NCBI GenBank assembly: GCA_020848545.1
Contig: JADLHZ010000044.1
Location: 310,001 to 374,000 of the forward strand
Direction: 5' to 3'
Length of the DNA stretch: 64,000 nt
Source of the DNA: Deltaproteobacteria bacterium
Lineage (GTDB): Bacteria > Myxococcota > JADLHZ01
The notes beneath the pieces were generated by a model. The model searched no databases and was not told the origin of the DNA. It saw only the letters and a list, made by a program, of their open reading frames with translations. Made by a program: the position numbers and the translations under genes. Positions within the stretch are counted from its first letter, which is position 1; the number at the start of each line of letters is the position of its first letter. Positions 1 through 64,000 of this stretch are shown one piece after another.

Positions 1-2
1 CG

Positions 3-2018
3 CACACGATCGATCTCGGCCCTGGCCGCCAGCTCTCGCCGAAAACGTCGGGGGATTGGGTCGTCTACCAAGGTGTCAACGCCGAGAACCAACCGCGCAT
101 CTTCGCGTACAACCGCGAGACGCAGCTCGTGACGGCGATGCCCGAGCGCGGCAAGAACCAGCTCCTCCCCGACATCGATGGCACCCGCGTGGTCTACGTC
201 GAGGACGACGGCACCAACCGCGACATCGCCTTCTTCGATCTCGGCACCAGCACCTTCATTCAGGTGACCGGCGACGCGTATCGCCAGAACTTCCCTTCCA
301 TCTCGGGCAACTTCATCGCCTTCGAAGACTCGCGGGCCGGCAACCTGGACATCTATCTCTACGACATCTCCACCGGCCTGCTGACGGCGCTGACGAACGA
401 TCCGGCGAACCAGTACTTGAACAGCATCGACGGCGAGCGCGTCGTCTTCACTGACGCGAGCGCCGGCAATCTCGACGTCGTCATGGTCACCTTCGACGCC
501 GATCCGGTGCCGGTGCCCGAGCCGTGCGAGCGCGAAGGGCAGGGCACTGAGATCGCCGACGTCACGGGGCGCACGGTGTTCGCGCTCGACGACCCGAGCC
601 TCATCACCAGGCGTCAGTTCATCCTGTGGCCGTTCATGCATCACAGCTTCACCGGCGGCTCGTTCACCTACGTGAGCGATCATCACCGCATCGTCTACAC
701 GCTCGATCTGCCGAGCGACACGCCGCAGGCGATGGTGACGATCCACGCGCAGCTGAAGCAATCGCAGCTCCCGAGCGTGCTGCTCGCGGCCGGGCTCGAA
801 TCACGCACGGGCCTCGTGCTGCGTGCGAACGGCGCTGAGCGGCGCTGGGATGATCCGGCGAACGGTGTGGCAGACGTGACGTTGATCGCGGCCAAATACT
901 ACACACCACTCAGCGACTCGGACGCGGAGGTCTCGCTCGGCAGCGCGCGGGCGTTTCGCATCCCTCCGACGATCTCCGTCAGCGCCGGAAACGGCGGCAA
1001 CCACACGGCGACGCTGACCTACCGCGCCGGCGCGAGCGAAGTGCGCTGCACCTATCGTGGCGGCAGCTCACAAGCCCACCCGCACAACGCCAGCCAGCGC
1101 GCGCGCGGGCGAACGTACCATTTCTCTTCGTGCGACAGCGATGATGATGACGGAGACGACGACGACGACGACAACAACGGTCATCACGGCGGCCACGGCC
1201 ATGGCCACGGTCACCACGACGACGGCCCCGAGGCGGGCGACACGATCAGCGCCGACTACCTGAAGCTGCACGTCGACAGCGGCGACAGCGAGCACGAGGA
1301 CGGTCGCACCGAGCTCACGATGCGGATCTACGCCGTGAGCTCCGCGGGCGCCGATGCTTGGACCGACGTCGTCATCGCGGCGCCGATTCCGCTCTTCGCC
1401 GGCAACAACGAGATCACGCTCGAGGGCCCCGAGTACGGCAAGGCGTACATGAAGTACCGTCGTGTCGACTTCAAGAACGGCGGCACGCTGCGCGCGGTGT
1501 CACGTCCCGCGTGCGTTCCGGACAACACGTTGATCCCTGCCTGTCACGACAGCGCGGCCGAAACGCTCTACGGTCCAGTCTCGTTCGTACGCCGCGGCGG
1601 CGCCATCGAGACCTTCCCCTATCACTACGAAACCACGGCGACGGCCGCCGCCATCTTGTGTGTCACGAACGGCGACGGCGACGGATCGCAGCGCGTGAGC
1701 GCCGCCGTCATCGGCCACAACGGTGAGCCGGTGCTCGGGCCGAGCGCGTTCGGCGCGGAAACGGCAGAGACCGCGGCGCCGCTGATCGCGCAGCTCGTCA
1801 ACGACGGCACGGTCGAGCTGCGCAGCGCGCCGGGCTCGTATCTCACGCTGAAGATCGTGCGCTTGCCGCCGCCGCCGCCCACGCCGCCATCTCAGCCTGG
1901 CCACGGGATTCCGCGCTTGCGCTTGGGCGACTGCTCGGGCGCAGGCGACACACCGCCGCTCTGGCTCGCGATCGTGCTCTTGGTTCCGCTCTTCTCGCGC
2001 GCTCGCCGCCGCCGTTGA
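3..2018 (+). CDS. Beta-propeller surface protein with MYXO-CTERM-like tail (5' truncated)
   Basis: The reading frame is open from the window edge, so the N-terminus lies upstream. The first ~170 visible residues carry TolB/PD40-type propeller blades: recurring 'DIDGTRVVY', 'ISGNFIAFED', 'IDGERVVF' followed by 'N.DI...D'. A low-complexity Asp tract followed by a Gly/His tract (DNA 1138-1230) looks able to bind metal. After a proline-rich stretch the protein ends with Cys-Ser-Gly (DNA ~1930), a hydrophobic segment and a final Arg cluster (RARRRR). That Cys / membrane helix / Arg layout is the MYXO-CTERM surface-sorting pattern of myxobacteria. Cell-surface placement is inferred from it. Substrate and function are unknown. 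Confidence 0.8.
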   Translation, partial: HTIDLGPGRQLSPKTSGDWVVYQGVNAENQPRIFAYNRETQLVTAMPERGKNQLLPDIDGTRVVYVEDDGTNRDIAFFDLGTSTFIQVTGDAYRQNFPSISGNFIAFEDSRAGNLDIYLYDISTGLLTALTNDPANQYLNSIDGERVVFTDASAGNLDVVMVTFDADPVPVPEPCEREGQGTEIADVTGRTVFALDDPSLITRRQFILWPFMHHSFTGGSFTYVSDHHRIVYTLDLPSDTPQAMVTIHAQLKQSQLPSVLLAAGLESRTGLVLRANGAERRWDDPANGVADVTLIAAKYYTPLSDSDAEVSLGSARAFRIPPTISVSAGNGGNHTATLTYRAGASEVRCTYRGGSSQAHPHNASQRARGRTYHFSSCDSDDDDGDDDDDDNNGHHGGHGHGHGHHDDGPEAGDTISADYLKLHVDSGDSEHEDGRTELTMRIYAVSSAGADAWTDVVIAAPIPLFAGNNEITLEGPEYGKAYMKYRRVDFKNGGTLRAVSRPACVPDNTLIPACHDSAAETLYGPVSFVRRGGAIETFPYHYETTATAAAILCVTNGDGDGSQRVSAAVIGHNGEPVLGPSAFGAETAETAAPLIAQLVNDGTVELRSAPGSYLTLKIVRLPPPPPTPPSQPGHGIPRLRLGDCSGAGDTPPLWLAIVLLVPLFSRARRRR

Positions 2019-2078
2019 GACCTCGTCCGCAGCCGCGAGAAAGATGATCGAGGGGACTTTGCCCGATAGGCTCGTGCC

Positions 2079-3482
2079 ATGCGTGCAGTGCGTTCGTTCG
2101 TGCGCGTCGCGCTCTCTTTGCTCGTGGCCGGCGCGAGCCTCGGCGCGGCGGAGAAGCGCCCGCAGCCGGCGCGCGCGATCGAGATCGACTTTCCGAGCGA
2201 GGTGGAGCTCCCCTTCGCCCGCACCTCACCGCTGAAGCCGCTCTCGCTGAGCGCGTGGTGGGTCGAAGGCGAGGTGCAGGGCAGCGAGGGCCCCGAGCTC
2301 TTCGCGTGGGTCAGCTTCGGCCGCGTCGCGGGTTGGCACAGAGAGATCGTGCGTGACTCGGACGGCGTGAAGCGTCCGGTTTACAAAGGCGAGTGGATCC
2401 CGCCCGACCCGGCGCATCCGGGCGAGCTGCAGATCGTCGTGTCGACGGCGCATGGGGGCCGCGCCGTCCACAGCGCGCAGGCCGCCGCGATCTCCGCAGA
2501 GATCGAGCTTCCGGGGCGCAGCGAGCCGGACGCCGAGGTCGAGATCATGATGCACGGCGAGTCGTTCGGACCGGTGCGCGCCGCGCATGACGGGCGCTTC
2601 AAGGTGCTCGTCGTCGTGCCGCCGCACACCGAGACCGCGGTCGCGAAGAGCAAGGACCGCTTGGGCAATGTCAACAAGAAGAGCGTCGACCTCTTCGTGC
2701 CGAAGGTGAGCTCGCTCGCCCTCGCATGCCCCTTCGAGCGCGTGATCGCCGGCGCGGCTCCGCTGCCGTTTGCGATCGCGACCGATCTCGGCAAGGCGAA
2801 GAAGCCCTTCGCGTCGGCGCGCCAAGGTCGCGTCGTCGAAGACGGCGCGGGAGCGTTTTCGTATGAGCCGCCGCAGCGCTTCACCGGGCCGGTGGATCTC
2901 ATCGAGGTGAAGAGCGCGCTCGGCGAAGCGCGGTGCGAGGTGTCGCTCGCGCCAGGCCCCGCGGCGAGCGCGTCGGGCGTGCTCGAGCCGCCGTTCATCG
3001 TCGCCGACGGCTTCGCGCGCGCGGAGGCTCGCATCATCGTCGTCGATCGCTTCGGCAATCCCACGATCGACGCCAAGGTGGAGCTGCTCGAGGCGGGCGG
3101 AATGCCGATCGCACTCACGAAGGGCGAGGGCGCGTTCACGGGGACGTTGATCTCGCGCTTGAACGTGGAGAAGCGCACGCTGATCATCACCGTCGATCAG
3201 GGCGGCCGCTCCTTCGTCAGCGGCTTCATCGTGCACCAGATGCCGGATCGCCAAGTCCGCTTGCTGCCGGTGGCCGGGGTCCTTGCCGTGAAGGTGACGC
3301 CGAGCGGCGAGGGATCGCTCGATCGCGTGAGCGCCACCGACGCCGACGGCAACGACGTCGAGCTCGCGCTCGAAGGCGAGGGCGTCTTGCGGGTGAAGAA
3401 CGCCGCGCGGGCGAAGGGCGACGTGCTGTTCACCCACGTGCCGAGCGGGCAGAGCTTGCTCGTGCACGGAGCGGCGAAGTGA
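2079..3482 (+). CDS. Secreted Ig-like domain protein, coupled to the downstream barrel protein
   Basis: 467 aa. The start is chosen because Met-Arg-Ala-Val-Arg plus a hydrophobic run ending near 'GASLGAAE' makes a standard signal peptide. The mature part is beta-rich, with a middle segment typical of Ig-like or carboxypeptidase-regulatory folds ('VVDRFGNPTIDAKVELLEAGG', about residues 325-345). No catalytic motif is seen. Its TGA overlaps the GTG of the next gene (GTGA at 3479-3482), so the two are probably translationally coupled and may work together at the cell surface. Exact function is not recognised. Confidence 0.85.
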   Translation: MRAVRSFVRVALSLLVAGASLGAAEKRPQPARAIEIDFPSEVELPFARTSPLKPLSLSAWWVEGEVQGSEGPELFAWVSFGRVAGWHREIVRDSDGVKRPVYKGEWIPPDPAHPGELQIVVSTAHGGRAVHSAQAAAISAEIELPGRSEPDAEVEIMMHGESFGPVRAAHDGRFKVLVVVPPHTETAVAKSKDRLGNVNKKSVDLFVPKVSSLALACPFERVIAGAAPLPFAIATDLGKAKKPFASARQGRVVEDGAGAFSYEPPQRFTGPVDLIEVKSALGEARCEVSLAPGPAASASGVLEPPFIVADGFARAEARIIVVDRFGNPTIDAKVELLEAGGMPIALTKGEGAFTGTLISRLNVEKRTLIITVDQGGRSFVSGFIVHQMPDRQVRLLPVAGVLAVKVTPSGEGSLDRVSATDADGNDVELALEGEGVLRVKNAARAKGDVLFTHVPSGQSLLVHGAAK

Positions 3483-6400
3483 AGCGTGCTGCACATGCGA
3501 TCGCCGCCGTCGCGATCGTTTGTGCGCTGCCGTCGCGGGCGCTCGCGTTCGAAATGAACATCAGCAAGCTGCAAGTCGTCAGCGGTCCGATGACGCTGCA
3601 GTATCTGCAGGACCAGCGCTACACCTCGGCGCAGGGCCGCGCGATCGTCGCGACGGTGCAGTCGTCGAGCGGTTGGTTCACTTGGAACGCGAGCGATCGC
3701 ATCACCGTGCGCCTCGATCCGGCGCTGCAGCCGACGAGCGTGTTCGTGACGGTGATGGGCGAGACACCGTTTTGGATGACCGCTGAGCCTGTCGAAGGGG
3801 ATGTCGCGTGCAGCCGCGCGGCGTATGGGACTTGCACGCCGCACACGCCGCCGACGAACTCGATCGCCGCAGTTTATGTGGTGCAGAACACCGGGGCGTC
3901 CGAGATCGACGTGTTGCCGAACCCAGGCACAGGTATCGCCCCGTTCACCGACATCGTCATCACGATCGAGTTCAAGGTGAACGCCTCGTCTGGCACGACC
4001 ACGCAGACCGCGGTGGAGATTCACGGCACCGAGTACGGCTACAACGGGACGACCTTGGCGCCGCCGGCCAATCAGACGAAGGCGCTCGATCCGGTGCAGC
4101 ACACGATCGCGGTGCAGGCGGCGCAGCCTGGCACCTTCGCCATCGCCGCCGCGCCTTTGACCACGGTGCGGCGCGAGCCCGCGACGATCACCTTGTCGGC
4201 CACCGATCAGAACGGCGACGCGATCCAAGATCTCTCCGCCGTCGTTGTCACGCTCGACGAACGTCTCGGCACCGCAGGCGGGCCGATGCTCGCGCTCCCC
4301 GATCGCGGTACGTTGCTGGCCGGTCCGTCGAACAATACGCGCACGTACACGCCCGGAGCGAACGCGCAGACGCAGCCGATCGTCGCCTTGTTCTCGGCGA
4401 CGCACGCGAGCATGACGCCGCCCCCGGCAGAGGTGCAGGTGCTGCGCGGAAACATCGGCGCGTTCACGCTGAGTCCGCAGGCCGACACCGTCGCGCCGGG
4501 CGACACGCGGACCTTCGTACCCGCGAACGCCAAGAACGACGCGCCGTCGATGGGCAACGAGCTGCTCGCGCCGACCGACGTCGCTTACGCGATCGCGAGT
4601 GATGCCGCGGTGATCGGCGCGACGATCGATCCAGCGACCGGCACCGTCACCGCGCGCAGCGACGTCTGGCGCGACAGCGACGAGACGGTCACGATCACCG
4701 CGACGGTGAACGGCAAGCAAGCGACAGCGACGCTCGTGATCACGAAGACGGCGATCACGGACTGCACCTTCACCTTGACGCCGGCGACGATCGGGCTCGC
4801 CGAGGCGTCCCGGCCGCTGCTGCAAGCGCTCGACGCCAGTGGCCAAGTGCGCGACCTCGACGCCGCCTACACCTGGACGCCCCTCGACGCGCTCGAGCTG
4901 CGCGGCGCCGAGCTCTTCGCCAAGCGCGCCGGTCTCGCGGTGGAGGTGACCGCGGCGGCGAGCGTCTGCCCAGGCGGCGGCGCGCGCAAGCAAACGTTGA
5001 CGGTGCGAACGCCGCAAGCTGGCGAGCTCGAGGGCGTCGCGTTGGAGCCCTCGGAGATCCCGACGCTCGTCGTCGGGGCCGTGCGAACGGTGAGCGCTGT
5101 CGGCCTCTACGTCGGCGGCGAGCGCAGACCGATCACGCCGGATCTGTGGACGGCGGGTCCCGGGCTCGAGCTGGTCGACGCCGGTGGCGCGCGCCAAGCG
5201 AGCGCAAGCGATCGGCAGATCCGAGCAGTCGCGCCGGGCACGTCGTTCGTCGCGTACAGCTATCGAGGACTCCAAGCGACCGTGCCGGTGCAGATCGACG
5301 AAGCGTACCTCTCGCTCGCGTGGAGCTTGCCGAAGCGCGCGTTTCGCCAAGGTGAGCTCGTGGCGGCGAAGCTCATCGTGACGAGCGAGGCGACCGGGCC
5401 GCACGCGGGCGTGACGATCGGCGCCGCGATTCCGCGCGGCCTTCGCGCGACTGCGGACCATTGGACGATCGACGTGCCAGCGGGCGGGTTCACGCAGACG
5501 CTCGAGGTGCCGATGCTCGCCAGCGCGATGAGCGGCCGCTGGCGCCTCGAGGCGAACGCGCAGGACCCCGAGCGCGACGCCCCGCTGCTCGACACGCCCG
5601 CGACCGAGCTCGTCACGATCGTCGCCGATCCGGAATTCTCGGAAGCGCTGCTCGTCGGCCGCGTGTTCGACGACACCAACAAGAACGGCCGCGCCGATGA
5701 AGGCGAGCCCGGCATCGCAGGCGTCACGATCGGCCTCACCTCTGGTATTTTCGTGACGACCGACAAGAACGGCAACTACCACGTGCCTGCGCTGATCCCG
5801 GAGTCGTGCGTCGCCAAGATTGACGTGAACACGCTGCCGCACCACGCGCCCTTGACGACGAAGGAGCGGGTGCCGCTGGTGCTCACGCCGGGCATGATCT
5901 TCCGCGCCGACTTCGGCGTCGATCTCAGCGAGCCACGGCCGCCGTCGCTCGCGCAAGATCGCACGAAGGCGCCGCGCCTCGTCACCAAGGACGGCGTGCG
6001 TGAGTACGTGCTGCCGGTCGTGTTCAGCGACGGCGAGCGCCAGGAGAAGCGGCTGGTCCGCGTGCCGCTCGCCGACGTGCGCAACGAGGTCACGGTGCAA
6101 GCGAGCAGCGACAACGGCACCGCCGGCCACTACCAGGTCGTCGTGCGTCGCTACGTCTCAGGCGCGAGCGAAGCGTTCGTCGTCGATCCGCCGTTGCTCG
6201 TGCGGACGGAATACCCGCCGCCGCCCGAGAGCACGCACTTCCTCGTCGCGCTCGGCGAAGGCATCATCGGCTTCGAGCCGCGCGAGAACGTGGCGCAGGG
6301 TCTGAAGGAGTACAACGTCGACGGCCGCCTCGCGTTCGCCTACCGCGGTCGCATCAAAGGCAAGGTGCTCGTCGACGCCGGCGCCGACACGACGATCCGC

Positions 6401-8917
6401 GACGTGCCGAATTTCTTCCAGCGCGACGTGCGCCGCGTGTTTCGCAACCTGGATCCAGAGGCGTACTATCCGGTCTACGGCGATAGCTCGCAGCTCGTCG
6501 ACGAGCGCGAGAGCGGCCAAAAGCTCTACGTGCGCGTCGAGGCCGGGCCGGTGATGGCAAAGTACGGCGCGTTCAGGAGCGGCCTCTCGCAGAATCAATT
6601 CGGCCGCTACGATCGCGCGATGGTCGGCGTCGCAGGGCGCTTCCTTGTCGACCGGCAAAGTGACGCGCACAAGATCTTCGTGTTCTACGCGAAGCCCGAG
6701 TCGCAGCGCGTGCACGACGAGCTCTACGTCACCGGATCGAGCCTTTACTATCTGTCGCAGCAGAGCGTCGTCGAAGGCTCGGAGCAGATCTGGCTCGAGA
6801 CGCGCCAGCAGCGCACGGGTCTGCAACGCGAGCGCCGTCTGCTCGTCCCTGGCACGGACTATCAAATCGATTACATCGCCGGCCGCGTGCTGCTCGAGAG
6901 CACGCTGTCGCCGGCGGCGCCGAGCACGAGCGTCCTGCGCCAAGGCACGGGCGACGGCGACGAGCGCTGGTTGCAGGTCGACTACGAAGTGAGCGCGAAC
7001 CTCGCGTCGGCGCAGGCGCACGTCGTCGGTGGGCGGGTGAGCGAGCGGCCAGTCCAGGGCGTCGAGCTCGGCGTGACGGGCGTCGCCGAGCTGCGCGCGG
7101 GCAACGATCGTTATTGGCTCGTCGGCGGCGACGTCACGCTCAACGTGTGGAAGCCGCTGACGCTGCACGCCGAGTACGCGCACTCCGAAGGTGCGCTGCA
7201 GGCGCGCGCTTTGTCGTACGACGGGGGCCTTGCGTTCACTGCGTTGCCGAACAGCGGCGAGCCTTACGGCGAACCGAAGGGTGACGCGTTCCTTGCGCGC
7301 GTCGGCTTCGACTACGCCGGTTGGAAGGCGGAAGCGTACGGCAAGTATCGCTCGCTTGGCTTCAACGACACGACGAGCGCGGCCGGCGAGCGCGCCTCGC
7401 AATTTGGCGGCACGGCGCGCACGCCCGATTTTCACGGCTTCTCTGCGGCGCTGTCGATCGACGATCTGCGGCGCGAGGCCACGTTCTCTACGCTTGGAAT
7501 CACGGCGCTGCCTGCCGGAGGCGTGCGCCTGGGACGGCAAGCGAGCGAGCTCGAGCTGCAGCAGAACATCGGCCCCGTGACCCTGCTCGCCGCCGCCCGC
7601 TACGCGCAGGTCGCGCCGGGCTTCGGTGCCGGCAAAGAGGTGGTCATCGGCGGCGGCCTCGTGTGGCGCATCATCCCGCGGCTCGCGATCGGCGTGATGC
7701 ATCAGCAGCCCGTTTACCGCGTTGGCGATCGCGTCTTCGATACGCTCGTGCGCGACACGCAGCTCCTTGCACGCTTCGTCATCTGGCGCGGCATCGAAGG
7801 CGAGGCGGCGATCGGCTACGGCGAGCGGGGCATCAACGGGCGCGCGACCGCGATCGTGCCGCTCTCGCAGGACACGAAGCTGACGGCCGGCATGATCTAC
7901 GGCGGCGCGACGGTGAGCGAGGGCCTCAGTGTGGGCCTGCGCCGGCGCACCGCCGAAGGCACGCTGATGTACGTCGACAATCAATTTCAGCGCACGAACC
8001 TGCTCGGCGGCGCGCAAATCAACGCACAGAACAGTCAGCAGCAGCCGTCGATCGAAACACATACGGGCGGCGTCGAGACGCGGCTCTTCGGCGCGCACAT
8101 GCTGAGCGTGGCCGGCGAGGCCGGCAAGCGCAACCCGGGCGGCGGCTTCGACGCGCTCGTCGAACGCTACGGCGCCGGCGTTGGTCACGCTTACCTCGGT
8201 GAACGGTTGACGATTCGCTCGCGGCTCGAGGCGCGCTTCGACGCCGTGACGGCCGCGAGCCCGACATCTGCCGACTCGATCCGCGCCGCGCCGAATCAAC
8301 GCACGCTCGCCGGCTTCGTGCGCGCCGACATTCGCGCGACGGACACGTTGTCGATTGCGGCCTGGTTCAAGGGCAACGCGTCGGTCGCTTTGACCGCCGG
8401 TGATCCACCGCTCGCCGAGATGGCGGAGGCCGCCGCGGGCTTCGCCTATCGTCCTGACGCGGCGTTGAAGCCCACGCTCTTCGGCCGCTACGCGTTCACG
8501 CACGATCGCCTGCCGCGCGCCCAGAACCCGGCGAACGCCGTCACCGACGCGCACATCGCGTCGCTCGCCTTCACCTTCGATCCGTGGCGCTACATCGGGC
8601 TCTACGGCAAGGTCGCCGGCAAGATCGGTACGCTGCGCGTCGCTGGCAACGATCCCATGGATCTCGCGAGCGTGCTGGCGATCCCACGCGTGAACGGCCA
8701 CGTCACCAGCTTCCTCGACGTCTCGGTCGAGTACCGCATGTGCTACGACAAATACGCGGGCCCGAAGCACGGCGTGCTCGGCGAAGTGAGCGTGCTCGTC
8801 GGCGACTACGTTCGGCTCGGCGGCGGCTACAACCACTCGGACATCGGCGAGAACAGCGTCGACTGCAACGCGCAGGGCATCCGAGGGTTTTTCATTCGCG
8901 CGCAAGCGATGTACTAG
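3479..8917 (+). CDS. Giant outer-membrane protein: Ig-like repeats, SdrD B-like domain, C-terminal beta-barrel
   Basis: 1812 aa from a GTG start; the frame is open further upstream but that part lies antisense-like within the previous gene. GTG gives a clean signal peptide (VKRAAHAIAAVAIVCALPSRALA). Residues ~25-700 are Ig-like segments. Near residue 730 is 'DTNKNGRADEGE', the Ca-binding-like loop of SdrD B / carboxypeptidase-regulatory domains. From ~920 to the end the sequence has alternating short beta-strands, with the motif 'SSLYYL..Q.VVEGSEQ' followed by 'PGTDYQIDYIAGRVLLES' (residues ~1085-1145), which I associate with large bacterial outer-membrane proteins carrying Ig/DUF11 modules. 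It ends in an aromatic residue (AMY). The likely role is outer-membrane anchoring or display. No plug or TonB box was seen. Confidence 0.85.
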   Translation: MKRAAHAIAAVAIVCALPSRALAFEMNISKLQVVSGPMTLQYLQDQRYTSAQGRAIVATVQSSSGWFTWNASDRITVRLDPALQPTSVFVTVMGETPFWMTAEPVEGDVACSRAAYGTCTPHTPPTNSIAAVYVVQNTGASEIDVLPNPGTGIAPFTDIVITIEFKVNASSGTTTQTAVEIHGTEYGYNGTTLAPPANQTKALDPVQHTIAVQAAQPGTFAIAAAPLTTVRREPATITLSATDQNGDAIQDLSAVVVTLDERLGTAGGPMLALPDRGTLLAGPSNNTRTYTPGANAQTQPIVALFSATHASMTPPPAEVQVLRGNIGAFTLSPQADTVAPGDTRTFVPANAKNDAPSMGNELLAPTDVAYAIASDAAVIGATIDPATGTVTARSDVWRDSDETVTITATVNGKQATATLVITKTAITDCTFTLTPATIGLAEASRPLLQALDASGQVRDLDAAYTWTPLDALELRGAELFAKRAGLAVEVTAAASVCPGGGARKQTLTVRTPQAGELEGVALEPSEIPTLVVGAVRTVSAVGLYVGGERRPITPDLWTAGPGLELVDAGGARQASASDRQIRAVAPGTSFVAYSYRGLQATVPVQIDEAYLSLAWSLPKRAFRQGELVAAKLIVTSEATGPHAGVTIGAAIPRGLRATADHWTIDVPAGGFTQTLEVPMLASAMSGRWRLEANAQDPERDAPLLDTPATELVTIVADPEFSEALLVGRVFDDTNKNGRADEGEPGIAGVTIGLTSGIFVTTDKNGNYHVPALIPESCVAKIDVNTLPHHAPLTTKERVPLVLTPGMIFRADFGVDLSEPRPPSLAQDRTKAPRLVTKDGVREYVLPVVFSDGERQEKRLVRVPLADVRNEVTVQASSDNGTAGHYQVVVRRYVSGASEAFVVDPPLLVRTEYPPPPESTHFLVALGEGIIGFEPRENVAQGLKEYNVDGRLAFAYRGRIKGKVLVDAGADTTIRDVPNFFQRDVRRVFRNLDPEAYYPVYGDSSQLVDERESGQKLYVRVEAGPVMAKYGAFRSGLSQNQFGRYDRAMVGVAGRFLVDRQSDAHKIFVFYAKPESQRVHDELYVTGSSLYYLSQQSVVEGSEQIWLETRQQRTGLQRERRLLVPGTDYQIDYIAGRVLLESTLSPAAPSTSVLRQGTGDGDERWLQVDYEVSANLASAQAHVVGGRVSERPVQGVELGVTGVAELRAGNDRYWLVGGDVTLNVWKPLTLHAEYAHSEGALQARALSYDGGLAFTALPNSGEPYGEPKGDAFLARVGFDYAGWKAEAYGKYRSLGFNDTTSAAGERASQFGGTARTPDFHGFSAALSIDDLRREATFSTLGITALPAGGVRLGRQASELELQQNIGPVTLLAAARYAQVAPGFGAGKEVVIGGGLVWRIIPRLAIGVMHQQPVYRVGDRVFDTLVRDTQLLARFVIWRGIEGEAAIGYGERGINGRATAIVPLSQDTKLTAGMIYGGATVSEGLSVGLRRRTAEGTLMYVDNQFQRTNLLGGAQINAQNSQQQPSIETHTGGVETRLFGAHMLSVAGEAGKRNPGGGFDALVERYGAGVGHAYLGERLTIRSRLEARFDAVTAASPTSADSIRAAPNQRTLAGFVRADIRATDTLSIAAWFKGNASVALTAGDPPLAEMAEAAAGFAYRPDAALKPTLFGRYAFTHDRLPRAQNPANAVTDAHIASLAFTFDPWRYIGLYGKVAGKIGTLRVAGNDPMDLASVLAIPRVNGHVTSFLDVSVEYRMCYDKYAGPKHGVLGEVSVLVGDYVRLGGGYNHSDIGENSVDCNAQGIRGFFIRAQAMY

Positions 8918-8925
8918 ACGAAGGC

Positions 8926-10149
8926 GTGCTGTCCGCGCTGCTCAAACCGTACCTCGCGCTCGATCGCCGAGTGTATGCGCTCGCCGTCGCCCGCGCGATC
9001 AACGTCATGGGCTTCTCCGTGGCGATGCCGTTCATGGCGATCTACCTCGTCGAGCAGCGCGGCCAACCGGCGAGCGTTTACGGCGCGATCTTCTTCGCCG
9101 CCGGGATCATCGCAGCGCTGAGCCAAGCCGAAGCTGGCGATGCCGCCGATCGCCTAGGTCGCCGCCGCGTGATGGTGCGTGCGCTCGCCCTGCGCGCCGT
9201 GAACATGGTCGCGTTGGGCGCAGCGGTTTATTGGCACGGCCCGCTGTGGCTGCTCGCAGGGCTCATCTTGATGAACGGCCTCTTGCGCGCGCGCATGGAG
9301 CCGGCCGCGGCGGCCGCGATCTCGGATCTGACGACGCCTGAGGATCGCATCGCGGCGTATGGCCTCTTGCGCATGGGCGTGAACGTCGGCTGGGCGCTCG
9401 GCCCCGCGCTCGGCGGCATCTTTGTCGGCACCTCGTACGCGCTCGCCTTCGCCGTGTCGGCACCGCTCTTGCTCGTCGCTGCCTACGCCGCGGGGCGCGT
9501 AGAGGATGCGCCACGAGCGGTCCAAAGCGCGGCCAAGGACTCGCTGTCCGTCGCGTCGCTGCGGCAGACGGTGCGAGACTACCCGGCGTTTGCCGTCTTC
9601 GTTTGCATCGTGTTCTTCGCGTCGTTGTTCACGACGCAGATGTTCGCGACGATGTCGGTCTACGCGCGCGTCACGCTCGGGCTCGATACTGGTCACATCG
9701 GTCTCTTGTACACGGTGAACGGGCTGCTCGTCGTCGCGCTGCAGCTCCCGGCCGTCGCGCTCATCCGCCGCTTCGGATCGCGGGTGACGCTGCTCGGCGG
9801 CCCGCTCGTCTTTGCGCTCGGGTACTTGGGCTACGGCTACGTGCACACCTTCGCCGGGATGGCGTCGTGCGTGGCGCTGTTGACGCTCGGTGAGGTGCTC
9901 TTCGCGCCGGCGCAGAACGACATGGCAGCTGATCTCGGCGATCCCAAGCGCCTCGGCCGCGCCTTCGGCCTCTTCGGCTTCATGTCTTCGCTCGGGGTGT
10001 CGTTCGGTCCGTTGCTCGGCGGCGCGCTCTTCGACGCGTTTCACACCGCGCCGCGGGTCCTTTGGGCGATCATCGCGGGTGGAATGGCGTCGGTCGCGTT
10101 GCTCTTCGGCGTGTTCCTCCGGCGCGCGCCGCTCAAATCACGCCCTTGA
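8926..10149 (+). CDS. MFS transporter
   Basis: 407 aa with about twelve hydrophobic helices. The loop between TM2 and TM3 has the MFS signature 'GDAADRLGRRR'. The GTG at 8926 sits 8 bp after the previous stop, with GAAGG just upstream; the spacing is short, so a slightly later start is possible. The fold is that of a drug/metabolite exporter of the major facilitator superfamily, and the substrate cannot be told. The last 17 bp overlap the 3' end of the convergent outer-membrane-like gene. Confidence 0.88.
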   Translation: MLSALLKPYLALDRRVYALAVARAINVMGFSVAMPFMAIYLVEQRGQPASVYGAIFFAAGIIAALSQAEAGDAADRLGRRRVMVRALALRAVNMVALGAAVYWHGPLWLLAGLILMNGLLRARMEPAAAAAISDLTTPEDRIAAYGLLRMGVNVGWALGPALGGIFVGTSYALAFAVSAPLLLVAAYAAGRVEDAPRAVQSAAKDSLSVASLRQTVRDYPAFAVFVCIVFFASLFTTQMFATMSVYARVTLGLDTGHIGLLYTVNGLLVVALQLPAVALIRRFGSRVTLLGGPLVFALGYLGYGYVHTFAGMASCVALLTLGEVLFAPAQNDMAADLGDPKRLGRAFGLFGFMSSLGVSFGPLLGGALFDAFHTAPRVLWAIIAGGMASVALLFGVFLRRAPLKSRP

Positions 10150-11140
10150 ACGTGAAAGCGAGCGCGAGCTGCGGCAACCCCGCCGAGCTGACCTGCCCGG
10201 CGCGATAGCGGTGGCGCATGTACCACTGAACGATCAGGACGAGCGTCGGCGCGTTGACGGCGGCGCGCTCGCCGCGATCGAAGAAGGTGTAAGCGATGAA
10301 GGGGCCAAGCCGGTGCGTCGGCGAGTTCAGCACTGGCTGTGGCGTCTCCCCCGGCTCGTAGTGCTCGGCGCCGAAGAATGAATGCGTCATCGTGTAGCGC
10401 ACGCCGGCGGCGAGGCCGAAATTCGTGACGTAGAGGAGGTCGGTGTCCTTGGTGAGCACCCAGCCGTGGTTCGGCGACATGACGTCGAGGATCGAGTCGT
10501 ACCAAACGCGATCGCCGGCGCGCAGGCGCATCGTGTAGTAGAACGCGCGCAGGTTCGAGCGCACCGCGATCGGACCCACCTTCAGCTGCAAGAGTGCCGC
10601 GAGGGTGAAGACGCCGCCGATCCCGGCGTAGTTTTGCCGCGCGTCCTTCAATGCGCGCAGATCGCGGTCGGACGTCCCGTACGTCGGCGAAGGATACGAC
10701 TGCAGATACTCGAAGCTGCCGAAGTGCGCGAAGAGCTCGTACGAGGTCGAGAGCTGCAGAATGCTCAGCGGCTGCACCTCGAGGCCGGCACCGACGCGCA
10801 TGTTCGCCGGCGACAGCAGCAGCACCGGCCCAAAGCCGATGTAGTTGTCTTTCAGCGCAGCGCTGTCGCTCGCGTACATGCGCATCCGACCGAGCACCGT
10901 GCCGCCGAGGAAGAGTCCGAGCGGATTGAGGCGCGCGGCGGCCGTGAGCCGGTAATAACCGTGCAGCTTCCACGGTTCGAGCGCGGGCGGCGGAGCGACC
11001 ATGCTCTCGGCCGACGTTGGCGCGGACGTTGCGTCGCTTGCAGGCCGCGGGACGTCGACCTCGGGTTGCTGCGAGCCCTGCCCGAAGGCGCTGGCGGCGA
11101 TGAGAGAAACGGCGAGGAGAGGAACGAGGCCCACGCGCAT
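10133..11140 (-). CDS. Predicted outer-membrane protein, function unknown
   Basis: 335 aa. The start is set at the Met that opens a signal peptide (MRVGLVPLLAVSLIAASAFG); the longer frame lacks one. After a Pro/Ala-rich linker the protein has many short amphipathic strands rich in Gly and aromatic residues (for example 'LHGYYRLTAAARLNPLG', 'IGFGPVLLLSP', 'LVLIVQWYMRHRYR'), consistent with a small beta-barrel. It follows the subtilase gene on the same strand after a 71-bp gap, so co-transcription is possible. No enzymatic motif was seen. Confidence 0.75.
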   Translation of the reverse strand: MRVGLVPLLAVSLIAASAFGQGSQQPEVDVPRPASDATSAPTSAESMVAPPPALEPWKLHGYYRLTAAARLNPLGLFLGGTVLGRMRMYASDSAALKDNYIGFGPVLLLSPANMRVGAGLEVQPLSILQLSTSYELFAHFGSFEYLQSYPSPTYGTSDRDLRALKDARQNYAGIGGVFTLAALLQLKVGPIAVRSNLRAFYYTMRLRAGDRVWYDSILDVMSPNHGWVLTKDTDLLYVTNFGLAAGVRYTMTHSFFGAEHYEPGETPQPVLNSPTHRLGPFIAYTFFDRGERAAVNAPTLVLIVQWYMRHRYRAGQVSSAGLPQLALAFTFKGVI

Positions 11141-11211
11141 GAGGGCGATTGTGAACGCAGTGGAGCGAAGCTCCAAGAAAACGTCGTCTTGGGTTCGGGC
11201 CGAACGGGTCG

Positions 11212-13275
11212 CTACTGATTCGCCTTCAGCGCGCGCAGGCGGTAGAGGCGCATGCGCCGTTGCAGAAGGAGGTGCATCGAGGCGGCCATCATGATCATGC
11301 AAACGAAGCTCATTCCATCTCCAAACGGTAAACTGTCGCAGCCCTTGGCCTTGCGCGGAGTCCCTTCCAAGTGCGCAAGCGCGTTCAATGCGTTCAGGCG
11401 TCCGTAGCCCGAGTGATCGTTCGGCAAGGATCCGTCGAGCGCGGCGTCGATCGTCGCGCTCTCGACGAGGATCTGCTTCGCCGTCGCCGGATCGAGGTCC
11501 GGGCTGAGCTCGAGCATCAGCGCGACGGTGCCCGCGACGTGCGGCGCCGACATGCTCGTGCCTTGCATCACCGCGAAGTAGTCATCGAGCGCGAGCGCCG
11601 AGGAGATCATCGTCGCTGAAGCCGCGCGCGGGCCCGCGATGAGCTGACCGGGCGCGATGAGATCGGGCTTCTCGCCGGTGACCTCGGGCGCTGCCGTCGG
11701 GCCCACGCTCGAGAAGTCGGAGAGGGTGGCCATCTCGACCTTGCTCAGGCGATAGGTGCGGCCGGCCGAAGTCTCCCACTCGTTGCGCGTCACGTAGGAG
11801 CCGACCGTGATGACGCCGTTTGTCGTGCCGGGAATCGTGAGCGTCATCTGGGTGTCGCCGGCGAGCAGGCCCGGGATGATGTCGGCGTCGATCGGCGCGC
11901 TCGCGAACTGCGCGCTGCCGTAGCGATAGTCGTCGGTCGAGATCCACGCGTCGAAGCGGTTCGCGGTCTTCCAGCCGATGAACCAGCGGTCGTCCAAGTG
12001 CTTCTCGGACACCTCGCTGCGATCGAGCGAGAAGAGGTGATGCGTGCGACCTTGCTTGTTCGGAAGCTCCTTCGAGTAGGTGACTCGTGCGCGCGTCTCG
12101 CGATCGGCGACGACGTTCATGTCGACGCCGTCGACGAGGTTTTCACGCGCCTTCAGCTTGCCGCTCGCGTCACGCAGCTCGACGAAGAACGTCGGTCCAC
12201 CGATGCCGTGCTCCCAGATCTCGAGCAGCGTCGCGGTCGGGGCGCCGGCATCTGGCAGGATGAGCTCAGTGCGCTTCTCGTCCTCGCTGACGACGCCGCC
12301 CAAGTGGATCGGGGTGGCGCCGTCGTTGCCCGCCGCAGCGACGACGATCTTACCGGGGCCTTGCAAGCGCTCGATCGAACGCTCGAGCTCGCTCTGGCCG
12401 TCGTGCGGGCCCAAGTGGCCGCCGATCGAAAGGTTGACGACGATCGGCTTGCCTTCCGCGGTGGCGACGCGGAACATCCACTCGACGGCGCCTGCGACGT
12501 CGGTGAAGCGTGTGCTCTTGACGACGACGATCTCTGCCTCGGGCGCGACGCCGGCGTGCGGCTGCATGGCGCCGGCGAGGATGCCGGCAACGTGCGTGCC
12601 GTGGCCTTGCGGATCCGAGACCGGGCACTTGCCGCGCGAGATCTCGTCGCGCTCGCACAAGCGGCCGTAGTCGAAGCCCTTCGGGCCCTTGCCGTCGCCG
12701 TCTTGATCCCAGACCGCGATCACGCGGTGCTTGCCATTCTGGTCGAGGAATGCCGGGTGCGTCAGATCGATGCCGGTGTCGAGCACACCGACGAGCACGC
12801 CTTTGCCGCGGCGATTGGTCTTCAACGTGGTGCCTTCGTGCACTTCGAACGCGCCGATCTCGCGCACGCTGCGATCGAGGAGCGGGCGCAGCGGCGGCGT
12901 GAGCTCCATCCGCGCGATGCCGCGTTCGCCGGCGAGCGAGAGCAAGCTCGAGACGCTGCCGCGCGCGACGAGCAAGCTGCCTTCACCGCGCAAGACGACG
13001 CCGCGATCGGCGAAGCGGCTGGACAACGCGCGCAACGCGGCGGCGTCGAGCGCAGCAGGATCGATCTCGACGAACACCGTCGCGTCGTCGAAGCGCTGCG
13101 CATCGCGCGCCGGCGACGTCGTTTGTGCATCGAAGGCACGCAGGCGCGGACCGAGCACTTGAGCGTCGGCTTGGCCAGCGGCGAGGGTAAGCAGACTGAA
13201 CAGAAGTAGCCCAGCTCCAGGAAGACCGTGGGCTCGGTCAGCGGGTTGTGGAAGGCGACGAACATCCAACCGCAT
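11212..13275 (-). CDS. Secreted S8 family (subtilisin-like) serine peptidase
   Basis: 687 aa with an N-terminal signal peptide (hydrophobic core residues 20-33). The catalytic triad is complete: Asp166 in 'VLDTGIDLTHP', His225 in 'GHGTHVAG', Ser574 in 'GTSMSAPHVAG'. Residues ~40-150 look like an inhibitor-type propeptide. A ~150-residue insert between His and Ser is beta-rich, as in lantibiotic-leader or C5a-type subtilases. The C-terminus has Gly-Cys, a hydrophobic stretch (MSFVCMIMMAASMHLLL) and a basic tail, resembling a MYXO-CTERM signal though less canonical. Extracellular or surface proteolysis is the inferred role. Confidence 0.93.
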   Translation of the reverse strand: MRLDVRRLPQPADRAHGLPGAGLLLFSLLTLAAGQADAQVLGPRLRAFDAQTTSPARDAQRFDDATVFVEIDPAALDAAALRALSSRFADRGVVLRGEGSLLVARGSVSSLLSLAGERGIARMELTPPLRPLLDRSVREIGAFEVHEGTTLKTNRRGKGVLVGVLDTGIDLTHPAFLDQNGKHRVIAVWDQDGDGKGPKGFDYGRLCERDEISRGKCPVSDPQGHGTHVAGILAGAMQPHAGVAPEAEIVVVKSTRFTDVAGAVEWMFRVATAEGKPIVVNLSIGGHLGPHDGQSELERSIERLQGPGKIVVAAAGNDGATPIHLGGVVSEDEKRTELILPDAGAPTATLLEIWEHGIGGPTFFVELRDASGKLKARENLVDGVDMNVVADRETRARVTYSKELPNKQGRTHHLFSLDRSEVSEKHLDDRWFIGWKTANRFDAWISTDDYRYGSAQFASAPIDADIIPGLLAGDTQMTLTIPGTTNGVITVGSYVTRNEWETSAGRTYRLSKVEMATLSDFSSVGPTAAPEVTGEKPDLIAPGQLIAGPRAASATMISSALALDDYFAVMQGTSMSAPHVAGTVALMLELSPDLDPATAKQILVESATIDAALDGSLPNDHSGYGRLNALNALAHLEGTPRKAKGCDSLPFGDGMSFVCMIMMAASMHLLLQRRMRLYRLRALKANQ

Positions 13276-13413
13276 GTCAAGTAGCCTATCGATTAAGCGC
13301 TTGGGTGCAAGAAAAAATCCGATAAATATCAGATACTTACATGAGAATACGATGTGTGCTTAGGGCCGTCGGTTGAGGCGGAAGTAGGGGCCCTGCTAGT
13401 GCGGAACCTACAG

Positions 13414-14292
13414 ATGTCGATGGTCGAGCTGCACCGATTGATGCTCCGCGACAAAGCCCGCAACGCCGCGTTTGCGCAGGCGATTTCCCGCCAGGTGCAA
13501 TCCGGTGACGTCGTCGTCGACCTCGGCGCCGGCACGGGAATGCTGTCGATGATGGCGGCCCGGGCGGGCGCCAAGCGCGTCCATGCGATCGAAGCGGCGG
13601 ACATCTTTGCGCTCGGAAAAAAGATCACGCGTGCGAACGGCTTCGAGAAGATCATCACTTGGCACCACGCGCCGTCGTACGAGATCGAGCTGCGCGAAAA
13701 AGCGACCGTGCTGATCAGCGAGACCTTCGGCTCGCACCCGTTCGAAGAGTGCGCGCACGAGTTCGTTCGCGATGCCCGCGAGCGTCTGGGTGCGAAGAAC
13801 GCGCGGCGCGTGCCCTCGCGCGTGAGAGTGTTCGTCGCGGCGGCCGAGGCGCCGGCGCTACGCGATGATTGGGATTTGTTTCGTGGGCCGGTCGCGGGCT
13901 TCGATTTGTCGCTCTTGCGCGACGCGACGCTGTCGCAAATGTACGCGCACGAGCTGCCCGCCGGTGCGCTCTTGTCGCCGCCCGCGCTGCTCGAGGACGT
14001 CGAGCTTGGCGACAAAACATCGTCACGACGCGTGCGCGAGACCAGCGTCAGGATTGCGCGCGCAGGGACGCTGACGCAGATCGTGCAGTGGTTCGAGCTC
14101 GATCTTGGCGCCGGAGTGGTGTTGTCGACGGCGCCGGATCAGCCGCCGACGCACTGGCGGCAGCTGCACTTTCCGCTGCGTGAAGCGACGCGCGTGAAGC
14201 AAGGCGACGTGGTCCGCGTGAAGATGGCGATCGACACGCGAGTGGATCGGCCGGTCAGTGTGATTTGCGACGTGGAGATCAGAAAAAAATGA
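13414..14292 (+). CDS. Class I SAM-dependent methyltransferase, PRMT-like
   Basis: About 292 aa from this ATG. GTG codons at 13354 and 13399 are also possible starts and there is no strong ribosome-binding site to decide. Motif I is 'DLGAGTGMLSMMAARAGA' beginning at residue 36, followed by 'VHAIEAAD' (acidic residue binding the SAM ribose). 'LISETFGSHPFEE' looks like the double-E region of protein arginine methyltransferases, and the C-terminal half is beta-rich as in that family. It is divergent from the subtilase across an AT-rich stretch (13276-13353). Target unknown; other methyl acceptors are possible. Confidence 0.8.
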   Translation: MSMVELHRLMLRDKARNAAFAQAISRQVQSGDVVVDLGAGTGMLSMMAARAGAKRVHAIEAADIFALGKKITRANGFEKIITWHHAPSYEIELREKATVLISETFGSHPFEECAHEFVRDARERLGAKNARRVPSRVRVFVAAAEAPALRDDWDLFRGPVAGFDLSLLRDATLSQMYAHELPAGALLSPPALLEDVELGDKTSSRRVRETSVRIARAGTLTQIVQWFELDLGAGVVLSTAPDQPPTHWRQLHFPLREATRVKQGDVVRVKMAIDTRVDRPVSVICDVEIRKK

Positions 14293-14300
14293 ACATGAAG
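14286..14300 (+). repeat. 15-bp shared 3'-end element, copy 1
   Basis: AAAATGAACATGAAG contains the TGA stop of the PRMT-like gene. The identical 15-mer on the opposite strand (15318-15332) contains the TGA stop of the gene ending at 15326, so the two copies form an inverted pair flanking the gene at 14369-15250. Confidence 0.6.
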
Positions 14301-14361
14301 TTTGGAAGATAGGAAGGTCAGAGCAGGTTTGGAATTCGTTCCTGTCTTCCTGTCTTCATGT
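14293..14361. terminator. Imperfect long inverted repeat between convergent genes
   Basis: Bases 14293-14313 pair with 14341-14361: 21 positions with four mismatches and a 27-nt loop, built on ACATGAAG / CTTCATGT and GGAAGA / TCTTCC. It lies between the stops of two convergent genes, the usual place for a bidirectional terminator. The local base composition is much lower in GC than the surroundings. Confidence 0.5.
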
Positions 14362-14368
14362 CAATTCC

Positions 14369-15250
14369 CTAGCGTGCGGAGATCGTCGTGGGCTTCGGCG
14401 GCGGCACGCGCAACGGACGGCGCGACACCTCGACGGCCTTCGTCTTCTCGAGCGGCCCGAGATCGGCGAGCGCTTGCGGCGTGACCGCGGTCGCCGTCGC
14501 TTTCATTGGCGCGGCGTCCAACGGCTTGCGCGGATAGTTCGAGACGAGCCACTGGATCGGCTCCTTGCGCGGCTCGTCTTCGTTCGTCGTCAGCCAGGCG
14601 ATGACCGCGTCGTCGAGCTTCTGCACGCCGTATGCATCGCTGTCCGTGAAGTAGTGCGTGCGCAGCACGATGCGGCCGTGGTTGTACGCGCCGGCCATCA
14701 TCACCGGCCAGCGCCGGCCTTGCTCGGTGACCGCTTCGGCGATGACGGTGAAGCCTTGTGGCACCGCGACGAAGCCGCGCGCCGTGGCTGAATACTGATC
14801 GGCGAAGTCTTGGTTCATCAGCTCGGCGTCTTTGACGAGGGGATGAGCGTGCGCCGCGAGCGGGATCTCGAACGCGAGGATCTGCAGTGAGCTCGTCGCC
14901 GGCGCCTCGACGGGCGACGCGGCGTAGGCGGCCAGATCGCCCTGCAAGTAGAGGCCGACGCCGGCGCTGACCGCGTCCTTCAACATGTGCTGCTTCTTCG
15001 CGAGGCGCGTCATGTCGCTCGCCGAGATGTCGACGTAGAGCATGTCGAACTCCAGGAGATCGACGGCGTCCATCTTCTCGAACTCTTCGGGCGACACAGT
15101 GCGCGAGCCCGTGAGCGTCGGCAGGTCCAGCAGCTTTTCGGCCGGGCGCACGTCGTAGAACAAGATGCGAAACGCATGCGCCGGCGTGGTCGAGAGGAGA
15201 GCGGCAGCGCAAAGAACGAGGGTGGCCAGGCGGTGTGTGCATGTCGTCAT
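14369..15250 (-). CDS. Secreted protein of unknown function
   Basis: 293 aa. The start is the Met opening a signal peptide that ends at 'TTPAHA' before 'FRILFYDVRP'; an in-frame Met 12 codons upstream is less likely. The alternating strand/helix pattern ('LLEFDMLYVDIS', 'SAGVGLYLQGDLAAY', 'VMMAGAYNHGRIVLRTHYFTDS') resembles a class I glutamine amidotransferase / ThuA-type flavodoxin-like fold, but no Cys-His-Glu triad is apparent. It could be a non-catalytic member of that fold; this is inference from pattern only. Confidence 0.7.
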   Translation of the reverse strand: MTTCTHRLATLVLCAAALLSTTPAHAFRILFYDVRPAEKLLDLPTLTGSRTVSPEEFEKMDAVDLLEFDMLYVDISASDMTRLAKKQHMLKDAVSAGVGLYLQGDLAAYAASPVEAPATSSLQILAFEIPLAAHAHPLVKDAELMNQDFADQYSATARGFVAVPQGFTVIAEAVTEQGRRWPVMMAGAYNHGRIVLRTHYFTDSDAYGVQKLDDAVIAWLTTNEDEPRKEPIQWLVSNYPRKPLDAAPMKATATAVTPQALADLGPLEKTKAVEVSRRPLRVPPPKPTTISAR

Positions 15251-15317
15251 GGGCGGCACACTGTGGCCGAATGTAGGATGAGTCAAAAAAAAGGCAGAGA
15301 AAAAACACAGCTCACAT

Positions 15318-15332
15318 CTTCATGTTCATTTT
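15318..15332 (-). repeat. 15-bp shared 3'-end element, copy 2
   Basis: Reverse-strand copy of AAAATGAACATGAAG, overlapping the TGA stop of the minus-strand gene at 15326-15886. T-rich tracts follow in the direction of transcription (15270-15305), so termination is plausible here. Confidence 0.55.
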
Positions 15333-15886
15333 GCCAGCTTTGTTTGGGTCACCCGTTCGCCGTCGACGCTCACGCGGCACCCGACGGGAAGCGCGAGCAG
15401 ACGCAGCAACGTTGGCCGCGCCGCGAGGAACTCGTACACGCGCAGCGCACCGAACGCCGTCGTCGCGCCAGCGAAGTCCACGGTCCAGCCGCGCTCGTCG
15501 CGTTGCAGATCGAGCGCCGTTGCCGCCGCCCAACCGAGCCGCACGTTCAACGTGTCGGCGAAGCGCGGGAACGCGGGCCGCACGCCGCGTGCGTTCGCGA
15601 ACGCCAACATCTCCCGGTGCACGGCGAGCGTCGTCGTGCAGTCTCGGCGCAACGCGATCACCGGGTTGCCCGCGTAGTTCGGCTCGTGGGCGACGAGGAC
15701 CCCGTGCTCCTCACGCAGGACGAGGTGCGAAAAGCCAAGCGGGATGATCGCTCCATCCGCGAGTGGCGTTCGGCGATCGGAGAGCAAGGTCATGAACGTC
15801 TTGGCCTCGGCGACCGCGCTCGGATCACACCTGAGCACCACGCGCACGCCAGCGAACGCAGCGTCGACAGTCTCGACCGAAGACAT
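15326..15886 (-). CDS. Small protein, possibly Imm33/DUF2185-like
   Basis: 186 aa. Only the last part of a much longer open frame is a real gene: the chosen ATG is preceded by GAGGG at good spacing, and the upstream part of the frame is the antisense of the histidine kinase gene. There is no signal peptide or membrane segment. The tail 'LLALPVGCRVSVDGE' and 'LVAHEPNYAGNPVIALRRD' recall the Imm33 / DUF2185 family, but the match is from memory and weak. It is divergent from the histidine kinase gene. Function otherwise unknown. Confidence 0.65.
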   Translation of the reverse strand: MSSVETVDAAFAGVRVVLRCDPSAVAEAKTFMTLLSDRRTPLADGAIIPLGFSHLVLREEHGVLVAHEPNYAGNPVIALRRDCTTTLAVHREMLAFANARGVRPAFPRFADTLNVRLGWAAATALDLQRDERGWTVDFAGATTAFGALRVYEFLAARPTLLRLLALPVGCRVSVDGERVTQTKLAK

Positions 15887-15961
15887 CCGCACCGCCCTCG
15901 CACACCGCACCCGCCCTGACAACTTGACTTCGACTTCGATTGAACAAAAAGCTCCTGTTCC

Positions 15962-17779
15962 GTGACCGAACCCAAGCTGCAAAAGACCTCCGCGGCCGGC
16001 GAAGAGCGCAAGCTCCTTCACGATCGCATCGCGGCCATGCAGCAAATCGGCCGCAGCCTCAGCTCCACCCTCGACATCGATGAGCTCCTCGACCGGATCA
16101 TGAAGGCGGTGACGAGCCTCATGAACGCGGGCCGCTCGACGCTCTTTCTCGCCGACCGGGTGAAAAAAGAGATCTGGAGCAAGGTGATTCAGGGCACCGA
16201 GGTGAAGGACATCCGCCTCGCGTTCGGCCAGGGCATCGCCGGCTGGGTCGCCGAGAGCAAGAAGCTCGTCCGCATCGACGACGCCTACGCCGATGATCGC
16301 TTCGATCCTTCCGTCGACAAGCGCAGCGGCTTTCGCACGCACTCCATTCTTTGCGCGCCGATCTTCGACTCGCGCCGGCACTTGCTCGGCGTGATTCAGG
16401 TGCTGAACAAGATCGGCGGGCCCTTCGACGGCTCCGACGAGGAGATGCTCTCGGCGCTCTCGTCCCAGATCGCCATCGCGCTCGAGAACAGCAACCTCTA
16501 TCGCTTGCTCGAGAAGAAGGCGCAGGCCTTGGAGCGTGCCAAGCAGGAGGCCGAGCAGTCGAACCGCGAGCTCGACCTCTTGTACCAAATCGAGCGCGAG
16601 CTCACCAAAGAGGGCCACGTCGACCAGGTGCTCGACAAGCTGATCGCGTTGGCGATGGACGCGATGCACGCCGAGGCCGGCAGCGTGCTCCTCGTCGACG
16701 AGTCGAAGGGCGATCTCTATTTCAAGACCGCGCTCGGCGAGAAGGGCGAGGACGTCAAGAAGCTGCGCCTGAAGGCCGGCGAAGGCATCGTCGGCCATGT
16801 CGCGCAGACCGGCGAGGCGGCGCTCGTCCACGATCCGAAGCGCGACAAGCGGCACCACCGCGCGCTCGCGAAGAAGCTGAAATTTTCGGCGCACGCGATC
16901 GCCTGCGCGCCGCTCATCGCCGACGGCGAAGTGATCGGCGCGCTCGAGCTCTTGAACAAGTACGAGCTCGTCAAGAAGAAGGAGAGGAAGCCTCTCAACT
17001 TCAATGACGATGACTTGAAGCTCTTGACCCTGCTCGCCGCGCAGGCCGCGCGCATCATCACCGACGCCAAGCGCCGGGCGGCGGCGGCGCAAGAGGAGCG
17101 CCTGCAAACCATCGGGCAAGCGCTCTCCGGCGTGATCCACGACTTTCGCAGCCCGATGACCGTGATCGCTGGCTACACCGAGCTCATCGCGCGCGAGGAC
17201 GACCACGAGCGCAGAGCGTCGATGGCGCAAGCCGTCTCGAGCCAAGTCGAGCACATGAACGCGATGGTCGGTGAGCTGCTCGCGTTCTCGCGCGGCGAGA
17301 CGGCGATCTACAAGCGCAAGGTGTACCTGAACAAGTTCGCGCAGGAAATTGAAGCGCTGTTCTCCGTCGACACGACGCAGAGCAAGGCCGAGCTCAGCGT
17401 GCTTTGCTTCTGCAACGAAGTGGCGCATTTTGATCCCGTGAAGATCAAGCGCGTGCTCACGAACCTCGTGCGCAACGCGCTCGAAGCGTGCGAGCCAGGG
17501 CAAGGCAAGGTGGCGCTCACCATCGGTGCGCAGGGCCAGGACCTCGTCTTTACCGTCAAAGACAACGGCAAAGGCATCGCGGACGAGATCTCGACGCGCC
17601 TCTTCGACTCGTTCGTCACCTCCGGCAAGAAGAACGGCACCGGTCTCGGCCTCACCGTGTGCAAGCGCTTCGTCGAGGATCACGGCGGTCAGATCGGCTA
17701 CCAGAGCAACAGCACGAGCGGCGGGCGCAGCCGCGGCACCACCTTCACCTTCACGCTCCCGAAGGCTCTGGTGTCATGA
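15962..17779 (+). CDS. GAF-GAF sensor histidine kinase
   Basis: 605 aa from a GTG start. There are two GAF domains (about residues 25-178 and 205-368) joined by a coiled-coil linker, then a DHp/HATPase module: phospho-acceptor His393 in 'VIHDFRSPMTVI', N-box around Asn501-Asn505, G1 'DNGKGIA' at 534-540 and G2 'GTGLGL' at 559-564. No signal peptide or transmembrane helix, so it is a cytosolic sensor of a small molecule or redox signal. Its TGA overlaps the ATG of the Ser/Thr kinase (ATGA), tying the two kinases together. No response regulator is adjacent. Confidence 0.93.
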   Translation: MTEPKLQKTSAAGEERKLLHDRIAAMQQIGRSLSSTLDIDELLDRIMKAVTSLMNAGRSTLFLADRVKKEIWSKVIQGTEVKDIRLAFGQGIAGWVAESKKLVRIDDAYADDRFDPSVDKRSGFRTHSILCAPIFDSRRHLLGVIQVLNKIGGPFDGSDEEMLSALSSQIAIALENSNLYRLLEKKAQALERAKQEAEQSNRELDLLYQIERELTKEGHVDQVLDKLIALAMDAMHAEAGSVLLVDESKGDLYFKTALGEKGEDVKKLRLKAGEGIVGHVAQTGEAALVHDPKRDKRHHRALAKKLKFSAHAIACAPLIADGEVIGALELLNKYELVKKKERKPLNFNDDDLKLLTLLAAQAARIITDAKRRAAAAQEERLQTIGQALSGVIHDFRSPMTVIAGYTELIAREDDHERRASMAQAVSSQVEHMNAMVGELLAFSRGETAIYKRKVYLNKFAQEIEALFSVDTTQSKAELSVLCFCNEVAHFDPVKIKRVLTNLVRNALEACEPGQGKVALTIGAQGQDLVFTVKDNGKGIADEISTRLFDSFVTSGKKNGTGLGLTVCKRFVEDHGGQIGYQSNSTSGGRSRGTTFTFTLPKALVS

Positions 17780-18717
17780 ACGGCGTCGTCGAGCGCTTTG
17801 GCAAGTACGACCTCCTGCGCAAGATCGGTCAAGGCGGCATGGCCGAGATCTTCGCCGCCAAGGATCGCGATGGTCAGGTGCAAGGCGGCGCCGAGATCGT
17901 CGTCAAGCGTCTGCACCGAGAGCTCGAGAAGAGCCGCGAGGTCATCGAGCTGTTCACGACCGAGGCCGACGTCACGCTGCTCTTGAACCACCCGGGCCTC
18001 ATCCGCGTCTACGAGGGCGGCGAGATCGACGGCCGCTACTACATGGCGATGGAGTTCGTGCGCGGCTGGACGCTCGAGGCCTTGATGGAGATCCTCGAGA
18101 CCGAAGCGAAGCCGTTCGACCTCGACGCCAGCGTGCACATCGTCGCGCAAGTGCTCGAGGTGATGGAGTACGTGCACCAAGCGAAGCTACCGAGCGGCCG
18201 GCCGCTCGGGCTCATTCACCGCGACGTGACGCCGTCGAACATCTACGTGACGTACGCGGGCGAGGTGAAGCTCGGCGACTTCGGCGTGGCGAAGCTCGTC
18301 GGCGTCGACAGCTGGACGATGGCCGGCAGCATCAAAGGCAAGATCGGCTACCTCGCGCCGGAGCAAGTCGCGGGGCTGCCGATGGAGCAGTCGATCGATC
18401 GCTACGCCGCCGCGATCGTGCTCTACGAGATGATCTGCGGCCGCCGTTGCTTCCTCGGCGAGAACGAGCTCGAGATCATGTTGAAGATCCGCGACGCCAA
18501 GGTGACGAAGCCGCGCAAGCTCAACGAAGCCATTCCGCGCAAGCTGCAGTCGATCGTCATGAAGGCGCTCGAGCGGAAGCCGAAGTGTCGCTACAAGTCC
18601 TCGCGCGAGTTCGCCGACGCGCTCTACGACTATCGCGATCGCTACGGATCGCGCGTGCTCGAGAGCGATCTCTGCGATCTCATGGTGAAGGCGGGGCTGC
18701 GCGGGCCGCCGAAGTAA
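17776..18717 (+). CDS. Eukaryotic-like serine/threonine protein kinase
   Basis: 313 aa. The start lies in the ATGA overlap with the histidine kinase; the frame is open upstream but only over that gene. It is a complete kinase domain: 'IGQGGMAEIF' P-loop (17-26), Lys44 in 'VVKRL', Glu63, catalytic 'HRDVTPSN' (148-155), 'DFG' (168-170) and 'APE' (194-196). The Thr-Pro-Ser-Asn variant of the catalytic loop is common in myxobacterial kinases. It has no transmembrane helix and no extra sensory domain, so it must receive its signal from a partner, most simply the coupled histidine kinase. Confidence 0.93.
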   Translation: MNGVVERFGKYDLLRKIGQGGMAEIFAAKDRDGQVQGGAEIVVKRLHRELEKSREVIELFTTEADVTLLLNHPGLIRVYEGGEIDGRYYMAMEFVRGWTLEALMEILETEAKPFDLDASVHIVAQVLEVMEYVHQAKLPSGRPLGLIHRDVTPSNIYVTYAGEVKLGDFGVAKLVGVDSWTMAGSIKGKIGYLAPEQVAGLPMEQSIDRYAAAIVLYEMICGRRCFLGENELEIMLKIRDAKVTKPRKLNEAIPRKLQSIVMKALERKPKCRYKSSREFADALYDYRDRYGSRVLESDLCDLMVKAGLRGPPK

Positions 18718-18718
18718 G

Positions 18719-19402
18719 ATGGAGAAGAAGAAGCCCTTCAACGACGCCTTCTCCGAGCTGGCGAAGGTGAAGCAGAAGCTCACGGACGCCGCGGCCGCCA
18801 AAGAACGCGAAGCGCAAGCCCGCATCGAAGCGGCGCAGGCGCGCGATCGCCCGCGGACGAAGGAGAGCGACGACGACGCGTTCTTGAAAGCGATGAGCGG
18901 CGTCAGGCGCATGGAGCCGGACGGCAAAGGCGAGGTCGTGCGCAAGCCGGCGGCAGAGAAGATCGCGCAGGCTGCGCGCGCTGCCGACGAGGAGGTCGAT
19001 GCGCTCGTCGATCTCGCGTCGGCGATCGATCCAGAGAGCGCGCTCGAAGCCAACCCCGGCGAGCTCTTTGCGGCGCGCGGGCTCGACGCGCGGATCGTCA
19101 AGCGCCTGATGAAGGGCGGCTTCCCGCTCGACGCGCAGGTCGATCTCCACGGCCTTCGCCGCATCGAGGCCGAGCGCAAAGTCGAGTCGTTCATCAAGCA
19201 GTCGCGGGCGCAGAAGCTGCGGGCGGTCCTCGTCATCACGGGACGCGGCTTGAACTCCGAGGCCGGCGGACCGGTGCTCAAAGACGCCGTGCACCGCTTG
19301 CTGACGAAGGGCGCGCTCGTCCGCTTCGTGCTCGCGGTGGCGCCGGCGATCCCGGAGCACGGCGGCGAAGGCGCTTGCTACGTGCTCTTGAGGCGGCGAT
19401 GA
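18719..19402 (+). CDS. Smr/MutS2 domain protein
   Basis: 227 aa, starting 1 bp after the kinase stop. The N-terminal half is charged and helical. The C-terminal Smr domain begins with 'VDLHGLRRIEAE' (H144 in the conserved LHG motif) and has 'VLVITGRGLNS', the TGxG-type motif, and 'RFVLAVAPAIPEHGGEGACYVLLRR'. Smr domains are nucleases or nucleic-acid binders. Here it stands alone without MutS ATPase parts. Its 3' end overlaps the next gene by ATGA. Confidence 0.9.
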   Translation: MEKKKPFNDAFSELAKVKQKLTDAAAAKEREAQARIEAAQARDRPRTKESDDDAFLKAMSGVRRMEPDGKGEVVRKPAAEKIAQAARAADEEVDALVDLASAIDPESALEANPGELFAARGLDARIVKRLMKGGFPLDAQVDLHGLRRIEAERKVESFIKQSRAQKLRAVLVITGRGLNSEAGGPVLKDAVHRLLTKGALVRFVLAVAPAIPEHGGEGACYVLLRRR

Positions 19403-19707
19403 CGGACGTGGTGCCGGGCGCGCCGCCGCCACCGACCTTCGGCGAGCGCCTGGCATCGGCGCTCGCCGTGGCACGCGCGGACGTGCTGGCAGCAGACGCC
19501 GTGTTTCAGCGCGGCGATTATCGAGCAGCGCGGGCGGCGTTTCTCGCGCTCGCGTCGGATCCTTCGTTGTCGCCCGACGATCGCTTCGTCGTCGATGCGC
19601 GTCTCGTTGCGCTGCGGCCAGATCGCGTCGCGCGCGCGTTCGGCATCATCACGGGCGTGGTGGTCGTTTTCGTGTATGTTCTTTCCCGGTTCGTGCTGTC
19701 TCCCTGA
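19399..19707 (+). CDS. Small single-span membrane protein, unknown
   Basis: 102 aa, starting in an ATGA overlap with the Smr gene; this coupling is the reason to choose this Met over the one eight codons upstream. The sequence is helical ('ADAVFQRGDYRAARAAFLALASDPSLSPDDR', a single TPR-like pair) with one C-terminal transmembrane helix (GIITGVVVVFVYVLSRFVL) and almost no tail. A tail-anchored inner-membrane protein is the simplest reading. It may connect the operon to the membrane; no known family recognised. Confidence 0.75.
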   Translation: MTDVVPGAPPPPTFGERLASALAVARADVLAADAVFQRGDYRAARAAFLALASDPSLSPDDRFVVDARLVALRPDRVARAFGIITGVVVVFVYVLSRFVLSP

Positions 19708-19716
19708 AGGACACGG

Positions 19717-21144
19717 ATGATCTTCCTCGCTGCATGCACATGGCTCGTCGCCGCCGACGCCTCGCCGCTCGATCGCGCGGGCCTCGCCGCCGAGATCGAT
19801 CGCATCGTCAAGTCGCCTGCGCTCGCCACGGCGAAGGTCGGCGTCTACGTTCAAGACACCGCCACCGGCGAGTCGATCTACGGCAAGAACGAAGACACGT
19901 TGATGAGCCCGGCGTCGAACGCGAAGCTCGTGACCACTGCCGCCGCGCTGAGCGTCTTGAAGCCGGACTATCGCTTCGTCACGCGCCTCGAGACCGACGG
20001 CGTGCTCGGCAGCGACGGCATCCTGCAAGGCAACGTCTACGTGAAGGGCGGCGGCGATCCCGCGCTCGTCTCGGAGCGCGTCTGGTACATCGCCAACGAG
20101 CTCTGGCACATGGGTGTGCGCAGGATCTCGGGCGACCTCGTCGGCGACGACAGCTTCTTCGATCAGGATCGCATGCAGGCCGGCTGGGACGAAGACACGA
20201 GCGATCGGGCGTACCAGGCGATGACCAGCGGGCTCAGCGTGAACTTCAACACGATCACCGTGCGCTTGAACCCGGCACCGGCGGAGGGCCGCGCGGGCCG
20301 CGTGCTCTTCGATCCGCCGACCGAGTTCGCCAAGCTCGACGCCGCGGTGACGACCACCGGCGGGCGCACGCGCGTGCAAATCGACGTCTCGCCATTGCCG
20401 CCGGCGCGCGGCTCGAAGGATCAAGTGGTGGTCAAGGGAAAGATCGGCGCGAGCGACGCCGGCCGCGCCTACTGGCGAAAGGTCGACTATCCGACGGAGT
20501 TCGCCGCGCACGTCTTCGCGTCGTTCTTCAAGAGCGCCGGCATCGAGATCGGCGGCAAGGTGCGCACCGGCACCTCGCCGAAGGACGCGAGCGTGCTCTT
20601 GAGCGCCGACTCGCCGCGCCTCGCCGAGATCATCAGCGACTTGAACAAGACCTCGAACAACTTCGTCGCCGAGCAGATCTTGAAGACCATGGGCGCCGAA
20701 CAGCTCGGGGCGCCCGGCACGTGGGAGAAGGGGCTCTCGGTCGTGCGCCAGTACTTGGGCAGCCTCGGCATCCCCGAAGCGAGCTACAAATTGCAAAACG
20801 GCTCCGGCCTCGGCGACGTCAATCGGCTGACACCGAAGCAGCTCGTCACCGTGCTGAGTGCCGCGCAAAGAGATCCGGTGATGGGCCCGGAGTACGTCGT
20901 CTCGCTCGGCGTGGCGGGATCGTCGGGCACGCTGCGTAATCGCATGGGCAACGGCGTCGGCCAGTATCGCGTGCGGGCGAAGACCGGGTCGCTCTCGGGC
21001 GCCTGCACCTTGTCCGGGTATGCCACGACCTTGAGCGGCAAGACGCTCGCGTTCTCGATCTTGGTGAACGGCTACAAGAAGATGGGGGCGGTGCATGACG
21101 CGCAGGACGAGATCGCCGAGGCGCTCGTGAGGTTCAAGCCGTAG
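19717..21144 (+). CDS. dacB: D-alanyl-D-alanine carboxypeptidase/endopeptidase (PBP4 type, S13)
   Basis: 475 aa. It acts on peptidoglycan cross-links in the periplasm. All three penicillin-binding motifs are visible: SxxK as Ser67-Asn-Ala-Lys70, SxN in 'KTSNNF', and KTG in 'RAKTGSLSG'. The large insert between SxxK and SxN (~260 residues) is typical of the PBP4/S13 family. The signal sequence is odd: very short with no basic residue before the hydrophobic core (MIFLAACTWLVAADAS). Its GAAGGA ribosome site overlaps the stop of the preceding small gene, so it is the last gene of the kinase operon. Confidence 0.92.
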   Translation: MIFLAACTWLVAADASPLDRAGLAAEIDRIVKSPALATAKVGVYVQDTATGESIYGKNEDTLMSPASNAKLVTTAAALSVLKPDYRFVTRLETDGVLGSDGILQGNVYVKGGGDPALVSERVWYIANELWHMGVRRISGDLVGDDSFFDQDRMQAGWDEDTSDRAYQAMTSGLSVNFNTITVRLNPAPAEGRAGRVLFDPPTEFAKLDAAVTTTGGRTRVQIDVSPLPPARGSKDQVVVKGKIGASDAGRAYWRKVDYPTEFAAHVFASFFKSAGIEIGGKVRTGTSPKDASVLLSADSPRLAEIISDLNKTSNNFVAEQILKTMGAEQLGAPGTWEKGLSVVRQYLGSLGIPEASYKLQNGSGLGDVNRLTPKQLVTVLSAAQRDPVMGPEYVVSLGVAGSSGTLRNRMGNGVGQYRVRAKTGSLSGACTLSGYATTLSGKTLAFSILVNGYKKMGAVHDAQDEIAEALVRFKP

Positions 21145-21298
21145 CGGCTAGTTGCGGCATCTGAATCTGCGCCGCGGGATCCTGGCATTTTCCGTCGACG
21201 CAGATGCGCTCGCCTTTACACTCGTTGTCTTTGGTGCACTGGGCGCGCGCGGTCTCGGCGAAGGTGCAGAGCAGGAAAACCATCGTGAAGAATCGCAT
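21134..21298 (-). CDS. 54-aa secreted cysteine-rich protein
   Basis: A short frame with a signal peptide (MRFFTMVFLLCTFAETARA) followed by a compact domain with four Cys: 'QCTKDNECKGERICVDGKC'. Spaced Cys with 'CxxDxxCxGxxxCxxGxC' is the pattern of small EB-module-like or EGF-like secreted domains common in myxobacteria. The final 11 bp overlap the end of dacB on the other strand, and the start is 48 bp from the divergent gene. Two disulfides and periplasmic or extracellular location are inferred. Role unknown. Confidence 0.7.
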   Translation of the reverse strand: MRFFTMVFLLCTFAETARAQCTKDNECKGERICVDGKCQDPAAQIQMPQLAATA

Positions 21299-21346
21299 GC
21301 GCTGGCCATACTCCGAGCGGCCGGCGGTGTGCTACACTGTGCCGGA

Positions 21347-21946
21347 ATGACGAACGACGAGCTCCTGGCGCTCGAGCAGCGCGTCAATGAGCTGAAGAAG
21401 CTCTACGACAATTACTTCGCCGGCCTCGAGCGGCTCGAGCCGTTGAAGAAGCGGGAAGCGCTCATGCGCGAGCTGCGCGTGCTGACGCAAGAGGGGTCGC
21501 AACCGAATACGCAGCTGCAGTTCCGCTTCAACAACCTGCGTTCGCGCTGGGCCACGCTCGAGGCGCACTGGACCCGGCTCGTCAAGCAGCTCGAAGAGGG
21601 GAAGCTCAAGCGGCCGACCTTGCGTACGAGCGCGACCGCGGCGGTGGCGAATGCAGCGGTCCCGAATGCAGCGGTCCCGAATGCGGCGGTGGCGGCGGCT
21701 CCGGTGGCGGCTGCGCCCGCACCGTCACCCGCGGTCAACGAAGATACCTCGATGCGTGCGCTGTACTCGAAGTACGCCGCGTCGCGCGCGCAGTCGGGCG
21801 AGGCCCCCGTCAGCTACGAGTCGATGGTCGCGTCGCTGAAGAAGCAAGTGCCGGCCGTCATCGAACGTTTCAAGTGTAAGTCGGTCGACTTTCGCGTCGC
21901 GCAGAAGGACGGCAAGACGATCATCAAGGCGGTGCCGATCTCATGA
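21347..21946 (+). CDS. Coiled-coil protein with MXAN_5187-like C-terminal domain
   Basis: 199 aa. The start is placed at the ATG at 21347 because the protein then begins with a helical domain ('DELLALEQRVNELKKLYDNYFAG') and the upstream part of the frame is antisense to the small secreted protein. A linker of 15-bp tandem repeats (21650-21694) encodes repeated Asn-Ala-Ala-Val-Pro. The C-terminal ~60 residues ('MRALYSKYAASR...', ending 'VDFRVAQKDGKTIIKAVPIS') match my memory of the domain named after M. xanthus MXAN_5187. Function unknown. It overlaps the next gene by ATGA. Confidence 0.82.
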   Translation: MTNDELLALEQRVNELKKLYDNYFAGLERLEPLKKREALMRELRVLTQEGSQPNTQLQFRFNNLRSRWATLEAHWTRLVKQLEEGKLKRPTLRTSATAAVANAAVPNAAVPNAAVAAAPVAAAPAPSPAVNEDTSMRALYSKYAASRAQSGEAPVSYESMVASLKKQVPAVIERFKCKSVDFRVAQKDGKTIIKAVPIS

Positions 21947-22557
21947 GAGCCTTCGTTGTCATGCTCCTCCTCGTCGCGCCGCTCTCTGCGAGCGCGGCAA
22001 AGAAGAAGCCGAAGCAGCCGCAGAACGTCATCGACATGATCCCAGAGCTTCAGCCGCAAAAGCCGCGCGGAGAAGACGGGCAGCCCTTGCCACCACCCGA
22101 GCCGGATCCGCCGCCGGAGAATGCGCCCTACAAAGGTTGCGTCGACGCGCGCGGGATCGCCGTCCTTTGGCGCGAGGCCCCGCAGATTGCGGACTTGGCG
22201 CAGGCGCTCTTCGACAAGAGGAGTCGTCCAACGATCGAGTACAACCCGGCGCGCTTCAAGTTCATGAGCGAGATGACGCGCACCTTCTTCTTTGCCCACG
22301 AGTGTGCGCACCACGCGCTCGGGCACTTGTACGGCGGCGTGCAGGGCGTCGACAAAGAGCAGCAGGCCGACTGCTGGGCGGTCCTCACGATGAAGGAAGC
22401 GGGGACGCTCGGCGACGAAGGACTGCAGCAGATCCAGCAAGAGCTCGGAACGATCGCCCGATCGGATCCGAACCACTCCGCTGGCCTGCGCCGCGCGGCG
22501 AATTTGAAGTGGTGCATGACCGAGCCGATCCCGAAGGCACCCGAGAAATTCCGATAA
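21943..22557 (+). CDS. Secreted HExxH metallopeptidase-like protein
   Basis: 204 aa with signal peptide (MRAFVVMLLLVAPLSASA), then a Lys/Pro-rich linker. The zinc motif is His119-Glu-Cys-Ala-His123 in a helix 'FFFAHECAHHALGH', and 'EQQADCWA' (Glu139) supplies the likely third ligand, as in M48-like gluzincins. It is much shorter than M48 enzymes and lacks membrane helices, so it is a minimal secreted member. ATGA overlap with the MXAN_5187-like gene suggests a joint function. Substrate unknown. Confidence 0.85.
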   Translation: MRAFVVMLLLVAPLSASAAKKKPKQPQNVIDMIPELQPQKPRGEDGQPLPPPEPDPPPENAPYKGCVDARGIAVLWREAPQIADLAQALFDKRSRPTIEYNPARFKFMSEMTRTFFFAHECAHHALGHLYGGVQGVDKEQQADCWAVLTMKEAGTLGDEGLQQIQQELGTIARSDPNHSAGLRRAANLKWCMTEPIPKAPEKFR

Positions 22558-22698
22558 CGGCCCAACTGCTTCGTTGCTCTGTCGCTCCGCTGCTCGACGT
22601 CGGTTACCGCTCAGTCGCCGCTCCGGCTACCGCTACGCCTGCGCTGCTCGCTCGGTCGCGCCTCGCATTTGGGACCGTTCTCGGAATTTCTCGAAGGA

Positions 22699-24600
22699 TT
22701 AGGGACCGACGTCACCGTGTGTACGGATGAAATCGCCCAACGCATCGAGCGCCGGCGTCGTTCGCAGCATCGAATAGCTCGACGTCGGATCGATCAGCGT
22801 GAACTCGTTGCTCACGCCGGGCGCTTCGATCGCCCAGGGCAGAAAGCCCCAGTAGCTTCCGCCGTACGCGTTTGCGAGCATTGCGCTCGTCGCCTTCTCT
22901 TGCAGTACGATGTCGCGCGTGTGCGAGCCTTGGCCGCCTTCGCCGACGATCACACGGGCGCGCCGCTGCAACGACGTGTAGCTCGCGAGGGCGCCGTGGT
23001 CGTCGTACTCGTGATAGTCCAAGTGCGAAAAGCCGAGGCCCGAAAAGCGGCCCGCGCGCACGCTGTCTGCGCCGTGCCAGCCCGAGCCTGCCGACACGAA
23101 CACGCCCGGCGCCACGTTCTTCACGCCGGCGGCCGCCTCGCTCAAGAAGGAGCGCATGGCTTCCCAGCTCACGCCCGCGCCCCAGTTCCCGGTGTCTCCG
23201 GCAACGGCGCCTTCGGGCTCGTTCGCGAGGTCGATGCTCCAGACCCACGGGCTCGCGGTATAGCGCGCGACGAAGGGCAGCATCGCTTGATCGAGGAACG
23301 CCTTTCGCGCGGCGAGATCGGCGATGGGCGAAGGGCTCGTACACTCGCTCGTGTGGTGCGCGCCGAGCAGCATGAAGGTGACTTTGACGTCGTACTTCGG
23401 CAGGCGCGTGAAGACGAAGTCGTCGAAGTTCTTCCAGAAGGTCGGGTGCACGCCGGTGACGCGCTCGGCGGCGTCCTTCTCGAGGCCTTCGCAGCTCTCG
23501 AACACCCAGACCCGCAGCAGGCGAACGCCTAGTCCCTGCATCATCGCCAAGATCGCCTCGACGTGCGCCGGATCGTAGGCGACGCCCCAGGTCGGATGGT
23601 GGAACGAAGGTCCAAAGTCGTGGGCGTATTGGCCGTCGAGCCACGCGAGGTTCAAGCCGAGCACGAACTGCGCGACGAGCTCGATCTCATCCAAGTAGAG
23701 GACGCCAGCGCCGCTGGCTGAGAGCGTGAACGAGAGCTGCATGCCGCGCGCGTCGGGGGACGCTTCGATGCCGGCCGCGCTCAGCTCGAACGAGGTGGGT
23801 CCGAGGCTCCTGTGCGCGATGAGCCCGGTGCCGGCGACGTCTTTGTATGACGGCTGGCCGCCCGCGGTCGGTGTGAGAAAAGAGACACGTGAGGAAAGAT
23901 CTACATCGGCCTCGAGGCGCGCGAGGAAACGCACGCGCTCGACGTTCGTCACCGAGCGCGGCGGCGAAAACGGCAGCGTCACGCGCACGGTGTCGCCTGC
24001 CGATCCGGAGAACGCGACCCGCAGCGTGCCGTGACCCGCGAGCGTGGCGACCATGACGACGCTCGCGCTCGCGTTCGGCGACGTTTGGACGCTCATCGAC
24101 GCCTCGAAGTCGAAGCGCGCGCGCGGGGTCACCGTGCTCACGAGGATCGGCGCCGCGGTGAGGCTGGCGAAGGTGGCGGTGACGATGGTCGAGCGCGATC
24201 CGCCCGCCGCGGGGACGAAGCGGCCAGAAACGACGCTCCCGGCCGCCGGGTCGCGCACAGTCAAGGCAGCCTGCGCGCTCACGTCTTCGTTCGTGCCGTC
24301 CTCCCGCGTCGCGACGACCGTCAGCGGCAGCGGCTCGCTCGTCGTCAACACGTGCCGTCCCGCCGGCAGCAGCTTCAGCGCCGTGTACCCCGGCGACGGC
24401 ACCACCGAATTGGGACCCGGTCCCTTTTCGTTCGAAAGGGGACCGGGGAGACTCTCGGTCGAAAAGGGACCGGGGACGTTTTCGGTCGAAAAGGGACCGG
24501 GGAGACTCTCGGTGGCGCGCTCGGCGTCGCGCTCGCGGCTGTTCGGCTCGGGCGGCGCGGCGCAGGCGGCGAAGAGCACGAGGGCGAGGACGAGACGCAT
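22699..24600 (-). CDS. Lipoprotein glycoside hydrolase (GH5-like, mannanase type)
   Basis: 633 aa. The start is chosen at the Met giving a lipobox signal (MRLVLALVLFAAC). Residues ~20-55 are a repeated Pro-Gly-Pro-Phe-Ser-Thr-Glu linker encoded by copies of the GAAAAGGGACCGGGG element. Residues ~60-310 are beta-rich (Ig/CBM-like). The C-terminal ~310 residues form a TIM-barrel hydrolase: 'LNLAWLDGQYAHD', the acid/base site in 'DLANEPEGA', and the likely nucleophile in 'VIVGEGGQGS', as in GH5-type endo-mannanases. It is predicted to be anchored in the envelope and to act on a beta-linked polysaccharide; the exact substrate is not determinable. Confidence 0.85.
   Translation of the reverse strand: MRLVLALVLFAACAAPPEPNSRERDAERATESLPGPFSTENVPGPFSTESLPGPLSNEKGPGPNSVVPSPGYTALKLLPAGRHVLTTSEPLPLTVVATREDGTNEDVSAQAALTVRDPAAGSVVSGRFVPAAGGSRSTIVTATFASLTAAPILVSTVTPRARFDFEASMSVQTSPNASASVVMVATLAGHGTLRVAFSGSAGDTVRVTLPFSPPRSVTNVERVRFLARLEADVDLSSRVSFLTPTAGGQPSYKDVAGTGLIAHRSLGPTSFELSAAGIEASPDARGMQLSFTLSASGAGVLYLDEIELVAQFVLGLNLAWLDGQYAHDFGPSFHHPTWGVAYDPAHVEAILAMMQGLGVRLLRVWVFESCEGLEKDAAERVTGVHPTFWKNFDDFVFTRLPKYDVKVTFMLLGAHHTSECTSPSPIADLAARKAFLDQAMLPFVARYTASPWVWSIDLANEPEGAVAGDTGNWGAGVSWEAMRSFLSEAAAGVKNVAPGVFVSAGSGWHGADSVRAGRFSGLGFSHLDYHEYDDHGALASYTSLQRRARVIVGEGGQGSHTRDIVLQEKATSAMLANAYGGSYWGFLPWAIEAPGVSNEFTLIDPTSSYSMLRTTPALDALGDFIRTHGDVGP
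24416..24514 (+). repeat. Dispersed GAAAAGGGACCGGGG element, coding version (27-nt period)
   Basis: Units begin at 24434 (one variant base), 24461 and 24488, spaced 27 nt. An inverted 15-bp copy lies at 24416-24430, creating the palindrome GGGACC-C-GGTCCC at 24412-24424. All lie inside the glycoside-hydrolase lipoprotein and are read in frame as a Pro-Gly-Pro linker. Confidence 0.85.
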
Positions 24601-24712
24601 CGGGCCTCGGTTATCGGGCGTCGCGCGGCCGCTGTCTTCGGCGCATGCCTTGAATTGCGACGATCCGCCGGCACTTGTCGGTTCGCGCGGCATCGTCTAA
24701 GGAGCCGCCCCG

Positions 24713-25333
24713 ATGACCCTGAAATTTCGCGTCGTTGTGGCCGATCCGCCCTGGGCATTCTCCGACAAGCTCCGCATGTCCGATGTGAAGCGCGGCGCCG
24801 CGGCCAACTACCGCACGCTGACCGTCGACGACGTGGCCGCGCTGCCGGTCGCCGACTGGTGCTACAAGGACGCGTTGCTCGCGCTCTGGGTGCCGTCGAG
24901 CCTGCTCACGGACGGCATGCGCGTCATGGAGTCTTGGGGCTTCGTGCAAAAGCAGATCTACACCTGGGTGAAGCAAACGAAGAGCGGCGGCGTCGCCTTC
25001 GGCATGGGCCGCCAGTTTCGTGGGGCCACCGAGCACGCGCTCGTCGGCACGCGCGGCAGCCCGAAGCCGCAGTCGCGCTCGGAGCGCAACGTCGATCACT
25101 GGGTCGGCCTGCCGCACAGCAGGAAGCCCGAACAGCTGCAGAACCGCCTGGAGAAGATGTACCCGGACGGCCCGTACCTCGAGCTCTTCGCCCGCCGCGC
25201 GCGCGAGGGATGGACGTGCGTCGGCAACCAAGCGCCGGGCTACGAAGGCCTCGACATCCGCGACTGGCACCCCGCGTGGACGCCGGCCGCGAGCGCGCGC
25301 TCAGACGATCAAGAGATCGCCGCGCCGATCTGA
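24713..25333 (+). CDS. MT-A70 family adenine-N6 methyltransferase, orphan
   Basis: 206 aa. TAAGGAG a few bases upstream supports the start. The catalytic motif is Asp11-Pro-Pro-Trp14, followed by 'LALWVPSSLL' and 'KQIYTWVKQTKSGG', and 'GRQFRGATEHALVGTRG' as in MT-A70-type methylases that modify adenine in DNA (bacterial and phage members) or RNA. No restriction endonuclease or phage gene is nearby, so it is an orphan methylase. Its last 25 bp overlap the convergent feo gene. Confidence 0.9.
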   Translation: MTLKFRVVVADPPWAFSDKLRMSDVKRGAAANYRTLTVDDVAALPVADWCYKDALLALWVPSSLLTDGMRVMESWGFVQKQIYTWVKQTKSGGVAFGMGRQFRGATEHALVGTRGSPKPQSRSERNVDHWVGLPHSRKPEQLQNRLEKMYPDGPYLELFARRAREGWTCVGNQAPGYEGLDIRDWHPAWTPAASARSDDQEIAAPI

Positions 25334-27699
25334 TTGATCGCCAGCGCGACCACGTAGGCGAGCGCCGTCATATAAAGGAAGACGCCGGCGACGAAGCGCC
25401 ATGATCGCGTCTCGCGGCGGATCGTGGCGAGCGTGCTCATGCACTGGCACGCGAGCATGAAGAACGCGAGCAGCGCGAACCCGGTGCGCGGCGTGTAGAT
25501 CGGCCGGCCGTCTTTGCGCTTGGCGTTTTGCAGCGCGCTGACCAGCCCGGCCTGCTCCTGGTCTGCGTTCGCGGCGCCGTGAATCACGCCCATCGTCGCG
25601 ACGAACACTTCGCGCGCGGCGAAGCTGCCGATGAGGCCGATGCCGATGCGCCAATCGAAGCCGAGCGGCTCGATCACGGGCTCGATGGCGTGGCCGACGC
25701 GCCCGGCGATCGAGTGCTCGAGGCGTTGGCTCTCGGTCGCGCTCGGCTCGTCCATGCGTGGAAAGTGCAGGAGCAGCCACATCACCACGCTCAGCACGAC
25801 GATCGTGGTGCCGGCCGTCGTCAGGAACTCGCGCAGGCGCTGCCACACGGTGCGCAGCAGTGTGCGCATCACCGGCATGCGGTAAGGCGGTAGCTCGAGC
25901 ACGAGCGACGCGGAGTCGCCCGAGAACACCGTGCGGCCGATGAAGCTCGCCGCGAGCAGCGTTGTCACGGCTGACGCGACGTAGAGGCCGAGCAGGATGA
26001 TCGTACTCACCGGCATGCCGAGCCAGCGCATCGACGCCGGATAGAGCGTGGCGATGACGAGCGTGTAGACCGGCAGCCGCGCCGAGCAGCTCATCAGCGG
26101 CAACACCGCCATCGTCAGCAAGCGATCGCGGCGGTGCTCCAGCGTTCGCAGCGACATGATCGCCGGGACCGCGCACGCGTAGCCGCCAAGCATCGGCACG
26201 AACGCCTTGCCGTTGAGGCCCGCCAAGCGCATCAGCCGATCGATCATGAACGCGGCGCGCGACAAATAGCCGAACGCTTCGAGAAAGCTCATGAGGAAGA
26301 GCAGGAGCGCGATCTGCGGAACGAACATGAGGACCGTGCCGACGCCGACGACGAGGCCGTCGGCGACGAGGTCGGAGAGCCAATGCGCGGGGAGGGCAGA
26401 GCGCGCGCTGGCGGCGATCCACGCGAAGAGCGCCTCGATGCCGTCCATCATCGGCTGCGAAAGCGTGAAGAGCAGATTGAACGCGAGCGCGAGCACACAA
26501 AGGAGGGCGACGGCGCCCGTGAACGGATGGGTCAGCAGGCGATCGATCCGATCAGTGAACGAGCGCGCCGCACGCTCTGGGGCTCTGACGGCGCGCGCGA
26601 CGATGCGATCGACGAAGCCGTAGCGTGCGGCAGTGATCGTTGCCGCGAGATCATCGAGCTCGTCCATCGCGAAGTCGCCCGGAAGGGGCCTGCCGCGCGC
26701 TGCGGCTTCCGCGAGCCACGTCGCGAACGCGCGGCGGCGCGGGCCGAGATCGCGGCTGAGCTCGCCGGCGACGCGCATCACCAACGGGCCGAGCTCGTGA
26801 TCGATCGCGCCACCGAAGCTGACTTCACGTGTCGTTGAGCTGGCGATGGCACGCTCGAGAGCGGCGCGCAGATCGCCGAGGCCTTCGTGCTTCGTGGCCA
26901 CGGTGCGGATCACCTCGACGCCGAGCGCGTCTTGTAGGACGGCGGTGTCGATCTCGATGCCCTGCGCCCGCGCCTCGTCGCTCATGTTGAGCACACAGAC
27001 GACCGGCACGGAGAGCTCGATGACCGCGAGCGCGAGGTACAAGCTACGCGCAAGAGCCGTCGCGTCGAGCACGACGACGCAAGCATCGCAGCCTCGTTGT
27101 GGTGCGTGCGGCGAGAGGGCGCGGCCGAAGAGCTCGTACGCGGCGACGTCTTCGTCGGGAGAGCGACCGACGAGGCCGTAGCAGCCGGGGAGGTCGACGA
27201 GCGTCGCCTCCTGCGCCCCGATCGCGATCGCCCGCGCGCTGCGGGTGACGGTGATGCCCGGGTAGTTGCCGGTGGGTCGCGAGGCGCCGGAGAGCGCGTT
27301 GAACAAGGTCGACTTGCCGCAGTTCGGGTTGCCGACGAGGCCGATGACGGCGCCGTGGATCGAGCGTGGCGCTGTTGTCCCCTTCGCGATCGCGTAATCA
27401 GTCGGGGCCGTCCTGGCATCGTTCGTGATCGCGATCGCTGCCGCGTCGGTGCTCCGCAGGCTCAAGCGGTAGCCACGGAGCTCGACCTCGATCGGATCGC
27501 CAAACGGGGCGCGGCGGATGGCCGTGACCAAGGTGCCGGGGACGAAGCCGAGCTCCATGAGCCGTAAGCGCTCTGCCGCCGACCCGCCCCGTCGATGGTC
27601 GATTCGCTTCACGCGGCCGCTCGTGCCCGGAGCCAGCGCCGCGAGGGTCTCGGGCCGGCTTCGCCCGATCGTCCGGACCATGGCGGCGCCGTCTTGCAT
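25309..27699 (-). CDS. feoB: Ferrous iron transporter, FeoA-FeoB fusion
   Basis: 796 aa. Residues ~15-93 are a FeoA (SH3-like) domain ('LAPGTSGRVKRI...RLMELGFVPGT'). From ~113 follows the FeoB G-domain with G1 'GNPNCGKST' (123-131), G3 'DLPG' (169-172) and G4 'NMSD', then a C-terminal block of membrane helices with gate motifs ('PLMSCSARLPVY'). It imports Fe2+ across the inner membrane. A Fur-box-like palindrome lies 10 bp upstream of this ATG. No Shine-Dalgarno is seen; Met7 (27681) is an alternative start. Confidence 0.95.
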   Translation of the reverse strand: MQDGAAMVRTIGRSRPETLAALAPGTSGRVKRIDHRRGGSAAERLRLMELGFVPGTLVTAIRRAPFGDPIEVELRGYRLSLRSTDAAAIAITNDARTAPTDYAIAKGTTAPRSIHGAVIGLVGNPNCGKSTLFNALSGASRPTGNYPGITVTRSARAIAIGAQEATLVDLPGCYGLVGRSPDEDVAAYELFGRALSPHAPQRGCDACVVVLDATALARSLYLALAVIELSVPVVCVLNMSDEARAQGIEIDTAVLQDALGVEVIRTVATKHEGLGDLRAALERAIASSTTREVSFGGAIDHELGPLVMRVAGELSRDLGPRRRAFATWLAEAAARGRPLPGDFAMDELDDLAATITAARYGFVDRIVARAVRAPERAARSFTDRIDRLLTHPFTGAVALLCVLALAFNLLFTLSQPMMDGIEALFAWIAASARSALPAHWLSDLVADGLVVGVGTVLMFVPQIALLLFLMSFLEAFGYLSRAAFMIDRLMRLAGLNGKAFVPMLGGYACAVPAIMSLRTLEHRRDRLLTMAVLPLMSCSARLPVYTLVIATLYPASMRWLGMPVSTIILLGLYVASAVTTLLAASFIGRTVFSGDSASLVLELPPYRMPVMRTLLRTVWQRLREFLTTAGTTIVVLSVVMWLLLHFPRMDEPSATESQRLEHSIAGRVGHAIEPVIEPLGFDWRIGIGLIGSFAAREVFVATMGVIHGAANADQEQAGLVSALQNAKRKDGRPIYTPRTGFALLAFFMLACQCMSTLATIRRETRSWRFVAGVFLYMTALAYVVALAINQIGAAIS

Positions 27700-27708
27700 C
27701 TGTGAAAA

Positions 27709-27723
27709 TGAATATCATATTCA
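27709..27723. promoter_or_regulatory. Fur-box-like operator for feoAB
   Basis: TGAATAT-C-ATATTCA is a perfect 7-1-7 inverted repeat. The Fur consensus is 7-1-7 TGATAAT-n-ATTATCA; five of seven bases match in each arm. Location immediately upstream of a ferrous iron transporter makes Fur repression by iron the natural inference. Confidence 0.75.
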
Positions 27724-27741
27724 ACAACCCCCCGCAACCAC

Positions 27742-27900
27742 GAAAAGGGACGAAAAGGGACCGGGGAAGGATTGGCGAAAAGGGACCGGGGAAGAATTCG
27801 TGAAAAGGGACCGGGGAAGGATTGGCGAAAAGGGACCGGGGAAGAATTCGTGAAAAGGGACCGGGGAGGAATGTTCCCGGGGAGGAATGTTCCCCGGGAG
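27742..27900 (+). repeat. Tandem array of GAAAAGGGACCGGGG element (25-nt period)
   Basis: Five full units start at 27752, 27777, 27802, 27827 and 27852, exactly 25 nt apart, after a truncated unit at 27742. The 10-nt tails alternate (AAGGATTGGC, then AAGAATTCGT, twice), giving a 50-nt higher-order repeat. A 16-nt tandem duplication (27861-27876 and 27877-27892) and degenerate remnants follow. Confidence 0.92.
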
Positions 27901-28074
27901 GGATTTCCGGGGAGGGTTGTCGACTGTTGGCGGCGAAAGCGAGTCATTTGGCGCCAAGTGTCACGCGTCGGTCCCGCGCGCGGTAGCGATAACCGACAGC
28001 GCACGGGCAGAGGGTGCCCCCACGAACTGCGGCGAACAGCAAATTCGCCGCCTCGAACGTATCGGAGTGACACG

Positions 28075-31000
28075 ATGGCGATTCAATTCCCACTGAACGG
28101 ACAAGCCCGCCTCTCGCAACAAGACCTCGACGCGTACACGAAAGAGCTCGCCAAGCAGCCGAAGCAGCTCGCCGTCCAGGAGCTGCAGAAGCTCATCGAC
28201 GCCGGCGAAGCACAGCTCCCTGAAGGCTCCGGCGCGAAGCTGCGCGACATGCAGTGGGCGCTGCAGAACGACGCGTGGGATCCGACGCAGCAAACGAGCG
28301 GCGTCAAGCGCCCGGCGCCGGCGGCGGTGAGCGAGATCCGCGTCGAGCGCGAACGTTCGATGGACGGCACCCAGGTCGCGCAACAGCTGCGCCTCGTCGT
28401 GCAAGGTCGCGCGGAGCCTGGGACGGCGTACGAGATCGTCAACTTGAGCCGCGGTGGCACGCCACTCGCTTCGGGCGCCGTCGCGGCCGATGGCTCGTTC
28501 AACTACGAGGGCTTGTTGCAGCCGTTGTTCTTCAACGAGCAGATCGGCGTGCGCATTAGGAACCAAAGCACCGGCGCGCGCTCCGAAACCATCACGCAGC
28601 TGCCGAAGTCGATCGAAGTGCAGGTGAAGGGGCAAGCGCGCGAGTCGGTCGAGCTCAAGATCGCGCAGCGTCAAGAGTCGCCGTTCGTGCAGCAGAGCTT
28701 GATTCAATCGACGCAAAAGATCGCGACCGCGGATGCGCCGGCCGGCATCGCGCTCGCGGGTAAAGCGGGCTCCGTCCCGGCGGGCGCCGAGCTGCAAGTG
28801 ATCCTCGGCGACAAGGTGCAGACCGCGCGCGCGATGCTCGACGGCTCGTTCATCTTCGACGTGAAAGGCATCACGCCCGGCCAGCAAGTCACGCTGAACG
28901 TCATCGACGGCGGCCAAGTGACGACGCAGCAGTACAACACGGTCGCGGTGCGCTTCGACACGAGCGGCTTCACGGCGTCGACGCAAGGCGCGCCCTACGA
29001 TCGCCTGCAGAAGGGCGTGAAGGATCCCGCCGGCCCGTTCCTGCGTTTCGGCGGGGGAAATGTCGATCCCGGCAGCATCGTCACCGTCACGAACTATACG
29101 ACCGGCGCGAAGTTTCAGGCGGTCGCCGACAAGGATGGCCGCATCGAGCTCGAGATCTCGGGCGTGCACACCGGTGATGCGCTCGGCTTCGAGTGCAAAG
29201 ACGCTGCTGGCAATCTGTCGCCGAACGCGGTGCAGAACTGGCCGGTCCCTGGCGCCGGCAGTGAGAACGCGCGCTTGAAGCAGCTGCTCTGCGCGCAGAA
29301 CCTGCTGACCGAGAACGTGGCCGAGCTCTCGACGTTGATTCACAAGATGCCGACGTCGATCCACCGAAAGCTCGTCGAAGACTTCCTCGCCGGTCCTGCC
29401 GCGAAAGTCGTGCGCGACGCGGCGGATCTGCAGTCGTTGAAGAAGGCCTTCGCCGAGGCGTACTCCGGCAAGAACGACATCGTCACGAACACCTCGAACC
29501 CGGCGCCGAAGGAACCGATCGTCGTCGGCGCGCGCGTGATCAAGCCGCGCATCATGGACCAAGGCAGCCCCGCCGGCCGCGATCCGATCGAAGTCGAAGG
29601 CAAGGCCGAGCCGTTCTCGCGCGTCGAGATCCGGAACGCGAGCATGCCGGGCGCGCCGGTCATCGGCACGATCCAGGCCGACAAGAACGGCAACTTCAAG
29701 TTCATCTCGCGCGACGAGTCGAAGTTCCTCCACGGCGATCAGCTCTACGTGCGCTCGATCGACCAGGGTGGCGCGCAGAGCACCGACGCGCTGGCGAAGA
29801 CCTGCGCCTACGAGCTGCAGATCTGGACCGTTCAGCCGCGCGAAGTCCTCGTCGAGCTGCCGCACGCGACCGACACGCGGCCGCCGTTTCTCGACATGAG
29901 CAAGACGAAGTCTGAGTCGAAGCCGATCGGACCGAAGGACAAGGAGCAGGTTCACACGATCAACGGCGCGCCTGGCAGCTCGGAGCCGAACGCGATCGTC
30001 CGCGTGACGAACCAACGCGGCAAGGTCTTCGAAGCGGCGACGAACAAGGACGGCTCGTTCCAACTGAACGTTGGCGAGATTACACCGGGCGAGACGCTGA
30101 CGGCGATGGTGATCGACACGAACGGCATCACCACGCAGCAGATGTTCCAAACGCCGGCCTTGCGCTTCGACTCTGGGAAGCTGTTGTCGACATCGAACGG
30201 CGTGCCGTTCCAGCGCTTCGACGGCAAGGGCGCGCCCGACAGCGACGGTCCGTTCCTGCGCTTCGCGGCCGAAGGCGCCGTCAATCCGCACGCAAGCGTC
30301 AAAGTGACGAACAACTCGACCGGCGAGAGCTTCACCGTCACGGCGAGCGAGTCCGGCGCGCTCGACTTCGAGGCGCGGCGCGTTCACGCCGGTGACTCTT
30401 TGTCGTTCGTCGTCACCGATCCGGCGGGAAACGTGGCGCCGAACGCGATCGATAACTACGTCGTCCCCGGGACGCCGCAGTGGACGGCTGACGTGCAAGC
30501 GCTCGAGTGCCAGCACAACTTCGCGCCGGAGGACGTGCAGAAGGCGCTGACGATCATGGCGAAGGCGCCGACCGCAGCCAACCGGGCCGCGTTCGAGTCG
30601 ATGCTGAAGCGGCCGGAGGCGTTCCTCACCAAGGGCGACTTCGAGAAGCTGAAAGAGGCCTTCGTCGGCGCCTACGCCGCGCCGAACAACGTGCGCAACG
30701 CCGCCGAGAACCCGGCCCCGAAGCCGCCGATCGTGCTCGACGCCGACATCATCAAGCCGCGCATCATGGACCAGGGCAGCGCCGCCAACCGCGATCCGCT
30801 CGAAGTGCGCGGCAAGGCCGAGCCGTACACGACGATCGAGATCCGGAACGCGAGCCAGCCGGGCTACCCGGTGATCGGCAGTGTGCGCACCGACAAGAAC
30901 GGCAACTTCGCCTTCACCTCGCGCGACGAGTCGAAGTTCCTGCACGGCGATCAGATCATCCTGCGCGCCACGGACCAAGGCGGCGCGTCGAGCGAAGCGA

Positions 31001-33825
31001 CGCTCGCGACCACGTGCGCGTACGAGCTGCGCATTTGGAACAACCCGCCGCGCAGCGAGAAGGTGAAGCTCGAGAAGACGCAGGACACGCGGCCGCCGTT
31101 CCTCGATCAGTCGAAGGTGCCGCACAGCCGCGTCGCGATCGAAAAGGACAGCAAGCAGCAGATCTACCGCTTCACCGGCAACGCCGGCGCGAGCGAGCCG
31201 TTTGCGATGATCCGCGTGACCAACAAGCGCGGCGAAGCCTACGAGACGCAGGTGAAGAAGGACGGCAGCTTTGCGCTCGACGTCGGCAACTTCGAGCCGG
31301 GCGAGACGCTGGCGATGACGATCGTCGACGGCAACGGCCAAACGACGGCGACGCAGTTCGGAACGCAGGCGCTCCGCTTCGACCCGCAGGCGTTCACCAA
31401 CACGTCGGAAGGCGTGCCGTATACGCGTCCGGCGCAGAGCGGCGCGCAGCAGAAGGACCAAGCCGCCGAGCGGACGGGCCCGTTCCTCCGCTTCGCCCAA
31501 GACAAGGCAGTCGATCCGTTCTCGTACGTCGTGGTCAAGAACAACTCGACGGGGCAGATGTTCCGCGCGCAAGCCGACGAGAACGGCCGCCTCGATCTCG
31601 AGATCGCCGGCGTGCACGCCGGCGACTCCTTGAGCTTCGCCGTGCAAGATCCGGCTGGCAACAAGGCGCCGCAGACGCTGATCAACTACGTCGTGCCGGC
31701 CACGCCGCGCCCGACGCCGCGCCTCGCCGACATCGCGTGCCAGCAGACCGTGCTGCCGCAGCACATCACCGAGGCGATCGCGCTGCTCGACGCGGCGCCG
31801 ACCGCGGCGAACCGCGCGCTCGTCGAGAATTGGATCAACGGCGAGCACACGTCGTTTCAGCAAGGCGCGTCGAAGGCGGCGATCGGCGAAGCGCTCGAGC
31901 GTCTCTACGCCGGTAGGAACGACGTGCGCTCCGACGCGTCGAACCCCGAGCCGAAGGCGCCGATCGTGCTCGACGCGCGCGTCATCAAGCCCGTGGTCAT
32001 GGATCAAGGCAGCGTCGCTGGCCGCGATCCGCTCGAAGTGTTCGGCGAAGCCGAGCCGTTCACGATGGTGGAGATCAGAAACGCCAGCGTGCCGGGCGCG
32101 CCGGTCATCGGCAGCGTTCGCACCGACGAGACCGGAAAGTACAAGTTCGTCTCGCGCGACGAGTCGAAGTTCCTGCACGGCGACCAGCTGCTCGTCCGCG
32201 CGGTCGACCAAGGCAACGCCGCGTCGAAGAACACGCTCGCGAAGAGCTGCGCCTACAACCTGCAGATCTGGAACCAGACCGGCCGCCAAGAGCTCGTCCG
32301 CCTGCCGGAGCACACCGACACGCGGCCGCCGTTCATCGACATGGGCAAGGTGACGCGCGCGCAGACGATCGCGACGGAGAAGGTGCCGTCCACGTTCACC
32401 ACGCTCGCGGGCGCCGCGCTCTCGGCCGAGCCGCGATCGGTCGTCCGCGTGATGTCGCCGCAGGGCAAGGTGCTCGGCGAGACGATCGTGGGCGACGACG
32501 GCTCGTTCAAGCTCGCTGTGTCGGGCTACGTGCCGGGCGAAACGTTGCAGGTGACGGCGCTCGACGCTGGCGCGCAAGTGACGACGACGAGCTTCGCAAC
32601 CGAGGCGCTGCGCTTCGACGGCAATGCGCTCACGGCACGGGTCGACGGGCCGCCGTACCAAAAGGTCGCGGCGGGATCGCCGGAGAAGGGCGGACCGTTC
32701 TTGCGCTTCACCGCGAAGCAAGTGGCGTTTCCCTTCGCCAAGGTCGAGGTCACGAACCACGCGACTGGCGTCGTCACCGTGATGCGCGCCGACGAGAACG
32801 GCAATATCGATCACGAGCTCGCCGGCGTGCATGCGTTCGACTTGCTCACCTTCCGCTGCAAAGACGCCGCCGGCAACGAAGCGCCGAACGCGCTCCGCCA
32901 GTGGCAAGTGCCGGCGCAGTCGAAGAACGAGATCGATCCCGAGATCGCAGGCCTCACCTCACAGCGCCCGATCGCCAACGACGTCGTCGAGCTCATTATC
33001 GAGCGCATGCGGAAGCAGCCGACGCCACAGCACCGTGAGATCGTCACGCGGCTCATGCACGAGCACCCGAGCTGGTTCATCGACGACAGCCAGAAGGCGC
33101 TCGAAGCCGCGGTCAAGGAGATCTACGCGGGTCCGCCGGAGATCGTGCCTGACGCGACGAACCCGGCGCCGCGGCGGCCGATCGTGCTCGGCGCCGAGAT
33201 CGTGAAGCCACGCGTCATGGACGCCGGCAACGCGCCGCGCGATCCGCTCACCGTCACCGGCAAGGCCGAGCCGCTCTCCACCATCGAGATCTACAACGGC
33301 TCGGTGCCGGGGCGTCCGCTCATCGGCACCGTGCGGACGGACGAGAACGGCGTCTTCAACTTTCAATCGACCGACGAGTCGAAGTTCCTGCACGGCGATC
33401 AGATCGTCGTCATGTCGAAGGACGCAGGCAACGCCACGAGCAGCCCGACCGTCAGCAGCGCGCGCGCGTTCGAGCTGCGTGTGTGGAACCAACAGAACCG
33501 CCGCGAGAAGGTGGCGCTCGAAGGCACCGCGGCCGACACGCGCGATCCGTGGTTGCAGGCCCAGCTCGTCAAGACCGAGCGCGCCGCGGGGACGCAGCAA
33601 TCAGCCACGAGCTTCGTGCTCGCTGGGCAAAAGGGCTCGACGGAAGTGTTCGCGGAGATCAGCGTGACCGTGGGGTCTCAGACGTTCAAGACCGAAGCCG
33701 ACGTGGACGGCGCGTGGAAGCTGCCGGTCGAAGCGCTCGAGCTCGGCAAGCCCGTCGAGATCGTCATCGGCGACGCGAACAAGCGGCAGGTGAAGGTGCA
33801 ATTTACGCCCGCCGTCGCGGCGTAG
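28075..33825 (+). CDS. Giant tandem-repeat Ig-like protein without a signal peptide
   Basis: 1916 aa. GGAG seven bases upstream and the start of normal coding composition fix the ATG. After ~80 helical residues ('LSQQDLDAYTKELAKQPKQL') come beta-rich Ig-like segments, then four ~405-residue repeats. Each repeat has 'GPFLRF', a short helical domain, 'KPR(I/V)MD.G....RDP' and 'DESKFLHGDQ' (residues ~547, 951, 1362, 1767). There is no signal peptide, membrane helix, lipobox, LPxTG or MYXO-CTERM tail, so it is either cytosolic or exported by a non-Sec route. Many repeats resemble Big/Ig-like adhesin modules ('VTN.TG..F.V.AD..G'). Function unknown. Confidence 0.85.
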   Translation: MAIQFPLNGQARLSQQDLDAYTKELAKQPKQLAVQELQKLIDAGEAQLPEGSGAKLRDMQWALQNDAWDPTQQTSGVKRPAPAAVSEIRVERERSMDGTQVAQQLRLVVQGRAEPGTAYEIVNLSRGGTPLASGAVAADGSFNYEGLLQPLFFNEQIGVRIRNQSTGARSETITQLPKSIEVQVKGQARESVELKIAQRQESPFVQQSLIQSTQKIATADAPAGIALAGKAGSVPAGAELQVILGDKVQTARAMLDGSFIFDVKGITPGQQVTLNVIDGGQVTTQQYNTVAVRFDTSGFTASTQGAPYDRLQKGVKDPAGPFLRFGGGNVDPGSIVTVTNYTTGAKFQAVADKDGRIELEISGVHTGDALGFECKDAAGNLSPNAVQNWPVPGAGSENARLKQLLCAQNLLTENVAELSTLIHKMPTSIHRKLVEDFLAGPAAKVVRDAADLQSLKKAFAEAYSGKNDIVTNTSNPAPKEPIVVGARVIKPRIMDQGSPAGRDPIEVEGKAEPFSRVEIRNASMPGAPVIGTIQADKNGNFKFISRDESKFLHGDQLYVRSIDQGGAQSTDALAKTCAYELQIWTVQPREVLVELPHATDTRPPFLDMSKTKSESKPIGPKDKEQVHTINGAPGSSEPNAIVRVTNQRGKVFEAATNKDGSFQLNVGEITPGETLTAMVIDTNGITTQQMFQTPALRFDSGKLLSTSNGVPFQRFDGKGAPDSDGPFLRFAAEGAVNPHASVKVTNNSTGESFTVTASESGALDFEARRVHAGDSLSFVVTDPAGNVAPNAIDNYVVPGTPQWTADVQALECQHNFAPEDVQKALTIMAKAPTAANRAAFESMLKRPEAFLTKGDFEKLKEAFVGAYAAPNNVRNAAENPAPKPPIVLDADIIKPRIMDQGSAANRDPLEVRGKAEPYTTIEIRNASQPGYPVIGSVRTDKNGNFAFTSRDESKFLHGDQIILRATDQGGASSEATLATTCAYELRIWNNPPRSEKVKLEKTQDTRPPFLDQSKVPHSRVAIEKDSKQQIYRFTGNAGASEPFAMIRVTNKRGEAYETQVKKDGSFALDVGNFEPGETLAMTIVDGNGQTTATQFGTQALRFDPQAFTNTSEGVPYTRPAQSGAQQKDQAAERTGPFLRFAQDKAVDPFSYVVVKNNSTGQMFRAQADENGRLDLEIAGVHAGDSLSFAVQDPAGNKAPQTLINYVVPATPRPTPRLADIACQQTVLPQHITEAIALLDAAPTAANRALVENWINGEHTSFQQGASKAAIGEALERLYAGRNDVRSDASNPEPKAPIVLDARVIKPVVMDQGSVAGRDPLEVFGEAEPFTMVEIRNASVPGAPVIGSVRTDETGKYKFVSRDESKFLHGDQLLVRAVDQGNAASKNTLAKSCAYNLQIWNQTGRQELVRLPEHTDTRPPFIDMGKVTRAQTIATEKVPSTFTTLAGAALSAEPRSVVRVMSPQGKVLGETIVGDDGSFKLAVSGYVPGETLQVTALDAGAQVTTTSFATEALRFDGNALTARVDGPPYQKVAAGSPEKGGPFLRFTAKQVAFPFAKVEVTNHATGVVTVMRADENGNIDHELAGVHAFDLLTFRCKDAAGNEAPNALRQWQVPAQSKNEIDPEIAGLTSQRPIANDVVELIIERMRKQPTPQHREIVTRLMHEHPSWFIDDSQKALEAAVKEIYAGPPEIVPDATNPAPRRPIVLGAEIVKPRVMDAGNAPRDPLTVTGKAEPLSTIEIYNGSVPGRPLIGTVRTDENGVFNFQSTDESKFLHGDQIVVMSKDAGNATSSPTVSSARAFELRVWNQQNRREKVALEGTAADTRDPWLQAQLVKTERAAGTQQSATSFVLAGQKGSTEVFAEISVTVGSQTFKTEADVDGAWKLPVEALELGKPVEIVIGDANKRQVKVQFTPAVAA

Positions 33826-33840
33826 AGAAGGTCACATCGA

Positions 33841-34269
33841 TCACATGAGCGCGACATGGCGCCGCAGCCGGCGCAGGCGCTCGGTCATGCGTTGGCCCAC
33901 GATCGGGCTCGACGACGGCGCGCGTAGGTCGCCGAACAAGAAGCGGCGTGTATTGATGTATCGGCGCACGAGCTTCTTCGCCGCGTCGTCGAGGCGCGCG
34001 AACTGCAGGCCGAGGTAGAAGTCGTCGCCGCTCCGCATCACGTGAATCACCCGCGCAGAGAGATCGAGCGCCCCCGGGCTGGTCGGCAGCTTGAAGCTGA
34101 CGCACACGGTGGCGCCTTCGGGGGGCGGGGTGCCTTGCACGATGAGGGCGACGCCGCCTTCAGAAATGTCGGTCGCCTGCGCGAGGATAGCGCGGCCATC
34201 GTGAGCGATCGCCACGGGCGTCTCGAGGATTACCCGAGGGAAACGCCTCAGCAGTCTCAAAAGCCCCAT
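33841..34269 (-). CDS. PilZ domain protein
   Basis: 142 aa. PilZ domains bind cyclic-di-GMP through an N-terminal Arg-rich motif and a D/NxSxxG motif. Here 'RRFPR' (residues 8-12) and 'DISEGGVALI' (residues 34-43) are both present, with the expected following strands ('SARVIHVMRSGDDFYLGLQFARL'). A basic C-terminal tail (RMTERLRRLRRHVAL) follows. A cytosolic c-di-GMP effector for motility or polysaccharide control is likely. It ends 15 bp from the giant repeat gene and is divergent from the next gene. Confidence 0.88.
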   Translation of the reverse strand: MGLLRLLRRFPRVILETPVAIAHDGRAILAQATDISEGGVALIVQGTPPPEGATVCVSFKLPTSPGALDLSARVIHVMRSGDDFYLGLQFARLDDAAKKLVRRYINTRRFLFGDLRAPSSSPIVGQRMTERLRRLRRHVALM

Positions 34270-34380
34270 GCGACTCCTGCGCGACGCATCTACACGCGTC
34301 CTAATTTACAAGCTTACTGAGCTTCTCCAGACTCCGCCACTCTTTGCGCGCTGCGAGGACCGTGTTAGCGGCGTTCGCGC

Positions 34381-34893
34381 GTGAACATCGAGCTCTTCAA
34401 CTTCCTCGAAGATTATCGTGAGCAGGTCGTCTCGCTCATGGTCCAGAAGATCCCCAAAGAGATCAAAGCGTACGCCCGGGTGTCGCGCAACGAGCTCAAG
34501 GAGACGATGGATCACATGCTCGACGGCTACATCGATCTGCTCGTCACCGGGCAGCCCGAGGCGATCGAGAAGGTGTTTCGTTACGTCGTGCGCATTCGTC
34601 ACGCGCAGAAGTTCCAGATCTCCGACGTGCTCGCGACGATCCTGATGTTGACGCCGGTGATCCGCCGTCTCCTCGCTGAAGAGTACCGCGACATCCAGGG
34701 CGACGACGCGCTGCGAAAGTTCAACGCCGCGCTCGAGCAGATCGAGTCGAACGCCAACCGCGCCGCGTGCCTGTTCACCGACATTTTTCAGGACTACTTG
34801 AACAAGCGGATCAAAGAGCACAACGACTACTTGGATCAGGCGCAGAAGAAGTTCGGTATCGATCTGAGCCGCTTCATCGTCTTCAAAGCCTAG
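34381..34893 (+). CDS. All-helical protein resembling the RsbRD N-terminal domain
   Basis: 170 aa from a GTG start. Wholly alpha-helical with 'FNFLEDYREQVVSLMVQKIP' and 'RIRHAQKFQISDVLATILMLTPVIRRLL', the layout of the globin-like RsbRD/histidine-kinase N-terminal sensor domain that begins with a helix such as 'L...R..I...W'. No kinase or STAS part follows, so it is a stand-alone module. The match is from pattern only. It is divergent from the PilZ gene; a small AAGCT-n5-AGCTT inverted repeat (34310-34324) lies between them. Confidence 0.72.
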   Translation: MNIELFNFLEDYREQVVSLMVQKIPKEIKAYARVSRNELKETMDHMLDGYIDLLVTGQPEAIEKVFRYVVRIRHAQKFQISDVLATILMLTPVIRRLLAEEYRDIQGDDALRKFNAALEQIESNANRAACLFTDIFQDYLNKRIKEHNDYLDQAQKKFGIDLSRFIVFKA

Positions 34894-34964
34894 CGGCGAC
34901 TCGGGTCCGAGATCGGCGTGGCGCTTTTCATCACAAGCCGGCGAGAGCCTGTTATCCTTCGCGC

Positions 34965-36329
34965 ATGTCGCGCCACTTCGCGTTCGTGTTCCTCGTGGTG
35001 ATCGTGCACGGCCCAAGCGCCCACGCGTTCAACGTCCTCGACAAGGCAGCCCGCCAACAGAACCTCATCGACTACATGGCGAGCCGCAGCGACCTGACGA
35101 AGGCGGAGAAGGCGACGTGGGAAAAAGCGTTGCGCCTGGTCTTCGGCGGCCAAGCGCTGCGACCAGGCGACGACGAGGGCATCACGGCGGCCAAGAGCGT
35201 CCTCTCGTTCGGGCTCTTTCACCGCTTGGACGCGATGCTCGTCGTGCAGGCCGCCTACGACGCGAAGAACGACGTCTACGCGTGGGTGCCGCCGCCGGTC
35301 GCGATCAAGTATCAAGCGCTCGCGCTGCAAGGGAAGAAGCCCAAAGAGTCGGCGCGCCTCCTCGCCTTCGAGTTCCCAAAGTACTTCGACGAAGAACTCG
35401 CGCCCGAGATGATCCAGTGGTGGACCGAGCAGCTCAAAAGCGGCAAGGTCAACCCCGACGAAGAGCCGCGGATGCGCCGCCAGCTCGCCGAGACGCAGAA
35501 GAAGATGAAGCCCCGCCTCCGCCAGCTCGCGTACGAGGGTGCCGAGCTCAAGGCGATGGTCGATCACAAGCGCGCGAAGCCGCAGCAAGTGGCGGCCTCG
35601 CTCGACGACCTCGCGAACGAGATCGAAGACAGCTTGCCCGGCCAGGCGGCGACCGGCGGCGGGCAGCTCAACTACTATGATCTCTACGCGCGCCTTTCGA
35701 AGGAGCTCGGCTTGAAGGTGGAGCCGCCGCCCGAACCGGAGACGATGGCGCAGCCCGAGCCCGAGGTCGCGAGCGAGCCTGAGGCCGAGCCTGAGCCGCC
35801 GCCGAAGCCTGAGCCGCGCGCGCAGCCGAAGCCCGAACCGAAAGCGCAGCCGAAGCCCGAACCGAAGGCGGCCACGCCCGCAGCGCCGGCGCCGGCCGGC
35901 GGCATGAGGCCGCCACCGATGGCGGGCGAGCGGCTGTGCTCAGTCTACAACGGCTGGCAGTCCGTGTGGGCCGGCGCCGTCAGCAAGTGGATCGGGACGC
36001 CGTACCTCTTCGGCGGCGTCGACAAGAAGGGCATCGACTGCTCGGCGTTCTCGCGCGAGGTTTTCCGCGACACCGTGCGCGTCGAGCTGCCGCGCGTCAG
36101 CGGCGATCAGTTCCGCACCGGCATCGCGATCGAGAAATCACAGCTGAAGAAGGGCGACCTCGTATTCTTCGACACGCTCGAGCGAGGCCGTATCACGCAC
36201 GTGGCGGTGTTCGACGGCGAAGGCCTCGTCGCCCACGCGACCTCGAGCCGCGGTGTGACGAAAGAGAAGCTCGAGAACCGCTGGCTGCAGCGCGCCTATC
36301 GTGGTTGCCGGCGCTTGCTGCAGCAGTAG
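34965..36329 (+). CDS. Secreted NlpC/P60 peptidoglycan endopeptidase
   Basis: 454 aa. The start is the Met that begins a signal peptide ending 'SAHA'. Residues ~25-235 are a helical N-terminal domain. A Pro/Glu/Lys-rich linker (repeated 'PKPEPKAQ') spans ~250-305. The C-terminal NlpC/P60 domain has catalytic Cys359 in 'GIDCSAF', His412 in 'ITHVAVF' and His424 in 'LVAHATSS', with 'YLFGGVDKKG' before. It cleaves peptide stems in the cell wall. Its stop is 2 bp from the stop of the convergent amidohydrolase gene. Confidence 0.93.
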   Translation: MSRHFAFVFLVVIVHGPSAHAFNVLDKAARQQNLIDYMASRSDLTKAEKATWEKALRLVFGGQALRPGDDEGITAAKSVLSFGLFHRLDAMLVVQAAYDAKNDVYAWVPPPVAIKYQALALQGKKPKESARLLAFEFPKYFDEELAPEMIQWWTEQLKSGKVNPDEEPRMRRQLAETQKKMKPRLRQLAYEGAELKAMVDHKRAKPQQVAASLDDLANEIEDSLPGQAATGGGQLNYYDLYARLSKELGLKVEPPPEPETMAQPEPEVASEPEAEPEPPPKPEPRAQPKPEPKAQPKPEPKAATPAAPAPAGGMRPPPMAGERLCSVYNGWQSVWAGAVSKWIGTPYLFGGVDKKGIDCSAFSREVFRDTVRVELPRVSGDQFRTGIAIEKSQLKKGDLVFFDTLERGRITHVAVFDGEGLVAHATSSRGVTKEKLENRWLQRAYRGCRRLLQQ

Positions 36330-36331
36330 GC

Positions 36332-37981
36332 TCAGCGCTCGTACACCTTGCGCCCCTCGATGAACGTGTAGTCGACGGCGCCCCAAAAGAACGACAGCGC
36401 CTCGTCCGGCTCGATCGTATCCGAGAGCACCACGAAGTCCGCCGCTTGACCGACTTCGATCTCGCCGCGCACGTTGTCGAGGTTCAGCACTGTGGCGCCG
36501 TTGTTCGTGTAAGCGATGACGGCCTCGGACAGCGACAGCGCTTGCTCGGGCACGAAGCCTCGCGCGGGCAGGCCGCGGCCGTTCTTTCGGCTCATCGCCA
36601 CGCCGACGCCTTTCAGCGGGCTCAGCGCGAGCGCCGGCCAGTCGCTGCCGAAGACGAGCTGCGCGCCGGCCCGCTGCAGCTCGCGCCACGCGAACGCGCG
36701 CGCGAAACGTGCCTTGCCGACTTTGCGCTCCCACATCGTCTTCATCTCTTCATCGCCGGGCAGCGCGTGAAAGGGGTGCATGCTGGCGGCGATGCGCATG
36801 CGGGTGAAGCGCTCGGCGTCGCCCTTCTTCAAGATCTCGACGTGCTCGATGCGGTGGTGCTGCGCGTCGGTCTGCGGCCGCTTCTCGAGCAGCCGCTCGA
36901 AGGCGTTCAGCGCGGTGTTGACGGCGCGATCGCCGGTCGCGTGCAGTGAAATGGAGAAGCCGGCCTCGTGCGCCGGCTGCATCAACGCGACGAGCGCAGC
37001 CTCGCTCTGGATGAGGTCGCCCATCATCTTCGGGTTGTCGCCGTAGGGCTCGAAGAACGCCGCGGCGTTCGCTTCGACGACGCCGTCGACGTTGTGCTTC
37101 AAGCTCCCGAGGCGCACTTTCTTCGAGTCGCGCAGCAGCCGATCGCGCAGCGCCTTCAAGTCGGCGATCGGCGTCGACAGCGGCGGCGAGACGAACACGT
37201 TCAGATCGAGCGCGCCTTGCTTCTCGAGCGCGGTGTAGAGGTCGGCGGTCGTCGGATCCGAGTCGAAGTCGTCGATCGTCGTGATGCCGAGCGCGATCGC
37301 TTGCGTTTGCGCGAGCTGCAGCGCCTTCTTCTTTCGGTCGTCGCCGATCGGCGGCAGCTGCGCGAAGTACGGCCCCTGCGCGCGCTCGAGCAGCGTGCCG
37401 TGCGGCGTCTTTCCGTCTTTCTCTCGCACGATCTTGCCGCCGTCGGGGTCGGGCATCGCCGCGGTGATCCCGAGCACTTCGAGCGCTTTCGTATTCGCCC
37501 ACGCGGCGTGCCCGTCGTACGAGCGCAGATAGATCGGCTTGTCGATCGGCAGCTTGTCGAGCAGCGCGCGCGACGGGTAGGGCGGATCGAAGGTCTCGAA
37601 GAGCTCGTAGTCCCAGCCGCGGCCGACGATCCAACGCGAGAGCGGGTGATCCTTGGCGTAGCGATCCAAGCGATCCCAGACATCGGCGATCGAGCGCGCG
37701 CGGTGCAGGTCGACGTGATCGTTCTCGAGGCCGCCGTTCAGAAAGTGCACGTGCGCGTCGATGAAGCCGGGGACGACCATCCGCTCGCGCGCGTCGATGA
37801 CCTCGGTCTTCGGGCCCTTCTGCGCCAGGATGTCCTTGCTCGCGCCGATCGCGCTGATCTTGCCCGCGGTCACCGCGAAGGCGTCGCTGTCGGCCGGCTG
37901 CGTGCCGCCGAGCGTCGGCAGCTCGGCGTTGACGATGATGAGATCGGGAGCGGCCAGGAGCAGCGCGGCGAGCAGGAGCAT
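36332..37981 (-). CDS. Metal-dependent amidohydrolase, YtcJ type
   Basis: 549 aa. It starts with a hydrophobic N-terminus (MLLLAALLLAAPDLIIVNAE), probably a signal or anchor sequence. Amidohydrolase metal ligands are His77-Val-His79 in 'FIDAHVHF', and later 'SISLHATGDRAV', 'RIEHVEIL' and 'VFGSDWPA' (Asp of the last strand), the arrangement of YtcJ / N-substituted formamide deformylases. It lies 40 bp downstream of the giant lipoprotein on the same strand, so the two may be co-transcribed. Substrate unknown. Confidence 0.9.
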   Translation of the reverse strand: MLLLAALLLAAPDLIIVNAELPTLGGTQPADSDAFAVTAGKISAIGASKDILAQKGPKTEVIDARERMVVPGFIDAHVHFLNGGLENDHVDLHRARSIADVWDRLDRYAKDHPLSRWIVGRGWDYELFETFDPPYPSRALLDKLPIDKPIYLRSYDGHAAWANTKALEVLGITAAMPDPDGGKIVREKDGKTPHGTLLERAQGPYFAQLPPIGDDRKKKALQLAQTQAIALGITTIDDFDSDPTTADLYTALEKQGALDLNVFVSPPLSTPIADLKALRDRLLRDSKKVRLGSLKHNVDGVVEANAAAFFEPYGDNPKMMGDLIQSEAALVALMQPAHEAGFSISLHATGDRAVNTALNAFERLLEKRPQTDAQHHRIEHVEILKKGDAERFTRMRIAASMHPFHALPGDEEMKTMWERKVGKARFARAFAWRELQRAGAQLVFGSDWPALALSPLKGVGVAMSRKNGRGLPARGFVPEQALSLSEAVIAYTNNGATVLNLDNVRGEIEVGQAADFVVLSDTIEPDEALSFFWGAVDYTFIEGRKVYER

Positions 37982-38021
37982 AGCGATTGTCTACCGCTGC
38001 TTTTGCCGCGGCTCAAAGTTC

Positions 38022-41000
38022 TCAGCCGGGGGGCTCCTCGATCGTCGTCATGTAGACGTCTTCGTCGGTAGGATCGTCGGGCGGCGCGCCGCGGTTCATG
38101 TCCGTGTTGGTGCCGGTCGCGACGTCGCTGTTCGTCGTGAAGACGACGACGCCGCCGAACGCCGAGAGCGCCGGCTTCTGCCCGCCGCTCGCGATCTCGT
38201 TGCCGTTTTGGCGCAAGGAGACGCGGCGGAGATCACCGGACGAGTAGGTGTAAGAGAAGACGTCGTCGGTCAGGTTGCCGTCGCCGCCGACGAGGTCGTT
38301 GGCCGAGGACTCGAACACCATGTACTCGCCGGTGAAATCGAGCGCGGTGTGCGCCTTCGGGCCCGACGTCGCAGCCGAGGTCGAGACGCGCACCGGATCG
38401 ATGTCCAAGAAGACTCGGCGGCGAAAGACCTGCACGCCGCTCGTCGATGGCGTCTCGAGGTTCGTGGCGGTCGAGGCGAACGCGATCGTCTGGCCGTCGC
38501 CGCTGATCGAAGGAAACGCGGCGTCTCCGTCCGCGACGCCGAAGGTGCCGCTGCTCGAGACGTCGATCGTCGGCGGATCCGTAGGGCTCGCGAAGAACGC
38601 GAGCGGTATGGTCGCGTAGTAGACGTGGAGCTTGGTGTTGGGGTTCTGCAAGTTGGTGGCGGCAGAGAGATAGACGACGTGAGCGCCGTCGGCGTCGACC
38701 TGCGGTTCGAAACAATCGCCGTTCGCTTGCACGCCGGCTTGGCGCGAGACGAGGCGCACGGTGTCGGTCGCGAGATCGGCGATGTAGACTTGTTGGAACG
38801 TGCCGGTCGCGATCGCCGTGTTGTCGAGGTTCGTCGCGTTCGAGGTGAAGACGACGTAGCGGCCGTTGCCGCTCAAACGCGGCGCGACCGAGTCGCCGTT
38901 GGCCGGCGCGTCGACCGACGAATGGCTGTGCGTCACCAGGCGCGTCTTCGGCATCGGGAAGCGATCGTGGACGAAAATGTCGCTGTTCGTGCCGGACTCC
39001 AAGGTCATCGTCGAGTCCTTCCACAGGTCGGTGGCGGCGGACTCGAACGCGATGCGGTTGCCGTCGTAGCTGACGTCCGGGCTGAAGGTGTTTCCGGAGG
39101 GCGTCGCCCCGCCGTTGGCATCGTCCATCGGCCCGAGGCGCATCGATGCGCGGACCAGCGCGCCCGGCATGCCGCGTTCGCGCACGAAGATGTCTGAGGC
39201 GGTGTTGGCGTCGATCCCGAAGGTGGCCGCCGATTCGAAGACGGCGACGCGGCCGGTGCCGTCGACGCGCGGGTTCGTCGACGGGCCGTTGCCGCTCGGC
39301 ACGCCGTTGGTGCTGATCAGCGCCGGCGCCGCGGAGAACTGCGGCGTCGGCATGCTCGTCAACCCGTAGACTTCGCAGGCGAGCTGGCCGCCGGTGAACC
39401 CGCCCGGCGCATCGTCGACCTGCACGTCGAGGCGGTGGGGCAAGAACGACGGAGGCTGAGATTGCGCGAGGGCCACGAGGTTCGGTCCGGCGCCGAAGCG
39501 GCAGTGGTTGGCGTTCGGTGGGCTGGTCTCGAAGCCGTAGCCCGAGAGGTGAATGCGCGTGCGGCGCTGCGCGAGGTCGACCGGGCTGGTCGAGAAGATC
39601 ATCGGCAGCGGACACTCCGTGCGCGACGCCGTGGTCACGAACACGTCCTTGTTGCCGTCGGCCGCGCCGTCGAGGTTCGCGAGCGTGCTGAGCGCCACGA
39701 CGCCGGCGTTGTGGCTGATCGCGACGCCGTCCGCGCCAGTGGCGGCGAGCGCGCCGGCGGTGTCCCGGCTGAGCAGCTGCGTCGACTGCGGCCCGCCGGT
39801 GAAGCGGCGGATGAAGACGTGCGAGATTCCCCAGTCCTGATCGGTGCCGCCCGGGTTCGCGAGGATCTCGGACGTCGACAGGAACACCACGTACTCGCCG
39901 TCGGCCGAGATCTGCGGGTTCGTCGAGGTGCCCTGGACGCGGGCGCCGCCGCTCGTCACGCTGATGCGCGTCGTCGCGTTGCCGAGCACGTCGCGCACGA
40001 AGACGTCGACGTCGCCGTCGCCCTCGTTTGCGCCTTCGACGTCGCTCGCGAAGGTCGCGAAGGCGATGCGATCGCCCCTGGCGTCGATCGACAGCGTGCC
40101 GACCGGCGCGCCGTCGATCACGGCGCCCGAGCCCTTGCGGCTCACGCAGTGAAACGCACGCGTCACGCGGTCGAAGCGGATCGCGCGGACAAAGGGCCCA
40201 TCGCAGCCGTCGGGCAGCGGCGTCGACGTGCTCGTCGTGAAAGCGATGCGCGTGCCGTCGGCGTTGATCACCGGCTCGACGTTGTTGCCACCGAAGCTCG
40301 CGCCGCTCGGGAGCTGGCTGATGCGCTCGATCTGCCCGCTGCGCAGGTCTGCGGCGTAGACGTCGACCTCCGGGCCGTCGCCTGGCAGCAAGTTCGTTGC
40401 GCCGGAGGAGAAGGTGACGACGTTGCCGTCGGCGCTGATCTTCGGCGCGTCGCAGTGCGCGTTGACGTTGGCGCCGGTGATCGTACGGCTCACGCGGATC
40501 GTTTTGTCGAGGCAGCGATCGCGCACGTAGATCTCGTAGTTGGTCCCAGCCACGCCGAAGTTCGTCGCGTTCGAGGCGAAGGCGATCCGGCAGCCGTCTC
40601 CGCTGATGCTCGGGGCTTGCGCAGCGGCGCCGACGGCTTCGATGCCGGCGCCCGGGCCGGTGACGCTCACGCGCTCGGGCACGTTCGTCGGCTCACTTCG
40701 ATCGAGGACGAAGACGTCGTCGTCGTTCGACGCGCCTTCGGGGCTGCCGAGGTCATCGTTCGACAGGAACGCGATGAAGGTGCCATCGGCCGAGAGCGAG
40801 GGAAAGCGCGCCGCGTGCGTCGACGTCTGCGCTTGGTGTGCCTTGAAGGGCCCGAGGCGAACTGAGCGCGGGTTGCTCATCGAGGCGCCGACGGTGGCTC
40901 GCAAGACGCCGGTCGGCCCCACCATGCCCGTCGGCGCGGTGAAGCTGAACTGCTGCGGGTTGTAGTCGTTGAGCGGAGTCGTCACGGTCACGCCCGCGAT

Positions 41001-43619
41001 CGTGACCGTGGTCTGCGCCGCGACCGGCGCGAAGTTGGCGCCGCGGACCGCGACGCGCAGCCCCGGCGTGGCGATGTCTGAGCAGACGAGGCCGATGTTC
41101 GGCGGGACCTGAACGTTGAAGGCGTTGCTGAACCCTTGCTTGCCGCCGCCGAACGCGCGCAGCACGAGGCCGCCGCCCGTCCGATCGACCGTGACGCTCG
41201 CGAAGGTGGCGAGGCCGCTCGAGAGCTGCAGCTGCGCGTTGCCGCCGAGCACAGCGCCCGGGGGGTTCGTCGACAGCTCGAGGTCCACCATCGTCGAGCT
41301 GTCGGTGTAGCGCCGGTTGCCGGCGGCGTCGAGCGCTTCGACCTCGACGGTGAACGCGACGTTCGGCTCGGGCGCGACGGGCATGGTCGACGGTTGTTGC
41401 GTGAACGCGAAGCTATCGAGGGGGCCCGGATCGATCTGCAGGCTGCCGGCGGATTGCGTGATCCCGCTCGCCGGGACCGTGTCGACGCGCGGGATGTGCA
41501 ACGTCGCCATTGAGAGGCTGAAGTTGAAGTCGAAGCTGCCCGAGTGCGGCGGCACGAAGGTGTGGCGCAAGTTGCCAAAGCCGGGCTGCGTTGGCACGAC
41601 GAAATCGATGTCGCCGGCGAAGGTGGTCACGAGGTTGTTGGCCACATCGCGCAGCTCGACGTGCAGGCTCAGGGGATCGCCGGGGTTTGCGTTCGGCGGC
41701 AGGCCCGAGACGTCGAAGTGATCGAGGTCGCCGGGGACGACCGTCGTGTTGATCGTGCCGACGGCGCCACTTGGCGAGGTCGTGCCGGTGATCGACTGTG
41801 GCCCGAGGGTCTTCAAGGTTGCGTTGCCGGAGCCACTGACGCCGCTCACCCCGATCGAGGCGCCGACGAACTGTGGATCGCTGCTGGTCAAGTTGACGTT
41901 GCCCTCGAAGCCGAGCCCGACGAGGTTGTCGAAGGCGTCGAGGAGCGTGGCCGTCAGAGTGGTGCTTTCCCCAGCCTTCGTGGTTGGGCCGAGCCCGGTG
42001 AGCAGCACCTTGTTGAGGGGCCCTGGGGTGATCGTGATCGCGAACGGATTGCCCGCCACGCCGGCCGGGTTGGCAACGAGGCGCGCGCCGATCGTCTGCG
42101 GGCCGATGCGCTTCACTTGCGTGCTCGCGAAGGTCACCTGGCCGTCGGTCGTGGTGCCGGTGCCGTTGACGAAGCCGTCCATCGGCGTGGCGGTCGTCGT
42201 CAGCTCGACGGCGACGTTGTCGTCTTGCAGCGGGTGGTTCAAGCGGTCGCGCAGCTCGACGATGATCGGCGTCAGCGGGACGTTGGTCGCTTTGTTGACG
42301 GTGTCCACTTGGATGAACTCGAGATGGTGCGGGGCGCCCGGGCCGAAGCTGACCGGCGCCGCGCTCACGCTCATGAGCGGCGGCGCGTCGGCGACGAAGG
42401 TGTACGTGCCTGGCTCGGTCACGGCGACGTTGCTGAACACGGCGCTACCGTTCATCGCGAAGACGCTCGCGCAGCCTTCGCAGAGACTGCCGCCAGGCGC
42501 GCCGGGGCCAAAGCGCAGCGTGACTTCGAGCGGCGCGGCCGACGGCAGCCCGAGCGCATCGAGCACGTTCACCGTGATCACTTGACGTGTGTCGATGGTG
42601 CCGCCAGCCGGCGCGGCGGCGAAGGCGAGCGACGCCGCGGGCCGCGAGTCGATGACGATCTCGCCGCTGAGCCCGGCGATCATCGTGCTTGGCGCCGAGA
42701 CGGTGAAGGACAGCGTGCCCGGAACGACGGCGCTGACGGCATCGAAGGTGGCGAGGCCCTTCACCGTTGCCGTACTGAGCGTGCCAGCGAGGCCTTGGCC
42801 GCTGAGCAAGATGCGCACGCCGTCGGTGTCTACCGCCAAGCCCTTCGCGTCGACGAGCTGCACGGAGAAGGGCGCCCACGTCGCCCCGATCAGCACGTTC
42901 TTCGGGGGCGCCGTCACGAACGCGAGCGCGGCCGGGATCGACGTCGTGCGCGGCGGCACGAGCTCCAAGAACGTGCGCTCGGCAAAAGCGATCGTGAACG
43001 CCTGCGGCCCGAGCACGAAGCCGTCGCCGGTGCAGATCGCCGAGTAGCTGCCGACGACGAGCGAGAGCCCCAACGCGACCGCGGGCTCGAGCGGACCGAG
43101 CGCGCGTGGCTCTTCGCCGATCTTCGTGATCGCGAGCTCGCACGGCGCCGTGGCGGTAGCGGCGGTGTAGCCGAGCAGCACCTCGCCGGCGCGGTCGATC
43201 ACAAACACCGCTTCCATGTCGCCCGGCACGAGCGTGACGTCGACCGAGCCGAGGAACACGGTCACCGGCACGACTTCGTCTTTGAACGGAGCGCGATAGA
43301 CCGTGACGACGAGGCTCACGTCCTTGCACGGTGCCGCGAGCTGCATCTCGTAGACGTTGTCGAAGTCGTCGCGCGGCTCGAGGAACAGGCGCTCCGTCAC
43401 CTCGTCGTCCTTGCCGAGGAAGCGGACCGCGCCTTCGCCTTTGCGACAGGTGCCGGCGAACTCTACGCGGCTCACGGAGGCGCTGCCGATCCCGCGTTGG
43501 AGCGACGTCAGATCGACGCGGACCTTGCTGCGATCGCCGCCGCTTTGGCACGCGCTCAGCACACAAACGGAGACCACGAACGAGGCGACACCTCGCGCGA
43601 AAAGGCTCGAAAAAGTCAT
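38022..43619 (-). CDS. Giant lipoprotein with Ig-like, IPT/TIG and PD40 beta-propeller domains
   Basis: 1865 aa. A lipobox is present (VLSAC, Cys24). Residues ~25-230 are not recognised. About 230-830 are Ig/filamin-like repeats ('PATSLAFAAAPAGG', 'PGTYTFVADAPPL'). IPT/TIG-like modules are seen near 840-920 and 1336-1410. Two blocks of PD40/WD40-like blades (~925-1330 and ~1455-1850) have repeated 'ISADG..IAF.S.A.N'-type motifs. A surface-anchored binding or adhesion protein is likely; no catalytic residue was noticed. An inverted GAAAAGGGACCGGG element lies in the gap just upstream. Confidence 0.88.
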   Translation of the reverse strand: MTFSSLFARGVASFVVSVCVLSACQSGGDRSKVRVDLTSLQRGIGSASVSRVEFAGTCRKGEGAVRFLGKDDEVTERLFLEPRDDFDNVYEMQLAAPCKDVSLVVTVYRAPFKDEVVPVTVFLGSVDVTLVPGDMEAVFVIDRAGEVLLGYTAATATAPCELAITKIGEEPRALGPLEPAVALGLSLVVGSYSAICTGDGFVLGPQAFTIAFAERTFLELVPPRTTSIPAALAFVTAPPKNVLIGATWAPFSVQLVDAKGLAVDTDGVRILLSGQGLAGTLSTATVKGLATFDAVSAVVPGTLSFTVSAPSTMIAGLSGEIVIDSRPAASLAFAAAPAGGTIDTRQVITVNVLDALGLPSAAPLEVTLRFGPGAPGGSLCEGCASVFAMNGSAVFSNVAVTEPGTYTFVADAPPLMSVSAAPVSFGPGAPHHLEFIQVDTVNKATNVPLTPIIVELRDRLNHPLQDDNVAVELTTTATPMDGFVNGTGTTTDGQVTFASTQVKRIGPQTIGARLVANPAGVAGNPFAITITPGPLNKVLLTGLGPTTKAGESTTLTATLLDAFDNLVGLGFEGNVNLTSSDPQFVGASIGVSGVSGSGNATLKTLGPQSITGTTSPSGAVGTINTTVVPGDLDHFDVSGLPPNANPGDPLSLHVELRDVANNLVTTFAGDIDFVVPTQPGFGNLRHTFVPPHSGSFDFNFSLSMATLHIPRVDTVPASGITQSAGSLQIDPGPLDSFAFTQQPSTMPVAPEPNVAFTVEVEALDAAGNRRYTDSSTMVDLELSTNPPGAVLGGNAQLQLSSGLATFASVTVDRTGGGLVLRAFGGGKQGFSNAFNVQVPPNIGLVCSDIATPGLRVAVRGANFAPVAAQTTVTIAGVTVTTPLNDYNPQQFSFTAPTGMVGPTGVLRATVGASMSNPRSVRLGPFKAHQAQTSTHAARFPSLSADGTFIAFLSNDDLGSPEGASNDDDVFVLDRSEPTNVPERVSVTGPGAGIEAVGAAAQAPSISGDGCRIAFASNATNFGVAGTNYEIYVRDRCLDKTIRVSRTITGANVNAHCDAPKISADGNVVTFSSGATNLLPGDGPEVDVYAADLRSGQIERISQLPSGASFGGNNVEPVINADGTRIAFTTSTSTPLPDGCDGPFVRAIRFDRVTRAFHCVSRKGSGAVIDGAPVGTLSIDARGDRIAFATFASDVEGANEGDGDVDVFVRDVLGNATTRISVTSGGARVQGTSTNPQISADGEYVVFLSTSEILANPGGTDQDWGISHVFIRRFTGGPQSTQLLSRDTAGALAATGADGVAISHNAGVVALSTLANLDGAADGNKDVFVTTASRTECPLPMIFSTSPVDLAQRRTRIHLSGYGFETSPPNANHCRFGAGPNLVALAQSQPPSFLPHRLDVQVDDAPGGFTGGQLACEVYGLTSMPTPQFSAAPALISTNGVPSGNGPSTNPRVDGTGRVAVFESAATFGIDANTASDIFVRERGMPGALVRASMRLGPMDDANGGATPSGNTFSPDVSYDGNRIAFESAATDLWKDSTMTLESGTNSDIFVHDRFPMPKTRLVTHSHSSVDAPANGDSVAPRLSGNGRYVVFTSNATNLDNTAIATGTFQQVYIADLATDTVRLVSRQAGVQANGDCFEPQVDADGAHVVYLSAATNLQNPNTKLHVYYATIPLAFFASPTDPPTIDVSSSGTFGVADGDAAFPSISGDGQTIAFASTATNLETPSTSGVQVFRRRVFLDIDPVRVSTSAATSGPKAHTALDFTGEYMVFESSANDLVGGDGNLTDDVFSYTYSSGDLRRVSLRQNGNEIASGGQKPALSAFGGVVVFTTNSDVATGTNTDMNRGAPPDDPTDEDVYMTTIEEPPG

Positions 43620-43632
43620 GCCTTGGAGTGTA

Positions 43633-43647
43633 CCCGGTCCCTTTTCG
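43633..43647 (-). repeat. Single inverted copy of the dispersed GAAAAGGGACCGGG element
   Basis: CCCGGTCCCTTTTCG is identical to the inverted copy at 24416-24430. It lies in the 52-bp gap between the start of the giant lipoprotein gene and the stop of the aminotransferase gene, so it is in the leader of the lipoprotein mRNA or its promoter. Confidence 0.8.
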
Positions 43648-43671
43648 GCCGCACTCTAGTGTTCGAGCGGG

Positions 43672-44997
43672 TCAGCCCTCGAAGGCTTCGTCGGTGATGT
43701 CGAGCGCGCGGTCGATGATCTGAAAGCCCTCTTTCAGCTGCGCTTCGGTGATGCAGAGCGGCGGGTTCGTGGTGAAGCTCGACCAGCGCACGAACGAGTG
43801 GAGGCCCTCTTGCACGAAGAACTTCTGCAACTTCTGCATCGCCGGATGTGTGCCGTTGTAGGGCGCGATGTAGTCGCCTTTGCTGTTCTTCTGCACGTCG
43901 ATCATCCCGAAGAGGCCGATGTTCCTGCCTTCCTTCATCGAGCGGTGCTTCTTCTGCAGCCGGTCCATCTCGCTGCGCATGACGCCGCCCATCTTCGCGC
44001 AGTTCTCGATCATGCCTTCTTCCTTCATCACGTTGATGACGGCTTCCGCCGTGGCCATGCCGACCGGGTGCGAGTTGTAGGTGAGGCCGCCGTAGTAGAC
44101 GTTCTCGTCCAGGAACTGCTTGATCGGATCCGAGATGCCGACGGCGCCGAGCGGGAAGTAGCTCGAGGTCAGGCCCTTCGCGAGCGTCACCATGTCCGGC
44201 ACGATGCCGAAGTGATCGAAGGCGTAGAGCTTGCCGGTGCGGCCGAAGCCCGCCATCACTTCGTCGCAGACGAGCAGGATGCCGTGCTTCTCCAAGAGCT
44301 TCTTCAGGCCCTGCATGTACGCGGTCGTCGGGACGAGCACGCCGTTCGTGCCGGTGACGGTCTCGATGAACATTGCGGCGATGTTCTGCGGACCTTCGTA
44401 CTGGATGACCTCGTCCAGGTAGCGCAGGTTGTTCTCGGTGCGCTCGGCATCGGTGGCGCCGAAGGAGTAATAGTACGGGTTCGGATCCATGACGCGCACG
44501 AAGCCGGGGCCGCCGGGCTCGCTGCCCCAGCGCCGTGGGTCGCCGGTCATCTGCATCGTCATGTTGGTGGCGCCGTGATAGCTCCGGTAGCGCGTCAGGA
44601 TCTTCTGCTTTTTGGTGAACGCTCGCGCCATCTTCACGGCGTTCTCGTTCGCTTCGGCGCCGCCGAGCGTGAAGAAGAAGCTGTTGATGTTGCCCGGCGT
44701 CACTTCGGCCATGAGCTTGCCGAGCCGCGCGCGCGCTTCGGTCGCCGTGCCCGGATGGACGAAGATCAGCTCGTCGATCTGCTTCTTCATCGCCGCGATC
44801 ACCTTGGGGTGCTGGTGACCGATGAGCACGCTCATCAGCTGGCTGTTGAAGTCCAAGATCTTCTTGCCGGTGGCGGTGTAGAAGTAGACGCCTTCGGCGC
44901 GCGTGATCGGCAGCGGGTTGACGTCGTTGCCCTTGGACCACGGGTAGATGGTGTGCTTCTTACACAGTGAAACGATGTCTTCGGCGCTCATGCTCAT
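43672..44997 (-). CDS. Class III omega-aminotransferase (beta-alanine:pyruvate type)
   Basis: 441 aa, full length for the family. PLP-binding Lys274 is in 'TLAKGLTSSY'; the conserved Asp245 is in 'LLVCDEVMAGFGRTG'; the substrate and cofactor region 'FTLGGAEANENAVKMAR' is intact. Family members transfer amino groups from omega-amino acids such as beta-alanine, taurine or GABA to pyruvate or 2-oxoglutarate. With MmsA two genes upstream and dihydropyrimidinase nearby, beta-alanine / 3-aminoisobutyrate to (methyl)malonate semialdehyde is the favoured reaction. Met3 is an alternative start. Confidence 0.92.
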   Translation of the reverse strand: MSMSAEDIVSLCKKHTIYPWSKGNDVNPLPITRAEGVYFYTATGKKILDFNSQLMSVLIGHQHPKVIAAMKKQIDELIFVHPGTATEARARLGKLMAEVTPGNINSFFFTLGGAEANENAVKMARAFTKKQKILTRYRSYHGATNMTMQMTGDPRRWGSEPGGPGFVRVMDPNPYYYSFGATDAERTENNLRYLDEVIQYEGPQNIAAMFIETVTGTNGVLVPTTAYMQGLKKLLEKHGILLVCDEVMAGFGRTGKLYAFDHFGIVPDMVTLAKGLTSSYFPLGAVGISDPIKQFLDENVYYGGLTYNSHPVGMATAEAVINVMKEEGMIENCAKMGGVMRSEMDRLQKKHRSMKEGRNIGLFGMIDVQKNSKGDYIAPYNGTHPAMQKLQKFFVQEGLHSFVRWSSFTTNPPLCITEAQLKEGFQIIDRALDITDEAFEG

Positions 44998-45027
44998 AGG
45001 CGCCGTGGCCTAGGCGATTTTCAACGT

Positions 45028-45867
45028 TTACGGAAGGGTCAGCTCTGGGAGCGGCGCGCTCAGCCAGAAGCGGTTGTTCGCCTCGTCGCCACCGTTCGTG
45101 CCGAGCTCTTGGCGCACGCCGACCTTCACGTCGTGCACTGCTAATTCGGCGCCGACCGCGAACGACGGCCGGCCGTGGCCGTTGATGAAGCCGCCGGGCA
45201 TCGTCAGCCACGGATCGCTGCACGCATACGAGCCCAAGCGGCCGACGCCCGAGAGCGTGAGCTTCGCGTCGCGCGCGAGATCGAAGGTTTGCTCCGCGCC
45301 CATGTACGCGCGCGCGTAGCTGAGGCCGGTCGCGCCGATCGCGAGCTGGCTCTCAACGCCGGCGAGCGGCTTGAAGCCCCAAGGCAGCGTGCTGTCTGGA
45401 ATGCGCAGCGCGGTGCGGCCCGTGAGCAGCAGCGCGCCTCTGTACCTGTTCGGATAGCGGCTCTGCAGCGGCACGTAGGCGCCGCGGCTCCAGTCGTAGC
45501 CGGTCCCGTCGCGCGTGCGGCCGCCGTGGATCAAGCGATGCCAGCCTTCTTGCACCTCGACCAAGCGAAAGTCGCCGCTCGCCGCGACGCCGGCGCCGAG
45601 CCATAGGTCCATGACGTCGTCGGAGCTCACGAGCGCTTCGCCGCGCACGCTCACGAGATCCGTGCGGGCAACGCTGCCGGCCGTTTGTTGGGCGGTGATG
45701 GCGTCTTTCTTCGTCAGCATTTGGCCCGAAACGTCGACGATGAACGGGACGTCCGAGGTGCCTTCGAGCGTGGCGCCGAGCGCGGCGGTCTGACCGTCAT
45801 CGTCGTCGCCTAAAGTGAGGGTGTCGTTCGTGTGCCACGGGGTAAAGGTGTCGATACTGACCGGCAT
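45028..45867 (-). CDS. Outer-membrane beta-barrel-like protein, no signal peptide seen (weakly LpxR-like)
   Basis: 279 aa. GGAGG five bases upstream fixes this ATG (a longer frame to 45942 lacks such a site). The sequence is strand-rich with Gly/aromatic patterns ('LPWGFKPLAGVESQLAIGATGLSYARAYMGAEQTF', 'RPSFAVGAELAVHDVKVGVRQELG'). 'WHTNDTLTLGDDDDG' and 'GWHRLIHGG' faintly recall the lipid A deacylase LpxR. There is no recognisable Sec signal, which is unexpected for a barrel protein. It sits between MmsA and the aminotransferase on the same strand. It could be an uptake porin or a cytosolic beta-protein; undecided. Confidence 0.65.
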   Translation of the reverse strand: MPVSIDTFTPWHTNDTLTLGDDDDGQTAALGATLEGTSDVPFIVDVSGQMLTKKDAITAQQTAGSVARTDLVSVRGEALVSSDDVMDLWLGAGVAASGDFRLVEVQEGWHRLIHGGRTRDGTGYDWSRGAYVPLQSRYPNRYRGALLLTGRTALRIPDSTLPWGFKPLAGVESQLAIGATGLSYARAYMGAEQTFDLARDAKLTLSGVGRLGSYACSDPWLTMPGGFINGHGRPSFAVGAELAVHDVKVGVRQELGTNGGDEANNRFWLSAPLPELTLP

Positions 45868-45951
45868 GGTGCCTCCGTCAGAATCTTCGCGGGTTCTTGC
45901 GATGGAGGGCCGAAGGGTGACGAGCGAGTCACGCTTTGGCAACGGGCGTTT

Positions 45952-47493
45952 CTATGACATCCAGGTCTGATCGGACTGCGCGGCCCACTTGCTCGTGACC
46001 TTGCGCTCGCGGCTCCAGAAGCGGAAGCCGTCCATGCCGGTCATGTCGCCGTGCCCGAACTTCGAGTGGTTCCAGCCGCCGAACGAGAACGGCTCGCGCG
46101 GCACCGGCACGCCGATGTTCACGCCGCACATGCCGGCCTCGAAGCGCTCGATGGCATAGCGTGCGACGCCGCCCGATTGGGTGAAGATGCTCGCGGCGTT
46201 GCCGTAGGGGTTCTTGTTCTCGATCGCGATCGCTTGATCGATCGTGTTGACGCGCACGATCGACAGCACTGGCCCAAAGATCTCCTCGCACGCGGCTGGC
46301 CACTCGGGCTTCATGTTGTCGAGGATGGTCGGGCCGATCCAGTAGCCGCCGGCGCCCGGGACCTTCGCGTTGCGGCCATCGAGGAGCACCTTCGCGCCCA
46401 TTTTTTCGGCGTTGTCGATGTACGCGACGATGCGCTCGTACGCTTCCTTGTTGATGATCGGGCCCATGTCTTCGCCGAGGCGGATCTTCTTCGCTTCGGC
46501 GACGGTGCGCTCGATGATGTGATCGATCTTGCCGACGCCGAGCACGACGCTCGCGGCCATGCAGCGTTGGCCCGCGCAGCCGTAGGCCGAGGCGCTGACG
46601 GTCGAGCCGGTGAGCTCGAGGTCGGCGTCCGGCGCGATGACGATGTGGTTCTTGGCGCCGCCCAGGCACAACATGCGCTTGCCGGTCTTGGCGCCGCGCT
46701 CGTAGAGCAGCTTCGCGACCTTCGTCGATCCGACGAAGCCGACCGCCTTGATGTCCGGATGATCGACGATCGCTTCGACGACCGCGCGCGTGCCGTTGAC
46801 TACGTTGAAGACGCCGTCCGGTAGGCCCGCTTCCTTCAAGAGCAACGCGAGCTTCATCGCGCCGAAGGGCACTTGCTCGCTCGGCTTCAAGATGAACGCG
46901 TTGCCGGCGATCAGCACCTGCGGAAGCATCCACAGCGGCACCCTGACCGGGAAGTTGAACGGCACGATGCCTGCGCACACGCCGAGCGGCTCGAAGGTGG
47001 TCTCGCAGTTGATGCCGCGGCTGACGTCGAGCTGTTGGCCGGTCACCATGTTGGCGAGCGAGCAGCCCATCTCGACGCACTCGATGCCCTTCAAGACGTC
47101 GGCCTTCGCTTCGGCGTAGACCTTGCCGTTCTCGTGGCTGACGAGCCAGCTGAGCTCTTCGAGGTCGCGCTCCATCAGCGCCTTCAGCTTGTAGAGGACT
47201 TGCGAGCGCTCCTTCACCGGCACCGTGCGCCACTGCAGGAACGCGTTCTTCGCGCTGGCGACCGCGGTCTCGATGTCGGCAGGGCCGCTGACGCTGACGT
47301 GGCCCATGGTCTTTTCGTGACGCGGGTTCGACACCGGCATCGTGGTGCCGCCAATGGCGTCGTGGAATTGGCCGTGGATCCAGTTCTTCGCGGTCGTATA
47401 TTCGACGAAGTCGTAGTTTTTTCCGCGGAAGTGCAGTGGGTGATGATCGGACTGTGAAACGTTGGCGATGGCAGCGGTCGACATATGGTTCAT
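45952..47493 (-). CDS. mmsA: CoA-acylating methylmalonate-semialdehyde dehydrogenase
   Basis: 513 aa. GGAGAGG ahead of the ATG supports the start. It is an aldehyde dehydrogenase fold with catalytic Cys311 in 'GCAGQRCMA', the NAD site 'AVGFVGSTKVAKLLYERG', and 'PFNFPVRVPLWMLPQVLIAGN', a signature of MmsA / malonate-semialdehyde dehydrogenase. The enzyme makes propionyl-CoA or acetyl-CoA plus CO2 from the semialdehyde, NAD+ and CoA. It is the likely first gene of the cluster with the barrel-like protein and aminotransferase. Confidence 0.94.
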   Translation of the reverse strand: MNHMSTAAIANVSQSDHHPLHFRGKNYDFVEYTTAKNWIHGQFHDAIGGTTMPVSNPRHEKTMGHVSVSGPADIETAVASAKNAFLQWRTVPVKERSQVLYKLKALMERDLEELSWLVSHENGKVYAEAKADVLKGIECVEMGCSLANMVTGQQLDVSRGINCETTFEPLGVCAGIVPFNFPVRVPLWMLPQVLIAGNAFILKPSEQVPFGAMKLALLLKEAGLPDGVFNVVNGTRAVVEAIVDHPDIKAVGFVGSTKVAKLLYERGAKTGKRMLCLGGAKNHIVIAPDADLELTGSTVSASAYGCAGQRCMAASVVLGVGKIDHIIERTVAEAKKIRLGEDMGPIINKEAYERIVAYIDNAEKMGAKVLLDGRNAKVPGAGGYWIGPTILDNMKPEWPAACEEIFGPVLSIVRVNTIDQAIAIENKNPYGNAASIFTQSGGVARYAIERFEAGMCGVNIGVPVPREPFSFGGWNHSKFGHGDMTGMDGFRFWSRERKVTSKWAAQSDQTWMS

Positions 47494-47892
47494 TGTACCT
47501 CTCCAGCGGAAAAGCGAAGCGGGCGTCTAACCATAATGAATTCGTAAGCGCAAGGAGGGTGAGCCGAGATCGCCGCCGCCCCATTCGTCGACCGTCGAGC
47601 CCACGCGCTTCCGCGGCGGCAGGGCCGGGCCAGGCGTCGCGACGGGCTCGGCCTATTCGGCGCACTCCTCGTCGGTGAGGAACCGCACGAGCCTGCCCAG
47701 CGCACATGATCGTGCGGGGTTGGAAACGCACGGTCATACTCCCTTGATGGGCGTGTGCTGGCTCGCTCTCGTTTTCAAAGTTGCGCGCACTGGCTCCGGC
47801 GCAACGAATAGCTTCGGGGCGATTGCGGTGAAGTCCGGTGACCAAGTCGTGTGGGCGGCGACCGAGGCCCTCGCCGGCGGCGTGCCCTAGCG
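47494..47892. other. 399-bp intergenic region, no convincing gene
   Basis: It divides the divergent mmsA and HEAT-like genes and must contain their promoters. A 47-codon frame (47747-47890, plus strand) ends 2 bp before the next ATG, but its sequence has no family resemblance or clear ribosome site. Part of the minus strand has coding-like composition (47550-47700) broken by stops. Nothing stronger was seen. Confidence 0.6.
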
Positions 47893-49287
47893 ATGCTCCT
47901 CGAAGCCCTCGTCCACCTCGCCCTCGCCGTCATCGCGCTCGCGATCACCGTGTACCTCTCGCTGAAGGACTACGCTGCCGACTCCGGCGCCGACGTGCTC
48001 TTGCTCATCGTCTTCGTCGCCACGCTCGGCTTCGGCGCGCTCGGGGAAGTCGGCGCGCATTTTCTCGGCAAGCACTTCGGCCTCGCCGACGGTGCGCGGC
48101 GGCTCGCGCGCTACGCGGGCTTCATGACGCCGGCGTTCTTGGCGGTGGCGCTGTCAATGCTCGGCCGCGGCGCCGATCAGGCGAAGAAGGACGTGGAGAA
48201 GGAACGGCTGCGCGCGATGACGACCGCGGCGCTGCTCGACGAAGCGAACGCGATGAAGCTCATCGTGCCGTCGGCGGCCGGCGCGATCGGAGAGAAGCCC
48301 GACGGCATCGCCGAGCTCCTCGCGGCGATCGACGCCGGCGACACACGGGAGCAGACGCTCTACGTGCTCGACACTTTGACGGCGAAGGTCTCGGTGAGCG
48401 ATCGCGCGCGGGCCGTCGCCATCGCAAAGGCGGCGCTCGCGGCCGAGAAGACACGTCGCGCAGCGGTCCGGCTCGCGACGACGCTCGGCGATCCGGCGCT
48501 CGTCCAGGCGCTGCGCGCACCGATGACGGAGGCCGAGCGCCAAGTCGGCGACGTGGGCAGAGCGCTCGTCACGTGTGGCGATGTGTCCGCGCTCGATGAC
48601 TACGTCGGCGGCAAGCTCGAGCTCTTTCCTCCGCGTGGGGACGCACCGGATCGCAAGCGGGCGCCGGCGCAGGCGGTCGAGCGCGCCGAGCAGTTGTGGG
48701 ACGCGGCGAAGACGGTGGAGCAGGAGAGCCGCGCGCTGCGCCTCGTCGCATGGCTCGATGATCCGCATCGCATGCTCGGGCCGGTCGCGTTCGATCGCAA
48801 GCGCGCAGACGCCGTGCGGCAGGTGGCGTTCGATCTCTGGGAAGCGCCGGAGCGAACGTCCCGCGCCGACGCAGCGGGGATGCACGCGGCCGCGCGAGAA
48901 GCCGGGAGCGCGGCGCCGCAGATGCTGCTCCTGTTGCTCTATCGGCCCGCCGAGCTCGACGCGGTGCGCGGGGCCGCGAAGATGCTCGGCGCGGAAGCGC
49001 GCGACATCTACGTGCGCGAAGCGTTGAGCGGGCCGAAAGGGATCCGCGCGCGATCGATGGAGTTGCTCGGCGCTTTTGCCGGAGACGAGATCGCGTGGGC
49101 GGCGCTCGCGAAGATCGCGGGCGACCGCGCAGAGCACGTGGAGCTGCGGGCGCAGGCGCTCGAATCGCTCGCCGCGGTCGACGCGAAGAAGACGCTGCCC
49201 CTGGCTGAAGCCGTGCGGAAAGAGGCGCTGAATCACGTGTCGATCGGGACGGCGATCGAAGCCGTCGTGCAAGCCGCCAAGCGCTGA
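47893..49287 (+). CDS. Membrane-anchored HEAT-like repeat protein, unknown
   Basis: 464 aa. Three N-terminal hydrophobic helices (residues ~4-25, 30-50 and 76-93) are followed by a long Ala/Leu-rich all-helical region of paired helices ('AAKMLGAEARDIYVREAL', 'RARSMELLGAFAGDE', 'ELRAQALESLAAVDAKK') like HEAT/Armadillo repeats. No catalytic motif. A cytoplasmic scaffold tethered to the inner membrane is the simplest reading. It is divergent from mmsA and ends 123 bp before the FAD oxidase gene. The family is not recognised. Confidence 0.78.
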   Translation: MLLEALVHLALAVIALAITVYLSLKDYAADSGADVLLLIVFVATLGFGALGEVGAHFLGKHFGLADGARRLARYAGFMTPAFLAVALSMLGRGADQAKKDVEKERLRAMTTAALLDEANAMKLIVPSAAGAIGEKPDGIAELLAAIDAGDTREQTLYVLDTLTAKVSVSDRARAVAIAKAALAAEKTRRAAVRLATTLGDPALVQALRAPMTEAERQVGDVGRALVTCGDVSALDDYVGGKLELFPPRGDAPDRKRAPAQAVERAEQLWDAAKTVEQESRALRLVAWLDDPHRMLGPVAFDRKRADAVRQVAFDLWEAPERTSRADAAGMHAAAREAGSAAPQMLLLLLYRPAELDAVRGAAKMLGAEARDIYVREALSGPKGIRARSMELLGAFAGDEIAWAALAKIAGDRAEHVELRAQALESLAAVDAKKTLPLAEAVRKEALNHVSIGTAIEAVVQAAKR

Positions 49288-49410
49288 GCGGCGTGGCGGG
49301 CACTGAATCACGTGACGGCCGCGTAACGTTACATTCGCGCGGGCCGCGCCGAAAAGCGCAGTGTATTCTTCGTGGCTACATCGGCATGCGGGTTGCTCTT
49401 GCCTGCGGCC

Positions 49411-51204
49411 ATGAAGACGAACAAGGCAGACGAAGTGACCTCCGCCGATCGCGCGGCAGCGCTCCGGCACGTTCCCTATGGGGCTCCGAAGAAAGCCAAG
49501 CTCGCCCTGGTCGACAGCGCCGAGCCCATCCGCTCTCCGGTCGACGCCTTCGCCGGCACCGTCGCCGCCGGCGGCACGTGGAGCGCGCAGCCGACGACGG
49601 TCGTCAAGCCCGGCCCGCGCGTCATGGGCCGCACGGCGCCCGAGCTCAGGCCGGTGCCCGTCGTTCATACGGTCTTGCGCGCGACCGGCACGGCGCTCGG
49701 CCTCGGCGCGGTCGTCGGAGGCGTCGCGATGTTGGCGTTGCTCTCCGGTCCGGGCGCGATCGTCGCCGCGTTGCTCCTGATCCTCGCCGGCATCCTCGCG
49801 GCGTTGCTCTGTGTAACGAGCCAGCGCAACGCCGAGCAGGCGGTGTTCGACGTCGGCAAGAACGTCGACAAGAAGGCCGTGAGCGACTTCTCGGGCCACG
49901 TCTCGTTCGTGCCGGAGTACAAAGTCGCGCCGCAGAACGAGCAAGAGATCGCGGCCGTGCTGCGCGCCGCGCAGCGAGACAAGAAGCGCGTGAAGGTGAT
50001 CGGCTCGGGTCACTCGTTCTCGGGCGCGTTCGCGACCGACGGCTACCTGATGAGCCTCGCCAAGCTGAACGCGATGCAAGTCATCGACAAAGACAAGGGG
50101 CTCGTCAGCGTGGGCGCCGGCGCCAAGCTCGACGACATCAAGGAGTTCTTGGCGGCGAACGGCCTCGCGTTCGAAAACCTCGGCGGCATCACCAAGCAAG
50201 CGATCGCCGGCGCGATCAACACCGGCACGCACGGGTCGGGCGCAAGCTACGGCATCATCGCGACGCAGGTGGAGCGGCTGAAGCTGATGACCGCCGACGG
50301 CAAGACGCAGTGGCTGTCGCGGAGCGAGAACCCAGAGCTGTTCAGCGCCGCGCTCGTCAGCATGGGCGCGCTCGGCGTCATCACCGAGATCGTGCTGCGC
50401 ACGCGGCCGGCGTACAACTTGAAAGAGGTCGTCACGAAGACCACCTTCGATGAAGCGTTCGATCAAGCGAAGATCGAGGCGCGCTTGAAGCAAAACGATC
50501 GCTTTCAGATCATTTGGATCCCGCACAGCTGGGACACGTTCTTGGTCGAGCGCAACCCGACCACCGCCCCGGCAGACGCCGACTTCAGCCACGAGACGCC
50601 CGACGCGCCGTTCTTCGAGCGCCTCGCCCAGAACTTCGGCCTGGCGCTCAGCCACGTCTCGGACGACTGGCGCCCTGCGCTCATGGCGATCGCGGGCGGA
50701 ACCCAGCCAGCCGTCGACGTCCAGGTAGGCAGGAGCGACCTCATCTTGTCGCGGCCGTTGCCACCGCGGCAGCGTGAGCTCGAGTTCGCGTTCCCGCTCG
50801 CCGACGCCGAGAAGGTGATGCGCAAGCTGCGCGCCGAGATCGAGCGCCAAGGGCTGAAGATGAACTTTCCGTGCTCGATGCGCTTCGTGAAGGGCGACGA
50901 CCTCTTGATGAGCCCAGCGAATCGCGGCGACTCGTTCTACATTTCGGTGCTCTTGCAGGGCGAGAGTGACCAAGACGACCACGTGATGCAAGCGATCCAA
51001 CGCGTTTTCGCCGATCTCGGCGGCCGCCCGCACTGGGGCAAAGAGAACGATCAGGTCACCGCCGAGGAGCTGCGCGACTCCTACGGCGAGAGCTACGATC
51101 GCTTCTGCGAATGGCTCGCGAAGTTGGATCCGCAGGGCACGTTTCGCAGCGACTACGTCGATCGCTTTTTCCCCTACCGGGATCGCGCGGAAAAACCCCG
51201 ATAA
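49411..51204 (+). CDS. Membrane-anchored FAD-linked sugar-lactone oxidase (ALO/GULO type)
   Basis: 597 aa from ATG 49411 (GTG 49372 is an alternative). Residues ~1-85 are a charged lead; ~85-135 form a two-helix hydrophobic hairpin, unusual for the family. Then comes a VAO-type FAD domain: 'VIGSGHSFSG', with His201 at the place where family members attach FAD covalently, and 'GGITKQAIAGAINTGTHGSG'. The C-terminal ALO domain has 'RPHWGKENDQ' and 'DPQGTFRSDY'. It oxidises an aldono-lactone or alditol at the membrane; exact substrate open. Confidence 0.9.
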   Translation: MKTNKADEVTSADRAAALRHVPYGAPKKAKLALVDSAEPIRSPVDAFAGTVAAGGTWSAQPTTVVKPGPRVMGRTAPELRPVPVVHTVLRATGTALGLGAVVGGVAMLALLSGPGAIVAALLLILAGILAALLCVTSQRNAEQAVFDVGKNVDKKAVSDFSGHVSFVPEYKVAPQNEQEIAAVLRAAQRDKKRVKVIGSGHSFSGAFATDGYLMSLAKLNAMQVIDKDKGLVSVGAGAKLDDIKEFLAANGLAFENLGGITKQAIAGAINTGTHGSGASYGIIATQVERLKLMTADGKTQWLSRSENPELFSAALVSMGALGVITEIVLRTRPAYNLKEVVTKTTFDEAFDQAKIEARLKQNDRFQIIWIPHSWDTFLVERNPTTAPADADFSHETPDAPFFERLAQNFGLALSHVSDDWRPALMAIAGGTQPAVDVQVGRSDLILSRPLPPRQRELEFAFPLADAEKVMRKLRAEIERQGLKMNFPCSMRFVKGDDLLMSPANRGDSFYISVLLQGESDQDDHVMQAIQRVFADLGGRPHWGKENDQVTAEELRDSYGESYDRFCEWLAKLDPQGTFRSDYVDRFFPYRDRAEKPR

Positions 51205-51293
51205 TTCACGACCATTCGCGAACTTCGCCAAGCTTTGTTGCGTGTCCGTCAAGCGCAGGCGACGTCGAGAACCACTCGGGTTTTTCGTCGAAA

Positions 51294-51310
51294 CTCATAG
51301 CACCTATGAG
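51294..51310. promoter_or_regulatory. Palindrome overlapping the tetR start codon, possible operator
   Basis: CTCATAG-CAC-CTATGAG is a perfect 7-3-7 inverted repeat. The ATG of the TetR gene lies inside the right arm. TetR proteins typically repress their own genes by binding palindromes near the promoter or start, so autoregulation is a plausible inference. Confidence 0.55.
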
Positions 51311-51887
51311 AAAACAACCGAGACAAAGCCGCGCCATCGAGACCAAACGTGCCTGCGTCACCGCTGCTGAGATGTTGCTTCCGTCGCGGGGACCCCTGTC
51401 GCTCACACCCACCGAGGTCGCGCGCCGCGCCGGTGTGAGCCCGGGATCGTTCTACCAATACTTTCCGAGCAAGCAGGCGCTGCTCGCCGAGCTCGCCGAG
51501 CTGTGGATGCAGCGTCACTTGGAAGATCTGATGGTGTGCTTGCCCGAGCTGCGCCAACCGGAGGGCGCTGCGGCGTTCGTCTACGCGCTCTGCGAACGCT
51601 TTCGCGCGCGGCCGAACATGCACCACGTGCTGATGGGGAGCATCGCGTCGATCGAAGACGACAGCGGCATCCGCGTCATCCGCGAGCGCACGCACGCGAT
51701 GCTCGCCGATGCCATCGCGACCGCCAGCGGCAAGGAAGCGTCGCCTCAGCAGGCCGCTGTGCTCACGCATCAGCTCGACAGCACGCTCACCGGGCTCTGC
51801 TTGGGCCTGATTCCGCCGGCGGCAGAGAACGCCGCGCTGACGATGCTCGTGCGCGCCGTCCAGAGCACGCTTTCGCCTAGCGCCTAA
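51306..51887 (+). CDS. TetR family transcriptional regulator
   Basis: 193 aa. The N-terminal HTH has 'EVARRAGVSPGSFYQYFPSKQALLAELAELW' (residues ~36-66), the TetR signature; residues 67-193 are the helical ligand domain. The frame extends upstream only into the end of the oxidase gene. The start codon lies in a 17-bp palindrome that may be its own operator. It is convergent with dihydropyrimidinase, overlapping by 4 bp. It might control the oxidase or pyrimidine genes; no direct evidence. Confidence 0.92.
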   Translation: MRKQPRQSRAIETKRACVTAAEMLLPSRGPLSLTPTEVARRAGVSPGSFYQYFPSKQALLAELAELWMQRHLEDLMVCLPELRQPEGAAAFVYALCERFRARPNMHHVLMGSIASIEDDSGIRVIRERTHAMLADAIATASGKEASPQQAAVLTHQLDSTLTGLCLGLIPPAAENAALTMLVRAVQSTLSPSA

Positions 51888-53281
51888 GCCTTGGGCAGGT
51901 CGCGGCGCAGGTAGCGACCGTTGCCGCGCGTCACCCGCAAGTCGCCATCCTTGTAGGCGAGCTCGCCGCGGACGAGCGTGTGCGTGACCTGGCCCTTCGT
52001 CTCGAAGCCTTCGAAGATGCTGCGATCGCAGTTGTGCTTGTGCGTCTTGGCGCTGATCTTCCCGCGCGTCGTCGCGTCGAACACCACGAGATCAGCGTCC
52101 GAGCCGACGAGGATCGCGCCCTTCTTCGGATACAAGTTGAACACCTTGGCCGGCAGCGTGGAGCACGCGTTGACGAACTGCTCGGGCGTGATGCGGCCGC
52201 GCTCGACGCCGTAGGTCCACATGAGGCTCAAGCGATCCTGCACGCCGGCGGCGCCGTTCGGGATGCGCGTGAAGTCGTCCTTGCCGGCGAGCTTCTGCTG
52301 GTGCGTGAACGGGCAGTGATCGGTGGCGACGGTGTGGATCAACCCGGCCGCGAGCCCCGCCCACAGCGCCTCTTGGTGGCCCTTCGGGCGGATCGGCGGG
52401 CTCATGACGTAGTCAGCGGCATCAGTGGCCGAGCCTTCGAAGTCTCTCTTCTCGTACACGCTGTCGTCGAGGAGCAGATACTGCGGGCAGGTCTCGGCCC
52501 ACACGAGCAGGCCTTCTTTGCGCGCGGTGACGACGGCGTCGAGCGCTTCCTTCGCGGTCAGGTGCACGATGTAAACCGGGATGCCCTGCGCGCGGGCCAG
52601 GGTGATCGCGCGGTGCGTGGCTTCGCCTTCGATCCACGAGGGGCGGCTCTCGGCGTGGTACTTCGCTTCCTTCTTGCCCTCGGCGATCAAGCGCTTCTGC
52701 AGCTCGACGACGGCGTAGCCATGCTCGCAGTGCGCCGTGACCAACGCGCCGAGCTTCCTGGCCGTGCGCATGATCTGGATGAGCTCCTGATCATCGACGC
52801 CGATCGCGCCGGTGTAGGCCATGAACGTCTTGAAGCTGGTGATGCCGTTGTCGTTGAACACCTGGTGCATGTGCCGCTCGACGCTCTCGTCGAACCAGGT
52901 GACGGCCATGTGGAACGCGTAGTCGGCCACGGATTTTTCGGCGTTCTTCATCCAGAAGTCGCGCGCGTCGATGAGCGACTGCTTGCGGTTCGGGATGATG
53001 AAGTCGATGATCGACGTGGTGCCGCCGGCCACGCCCGCCGCGGTGCCTGTGTAGAAGTCGTCGGCGCTGACGGTGCCCATGAACGGCAGCTCCATGTGCG
53101 TGTGGGCGTCGACGCCGCCCGGGAAGACGTACTGGCCGCTCGCGTCGACGACCTCGGCGCCGCTTGGGGCACTGAGGTTTTGGCCGATCGCTTTGATGAC
53201 GCCGCCGTCGCAGAGGATGTCGGCGGTGTAGCGGTCGGTCGCGGTGACGATGTTGCCGTTCTTGATCAGCGTCGTGCCCAT
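51884..53281 (-). CDS. Dihydropyrimidinase (D-hydantoinase)
   Basis: 465 aa. GAGGA five bases upstream supports the start. Binuclear zinc ligands: His60-Thr-His62 in 'GGVDAHTHMELPF', carbamylated Lys151 in 'GITSFKTFMAY', His in 'VTAHCEHG', His in 'VYIVHLTAKEA' and Asp in 'VATDHCPFTHQQK'. The enzyme opens 5,6-dihydrouracil/dihydrothymine to N-carbamoyl-beta-amino acids in the cytosol. With the nearby aminotransferase and MmsA it fits reductive pyrimidine breakdown. PreA/PreT and beta-ureidopropionase are absent from this window. Confidence 0.94.
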   Translation of the reverse strand: MGTTLIKNGNIVTATDRYTADILCDGGVIKAIGQNLSAPSGAEVVDASGQYVFPGGVDAHTHMELPFMGTVSADDFYTGTAAGVAGGTTSIIDFIIPNRKQSLIDARDFWMKNAEKSVADYAFHMAVTWFDESVERHMHQVFNDNGITSFKTFMAYTGAIGVDDQELIQIMRTARKLGALVTAHCEHGYAVVELQKRLIAEGKKEAKYHAESRPSWIEGEATHRAITLARAQGIPVYIVHLTAKEALDAVVTARKEGLLVWAETCPQYLLLDDSVYEKRDFEGSATDAADYVMSPPIRPKGHQEALWAGLAAGLIHTVATDHCPFTHQQKLAGKDDFTRIPNGAAGVQDRLSLMWTYGVERGRITPEQFVNACSTLPAKVFNLYPKKGAILVGSDADLVVFDATTRGKISAKTHKHNCDRSIFEGFETKGQVTHTLVRGELAYKDGDLRVTRGNGRYLRRDLPKA

Positions 53282-53380
53282 GGATTCCTCGCTCTGGAAG
53301 CGGGCGGGCTTAACAAACTGGGCGGCAGATGTCAGCGGGTCTCGGCGTGCCAAGCGAGAAGCTCGATGCCGCGGTCGCCC

Positions 53381-53445
53381 GAAAAGGGACCGGGGAGGGA
53401 TTCGCGAAAAGGGACCGGGGAGCGCGCTACTGGGGAGCGCGCTAC
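53381..53445 (+). repeat. Two GAAAAGGGACCGGGG units plus a 14-bp duplication at a stop codon
   Basis: Units begin at 53381 and 53406, again exactly 25 nt apart. GGGGAGCGCGCTAC follows twice (53417-53430 and 53432-53445); the second copy contains the stop codon of the GT4 gene. The element therefore sits at the 3' end of that gene and 100 bp upstream of the dihydropyrimidinase start. Confidence 0.88.
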
Positions 53446-54602
53446 TTCGGCGCGGCGGCGGGCGTCGCGTCGGTGAGGGCGTCGTGCGCGTAGAGGTGGG
53501 TGAAGCTCGGCGCGAGGTGCTCGACCGAGTACGCCTTCGCGACGGCGAGGTTCGCTTCGCCCATCGTCCGCTGCAGCGCTTCGTCGCTCAGGATCTTCCG
53601 CAGCGCCGCGACGAGCGTCGCATCCGAGTCGAACGCTTCGTAGGCGCCGCCTTCGTCCTCGTGCTGCTCGACGAGCGCGCCTTCGTTCGAGATGACCACC
53701 GGCTTGCCATAGCTGCGGGCCAGGTTCAGCACCGCCGACGCGCCCGCGTTCGTCCGATAGGGCAGCACGACGACTGTCGCCGGCCCGAAGACGCCGTCGA
53801 GATCCTCGTCCGGCACGAAGCCGGTGAAGCGCACGTAGTCGAGGTCACGGTAGCGCGCGACGAGCTCGCCGTAGGTCTTCGGATAATAAGGATGCACGCC
53901 GCCCGCGAGCGTCAGCATCGCCGGCACGCCGCTTTCACGCAGCGCACGCACCGCCCGCACGAGCACGTCGGGATCCTTGTACGCGCCCCAGTAGCCGAGC
54001 GTCACCACGTTGAAGCCGCCGCTCGTCACCCCAGGTCCGCGCGTGCCGTAGCAGCCGAGCGGGACGTGCACGACGTTCTTCGCGCGGTACCTCTTCACGA
54101 GCGACGCCTGCATGCTCCGCAGCGGCACGGTCATCACGTGTGAGGCGAGGTACATGCGCTGCGCGAGATCGATCCCGAGGCGAGTGAAGAAGCCGACCTC
54201 GTCCTTGATGAGGTCGAGCTGCACCGTTTCGCCGACGGTGTGCACCGTGGTGACGACGCGCAAGCCGAGCAGCCGGAGCATGGGGCAGAGCCAGGCGCCG
54301 GCGAAGTTGTCGACGCGGCCGTTGCCCCAGGTGCGGATGCCGCAGTTGATATGGACCACGTCGGGCCGCAGGCGCAGCACGATGAACAAGAGGCGCACGA
54401 TGCTCAGGGTCTTACCGAGCGTCCAGCAGCGCCGCACTTGCACGCCGTTTGGCCACTCTTCTCGCGCGAGGCCGCCCTTCGCCGTGTTCGCGAGGACGGT
54501 GATGCGCTCGACGCTCGTGCTGAGCGCGCGGACGAGGTGGCCGCCGTACTCGGCGACGCCGTGACGATCGGGCGGCAGGATGGAGATGAAGACGAGATGC
54601 AT
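53442..54602 (-). CDS. Glycosyltransferase family 4
   Basis: 386 aa, GT-B fold. N-terminal 'ISILPPDRHGVAEYGGHLVRAL' is the acceptor-side start of GT4 enzymes. The donor-binding half has 'LTLAGGVHPYYPKTYGELV', 'VRFTGFVPDEDLDGVFGPATVVVLPY' and a conserved acidic/Gly region ('NAGASAVLNLARSYGKPVVIS'). No signal peptide. Its ATG directly follows the stop of the GT2 gene, so the two are one operon. Its stop codon lies in a duplicated segment of the dispersed repeat. Confidence 0.9.
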   Translation of the reverse strand: MHLVFISILPPDRHGVAEYGGHLVRALSTSVERITVLANTAKGGLAREEWPNGVQVRRCWTLGKTLSIVRLLFIVLRLRPDVVHINCGIRTWGNGRVDNFAGAWLCPMLRLLGLRVVTTVHTVGETVQLDLIKDEVGFFTRLGIDLAQRMYLASHVMTVPLRSMQASLVKRYRAKNVVHVPLGCYGTRGPGVTSGGFNVVTLGYWGAYKDPDVLVRAVRALRESGVPAMLTLAGGVHPYYPKTYGELVARYRDLDYVRFTGFVPDEDLDGVFGPATVVVLPYRTNAGASAVLNLARSYGKPVVISNEGALVEQHEDEGGAYEAFDSDATLVAALRKILSDEALQRTMGEANLAVAKAYSVEHLAPSFTHLYAHDALTDATPAAAPK

Positions 54603-55418
54603 TCAATCGCGCTTGAAACGCAGCTTCGGGCACAGCATCAGCGCTTCCCACACGATGCTGCTCGACATCTTCGACTTGCCGGCGGTGCGATCGACGAAAA
54701 CGTACGGCATCTCGACCAGCGAGTAGCCGGCGGCCGCGGCCCGGTAGATGACCTCGATGTGAAACGCGTAGCCGTTCGACGCGATGCTGCCGACGTCGAT
54801 CGCTTCGAGCACTTGACGATGAAAGCACTTGAAGCCGCTGGTCATGTCTTGCACGTCGAGGCCGAGCATCGTGCGCGCGTAGAGGCCGCCGGTCTTCGAG
54901 ATGAGCTGGCGCATCAACGTGCGGTTCTCGCTGCCGCTACCTTCGACGTTGCGCGACGCGATGACCACGTCGTGCGACTTCGCTTTGGCGAGCATCTCGG
55001 GCAGTTTTTCCGGAGGGTGCGAGAAGTCGGCGTCCATCGTGATGATGTGATCGTAGCCGAGCTGGAGCGCGCGCTTCATGCCGTCGACGTAGGCGCGGCC
55101 CTGCCCGAGCTTCTTCGGGCGATGCAGCACCGAGACGTGCACGGTCTCGCGGGCGAGCTCGTCGGCGATGTGGCCGGTACCGTCAGCGGAATTGTCGTCG
55201 ATGATCATGAGGTCGACGTCGGCCGTGGCGATGATCGCGCTGGCGATGCGCAAGAGGTTGTCGCGTTCGTTGTAGGTCGGCATCAGCACGACCGCTTTGT
55301 GCCGAGGCGCAGAAACCTCGGCGAGGAAACGCGCGGGCTCGATCGGCTTTGCGAACGTGGCGCCGAGCTCGGCGGCGCTCAAGACTGCTGGCTCGCGTTG
55401 CGACATCGGCTTCGACAT
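54603..55418 (-). CDS. Polyprenol-phosphate mannosyltransferase-like GT2
   Basis: 271 aa. After ~38 N-terminal residues comes a GT2 Dpm1-type domain: 'VVLMPTYNERDNLLRI', 'DLMIIDDNSADGTG', the metal motif 'DADFSHPP', and 'MTSGFKCFHRQVLEAI' with 'NGYAFHIEVIYRA'. No C-terminal membrane helices, so it is the soluble Dpm1/Ppm1 type that moves a sugar onto a polyprenyl phosphate. A sigma-70-like promoter ends about 9 bp upstream, which suggests a leaderless transcript. Confidence 0.9.
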   Translation of the reverse strand: MSKPMSQREPAVLSAAELGATFAKPIEPARFLAEVSAPRHKAVVLMPTYNERDNLLRIASAIIATADVDLMIIDDNSADGTGHIADELARETVHVSVLHRPKKLGQGRAYVDGMKRALQLGYDHIITMDADFSHPPEKLPEMLAKAKSHDVVIASRNVEGSGSENRTLMRQLISKTGGLYARTMLGLDVQDMTSGFKCFHRQVLEAIDVGSIASNGYAFHIEVIYRAAAAGYSLVEMPYVFVDRTAGKSKMSSSIVWEALMLCPKLRFKRD

Positions 55419-55426
55419 CTACAAAA

Positions 55427-55456
55427 ATTGTATCAGCCGCGCTTTTGTTTCGCCAA
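55427..55456 (-). promoter_or_regulatory. Sigma-70-like promoter for the GT2-GT4 operon
   Basis: On the minus strand TTGGCG (55451-55456) and TACAAT (55427-55432) are separated by 18 bp. The -10 matches the consensus at five of six bases. Only nine bases lie between it and the ATG at 55418, so transcription may start on or near the start codon. Confidence 0.5.
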
Positions 55457-55472
55457 AGAACTGCATGCGACG

Positions 55473-58400
55473 TCAACGCGCGAACGAGACTCCGGCGCTG
55501 ACGACATGATCCAAACGTCCCACATTGTAGGCGATGCGCAGATCGTAGCTCGCCGTGAATTGAAAGCCGGTGTGGGTGACGCCCGAGATCTTCGGCCAGA
55601 GCAGCCTATAGTGGCCCTCGGCGCCAACCGCGACGTAGTCGAAGGTGCGCATGCCGGGCGAAAACGACGGCGGCGCGCCCGTGCCTGCGATCGTGAAGCT
55701 CCCGAACACGGAGCCGTGCTGCCCGAACACGTAGCCGCCGCGCGTCTTGAACAGATACGAAAAGATCGTCGGCAGCGCCGTCGGCACGAGATCCGACGCG
55801 GCGAAGCCGAAGCGGATCTTCTCCTGCACGTACCAGTTGCCGAGCCGAGAGCCGAGCTCGCCTTCGAGCGCGTGGTTCCAGGCGCGGCCAAGACCGGTGA
55901 GCCAAGTCGCGTCGACGCGATACTCGAGGGCGGTGTCGAGCTTCTGCTTGCGCAACATCGGCTCCACGCGCACGAGCGAGAAGAAGGTGTGGGCGACGAG
56001 GCTGGTTCCGGCGGCTTTGGCGATGAACGCGCCGGGGTCGTAGCCGAGCTGCAAGAACGCGCTGCCGATCTGCGTGACGGTCGCCTTCAGCGTGAGCGTC
56101 GTCGTACCGTGAAACTCGTCGCGCAGCGGTGACGTTGCGTAGGTGAACGCCTGCGCCACCGTGTACGCGAGCTCGAAGCTCGGCACGCGCAGGGGCAGGG
56201 TGCCGGCGGCGCGCACTTCGACGAAGTGACCGAGCCGATTCTGCAGCGCCGGTGAGGTCGTCGCGGCGAGCGTGCCGTTCAACTGAAACAGGAGCTGCGG
56301 ATCGCTGACGAAGGCGTTCTCTTCGTGGAAGAACTTGTACTCGAGCTCGAAGCGCGGGACGGCGCGCCACTCCGGCTTGTGCAGCGCGGCGACCGCGCGC
56401 GTGGCGAAGGTGCGTGGCACGGTGAAGACGAGGAGCGGGTTGCTCGGGGCGCCGCTCGTCTGGTTGCCGAAGTCCAAGATCTCGGCCGAGCGCTGCACGA
56501 GATCGAGCGCCTGGTTCTGCGAGCGATACGAGGTCTCGCCCGAGAGGCGGAGGATCTTCGCGACTGGAAAGCCGCCCTCCTTGCGCAAGCGGCCCACGGC
56601 TTCGGCGGCGGCGACGTTGATGCCGACGAGCTCCTTCTTGCGCTCCTCGTCGATCTCGGGCTCTGGCGCGGCCGCGGGCGGAGCTCCGGCGCTCGCAATG
56701 ATCACGCGATCGCTTGCGGGTTGCGACACAGGTTCGCTCGCGGCGATCGGCTCGGAGGCGGGTGCGCTCGCGGCGAGAGATGCCGGCTGTGAGGCCGCCG
56801 CGATAGGCAGCGACGCCGGCAGATCGTCGTCGAGCTCCTCCTTTTGCTTCGCGGCGCGGGCCAGCGCGAGATCCGAGAGCAAACGCGCGACGACGAAGTG
56901 CTCTTCGGCCAGGCGCACGAAGCCGTCGGCCTCATGCGCGGCGCCGAGGCGCAGGTGGCTCTCGGGCCGGTTCGGCTGATGCACGACAGCGCACGCATAG
57001 AGCAGGCGCGCTTGCTTCCAGCTCTTCGCTTCGAGCGCGAGATCGCCAGCGAGCAAGTACGCGATCGACACGTAGTCGGCGTCGCTCGCGTTCTTCCAGC
57101 GATCGGTGTCGGTGCCAGGCAAGAGCTCGGCGCGGTTCTTCTCGATGCGCCAGCTGACGTTCCATTCCTCTTCCGGGCACTCGGGCTTGCCGAGCTCGAG
57201 CAGCGGCTCGACGACGGTGCGCGCTTCAGAGGGCCGCTTCAAGCCCACCAAGCTGCGCGCCGCGCTGATGCGCATCGCCGCGTTTTCGGGAGCGAGCTCG
57301 ACCGCCCGCGCCAAGTGCCGCGCCGCCACGTCGACGAAGGGCAGCCCCACGTCGTCGCCGAGCATCACGTCGGCGATGCCTTTCACCTTGTCCTTCTCTT
57401 TCTGCTCGACGTCGGCGACGCGCGCGAAGACGTGGCCGGCCACCAGGTGCGCGAAGGCGACGTCCTTCAATGCTTGCACGGCTTGCTCCACGCGCTCGGC
57501 GGCTTCGAGCAAGTCGCCGTAGCGGCCGCGATCGCGCAGCGCGCTGGCGTAGGCGAGCTGCACGTCCGGATCATTCGGCCCGAGCGTCATCGCGATGCCG
57601 TAGGCGTTGATCGCTTCGTCGTAGTCCTTCTTCTCGTGGCGCAAACGGCCGACGAGCAGCCACGCGCCGCGCGTCTTCCAATCGAGCTTCGTCGCGCGCT
57701 CGGCGTCGTTCAGCGCGCGCTTATGCCGCTTCATCTCGAAGGCCGTGAGCGCGCGCTCGTAGTACGCCCAGGCCGAAGTGTTGTCGGCCGCGATGCCCAT
57801 CGTCGCGCGCGCGAAGGATTCGCCGAAGCGCTTCTGATCGCGCAGCAGGATCGCCAGGAACACGTGACCGCGCACGTCGTTCGGCGCGAGCGCGGCGGCC
57901 TTTTCGAAGAACGCGATCGCCTCCGGATCGTGCTTCATCGCGCGCTCGATGTGGCCGCGCGCGAGCTGGATCTCGACGTCCTCGGGAAAGTCTTTGCTCG
58001 CGGCGATGAGCAGCGGCCGGGCCTGCTCCAAGCGCTCGTGATAAAACTCGAGGAAGCCGAGTTGGCGCGACGGCCAACCGGCGTTCGGGTTGATGTCGAG
58101 CGCCTTGCGATAAGCGTCCTTGGCGATCTCGTACATCTTCTCGGCGAGCGCCGGATCGCGGGGCTTGTCGTCGAGCGGAGCGGGCGGCGCGCCGGGGATC
58201 GAGGAGGGCAGCGACGCCGGGAGCGATGAGGCCATCGACGCGGGTTGTGACGCCGCGACCGGCGGCAGCGGCGAGAGCGCGATGTTCCGCTCCAACGACG
58301 CCGCGTCGCCGCGCAGCACCCACGCTTCGACGAGCTTCGGATCCACCTTCGTCGCGCGCGCGTAGGCGTCGATGGCGAGCGGGTAGTGCTTCTGCTCCTG

Positions 58401-59978
58401 CTCGAGCACGCCGAGGAACATCGGCGCCAGCGGGTTCTTCGGCGCGAGCTTCGCTGCCTTCTCGTAGTAGTCTTTCGCGGCGTCGTGCTCCTGCAGGATG
58501 CGCGCGACGTGCCCGAGCGTCAGCGGGATCTCGGCCTCAGTCGGGTACGCCGCCTCGACGAGCAGCAGCGCTTCGCGCGCCTGCAGCGGCTTGTGCAGCT
58601 CGAAGAGCACGTAGCCGAGCTGCCGCCGCGCCCAGGTCGACTTCGGATCGACGTCGAGCGCCCGCCGATAAAACGCCTCGGCACGCTCGTAGCGGCGGAG
58701 CATGCGCTCGCAGTCGCCGAGCGAGATGAGCGCCCACGCCGACTTTGGGAACTGCGCCACGGCGCGCTCGAAGATCTTCTGCGCGTCCTGCAGGCGGTTC
58801 TTCGCGCGCAGCATGTAGCCGAGCTTCACCATCGCCGCGAGGTTCAGGGGCGATCGCGCGAGCACGCGGCGGTAGCGCGCGGCGGCCTCGTCGTACCGCT
58901 TCTTCAACGAATCGATGTCGCCGAGCGCGATCTCGATGTCGTCGTTGTTCGGCGCCAGTTGCAACGCGCGCTTCAACAGCTTCGCCGACTGCACAGTGTC
59001 GCCCCTCTCGAAGAGTAACGAGCCGAGCTCGGTCAGCGCCCAGACGAAGTCCTTGTTCGCCCGCAGCGCCGCTTCGTACTCCTTGCGCGCCTGCACCGTG
59101 CGGCCGTCGAGGCGCATCAAGTTTCCGAGCAGCGTGCGCGCGAGCGGATCGTTCGGCGTGACGCGCACGGCTTGCTTGTACGTCTTTTCGGCCTGCACCT
59201 TCTTGCCCATGCGCTCGAACACCGAGCCGACGAAGACGTAGCCGCTGCTCGCGTTCGGCCGCAGCGTGACGGCGAACTGGTACGCTTCGAGCGCGGCGGC
59301 GTCGTTGCCGAGCGAGGACTGTGCGTGGCCCAGGTTCAGCGCGAGATCGGCGTCCTTAGGGAAGGTCGCGCGGGCGAGCGTCAGGTGCTGCGCGGCGGTG
59401 GCGGCGTCTTTTGCCTTCAACGCGCTGTAGCCGAGCTGGCGGTGCGCCCAGCCGCTCTTCGGGTCGATCGCGAGCGCCGCTTGGTACGCCTTCTTCGCGT
59501 CGTCGCCGCGGCCGAAGAGCTCGTAGGCGTCGCCGAGGTTCACCCGCGCATCGATGCTCTTGGGATCGGCGCGCGCGGCAGCGTTGAACGCGGCGGCCGC
59601 CTCTTCGTAGCGCTTCAACGCGAGCCACGTGGCCCCCAAGTGAAACTGCGCCGCGAAGCTCGCCGGGTTCGCCTTCACGGCGGTGCGCAAATAGCCGGCC
59701 GCGGCTTCGCGATCGCCGCGCTCGTTGTTGATGACCGCCAGGTGGATCAGCGCGATCTCGTTCGTTGGCGCCGTCTTCAGCACGGACTTGAAGAGCTGCT
59801 CGGCCTCGGCGTTTCGGTGGTTCGAGAACGCCTGCCATCCCCGCGAGAGGAGGTACGCCACCTTCCACTCGTTCGATCCTGGCGCCGGCGCCGCGCTCGG
59901 CTGCGACGCCGGTGCCGATGCCGGCGCCGGACCCGCCACGAGCCATAGTGAAAACACTGCGATCGAAACGGAAGGCAC
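55473..59978 (-). CDS. Giant TPR protein with C-terminal outer-membrane barrel
   Basis: 1501 aa from a GTG start (signal peptide VPSVSIAVFSLWLVAGPAPASA); the upstream extension is antisense to other genes. Residues ~35-1090 are about 25 TPR units ('AYQAALAIDPKSGWAHRQLGYSALKAKD', 'AEFYRRALDVDPKSTWARRQLGY') interrupted by Ala/Ser/Pro-rich linkers. Residues ~1130-1501 are strand-rich with aromatic edges ('RFELEYKFFHEENAF', 'TFDYVAVGAEGHYRLLWPK'). TPR plus barrel is the layout of polysaccharide export porins such as BcsC and PgaA. Export of a surface glycan made by neighbouring glycosyltransferases is inferred. Confidence 0.85.
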   Translation of the reverse strand: MPSVSIAVFSLWLVAGPAPASAPASQPSAAPAPGSNEWKVAYLLSRGWQAFSNHRNAEAEQLFKSVLKTAPTNEIALIHLAVINNERGDREAAAGYLRTAVKANPASFAAQFHLGATWLALKRYEEAAAAFNAAARADPKSIDARVNLGDAYELFGRGDDAKKAYQAALAIDPKSGWAHRQLGYSALKAKDAATAAQHLTLARATFPKDADLALNLGHAQSSLGNDAAALEAYQFAVTLRPNASSGYVFVGSVFERMGKKVQAEKTYKQAVRVTPNDPLARTLLGNLMRLDGRTVQARKEYEAALRANKDFVWALTELGSLLFERGDTVQSAKLLKRALQLAPNNDDIEIALGDIDSLKKRYDEAAARYRRVLARSPLNLAAMVKLGYMLRAKNRLQDAQKIFERAVAQFPKSAWALISLGDCERMLRRYERAEAFYRRALDVDPKSTWARRQLGYVLFELHKPLQAREALLLVEAAYPTEAEIPLTLGHVARILQEHDAAKDYYEKAAKLAPKNPLAPMFLGVLEQEQKHYPLAIDAYARATKVDPKLVEAWVLRGDAASLERNIALSPLPPVAASQPASMASSLPASLPSSIPGAPPAPLDDKPRDPALAEKMYEIAKDAYRKALDINPNAGWPSRQLGFLEFYHERLEQARPLLIAASKDFPEDVEIQLARGHIERAMKHDPEAIAFFEKAAALAPNDVRGHVFLAILLRDQKRFGESFARATMGIAADNTSAWAYYERALTAFEMKRHKRALNDAERATKLDWKTRGAWLLVGRLRHEKKDYDEAINAYGIAMTLGPNDPDVQLAYASALRDRGRYGDLLEAAERVEQAVQALKDVAFAHLVAGHVFARVADVEQKEKDKVKGIADVMLGDDVGLPFVDVAARHLARAVELAPENAAMRISAARSLVGLKRPSEARTVVEPLLELGKPECPEEEWNVSWRIEKNRAELLPGTDTDRWKNASDADYVSIAYLLAGDLALEAKSWKQARLLYACAVVHQPNRPESHLRLGAAHEADGFVRLAEEHFVVARLLSDLALARAAKQKEELDDDLPASLPIAAASQPASLAASAPASEPIAASEPVSQPASDRVIIASAGAPPAAAPEPEIDEERKKELVGINVAAAEAVGRLRKEGGFPVAKILRLSGETSYRSQNQALDLVQRSAEILDFGNQTSGAPSNPLLVFTVPRTFATRAVAALHKPEWRAVPRFELEYKFFHEENAFVSDPQLLFQLNGTLAATTSPALQNRLGHFVEVRAAGTLPLRVPSFELAYTVAQAFTYATSPLRDEFHGTTTLTLKATVTQIGSAFLQLGYDPGAFIAKAAGTSLVAHTFFSLVRVEPMLRKQKLDTALEYRVDATWLTGLGRAWNHALEGELGSRLGNWYVQEKIRFGFAASDLVPTALPTIFSYLFKTRGGYVFGQHGSVFGSFTIAGTGAPPSFSPGMRTFDYVAVGAEGHYRLLWPKISGVTHTGFQFTASYDLRIAYNVGRLDHVVSAGVSFAR

Positions 59979-59995
59979 TGCCTCGAAAACTATCG

Positions 59996-60020
59996 GAAAA
60001 AGGTCCCTGGGACCATTTTC
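59996..60020 (-). terminator. Hairpin with U-tract after the methyltransferase gene
   Basis: The minus strand reads GGTCCC-A-GGGACC followed by TTTTTC, directly after the stop codon (60020-60022). The surrounding A and T runs extend the stem to twelve paired positions with one mismatch. It is a plausible intrinsic terminator, placed only 18 bp before the GTG of the TPR gene. Confidence 0.6.
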
Positions 60021-60856
60021 TACCGGCGCTTCGTTGCGCGCATGTAAAGGCCGCCGAAGGGTCCAAGGCGGCGGTCCACCCCGGCGAACATCGCGGCGCC
60101 AAGCGCGGCGCGGACGGGCGCGGGGAGGGCGAGGGTTTGCCGGCGAAGCCCGAGCGCTTCCTGCATCTGGGTCGTCGTCTTCCTGCGGCCGAAGAGCGTG
60201 GCGACGACGCCCGACGTCATGCGCACGAGCGTCTCGTAGCGGCGCATTTCGCCGCGCGTCAAATAGTCGACGGTCTCCGTGATCTCGAGGCCGTGCCGGG
60301 CGAGCTGCGTCCGCCACTCGGCGAGCGACCAGTAGCGCAAGTGGGCCATGCGATGGTCGATGTCGTCCAGGTAGTCGCTGCGGCGTACCCACGGCAGCAG
60401 CGGGCCGCGCAAGGTCGCGTGGTAGTCGGAGCTCGGGACGGTGTTGACGAACTCGCCGCCGGGCTTCAGCAGGCGCGCGATCTCGGCGAGCGTCTCGTCG
60501 ATCGGCTGCACGTGCTCGACGACGGAGTTCGCGAACACGAAGTCGAGGCTCGCGTCGGGCTCGGGGATCTTCGCCACGCTGGCGACGACCAAGCGCTCGT
60601 AGAGGCCGCGCTCCTTCGCCAAAGCGACATCGACGGGGTTGAGGTCGACGCCGACCCAGGTTCTGCCGCCGATGCGCGCGTCGACGATCTTCGTCAGCTT
60701 GCCGTCGCCGCAGCCGAGATCGAGGCCGCGGCCTTTGGGGAACGGCGCCTCGACGACAGCCGCGATCTCGATCGCGCGCCAGAAGGCCGTGGCCGGCTGG
60801 AAGACGTAGACCGAGAGGAACTCGTCGAGGAGCGAACGGACGAGGGCGTCTTGCAT
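60020..60856 (-). CDS. Class I SAM-dependent methyltransferase
   Basis: 278 aa. Motif I 'LDLGCGDGKLTKIVD' with 'VGVDLNPVDVALAK', then 'FVFANSVVEHVQPIDETLAEIARLLKPGGEFVNTVPS', the usual methyltransferase_11 pattern. No membrane segment or signal peptide. In the glycan locus it probably methylates a sugar or lipid-linked intermediate; the acceptor is not known. It is the first gene on the minus strand here, divergent from the GT-C-like gene. Confidence 0.9.
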   Translation of the reverse strand: MQDALVRSLLDEFLSVYVFQPATAFWRAIEIAAVVEAPFPKGRGLDLGCGDGKLTKIVDARIGGRTWVGVDLNPVDVALAKERGLYERLVVASVAKIPEPDASLDFVFANSVVEHVQPIDETLAEIARLLKPGGEFVNTVPSSDYHATLRGPLLPWVRRSDYLDDIDHRMAHLRYWSLAEWRTQLARHGLEITETVDYLTRGEMRRYETLVRMTSGVVATLFGRRKTTTQMQEALGLRRQTLALPAPVRAALGAAMFAGVDRRLGPFGGLYMRATKRR

Positions 60857-60939
60857 CGCTTGCCGTTCTACCCGCGAATCCCGACGCGGCCCAGGATCTC
60901 GCCAGCGCCAACGATTGGACAGCCCGCCCGCCTTCGTCG

Positions 60940-62500
60940 ATGCTCACTCCGCCGATGTTCACCACGTCGCTCGCCTCGACCTTCGATCGCGCGCCGATCT
61001 CCGTGCCCCTCGCGATCGCATGCGCGTTCGGCCTGATGGGCGCGCTCTCGGGGCTGCCGAGCCAGCCGGATCACGAGTTCCACCTCTTCGTCGCCAGCCA
61101 CTACGAGCACGCGTTCTTCTCGCTCTACGAGCCGCGCTGGTACGGCGGCTTCTACATCACGGGTCACCCGCCGCTCCTGCACGCGCTGACCGCGATCCTC
61201 GGGCGCGTGCCCGGCCTCGGCATCGAGCGCGCGTACGCGATCATCCTCGCGGCGATCCCGATGGGGCTCGTCGTCGCCGCGTGGATGACGGGTGGCGTGC
61301 TTGCGCGCGGATCGTCGGCGGCGCCGCGGGCGTCCCTGCTGGTGGCGCTGAATCCACTCGTCTACTTGTTGCTGATTCCCTTCGGGCAGGCGCCGTTCGT
61401 GTTGGCCGTTGCGCTCGGGTTGCTCTCGGCGTCGTCGTTCCTCGAGGGGCGGACCGGCGTCGCAGCGGGCTTCGGCGCGGCCGCGGCGGCGTGTCATCCG
61501 CTCGGGCTCTTGCTGCCGCTCGCCGGCGTCGTTGTGGGCCTCGCGCGCGCGCAGCGGATCCGCGTGGCCATCGCGGCCGTGGCGATGCTCGCGGTGTCGT
61601 TCGTGACGATGTGGCCGTTCTTTGCCGGCTACGTCTACGGCCTTACGCGCGTGCTGCCGAAGAACCCGCTCTCGCTCGCGAGCGGCACGAGCTTCGCCAT
61701 CGTCGCGGCGATGGTGCTCGGCGGGGTCGCGCTCTTCGTCGCCGTCGACAAGAAGAGCAGCCGGAACGCACGCGGTCTCGGCATTGCGGGCCTCGCCCTC
61801 GCCGCGGTGGCCCACTTTGGCGTCGGGCCGGTGTACTGGGACAAGCTGCTCTTCTTCTCCGCGCTCGCGACGGCGTTAGCCCTGGCGCTCGATCTGTCGC
61901 GGCGGCTGAGCAGCGTCGTCCTCCTCCTGGTCATGATCGCGGCGTCGTACGCGCTCTCGTTGAAGAAGCCGGGAAGGACCCGCGATCAGCGCGCGGCTCT
62001 CGTCGAGACGTCGGCGTTCCTCGCCCGCGAAGGGCACGATCGTTTTCGCTACATGACGGTCGGTCTCGGAAAGGAGGCGCTCGAGATCGGTCGCCGCACA
62101 GCCGCCGGATCCATCGACGGCGGCATGCCCTGGTTGAAGACGCTGCCCGAGCTCGACGCGCAGCCGTTCTACTCGCTCGACGAGCTGCCCCTCGACGACG
62201 CTCGCGCGCGGAGCGTGCTCGAAGCTGTGCTCGCACGCGCCGATGCGTTGCACTTGGCGTGGCTCATCAGCGCCGACGGCCGCGCTGGCGAAATCGCGGC
62301 GCGCTACGGCTACGCCACCTTGGCCGCGTTCCCAGGCGGCGTCGTCTTGTATCAGAAGGAAGTGACGCCGCTCGTCGCCGCCACGCCCGCACCGCCAGTG
62401 TGGGCCAAGGGTCTGCCCGTGCGCGGCTGGGGCGTGCTCTGGAGTCTGGCGCCTCTGCTGGTCCTCGCCTGCTCGATCGGCGCGTTCTCGCTGCGCCTGC

Positions 62501-62523
<23 letters not shown>
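60940..62523 (+). CDS. Polytopic GT-C-like membrane protein
   Basis: 527 aa with about ten transmembrane helices. After TM1 there is a loop 'DHEFHLFVASHYEHAFFSLYEPRWYGGFYITGHPPLL', with acidic and His residues in the first external loop, as in GT-C lipid-linked-sugar transferases and the related PTPS-related (6-pyruvoyl-tetrahydropterin-synthase-related) membrane family. The C-terminal ~170 residues are a soluble domain before a last helix. Transfer of a sugar from polyprenyl phosphate is inferred and fits the GT2 nearby. Its end overlaps the convergent regulator by 23 bp. Confidence 0.82.

Positions 62524-64000
<1,477 letters not shown>

Follow-up and report, generated by a model that had tools for sequence, protein, structure and literature searches.

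The array at 27742-27922 of the window, the 64,000-nt stretch analysed here (C44:310001-374000, from a genome of 8.0 Mb in 163 contigs), has divergent genes on its two sides, feoAB at a distance of 52 bp and an Ig-repeat gene at 208 bp. It is built on the 15-mer GAAAAGGGACCGGGG, and REP-B is used here as a working name for the 25-nt repeat family containing this motif. Nine exact copies are present in the window (24461, 24488, 27752, 27777, 27802, 27827, 27852, 53381 and 53406), plus three one-mismatch variants, with 24415 and 43632 inverted, against a chance expectation of 0.06 with up to two mismatches. Recounting recovered all of the copies, variants and inverted copies listed in an earlier note on this DNA, which had already placed the motif beyond chance. 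Its description of the main array is also borne out: the five cores are spaced at exactly 25 nt, alternating tails give a 50-nt higher-order repeat (100% identity across 2.3 copies), and a 16-nt tail segment is duplicated (27861-27876 = 27877-27892; Table 1).

Table 1 Repeat features in the window, with one REP-A copy shown for contrast only
Feature	Position	Strand	Remarks
Left half-unit GAAAAGGGAC	27742..27751	+	upstream edge of main array
Five head-to-tail units	27752..27866	+	period 25; alternating tails make a 50-nt super-repeat
Right half-unit ladder	27861..27922	+	CCGGGGAGGAATGTTC twice, then two diverged copies
Intragenic array	24415..24513	+	one inverted near-palindromic unit (24415) and three direct units, period 27
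Two direct units	53381..53443	+	25-nt spacing, then 15-nt right-end duplication; intergenic
Lone variant core GAAAAGGGACCGGGT	43632..43646	-	
REP-A copy (AAAAGGTCCCTGGGACC)	59998..60018	.	family of the second RAYT

The intragenic array is in frame within gene 22699-24693 (-), directly after a lipoprotein-like signal. Just upstream of feoAB, 18 bp before the start of the main array, is a palindrome, TGAATATCATATTCA (27709-27723), likely to be a metal-regulator operator, and GC-rich short tandem repeats (12-24 nt) are found in a coding region at 35775-35870. A terminator or promoter reading of the main array was rejected, neither being detected at 27500-28200, as was an RNA element, since an Rfam scan of 24000-28300 returned nothing above one chance-level match. 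A G-quadruplex was also rejected: the sole short-loop match falls in the right-hand ladder, outside the repeated unit.

A search for the 15-mer in the whole genome and in relatives, as proposed in the earlier note, identified 248 dispersed exact copies (140 on the plus strand, 108 on the minus; none with a reversed-pattern control), including 108 direct tandem pairs, and found the motif nearly absent elsewhere: 194 further genomes from the phylum had no tandem pair, and of 57 relatives searched one had the 15-mer, as a single stray copy. About 130 clusters are estimated for the genome, extrapolating from the sampled half. A 17-mer with up to three mismatches reaches only 325 sites (11 for the control), so most copies are exact, and the mismatch spectrum in 866 kb is correspondingly steep, with 112 exact matches, eight with one mismatch, six with two and 25 with three (control: 0, 0, 2 and 12). 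Assembly error is implausible and was rejected because the 248 copies are spread over many contigs, in arrays with different tails. A phage origin was rejected as well, the tandem motif being absent from IMG/VR, and so was spread to other taxa: in a scan of 257 Gb (genome_contigs) that possibly leaves out this bacterium's own genome, the 17-mer matches listed are single copies only, in about the number expected by chance.

Analysis of the loci of the first 100 copies gives a unit of ~25 nt, consisting of CGAAAAGGGACCGGGGA, 2-3 variable bases and (T)TTCG, in which a 16-nt core is almost invariant and the tail varies; the unit ends in short inverted sequences (CGAAA/TTTCG). Typical arrays are direct, head-to-tail runs of 2-5 units, one per 23-28 nt; neighbouring units form 59 direct pairs versus seven inverted pairs, and most direct spacings spread evenly across 23-28 nt, without helical phasing. 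Adjacent units in 30 arrays differ at 1.5% of core sites and at 41% of tail sites; tails from different arrays differ at 54% of sites, and random DNA would give 73%. Core-based searching biases this comparison, but the 866-kb mismatch spectrum shows that the sharpness of the core is real. Array edges are also directional, the left half GAAAAGGG being found within 40 nt upstream of 8/50 clusters and downstream of none (0/50), and the right half, CGGGGA, downstream of 8/50 and upstream of 2/50. The ssDNA folding energies of common units, -0.3 to -3.5 kcal/mol, do not surpass those of shuffled sequences, whereas an idealised palindrome modelled on rare near-palindromic variants reaches -10.7 kcal/mol and a close inverted pair forms a stable hairpin. 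A replication-strand bias was considered and set aside, as the correlation of orientation with local GC skew is weak (p = 0.017; Fisher p = 0.04) and, since the motif itself is G-rich, no more than suggestive.

The 50-nt dimer of the window array and four near-identical 24-nt units in C32 (L044 1984) are local duplications. The local amplification suggested in the earlier note is thus correct for the alternating 50-nt pattern but is not a full account of array growth, as neighbouring tails differ although the core is shared.

The assessment of gene context, by a home-made gene caller (coding density 0.89), covered the window, C46 and the first 100 copies, which lie on contigs 4-44. Clusters are intergenic in 38/52 cases (binomial p = 5e-26). 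Copies inserted in frame within genes encode EKGPG, RKGTG or KRDRG, depending on the reading frame, mostly in linkers and N-termini. Since the same DNA core is read in different frames, it is the DNA, not the peptide, that is kept.

No match to PF01797 (Y1_Tnp) was found in the window, in agreement with the earlier statement that it contains no IS200/RAYT-type transposase, and the four matches in the genome are all on contigs other than the window's. One is the N-terminal half of a gene (RAYT-B) at the start of C25 (424-128, minus strand; 39.9 bits, cut-off 23), carrying an HWH motif and preceded by four direct REP-B cores (545-632), 120-208 bp upstream of its start. The C-terminal half, with the catalytic-type tyrosine in RYVERN, is at the start of C46 (125-497, plus strand), and one REP-B core, inverted relative to the upstream four, lies 29 bp past its stop. 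The two halves abut opposite ends of one multicopy IS, itself unassembled between them. Both of these junctions carry CTAT, whereas CTAG was seen at all the remaining junctions inspected (eight left, ten right); restored without the IS, the site forms a continuous ORF of 221 aa. The CTAT duplication and the continuous reading frame across C25 and C46 suggest that the sole REP-B-flanked RAYT in the genome has been split by this IS; no second copy of RAYT-B was found in the genome. Many breaks in the assembly (contig ends L010, L070-L077, L170-L180) fall at copies of the same IS, which prefers CTAG as its target. Downstream of RAYT-B, a partial inverted unit (CTCCCCGGTCC) precedes a full unit (L083 490-550), and this REPIN-like pair beside the gene folds as a -12.5 kcal/mol hairpin.

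RAYT-B appears, from its Y1_Tnp domain, HUH motif and catalytic Tyr, to be a RAYT-like Y1 (HuH) transposase. Its only NCBIfam match is NF047646 (58.8 bits, E = 5e-16), below the curated cut-off of 80. No REP-B copy lies within 1.5 kb of the PF01797 matches at C7 and C90. The earlier note had held that many intergenic copies and one enzyme flanked by the motif would support a REP family, and both are present here, RAYT-B being flanked on both sides.

The genome also carries an intact second RAYT (RAYT-A; 229 aa, C18:35300-35986), 35% identical to RAYT-B, which matches TnpA-REP (PDB 4er8; E = 5e-7) and also falls below the NF047646 cut-off. Its flanks carry another palindrome, AAAAAGGTCCC[A/T]GGGACCTATTTT (REP-A; AAAAGGTCCCNGGGACC), which is matched 137 times across the two strands, with perfect palindromes counted twice, and forms loosely spaced doublets 29-91 bp apart. 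GGGACC and an A-tract are common to REP-A and REP-B. RAYT-A with its own REP family, a hairpin-type pair, is an internal positive control in the same genome. The nearest relative of RAYT-B, in G017, shares 42% identity with it in the search and 39% when aligned, and inverted repeats with a tandem half unit (GAAAAAGGGGTCACG then GAAAAAGGGGTCAGGTACC) lie on either side of its gene; this motif occurs exactly twice in the G017 genome, both times flanking the RAYT. NHWH and RYVERN are conserved in an alignment of RAYT-B, RAYT-A and the G017 protein. Another relative, L101, has GGGGACAG-type flanks.

Published REPs are mostly found in inverted pairs, and the RAYTs assayed so far need a hairpin. REP-B shares with REP/BIME/REPIN systems a high copy number, extragenic bias and a RAYT between two inverted copies (PMC2817692, PMC3116915), but differs in features that define those classes. 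They have a GTAG head, a hairpin and inverted doublets, while in 119 aligned REP-B copies no GTAG or GTGG tag is conserved in the 12 nt before the core or the 15 nt after it, common units are neither palindromic nor stable as single-unit hairpins, and direct pairs dominate where an inverted-pair mobile unit would be expected. Tandem REP arrays have been reported in P. fluorescens SBW25 (PMC2817692, PMC3116915), although REP doublets there are 71 and 110 bp and the REP-B period is 23-28 nt. Rickettsial palindromic elements resemble REP-B in being small in-frame insertions within genes, but the families discussed in PMC3733652 are CGTC-tagged palindromes with no flanked RAYT; REP-B lacks the CGTC tag and has a cognate RAYT.

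Closest are TIRYTs/TIRtrons, in which a Y1 RAYT-like gene has inverted, non-GTAG flanks and the repeats are dispersed, single or clustered (PMC3733652). RAYT-B, with its halves joined as proposed above, would likewise lie between inverted repeat copies. Some TIRs of this class contain GGGGWSAS (Di Nocera et al. 2013, PMC3733652), a motif fitted fully by the G017 (GGGGTCAG) and L101 flanks and approached by REP-B, where most copies have GGGGAS and position 7 is usually not A. TIRYT families are described as moderately abundant (PMC3733652), whereas REP-B is abundant, usually arranged as direct tandem arrays, and has an enzyme gene interrupted by an IS. Because the tag, hairpin and inverted-pair tests for REP/REPIN failed, REP-B is placed with the TIRYT repeats, as a RAYT/TIRYT-associated mobile repeat that is a variant of that kind and not a canonical REP or REPIN. 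The earlier reading of a REP-type or other mobile repeat therefore stands as regards mobility (dispersed, intergenic copies flanking RAYT-B) but not as regards REP identity in the strict sense.

The explanation favoured here, with a probability of roughly 0.8, is that REP-B is a miniature non-autonomous mobile repeat derived from the terminal repeats of RAYT-B, a RAYT/TIRYT-type Y1 HuH single-strand transposase. In vitro, RAYTs bind REP sequences as single strands, cleave next to them and then join strands again (PMC8266576). RAYT-B would similarly recognise the REP-B unit as ssDNA, cut there and rejoin it elsewhere, a model supported by the repeats flanking RAYT-B, the dispersed copies and the insertions within genes. 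If rejoining took place preferentially beside a resident unit, units would accumulate head to tail with different tails and like cores, a pattern that simple tandem duplication cannot give. Slippage or unequal exchange would then have extended the arrays by half a unit (~10-17 nt), one unit (23-28 nt) or two units (50 nt, seen in the window). With RAYT-B split by the IS, new movement of REP-B would have stopped in the sequenced strain, unless RAYT-A acts in trans. Counting against this explanation are the absence from REP-B of an ssDNA fold above shuffles and of a GTAG or CGTC tag, the predominance of direct over inverted pairs (59 to 7) and the NF047646 score of RAYT-B (58.8 bits for a cut-off of 80). 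The sharpness of the core with no intact transposase could instead reflect selection on the core. In a bolder version, advanced tentatively and judged unlikely as a whole, the non-palindromic 16-nt core would be both the mobile and the target-site unit, additions beside residents would build directional arrays, and use by the cell would have kept the core homogeneous after loss of the enzyme.

Selection is also central to an improbable alternative, in which the arrays would be sites for a host DNA-binding protein (nucleoid protein, regulator or gyrase-type target) that recognises the core and leaves the tails as free spacers. Such a role would fit the near-invariant core with variable tails, the steep fall of the mismatch spectrum after exact copies (112, 8, 6 and 25; control 0, 0, 2 and 12) and the position of the window array in the divergent feoAB/Ig-repeat-gene promoter region, and would explain conservation of the core past enzyme loss. 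As an origin it is less likely because the spacing, even across 23-28 nt, has no helical phasing and genes contain copies read in several frames, in parts encoding linkers and N-termini; in addition, the genes neighbouring REP-B are unrelated and the repeat flanks a transposase gene in inverted orientation. Use by a host protein could be a later adoption of a mobile repeat.

It is very unlikely that RAYT-A, rather than RAYT-B, mobilises REP-B in trans, with the split RAYT-B a passenger that carries the repeat by chance. RAYT-A is intact and related to RAYT-B, and the GGGACC and A-tract shared by the two repeat families would suit such a role, but RAYT-A has on its flanks a distinct palindrome that forms a large population of its own, REP-B is found on both sides of RAYT-B, and the published pattern pairs each REP class with one RAYT (PMC3116915). 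A plain minisatellite, arising by slippage and spread by chance recombination without a transposase, is scarcely credible: it would account for the clear local duplications in the window and C32 and for the half-unit ladders at array edges, but not for ~130 dispersed sites on both strands, many with single copies, nor for units of one array that share a core yet differ in tail, as slippage does not disperse sequence and copies tails along with cores.

RAYTs are known mostly through hairpin-forming REPs. REP-B mostly forms directional tandem arrays, frozen in the core and free in the tails, and the matching enzyme, broken by an IS, is identified, making two questions testable: how REP clusters grow, and whether a population of REPs lasts after loss of its transposase. 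The in-frame copies also show that the repeats alter proteins that serve DNA recombination, DNA repair and polyamine synthesis. In a XerD-like recombinase (L049 1803-2807, minus strand), a segment of 33 aa, compared with 11 aa in E. coli XerD, coincides exactly with a three-unit REP-B array, which adds ~22 residues inside the catalytic domain. In LigD one unit separates the ligase and polymerase domains, and SpeD has one at its N-terminus. One unit also lies at the domain junction of a protein in which topoisomerase III and a RecQ-type helicase are fused in a single chain (L017 382-4011, plus strand).
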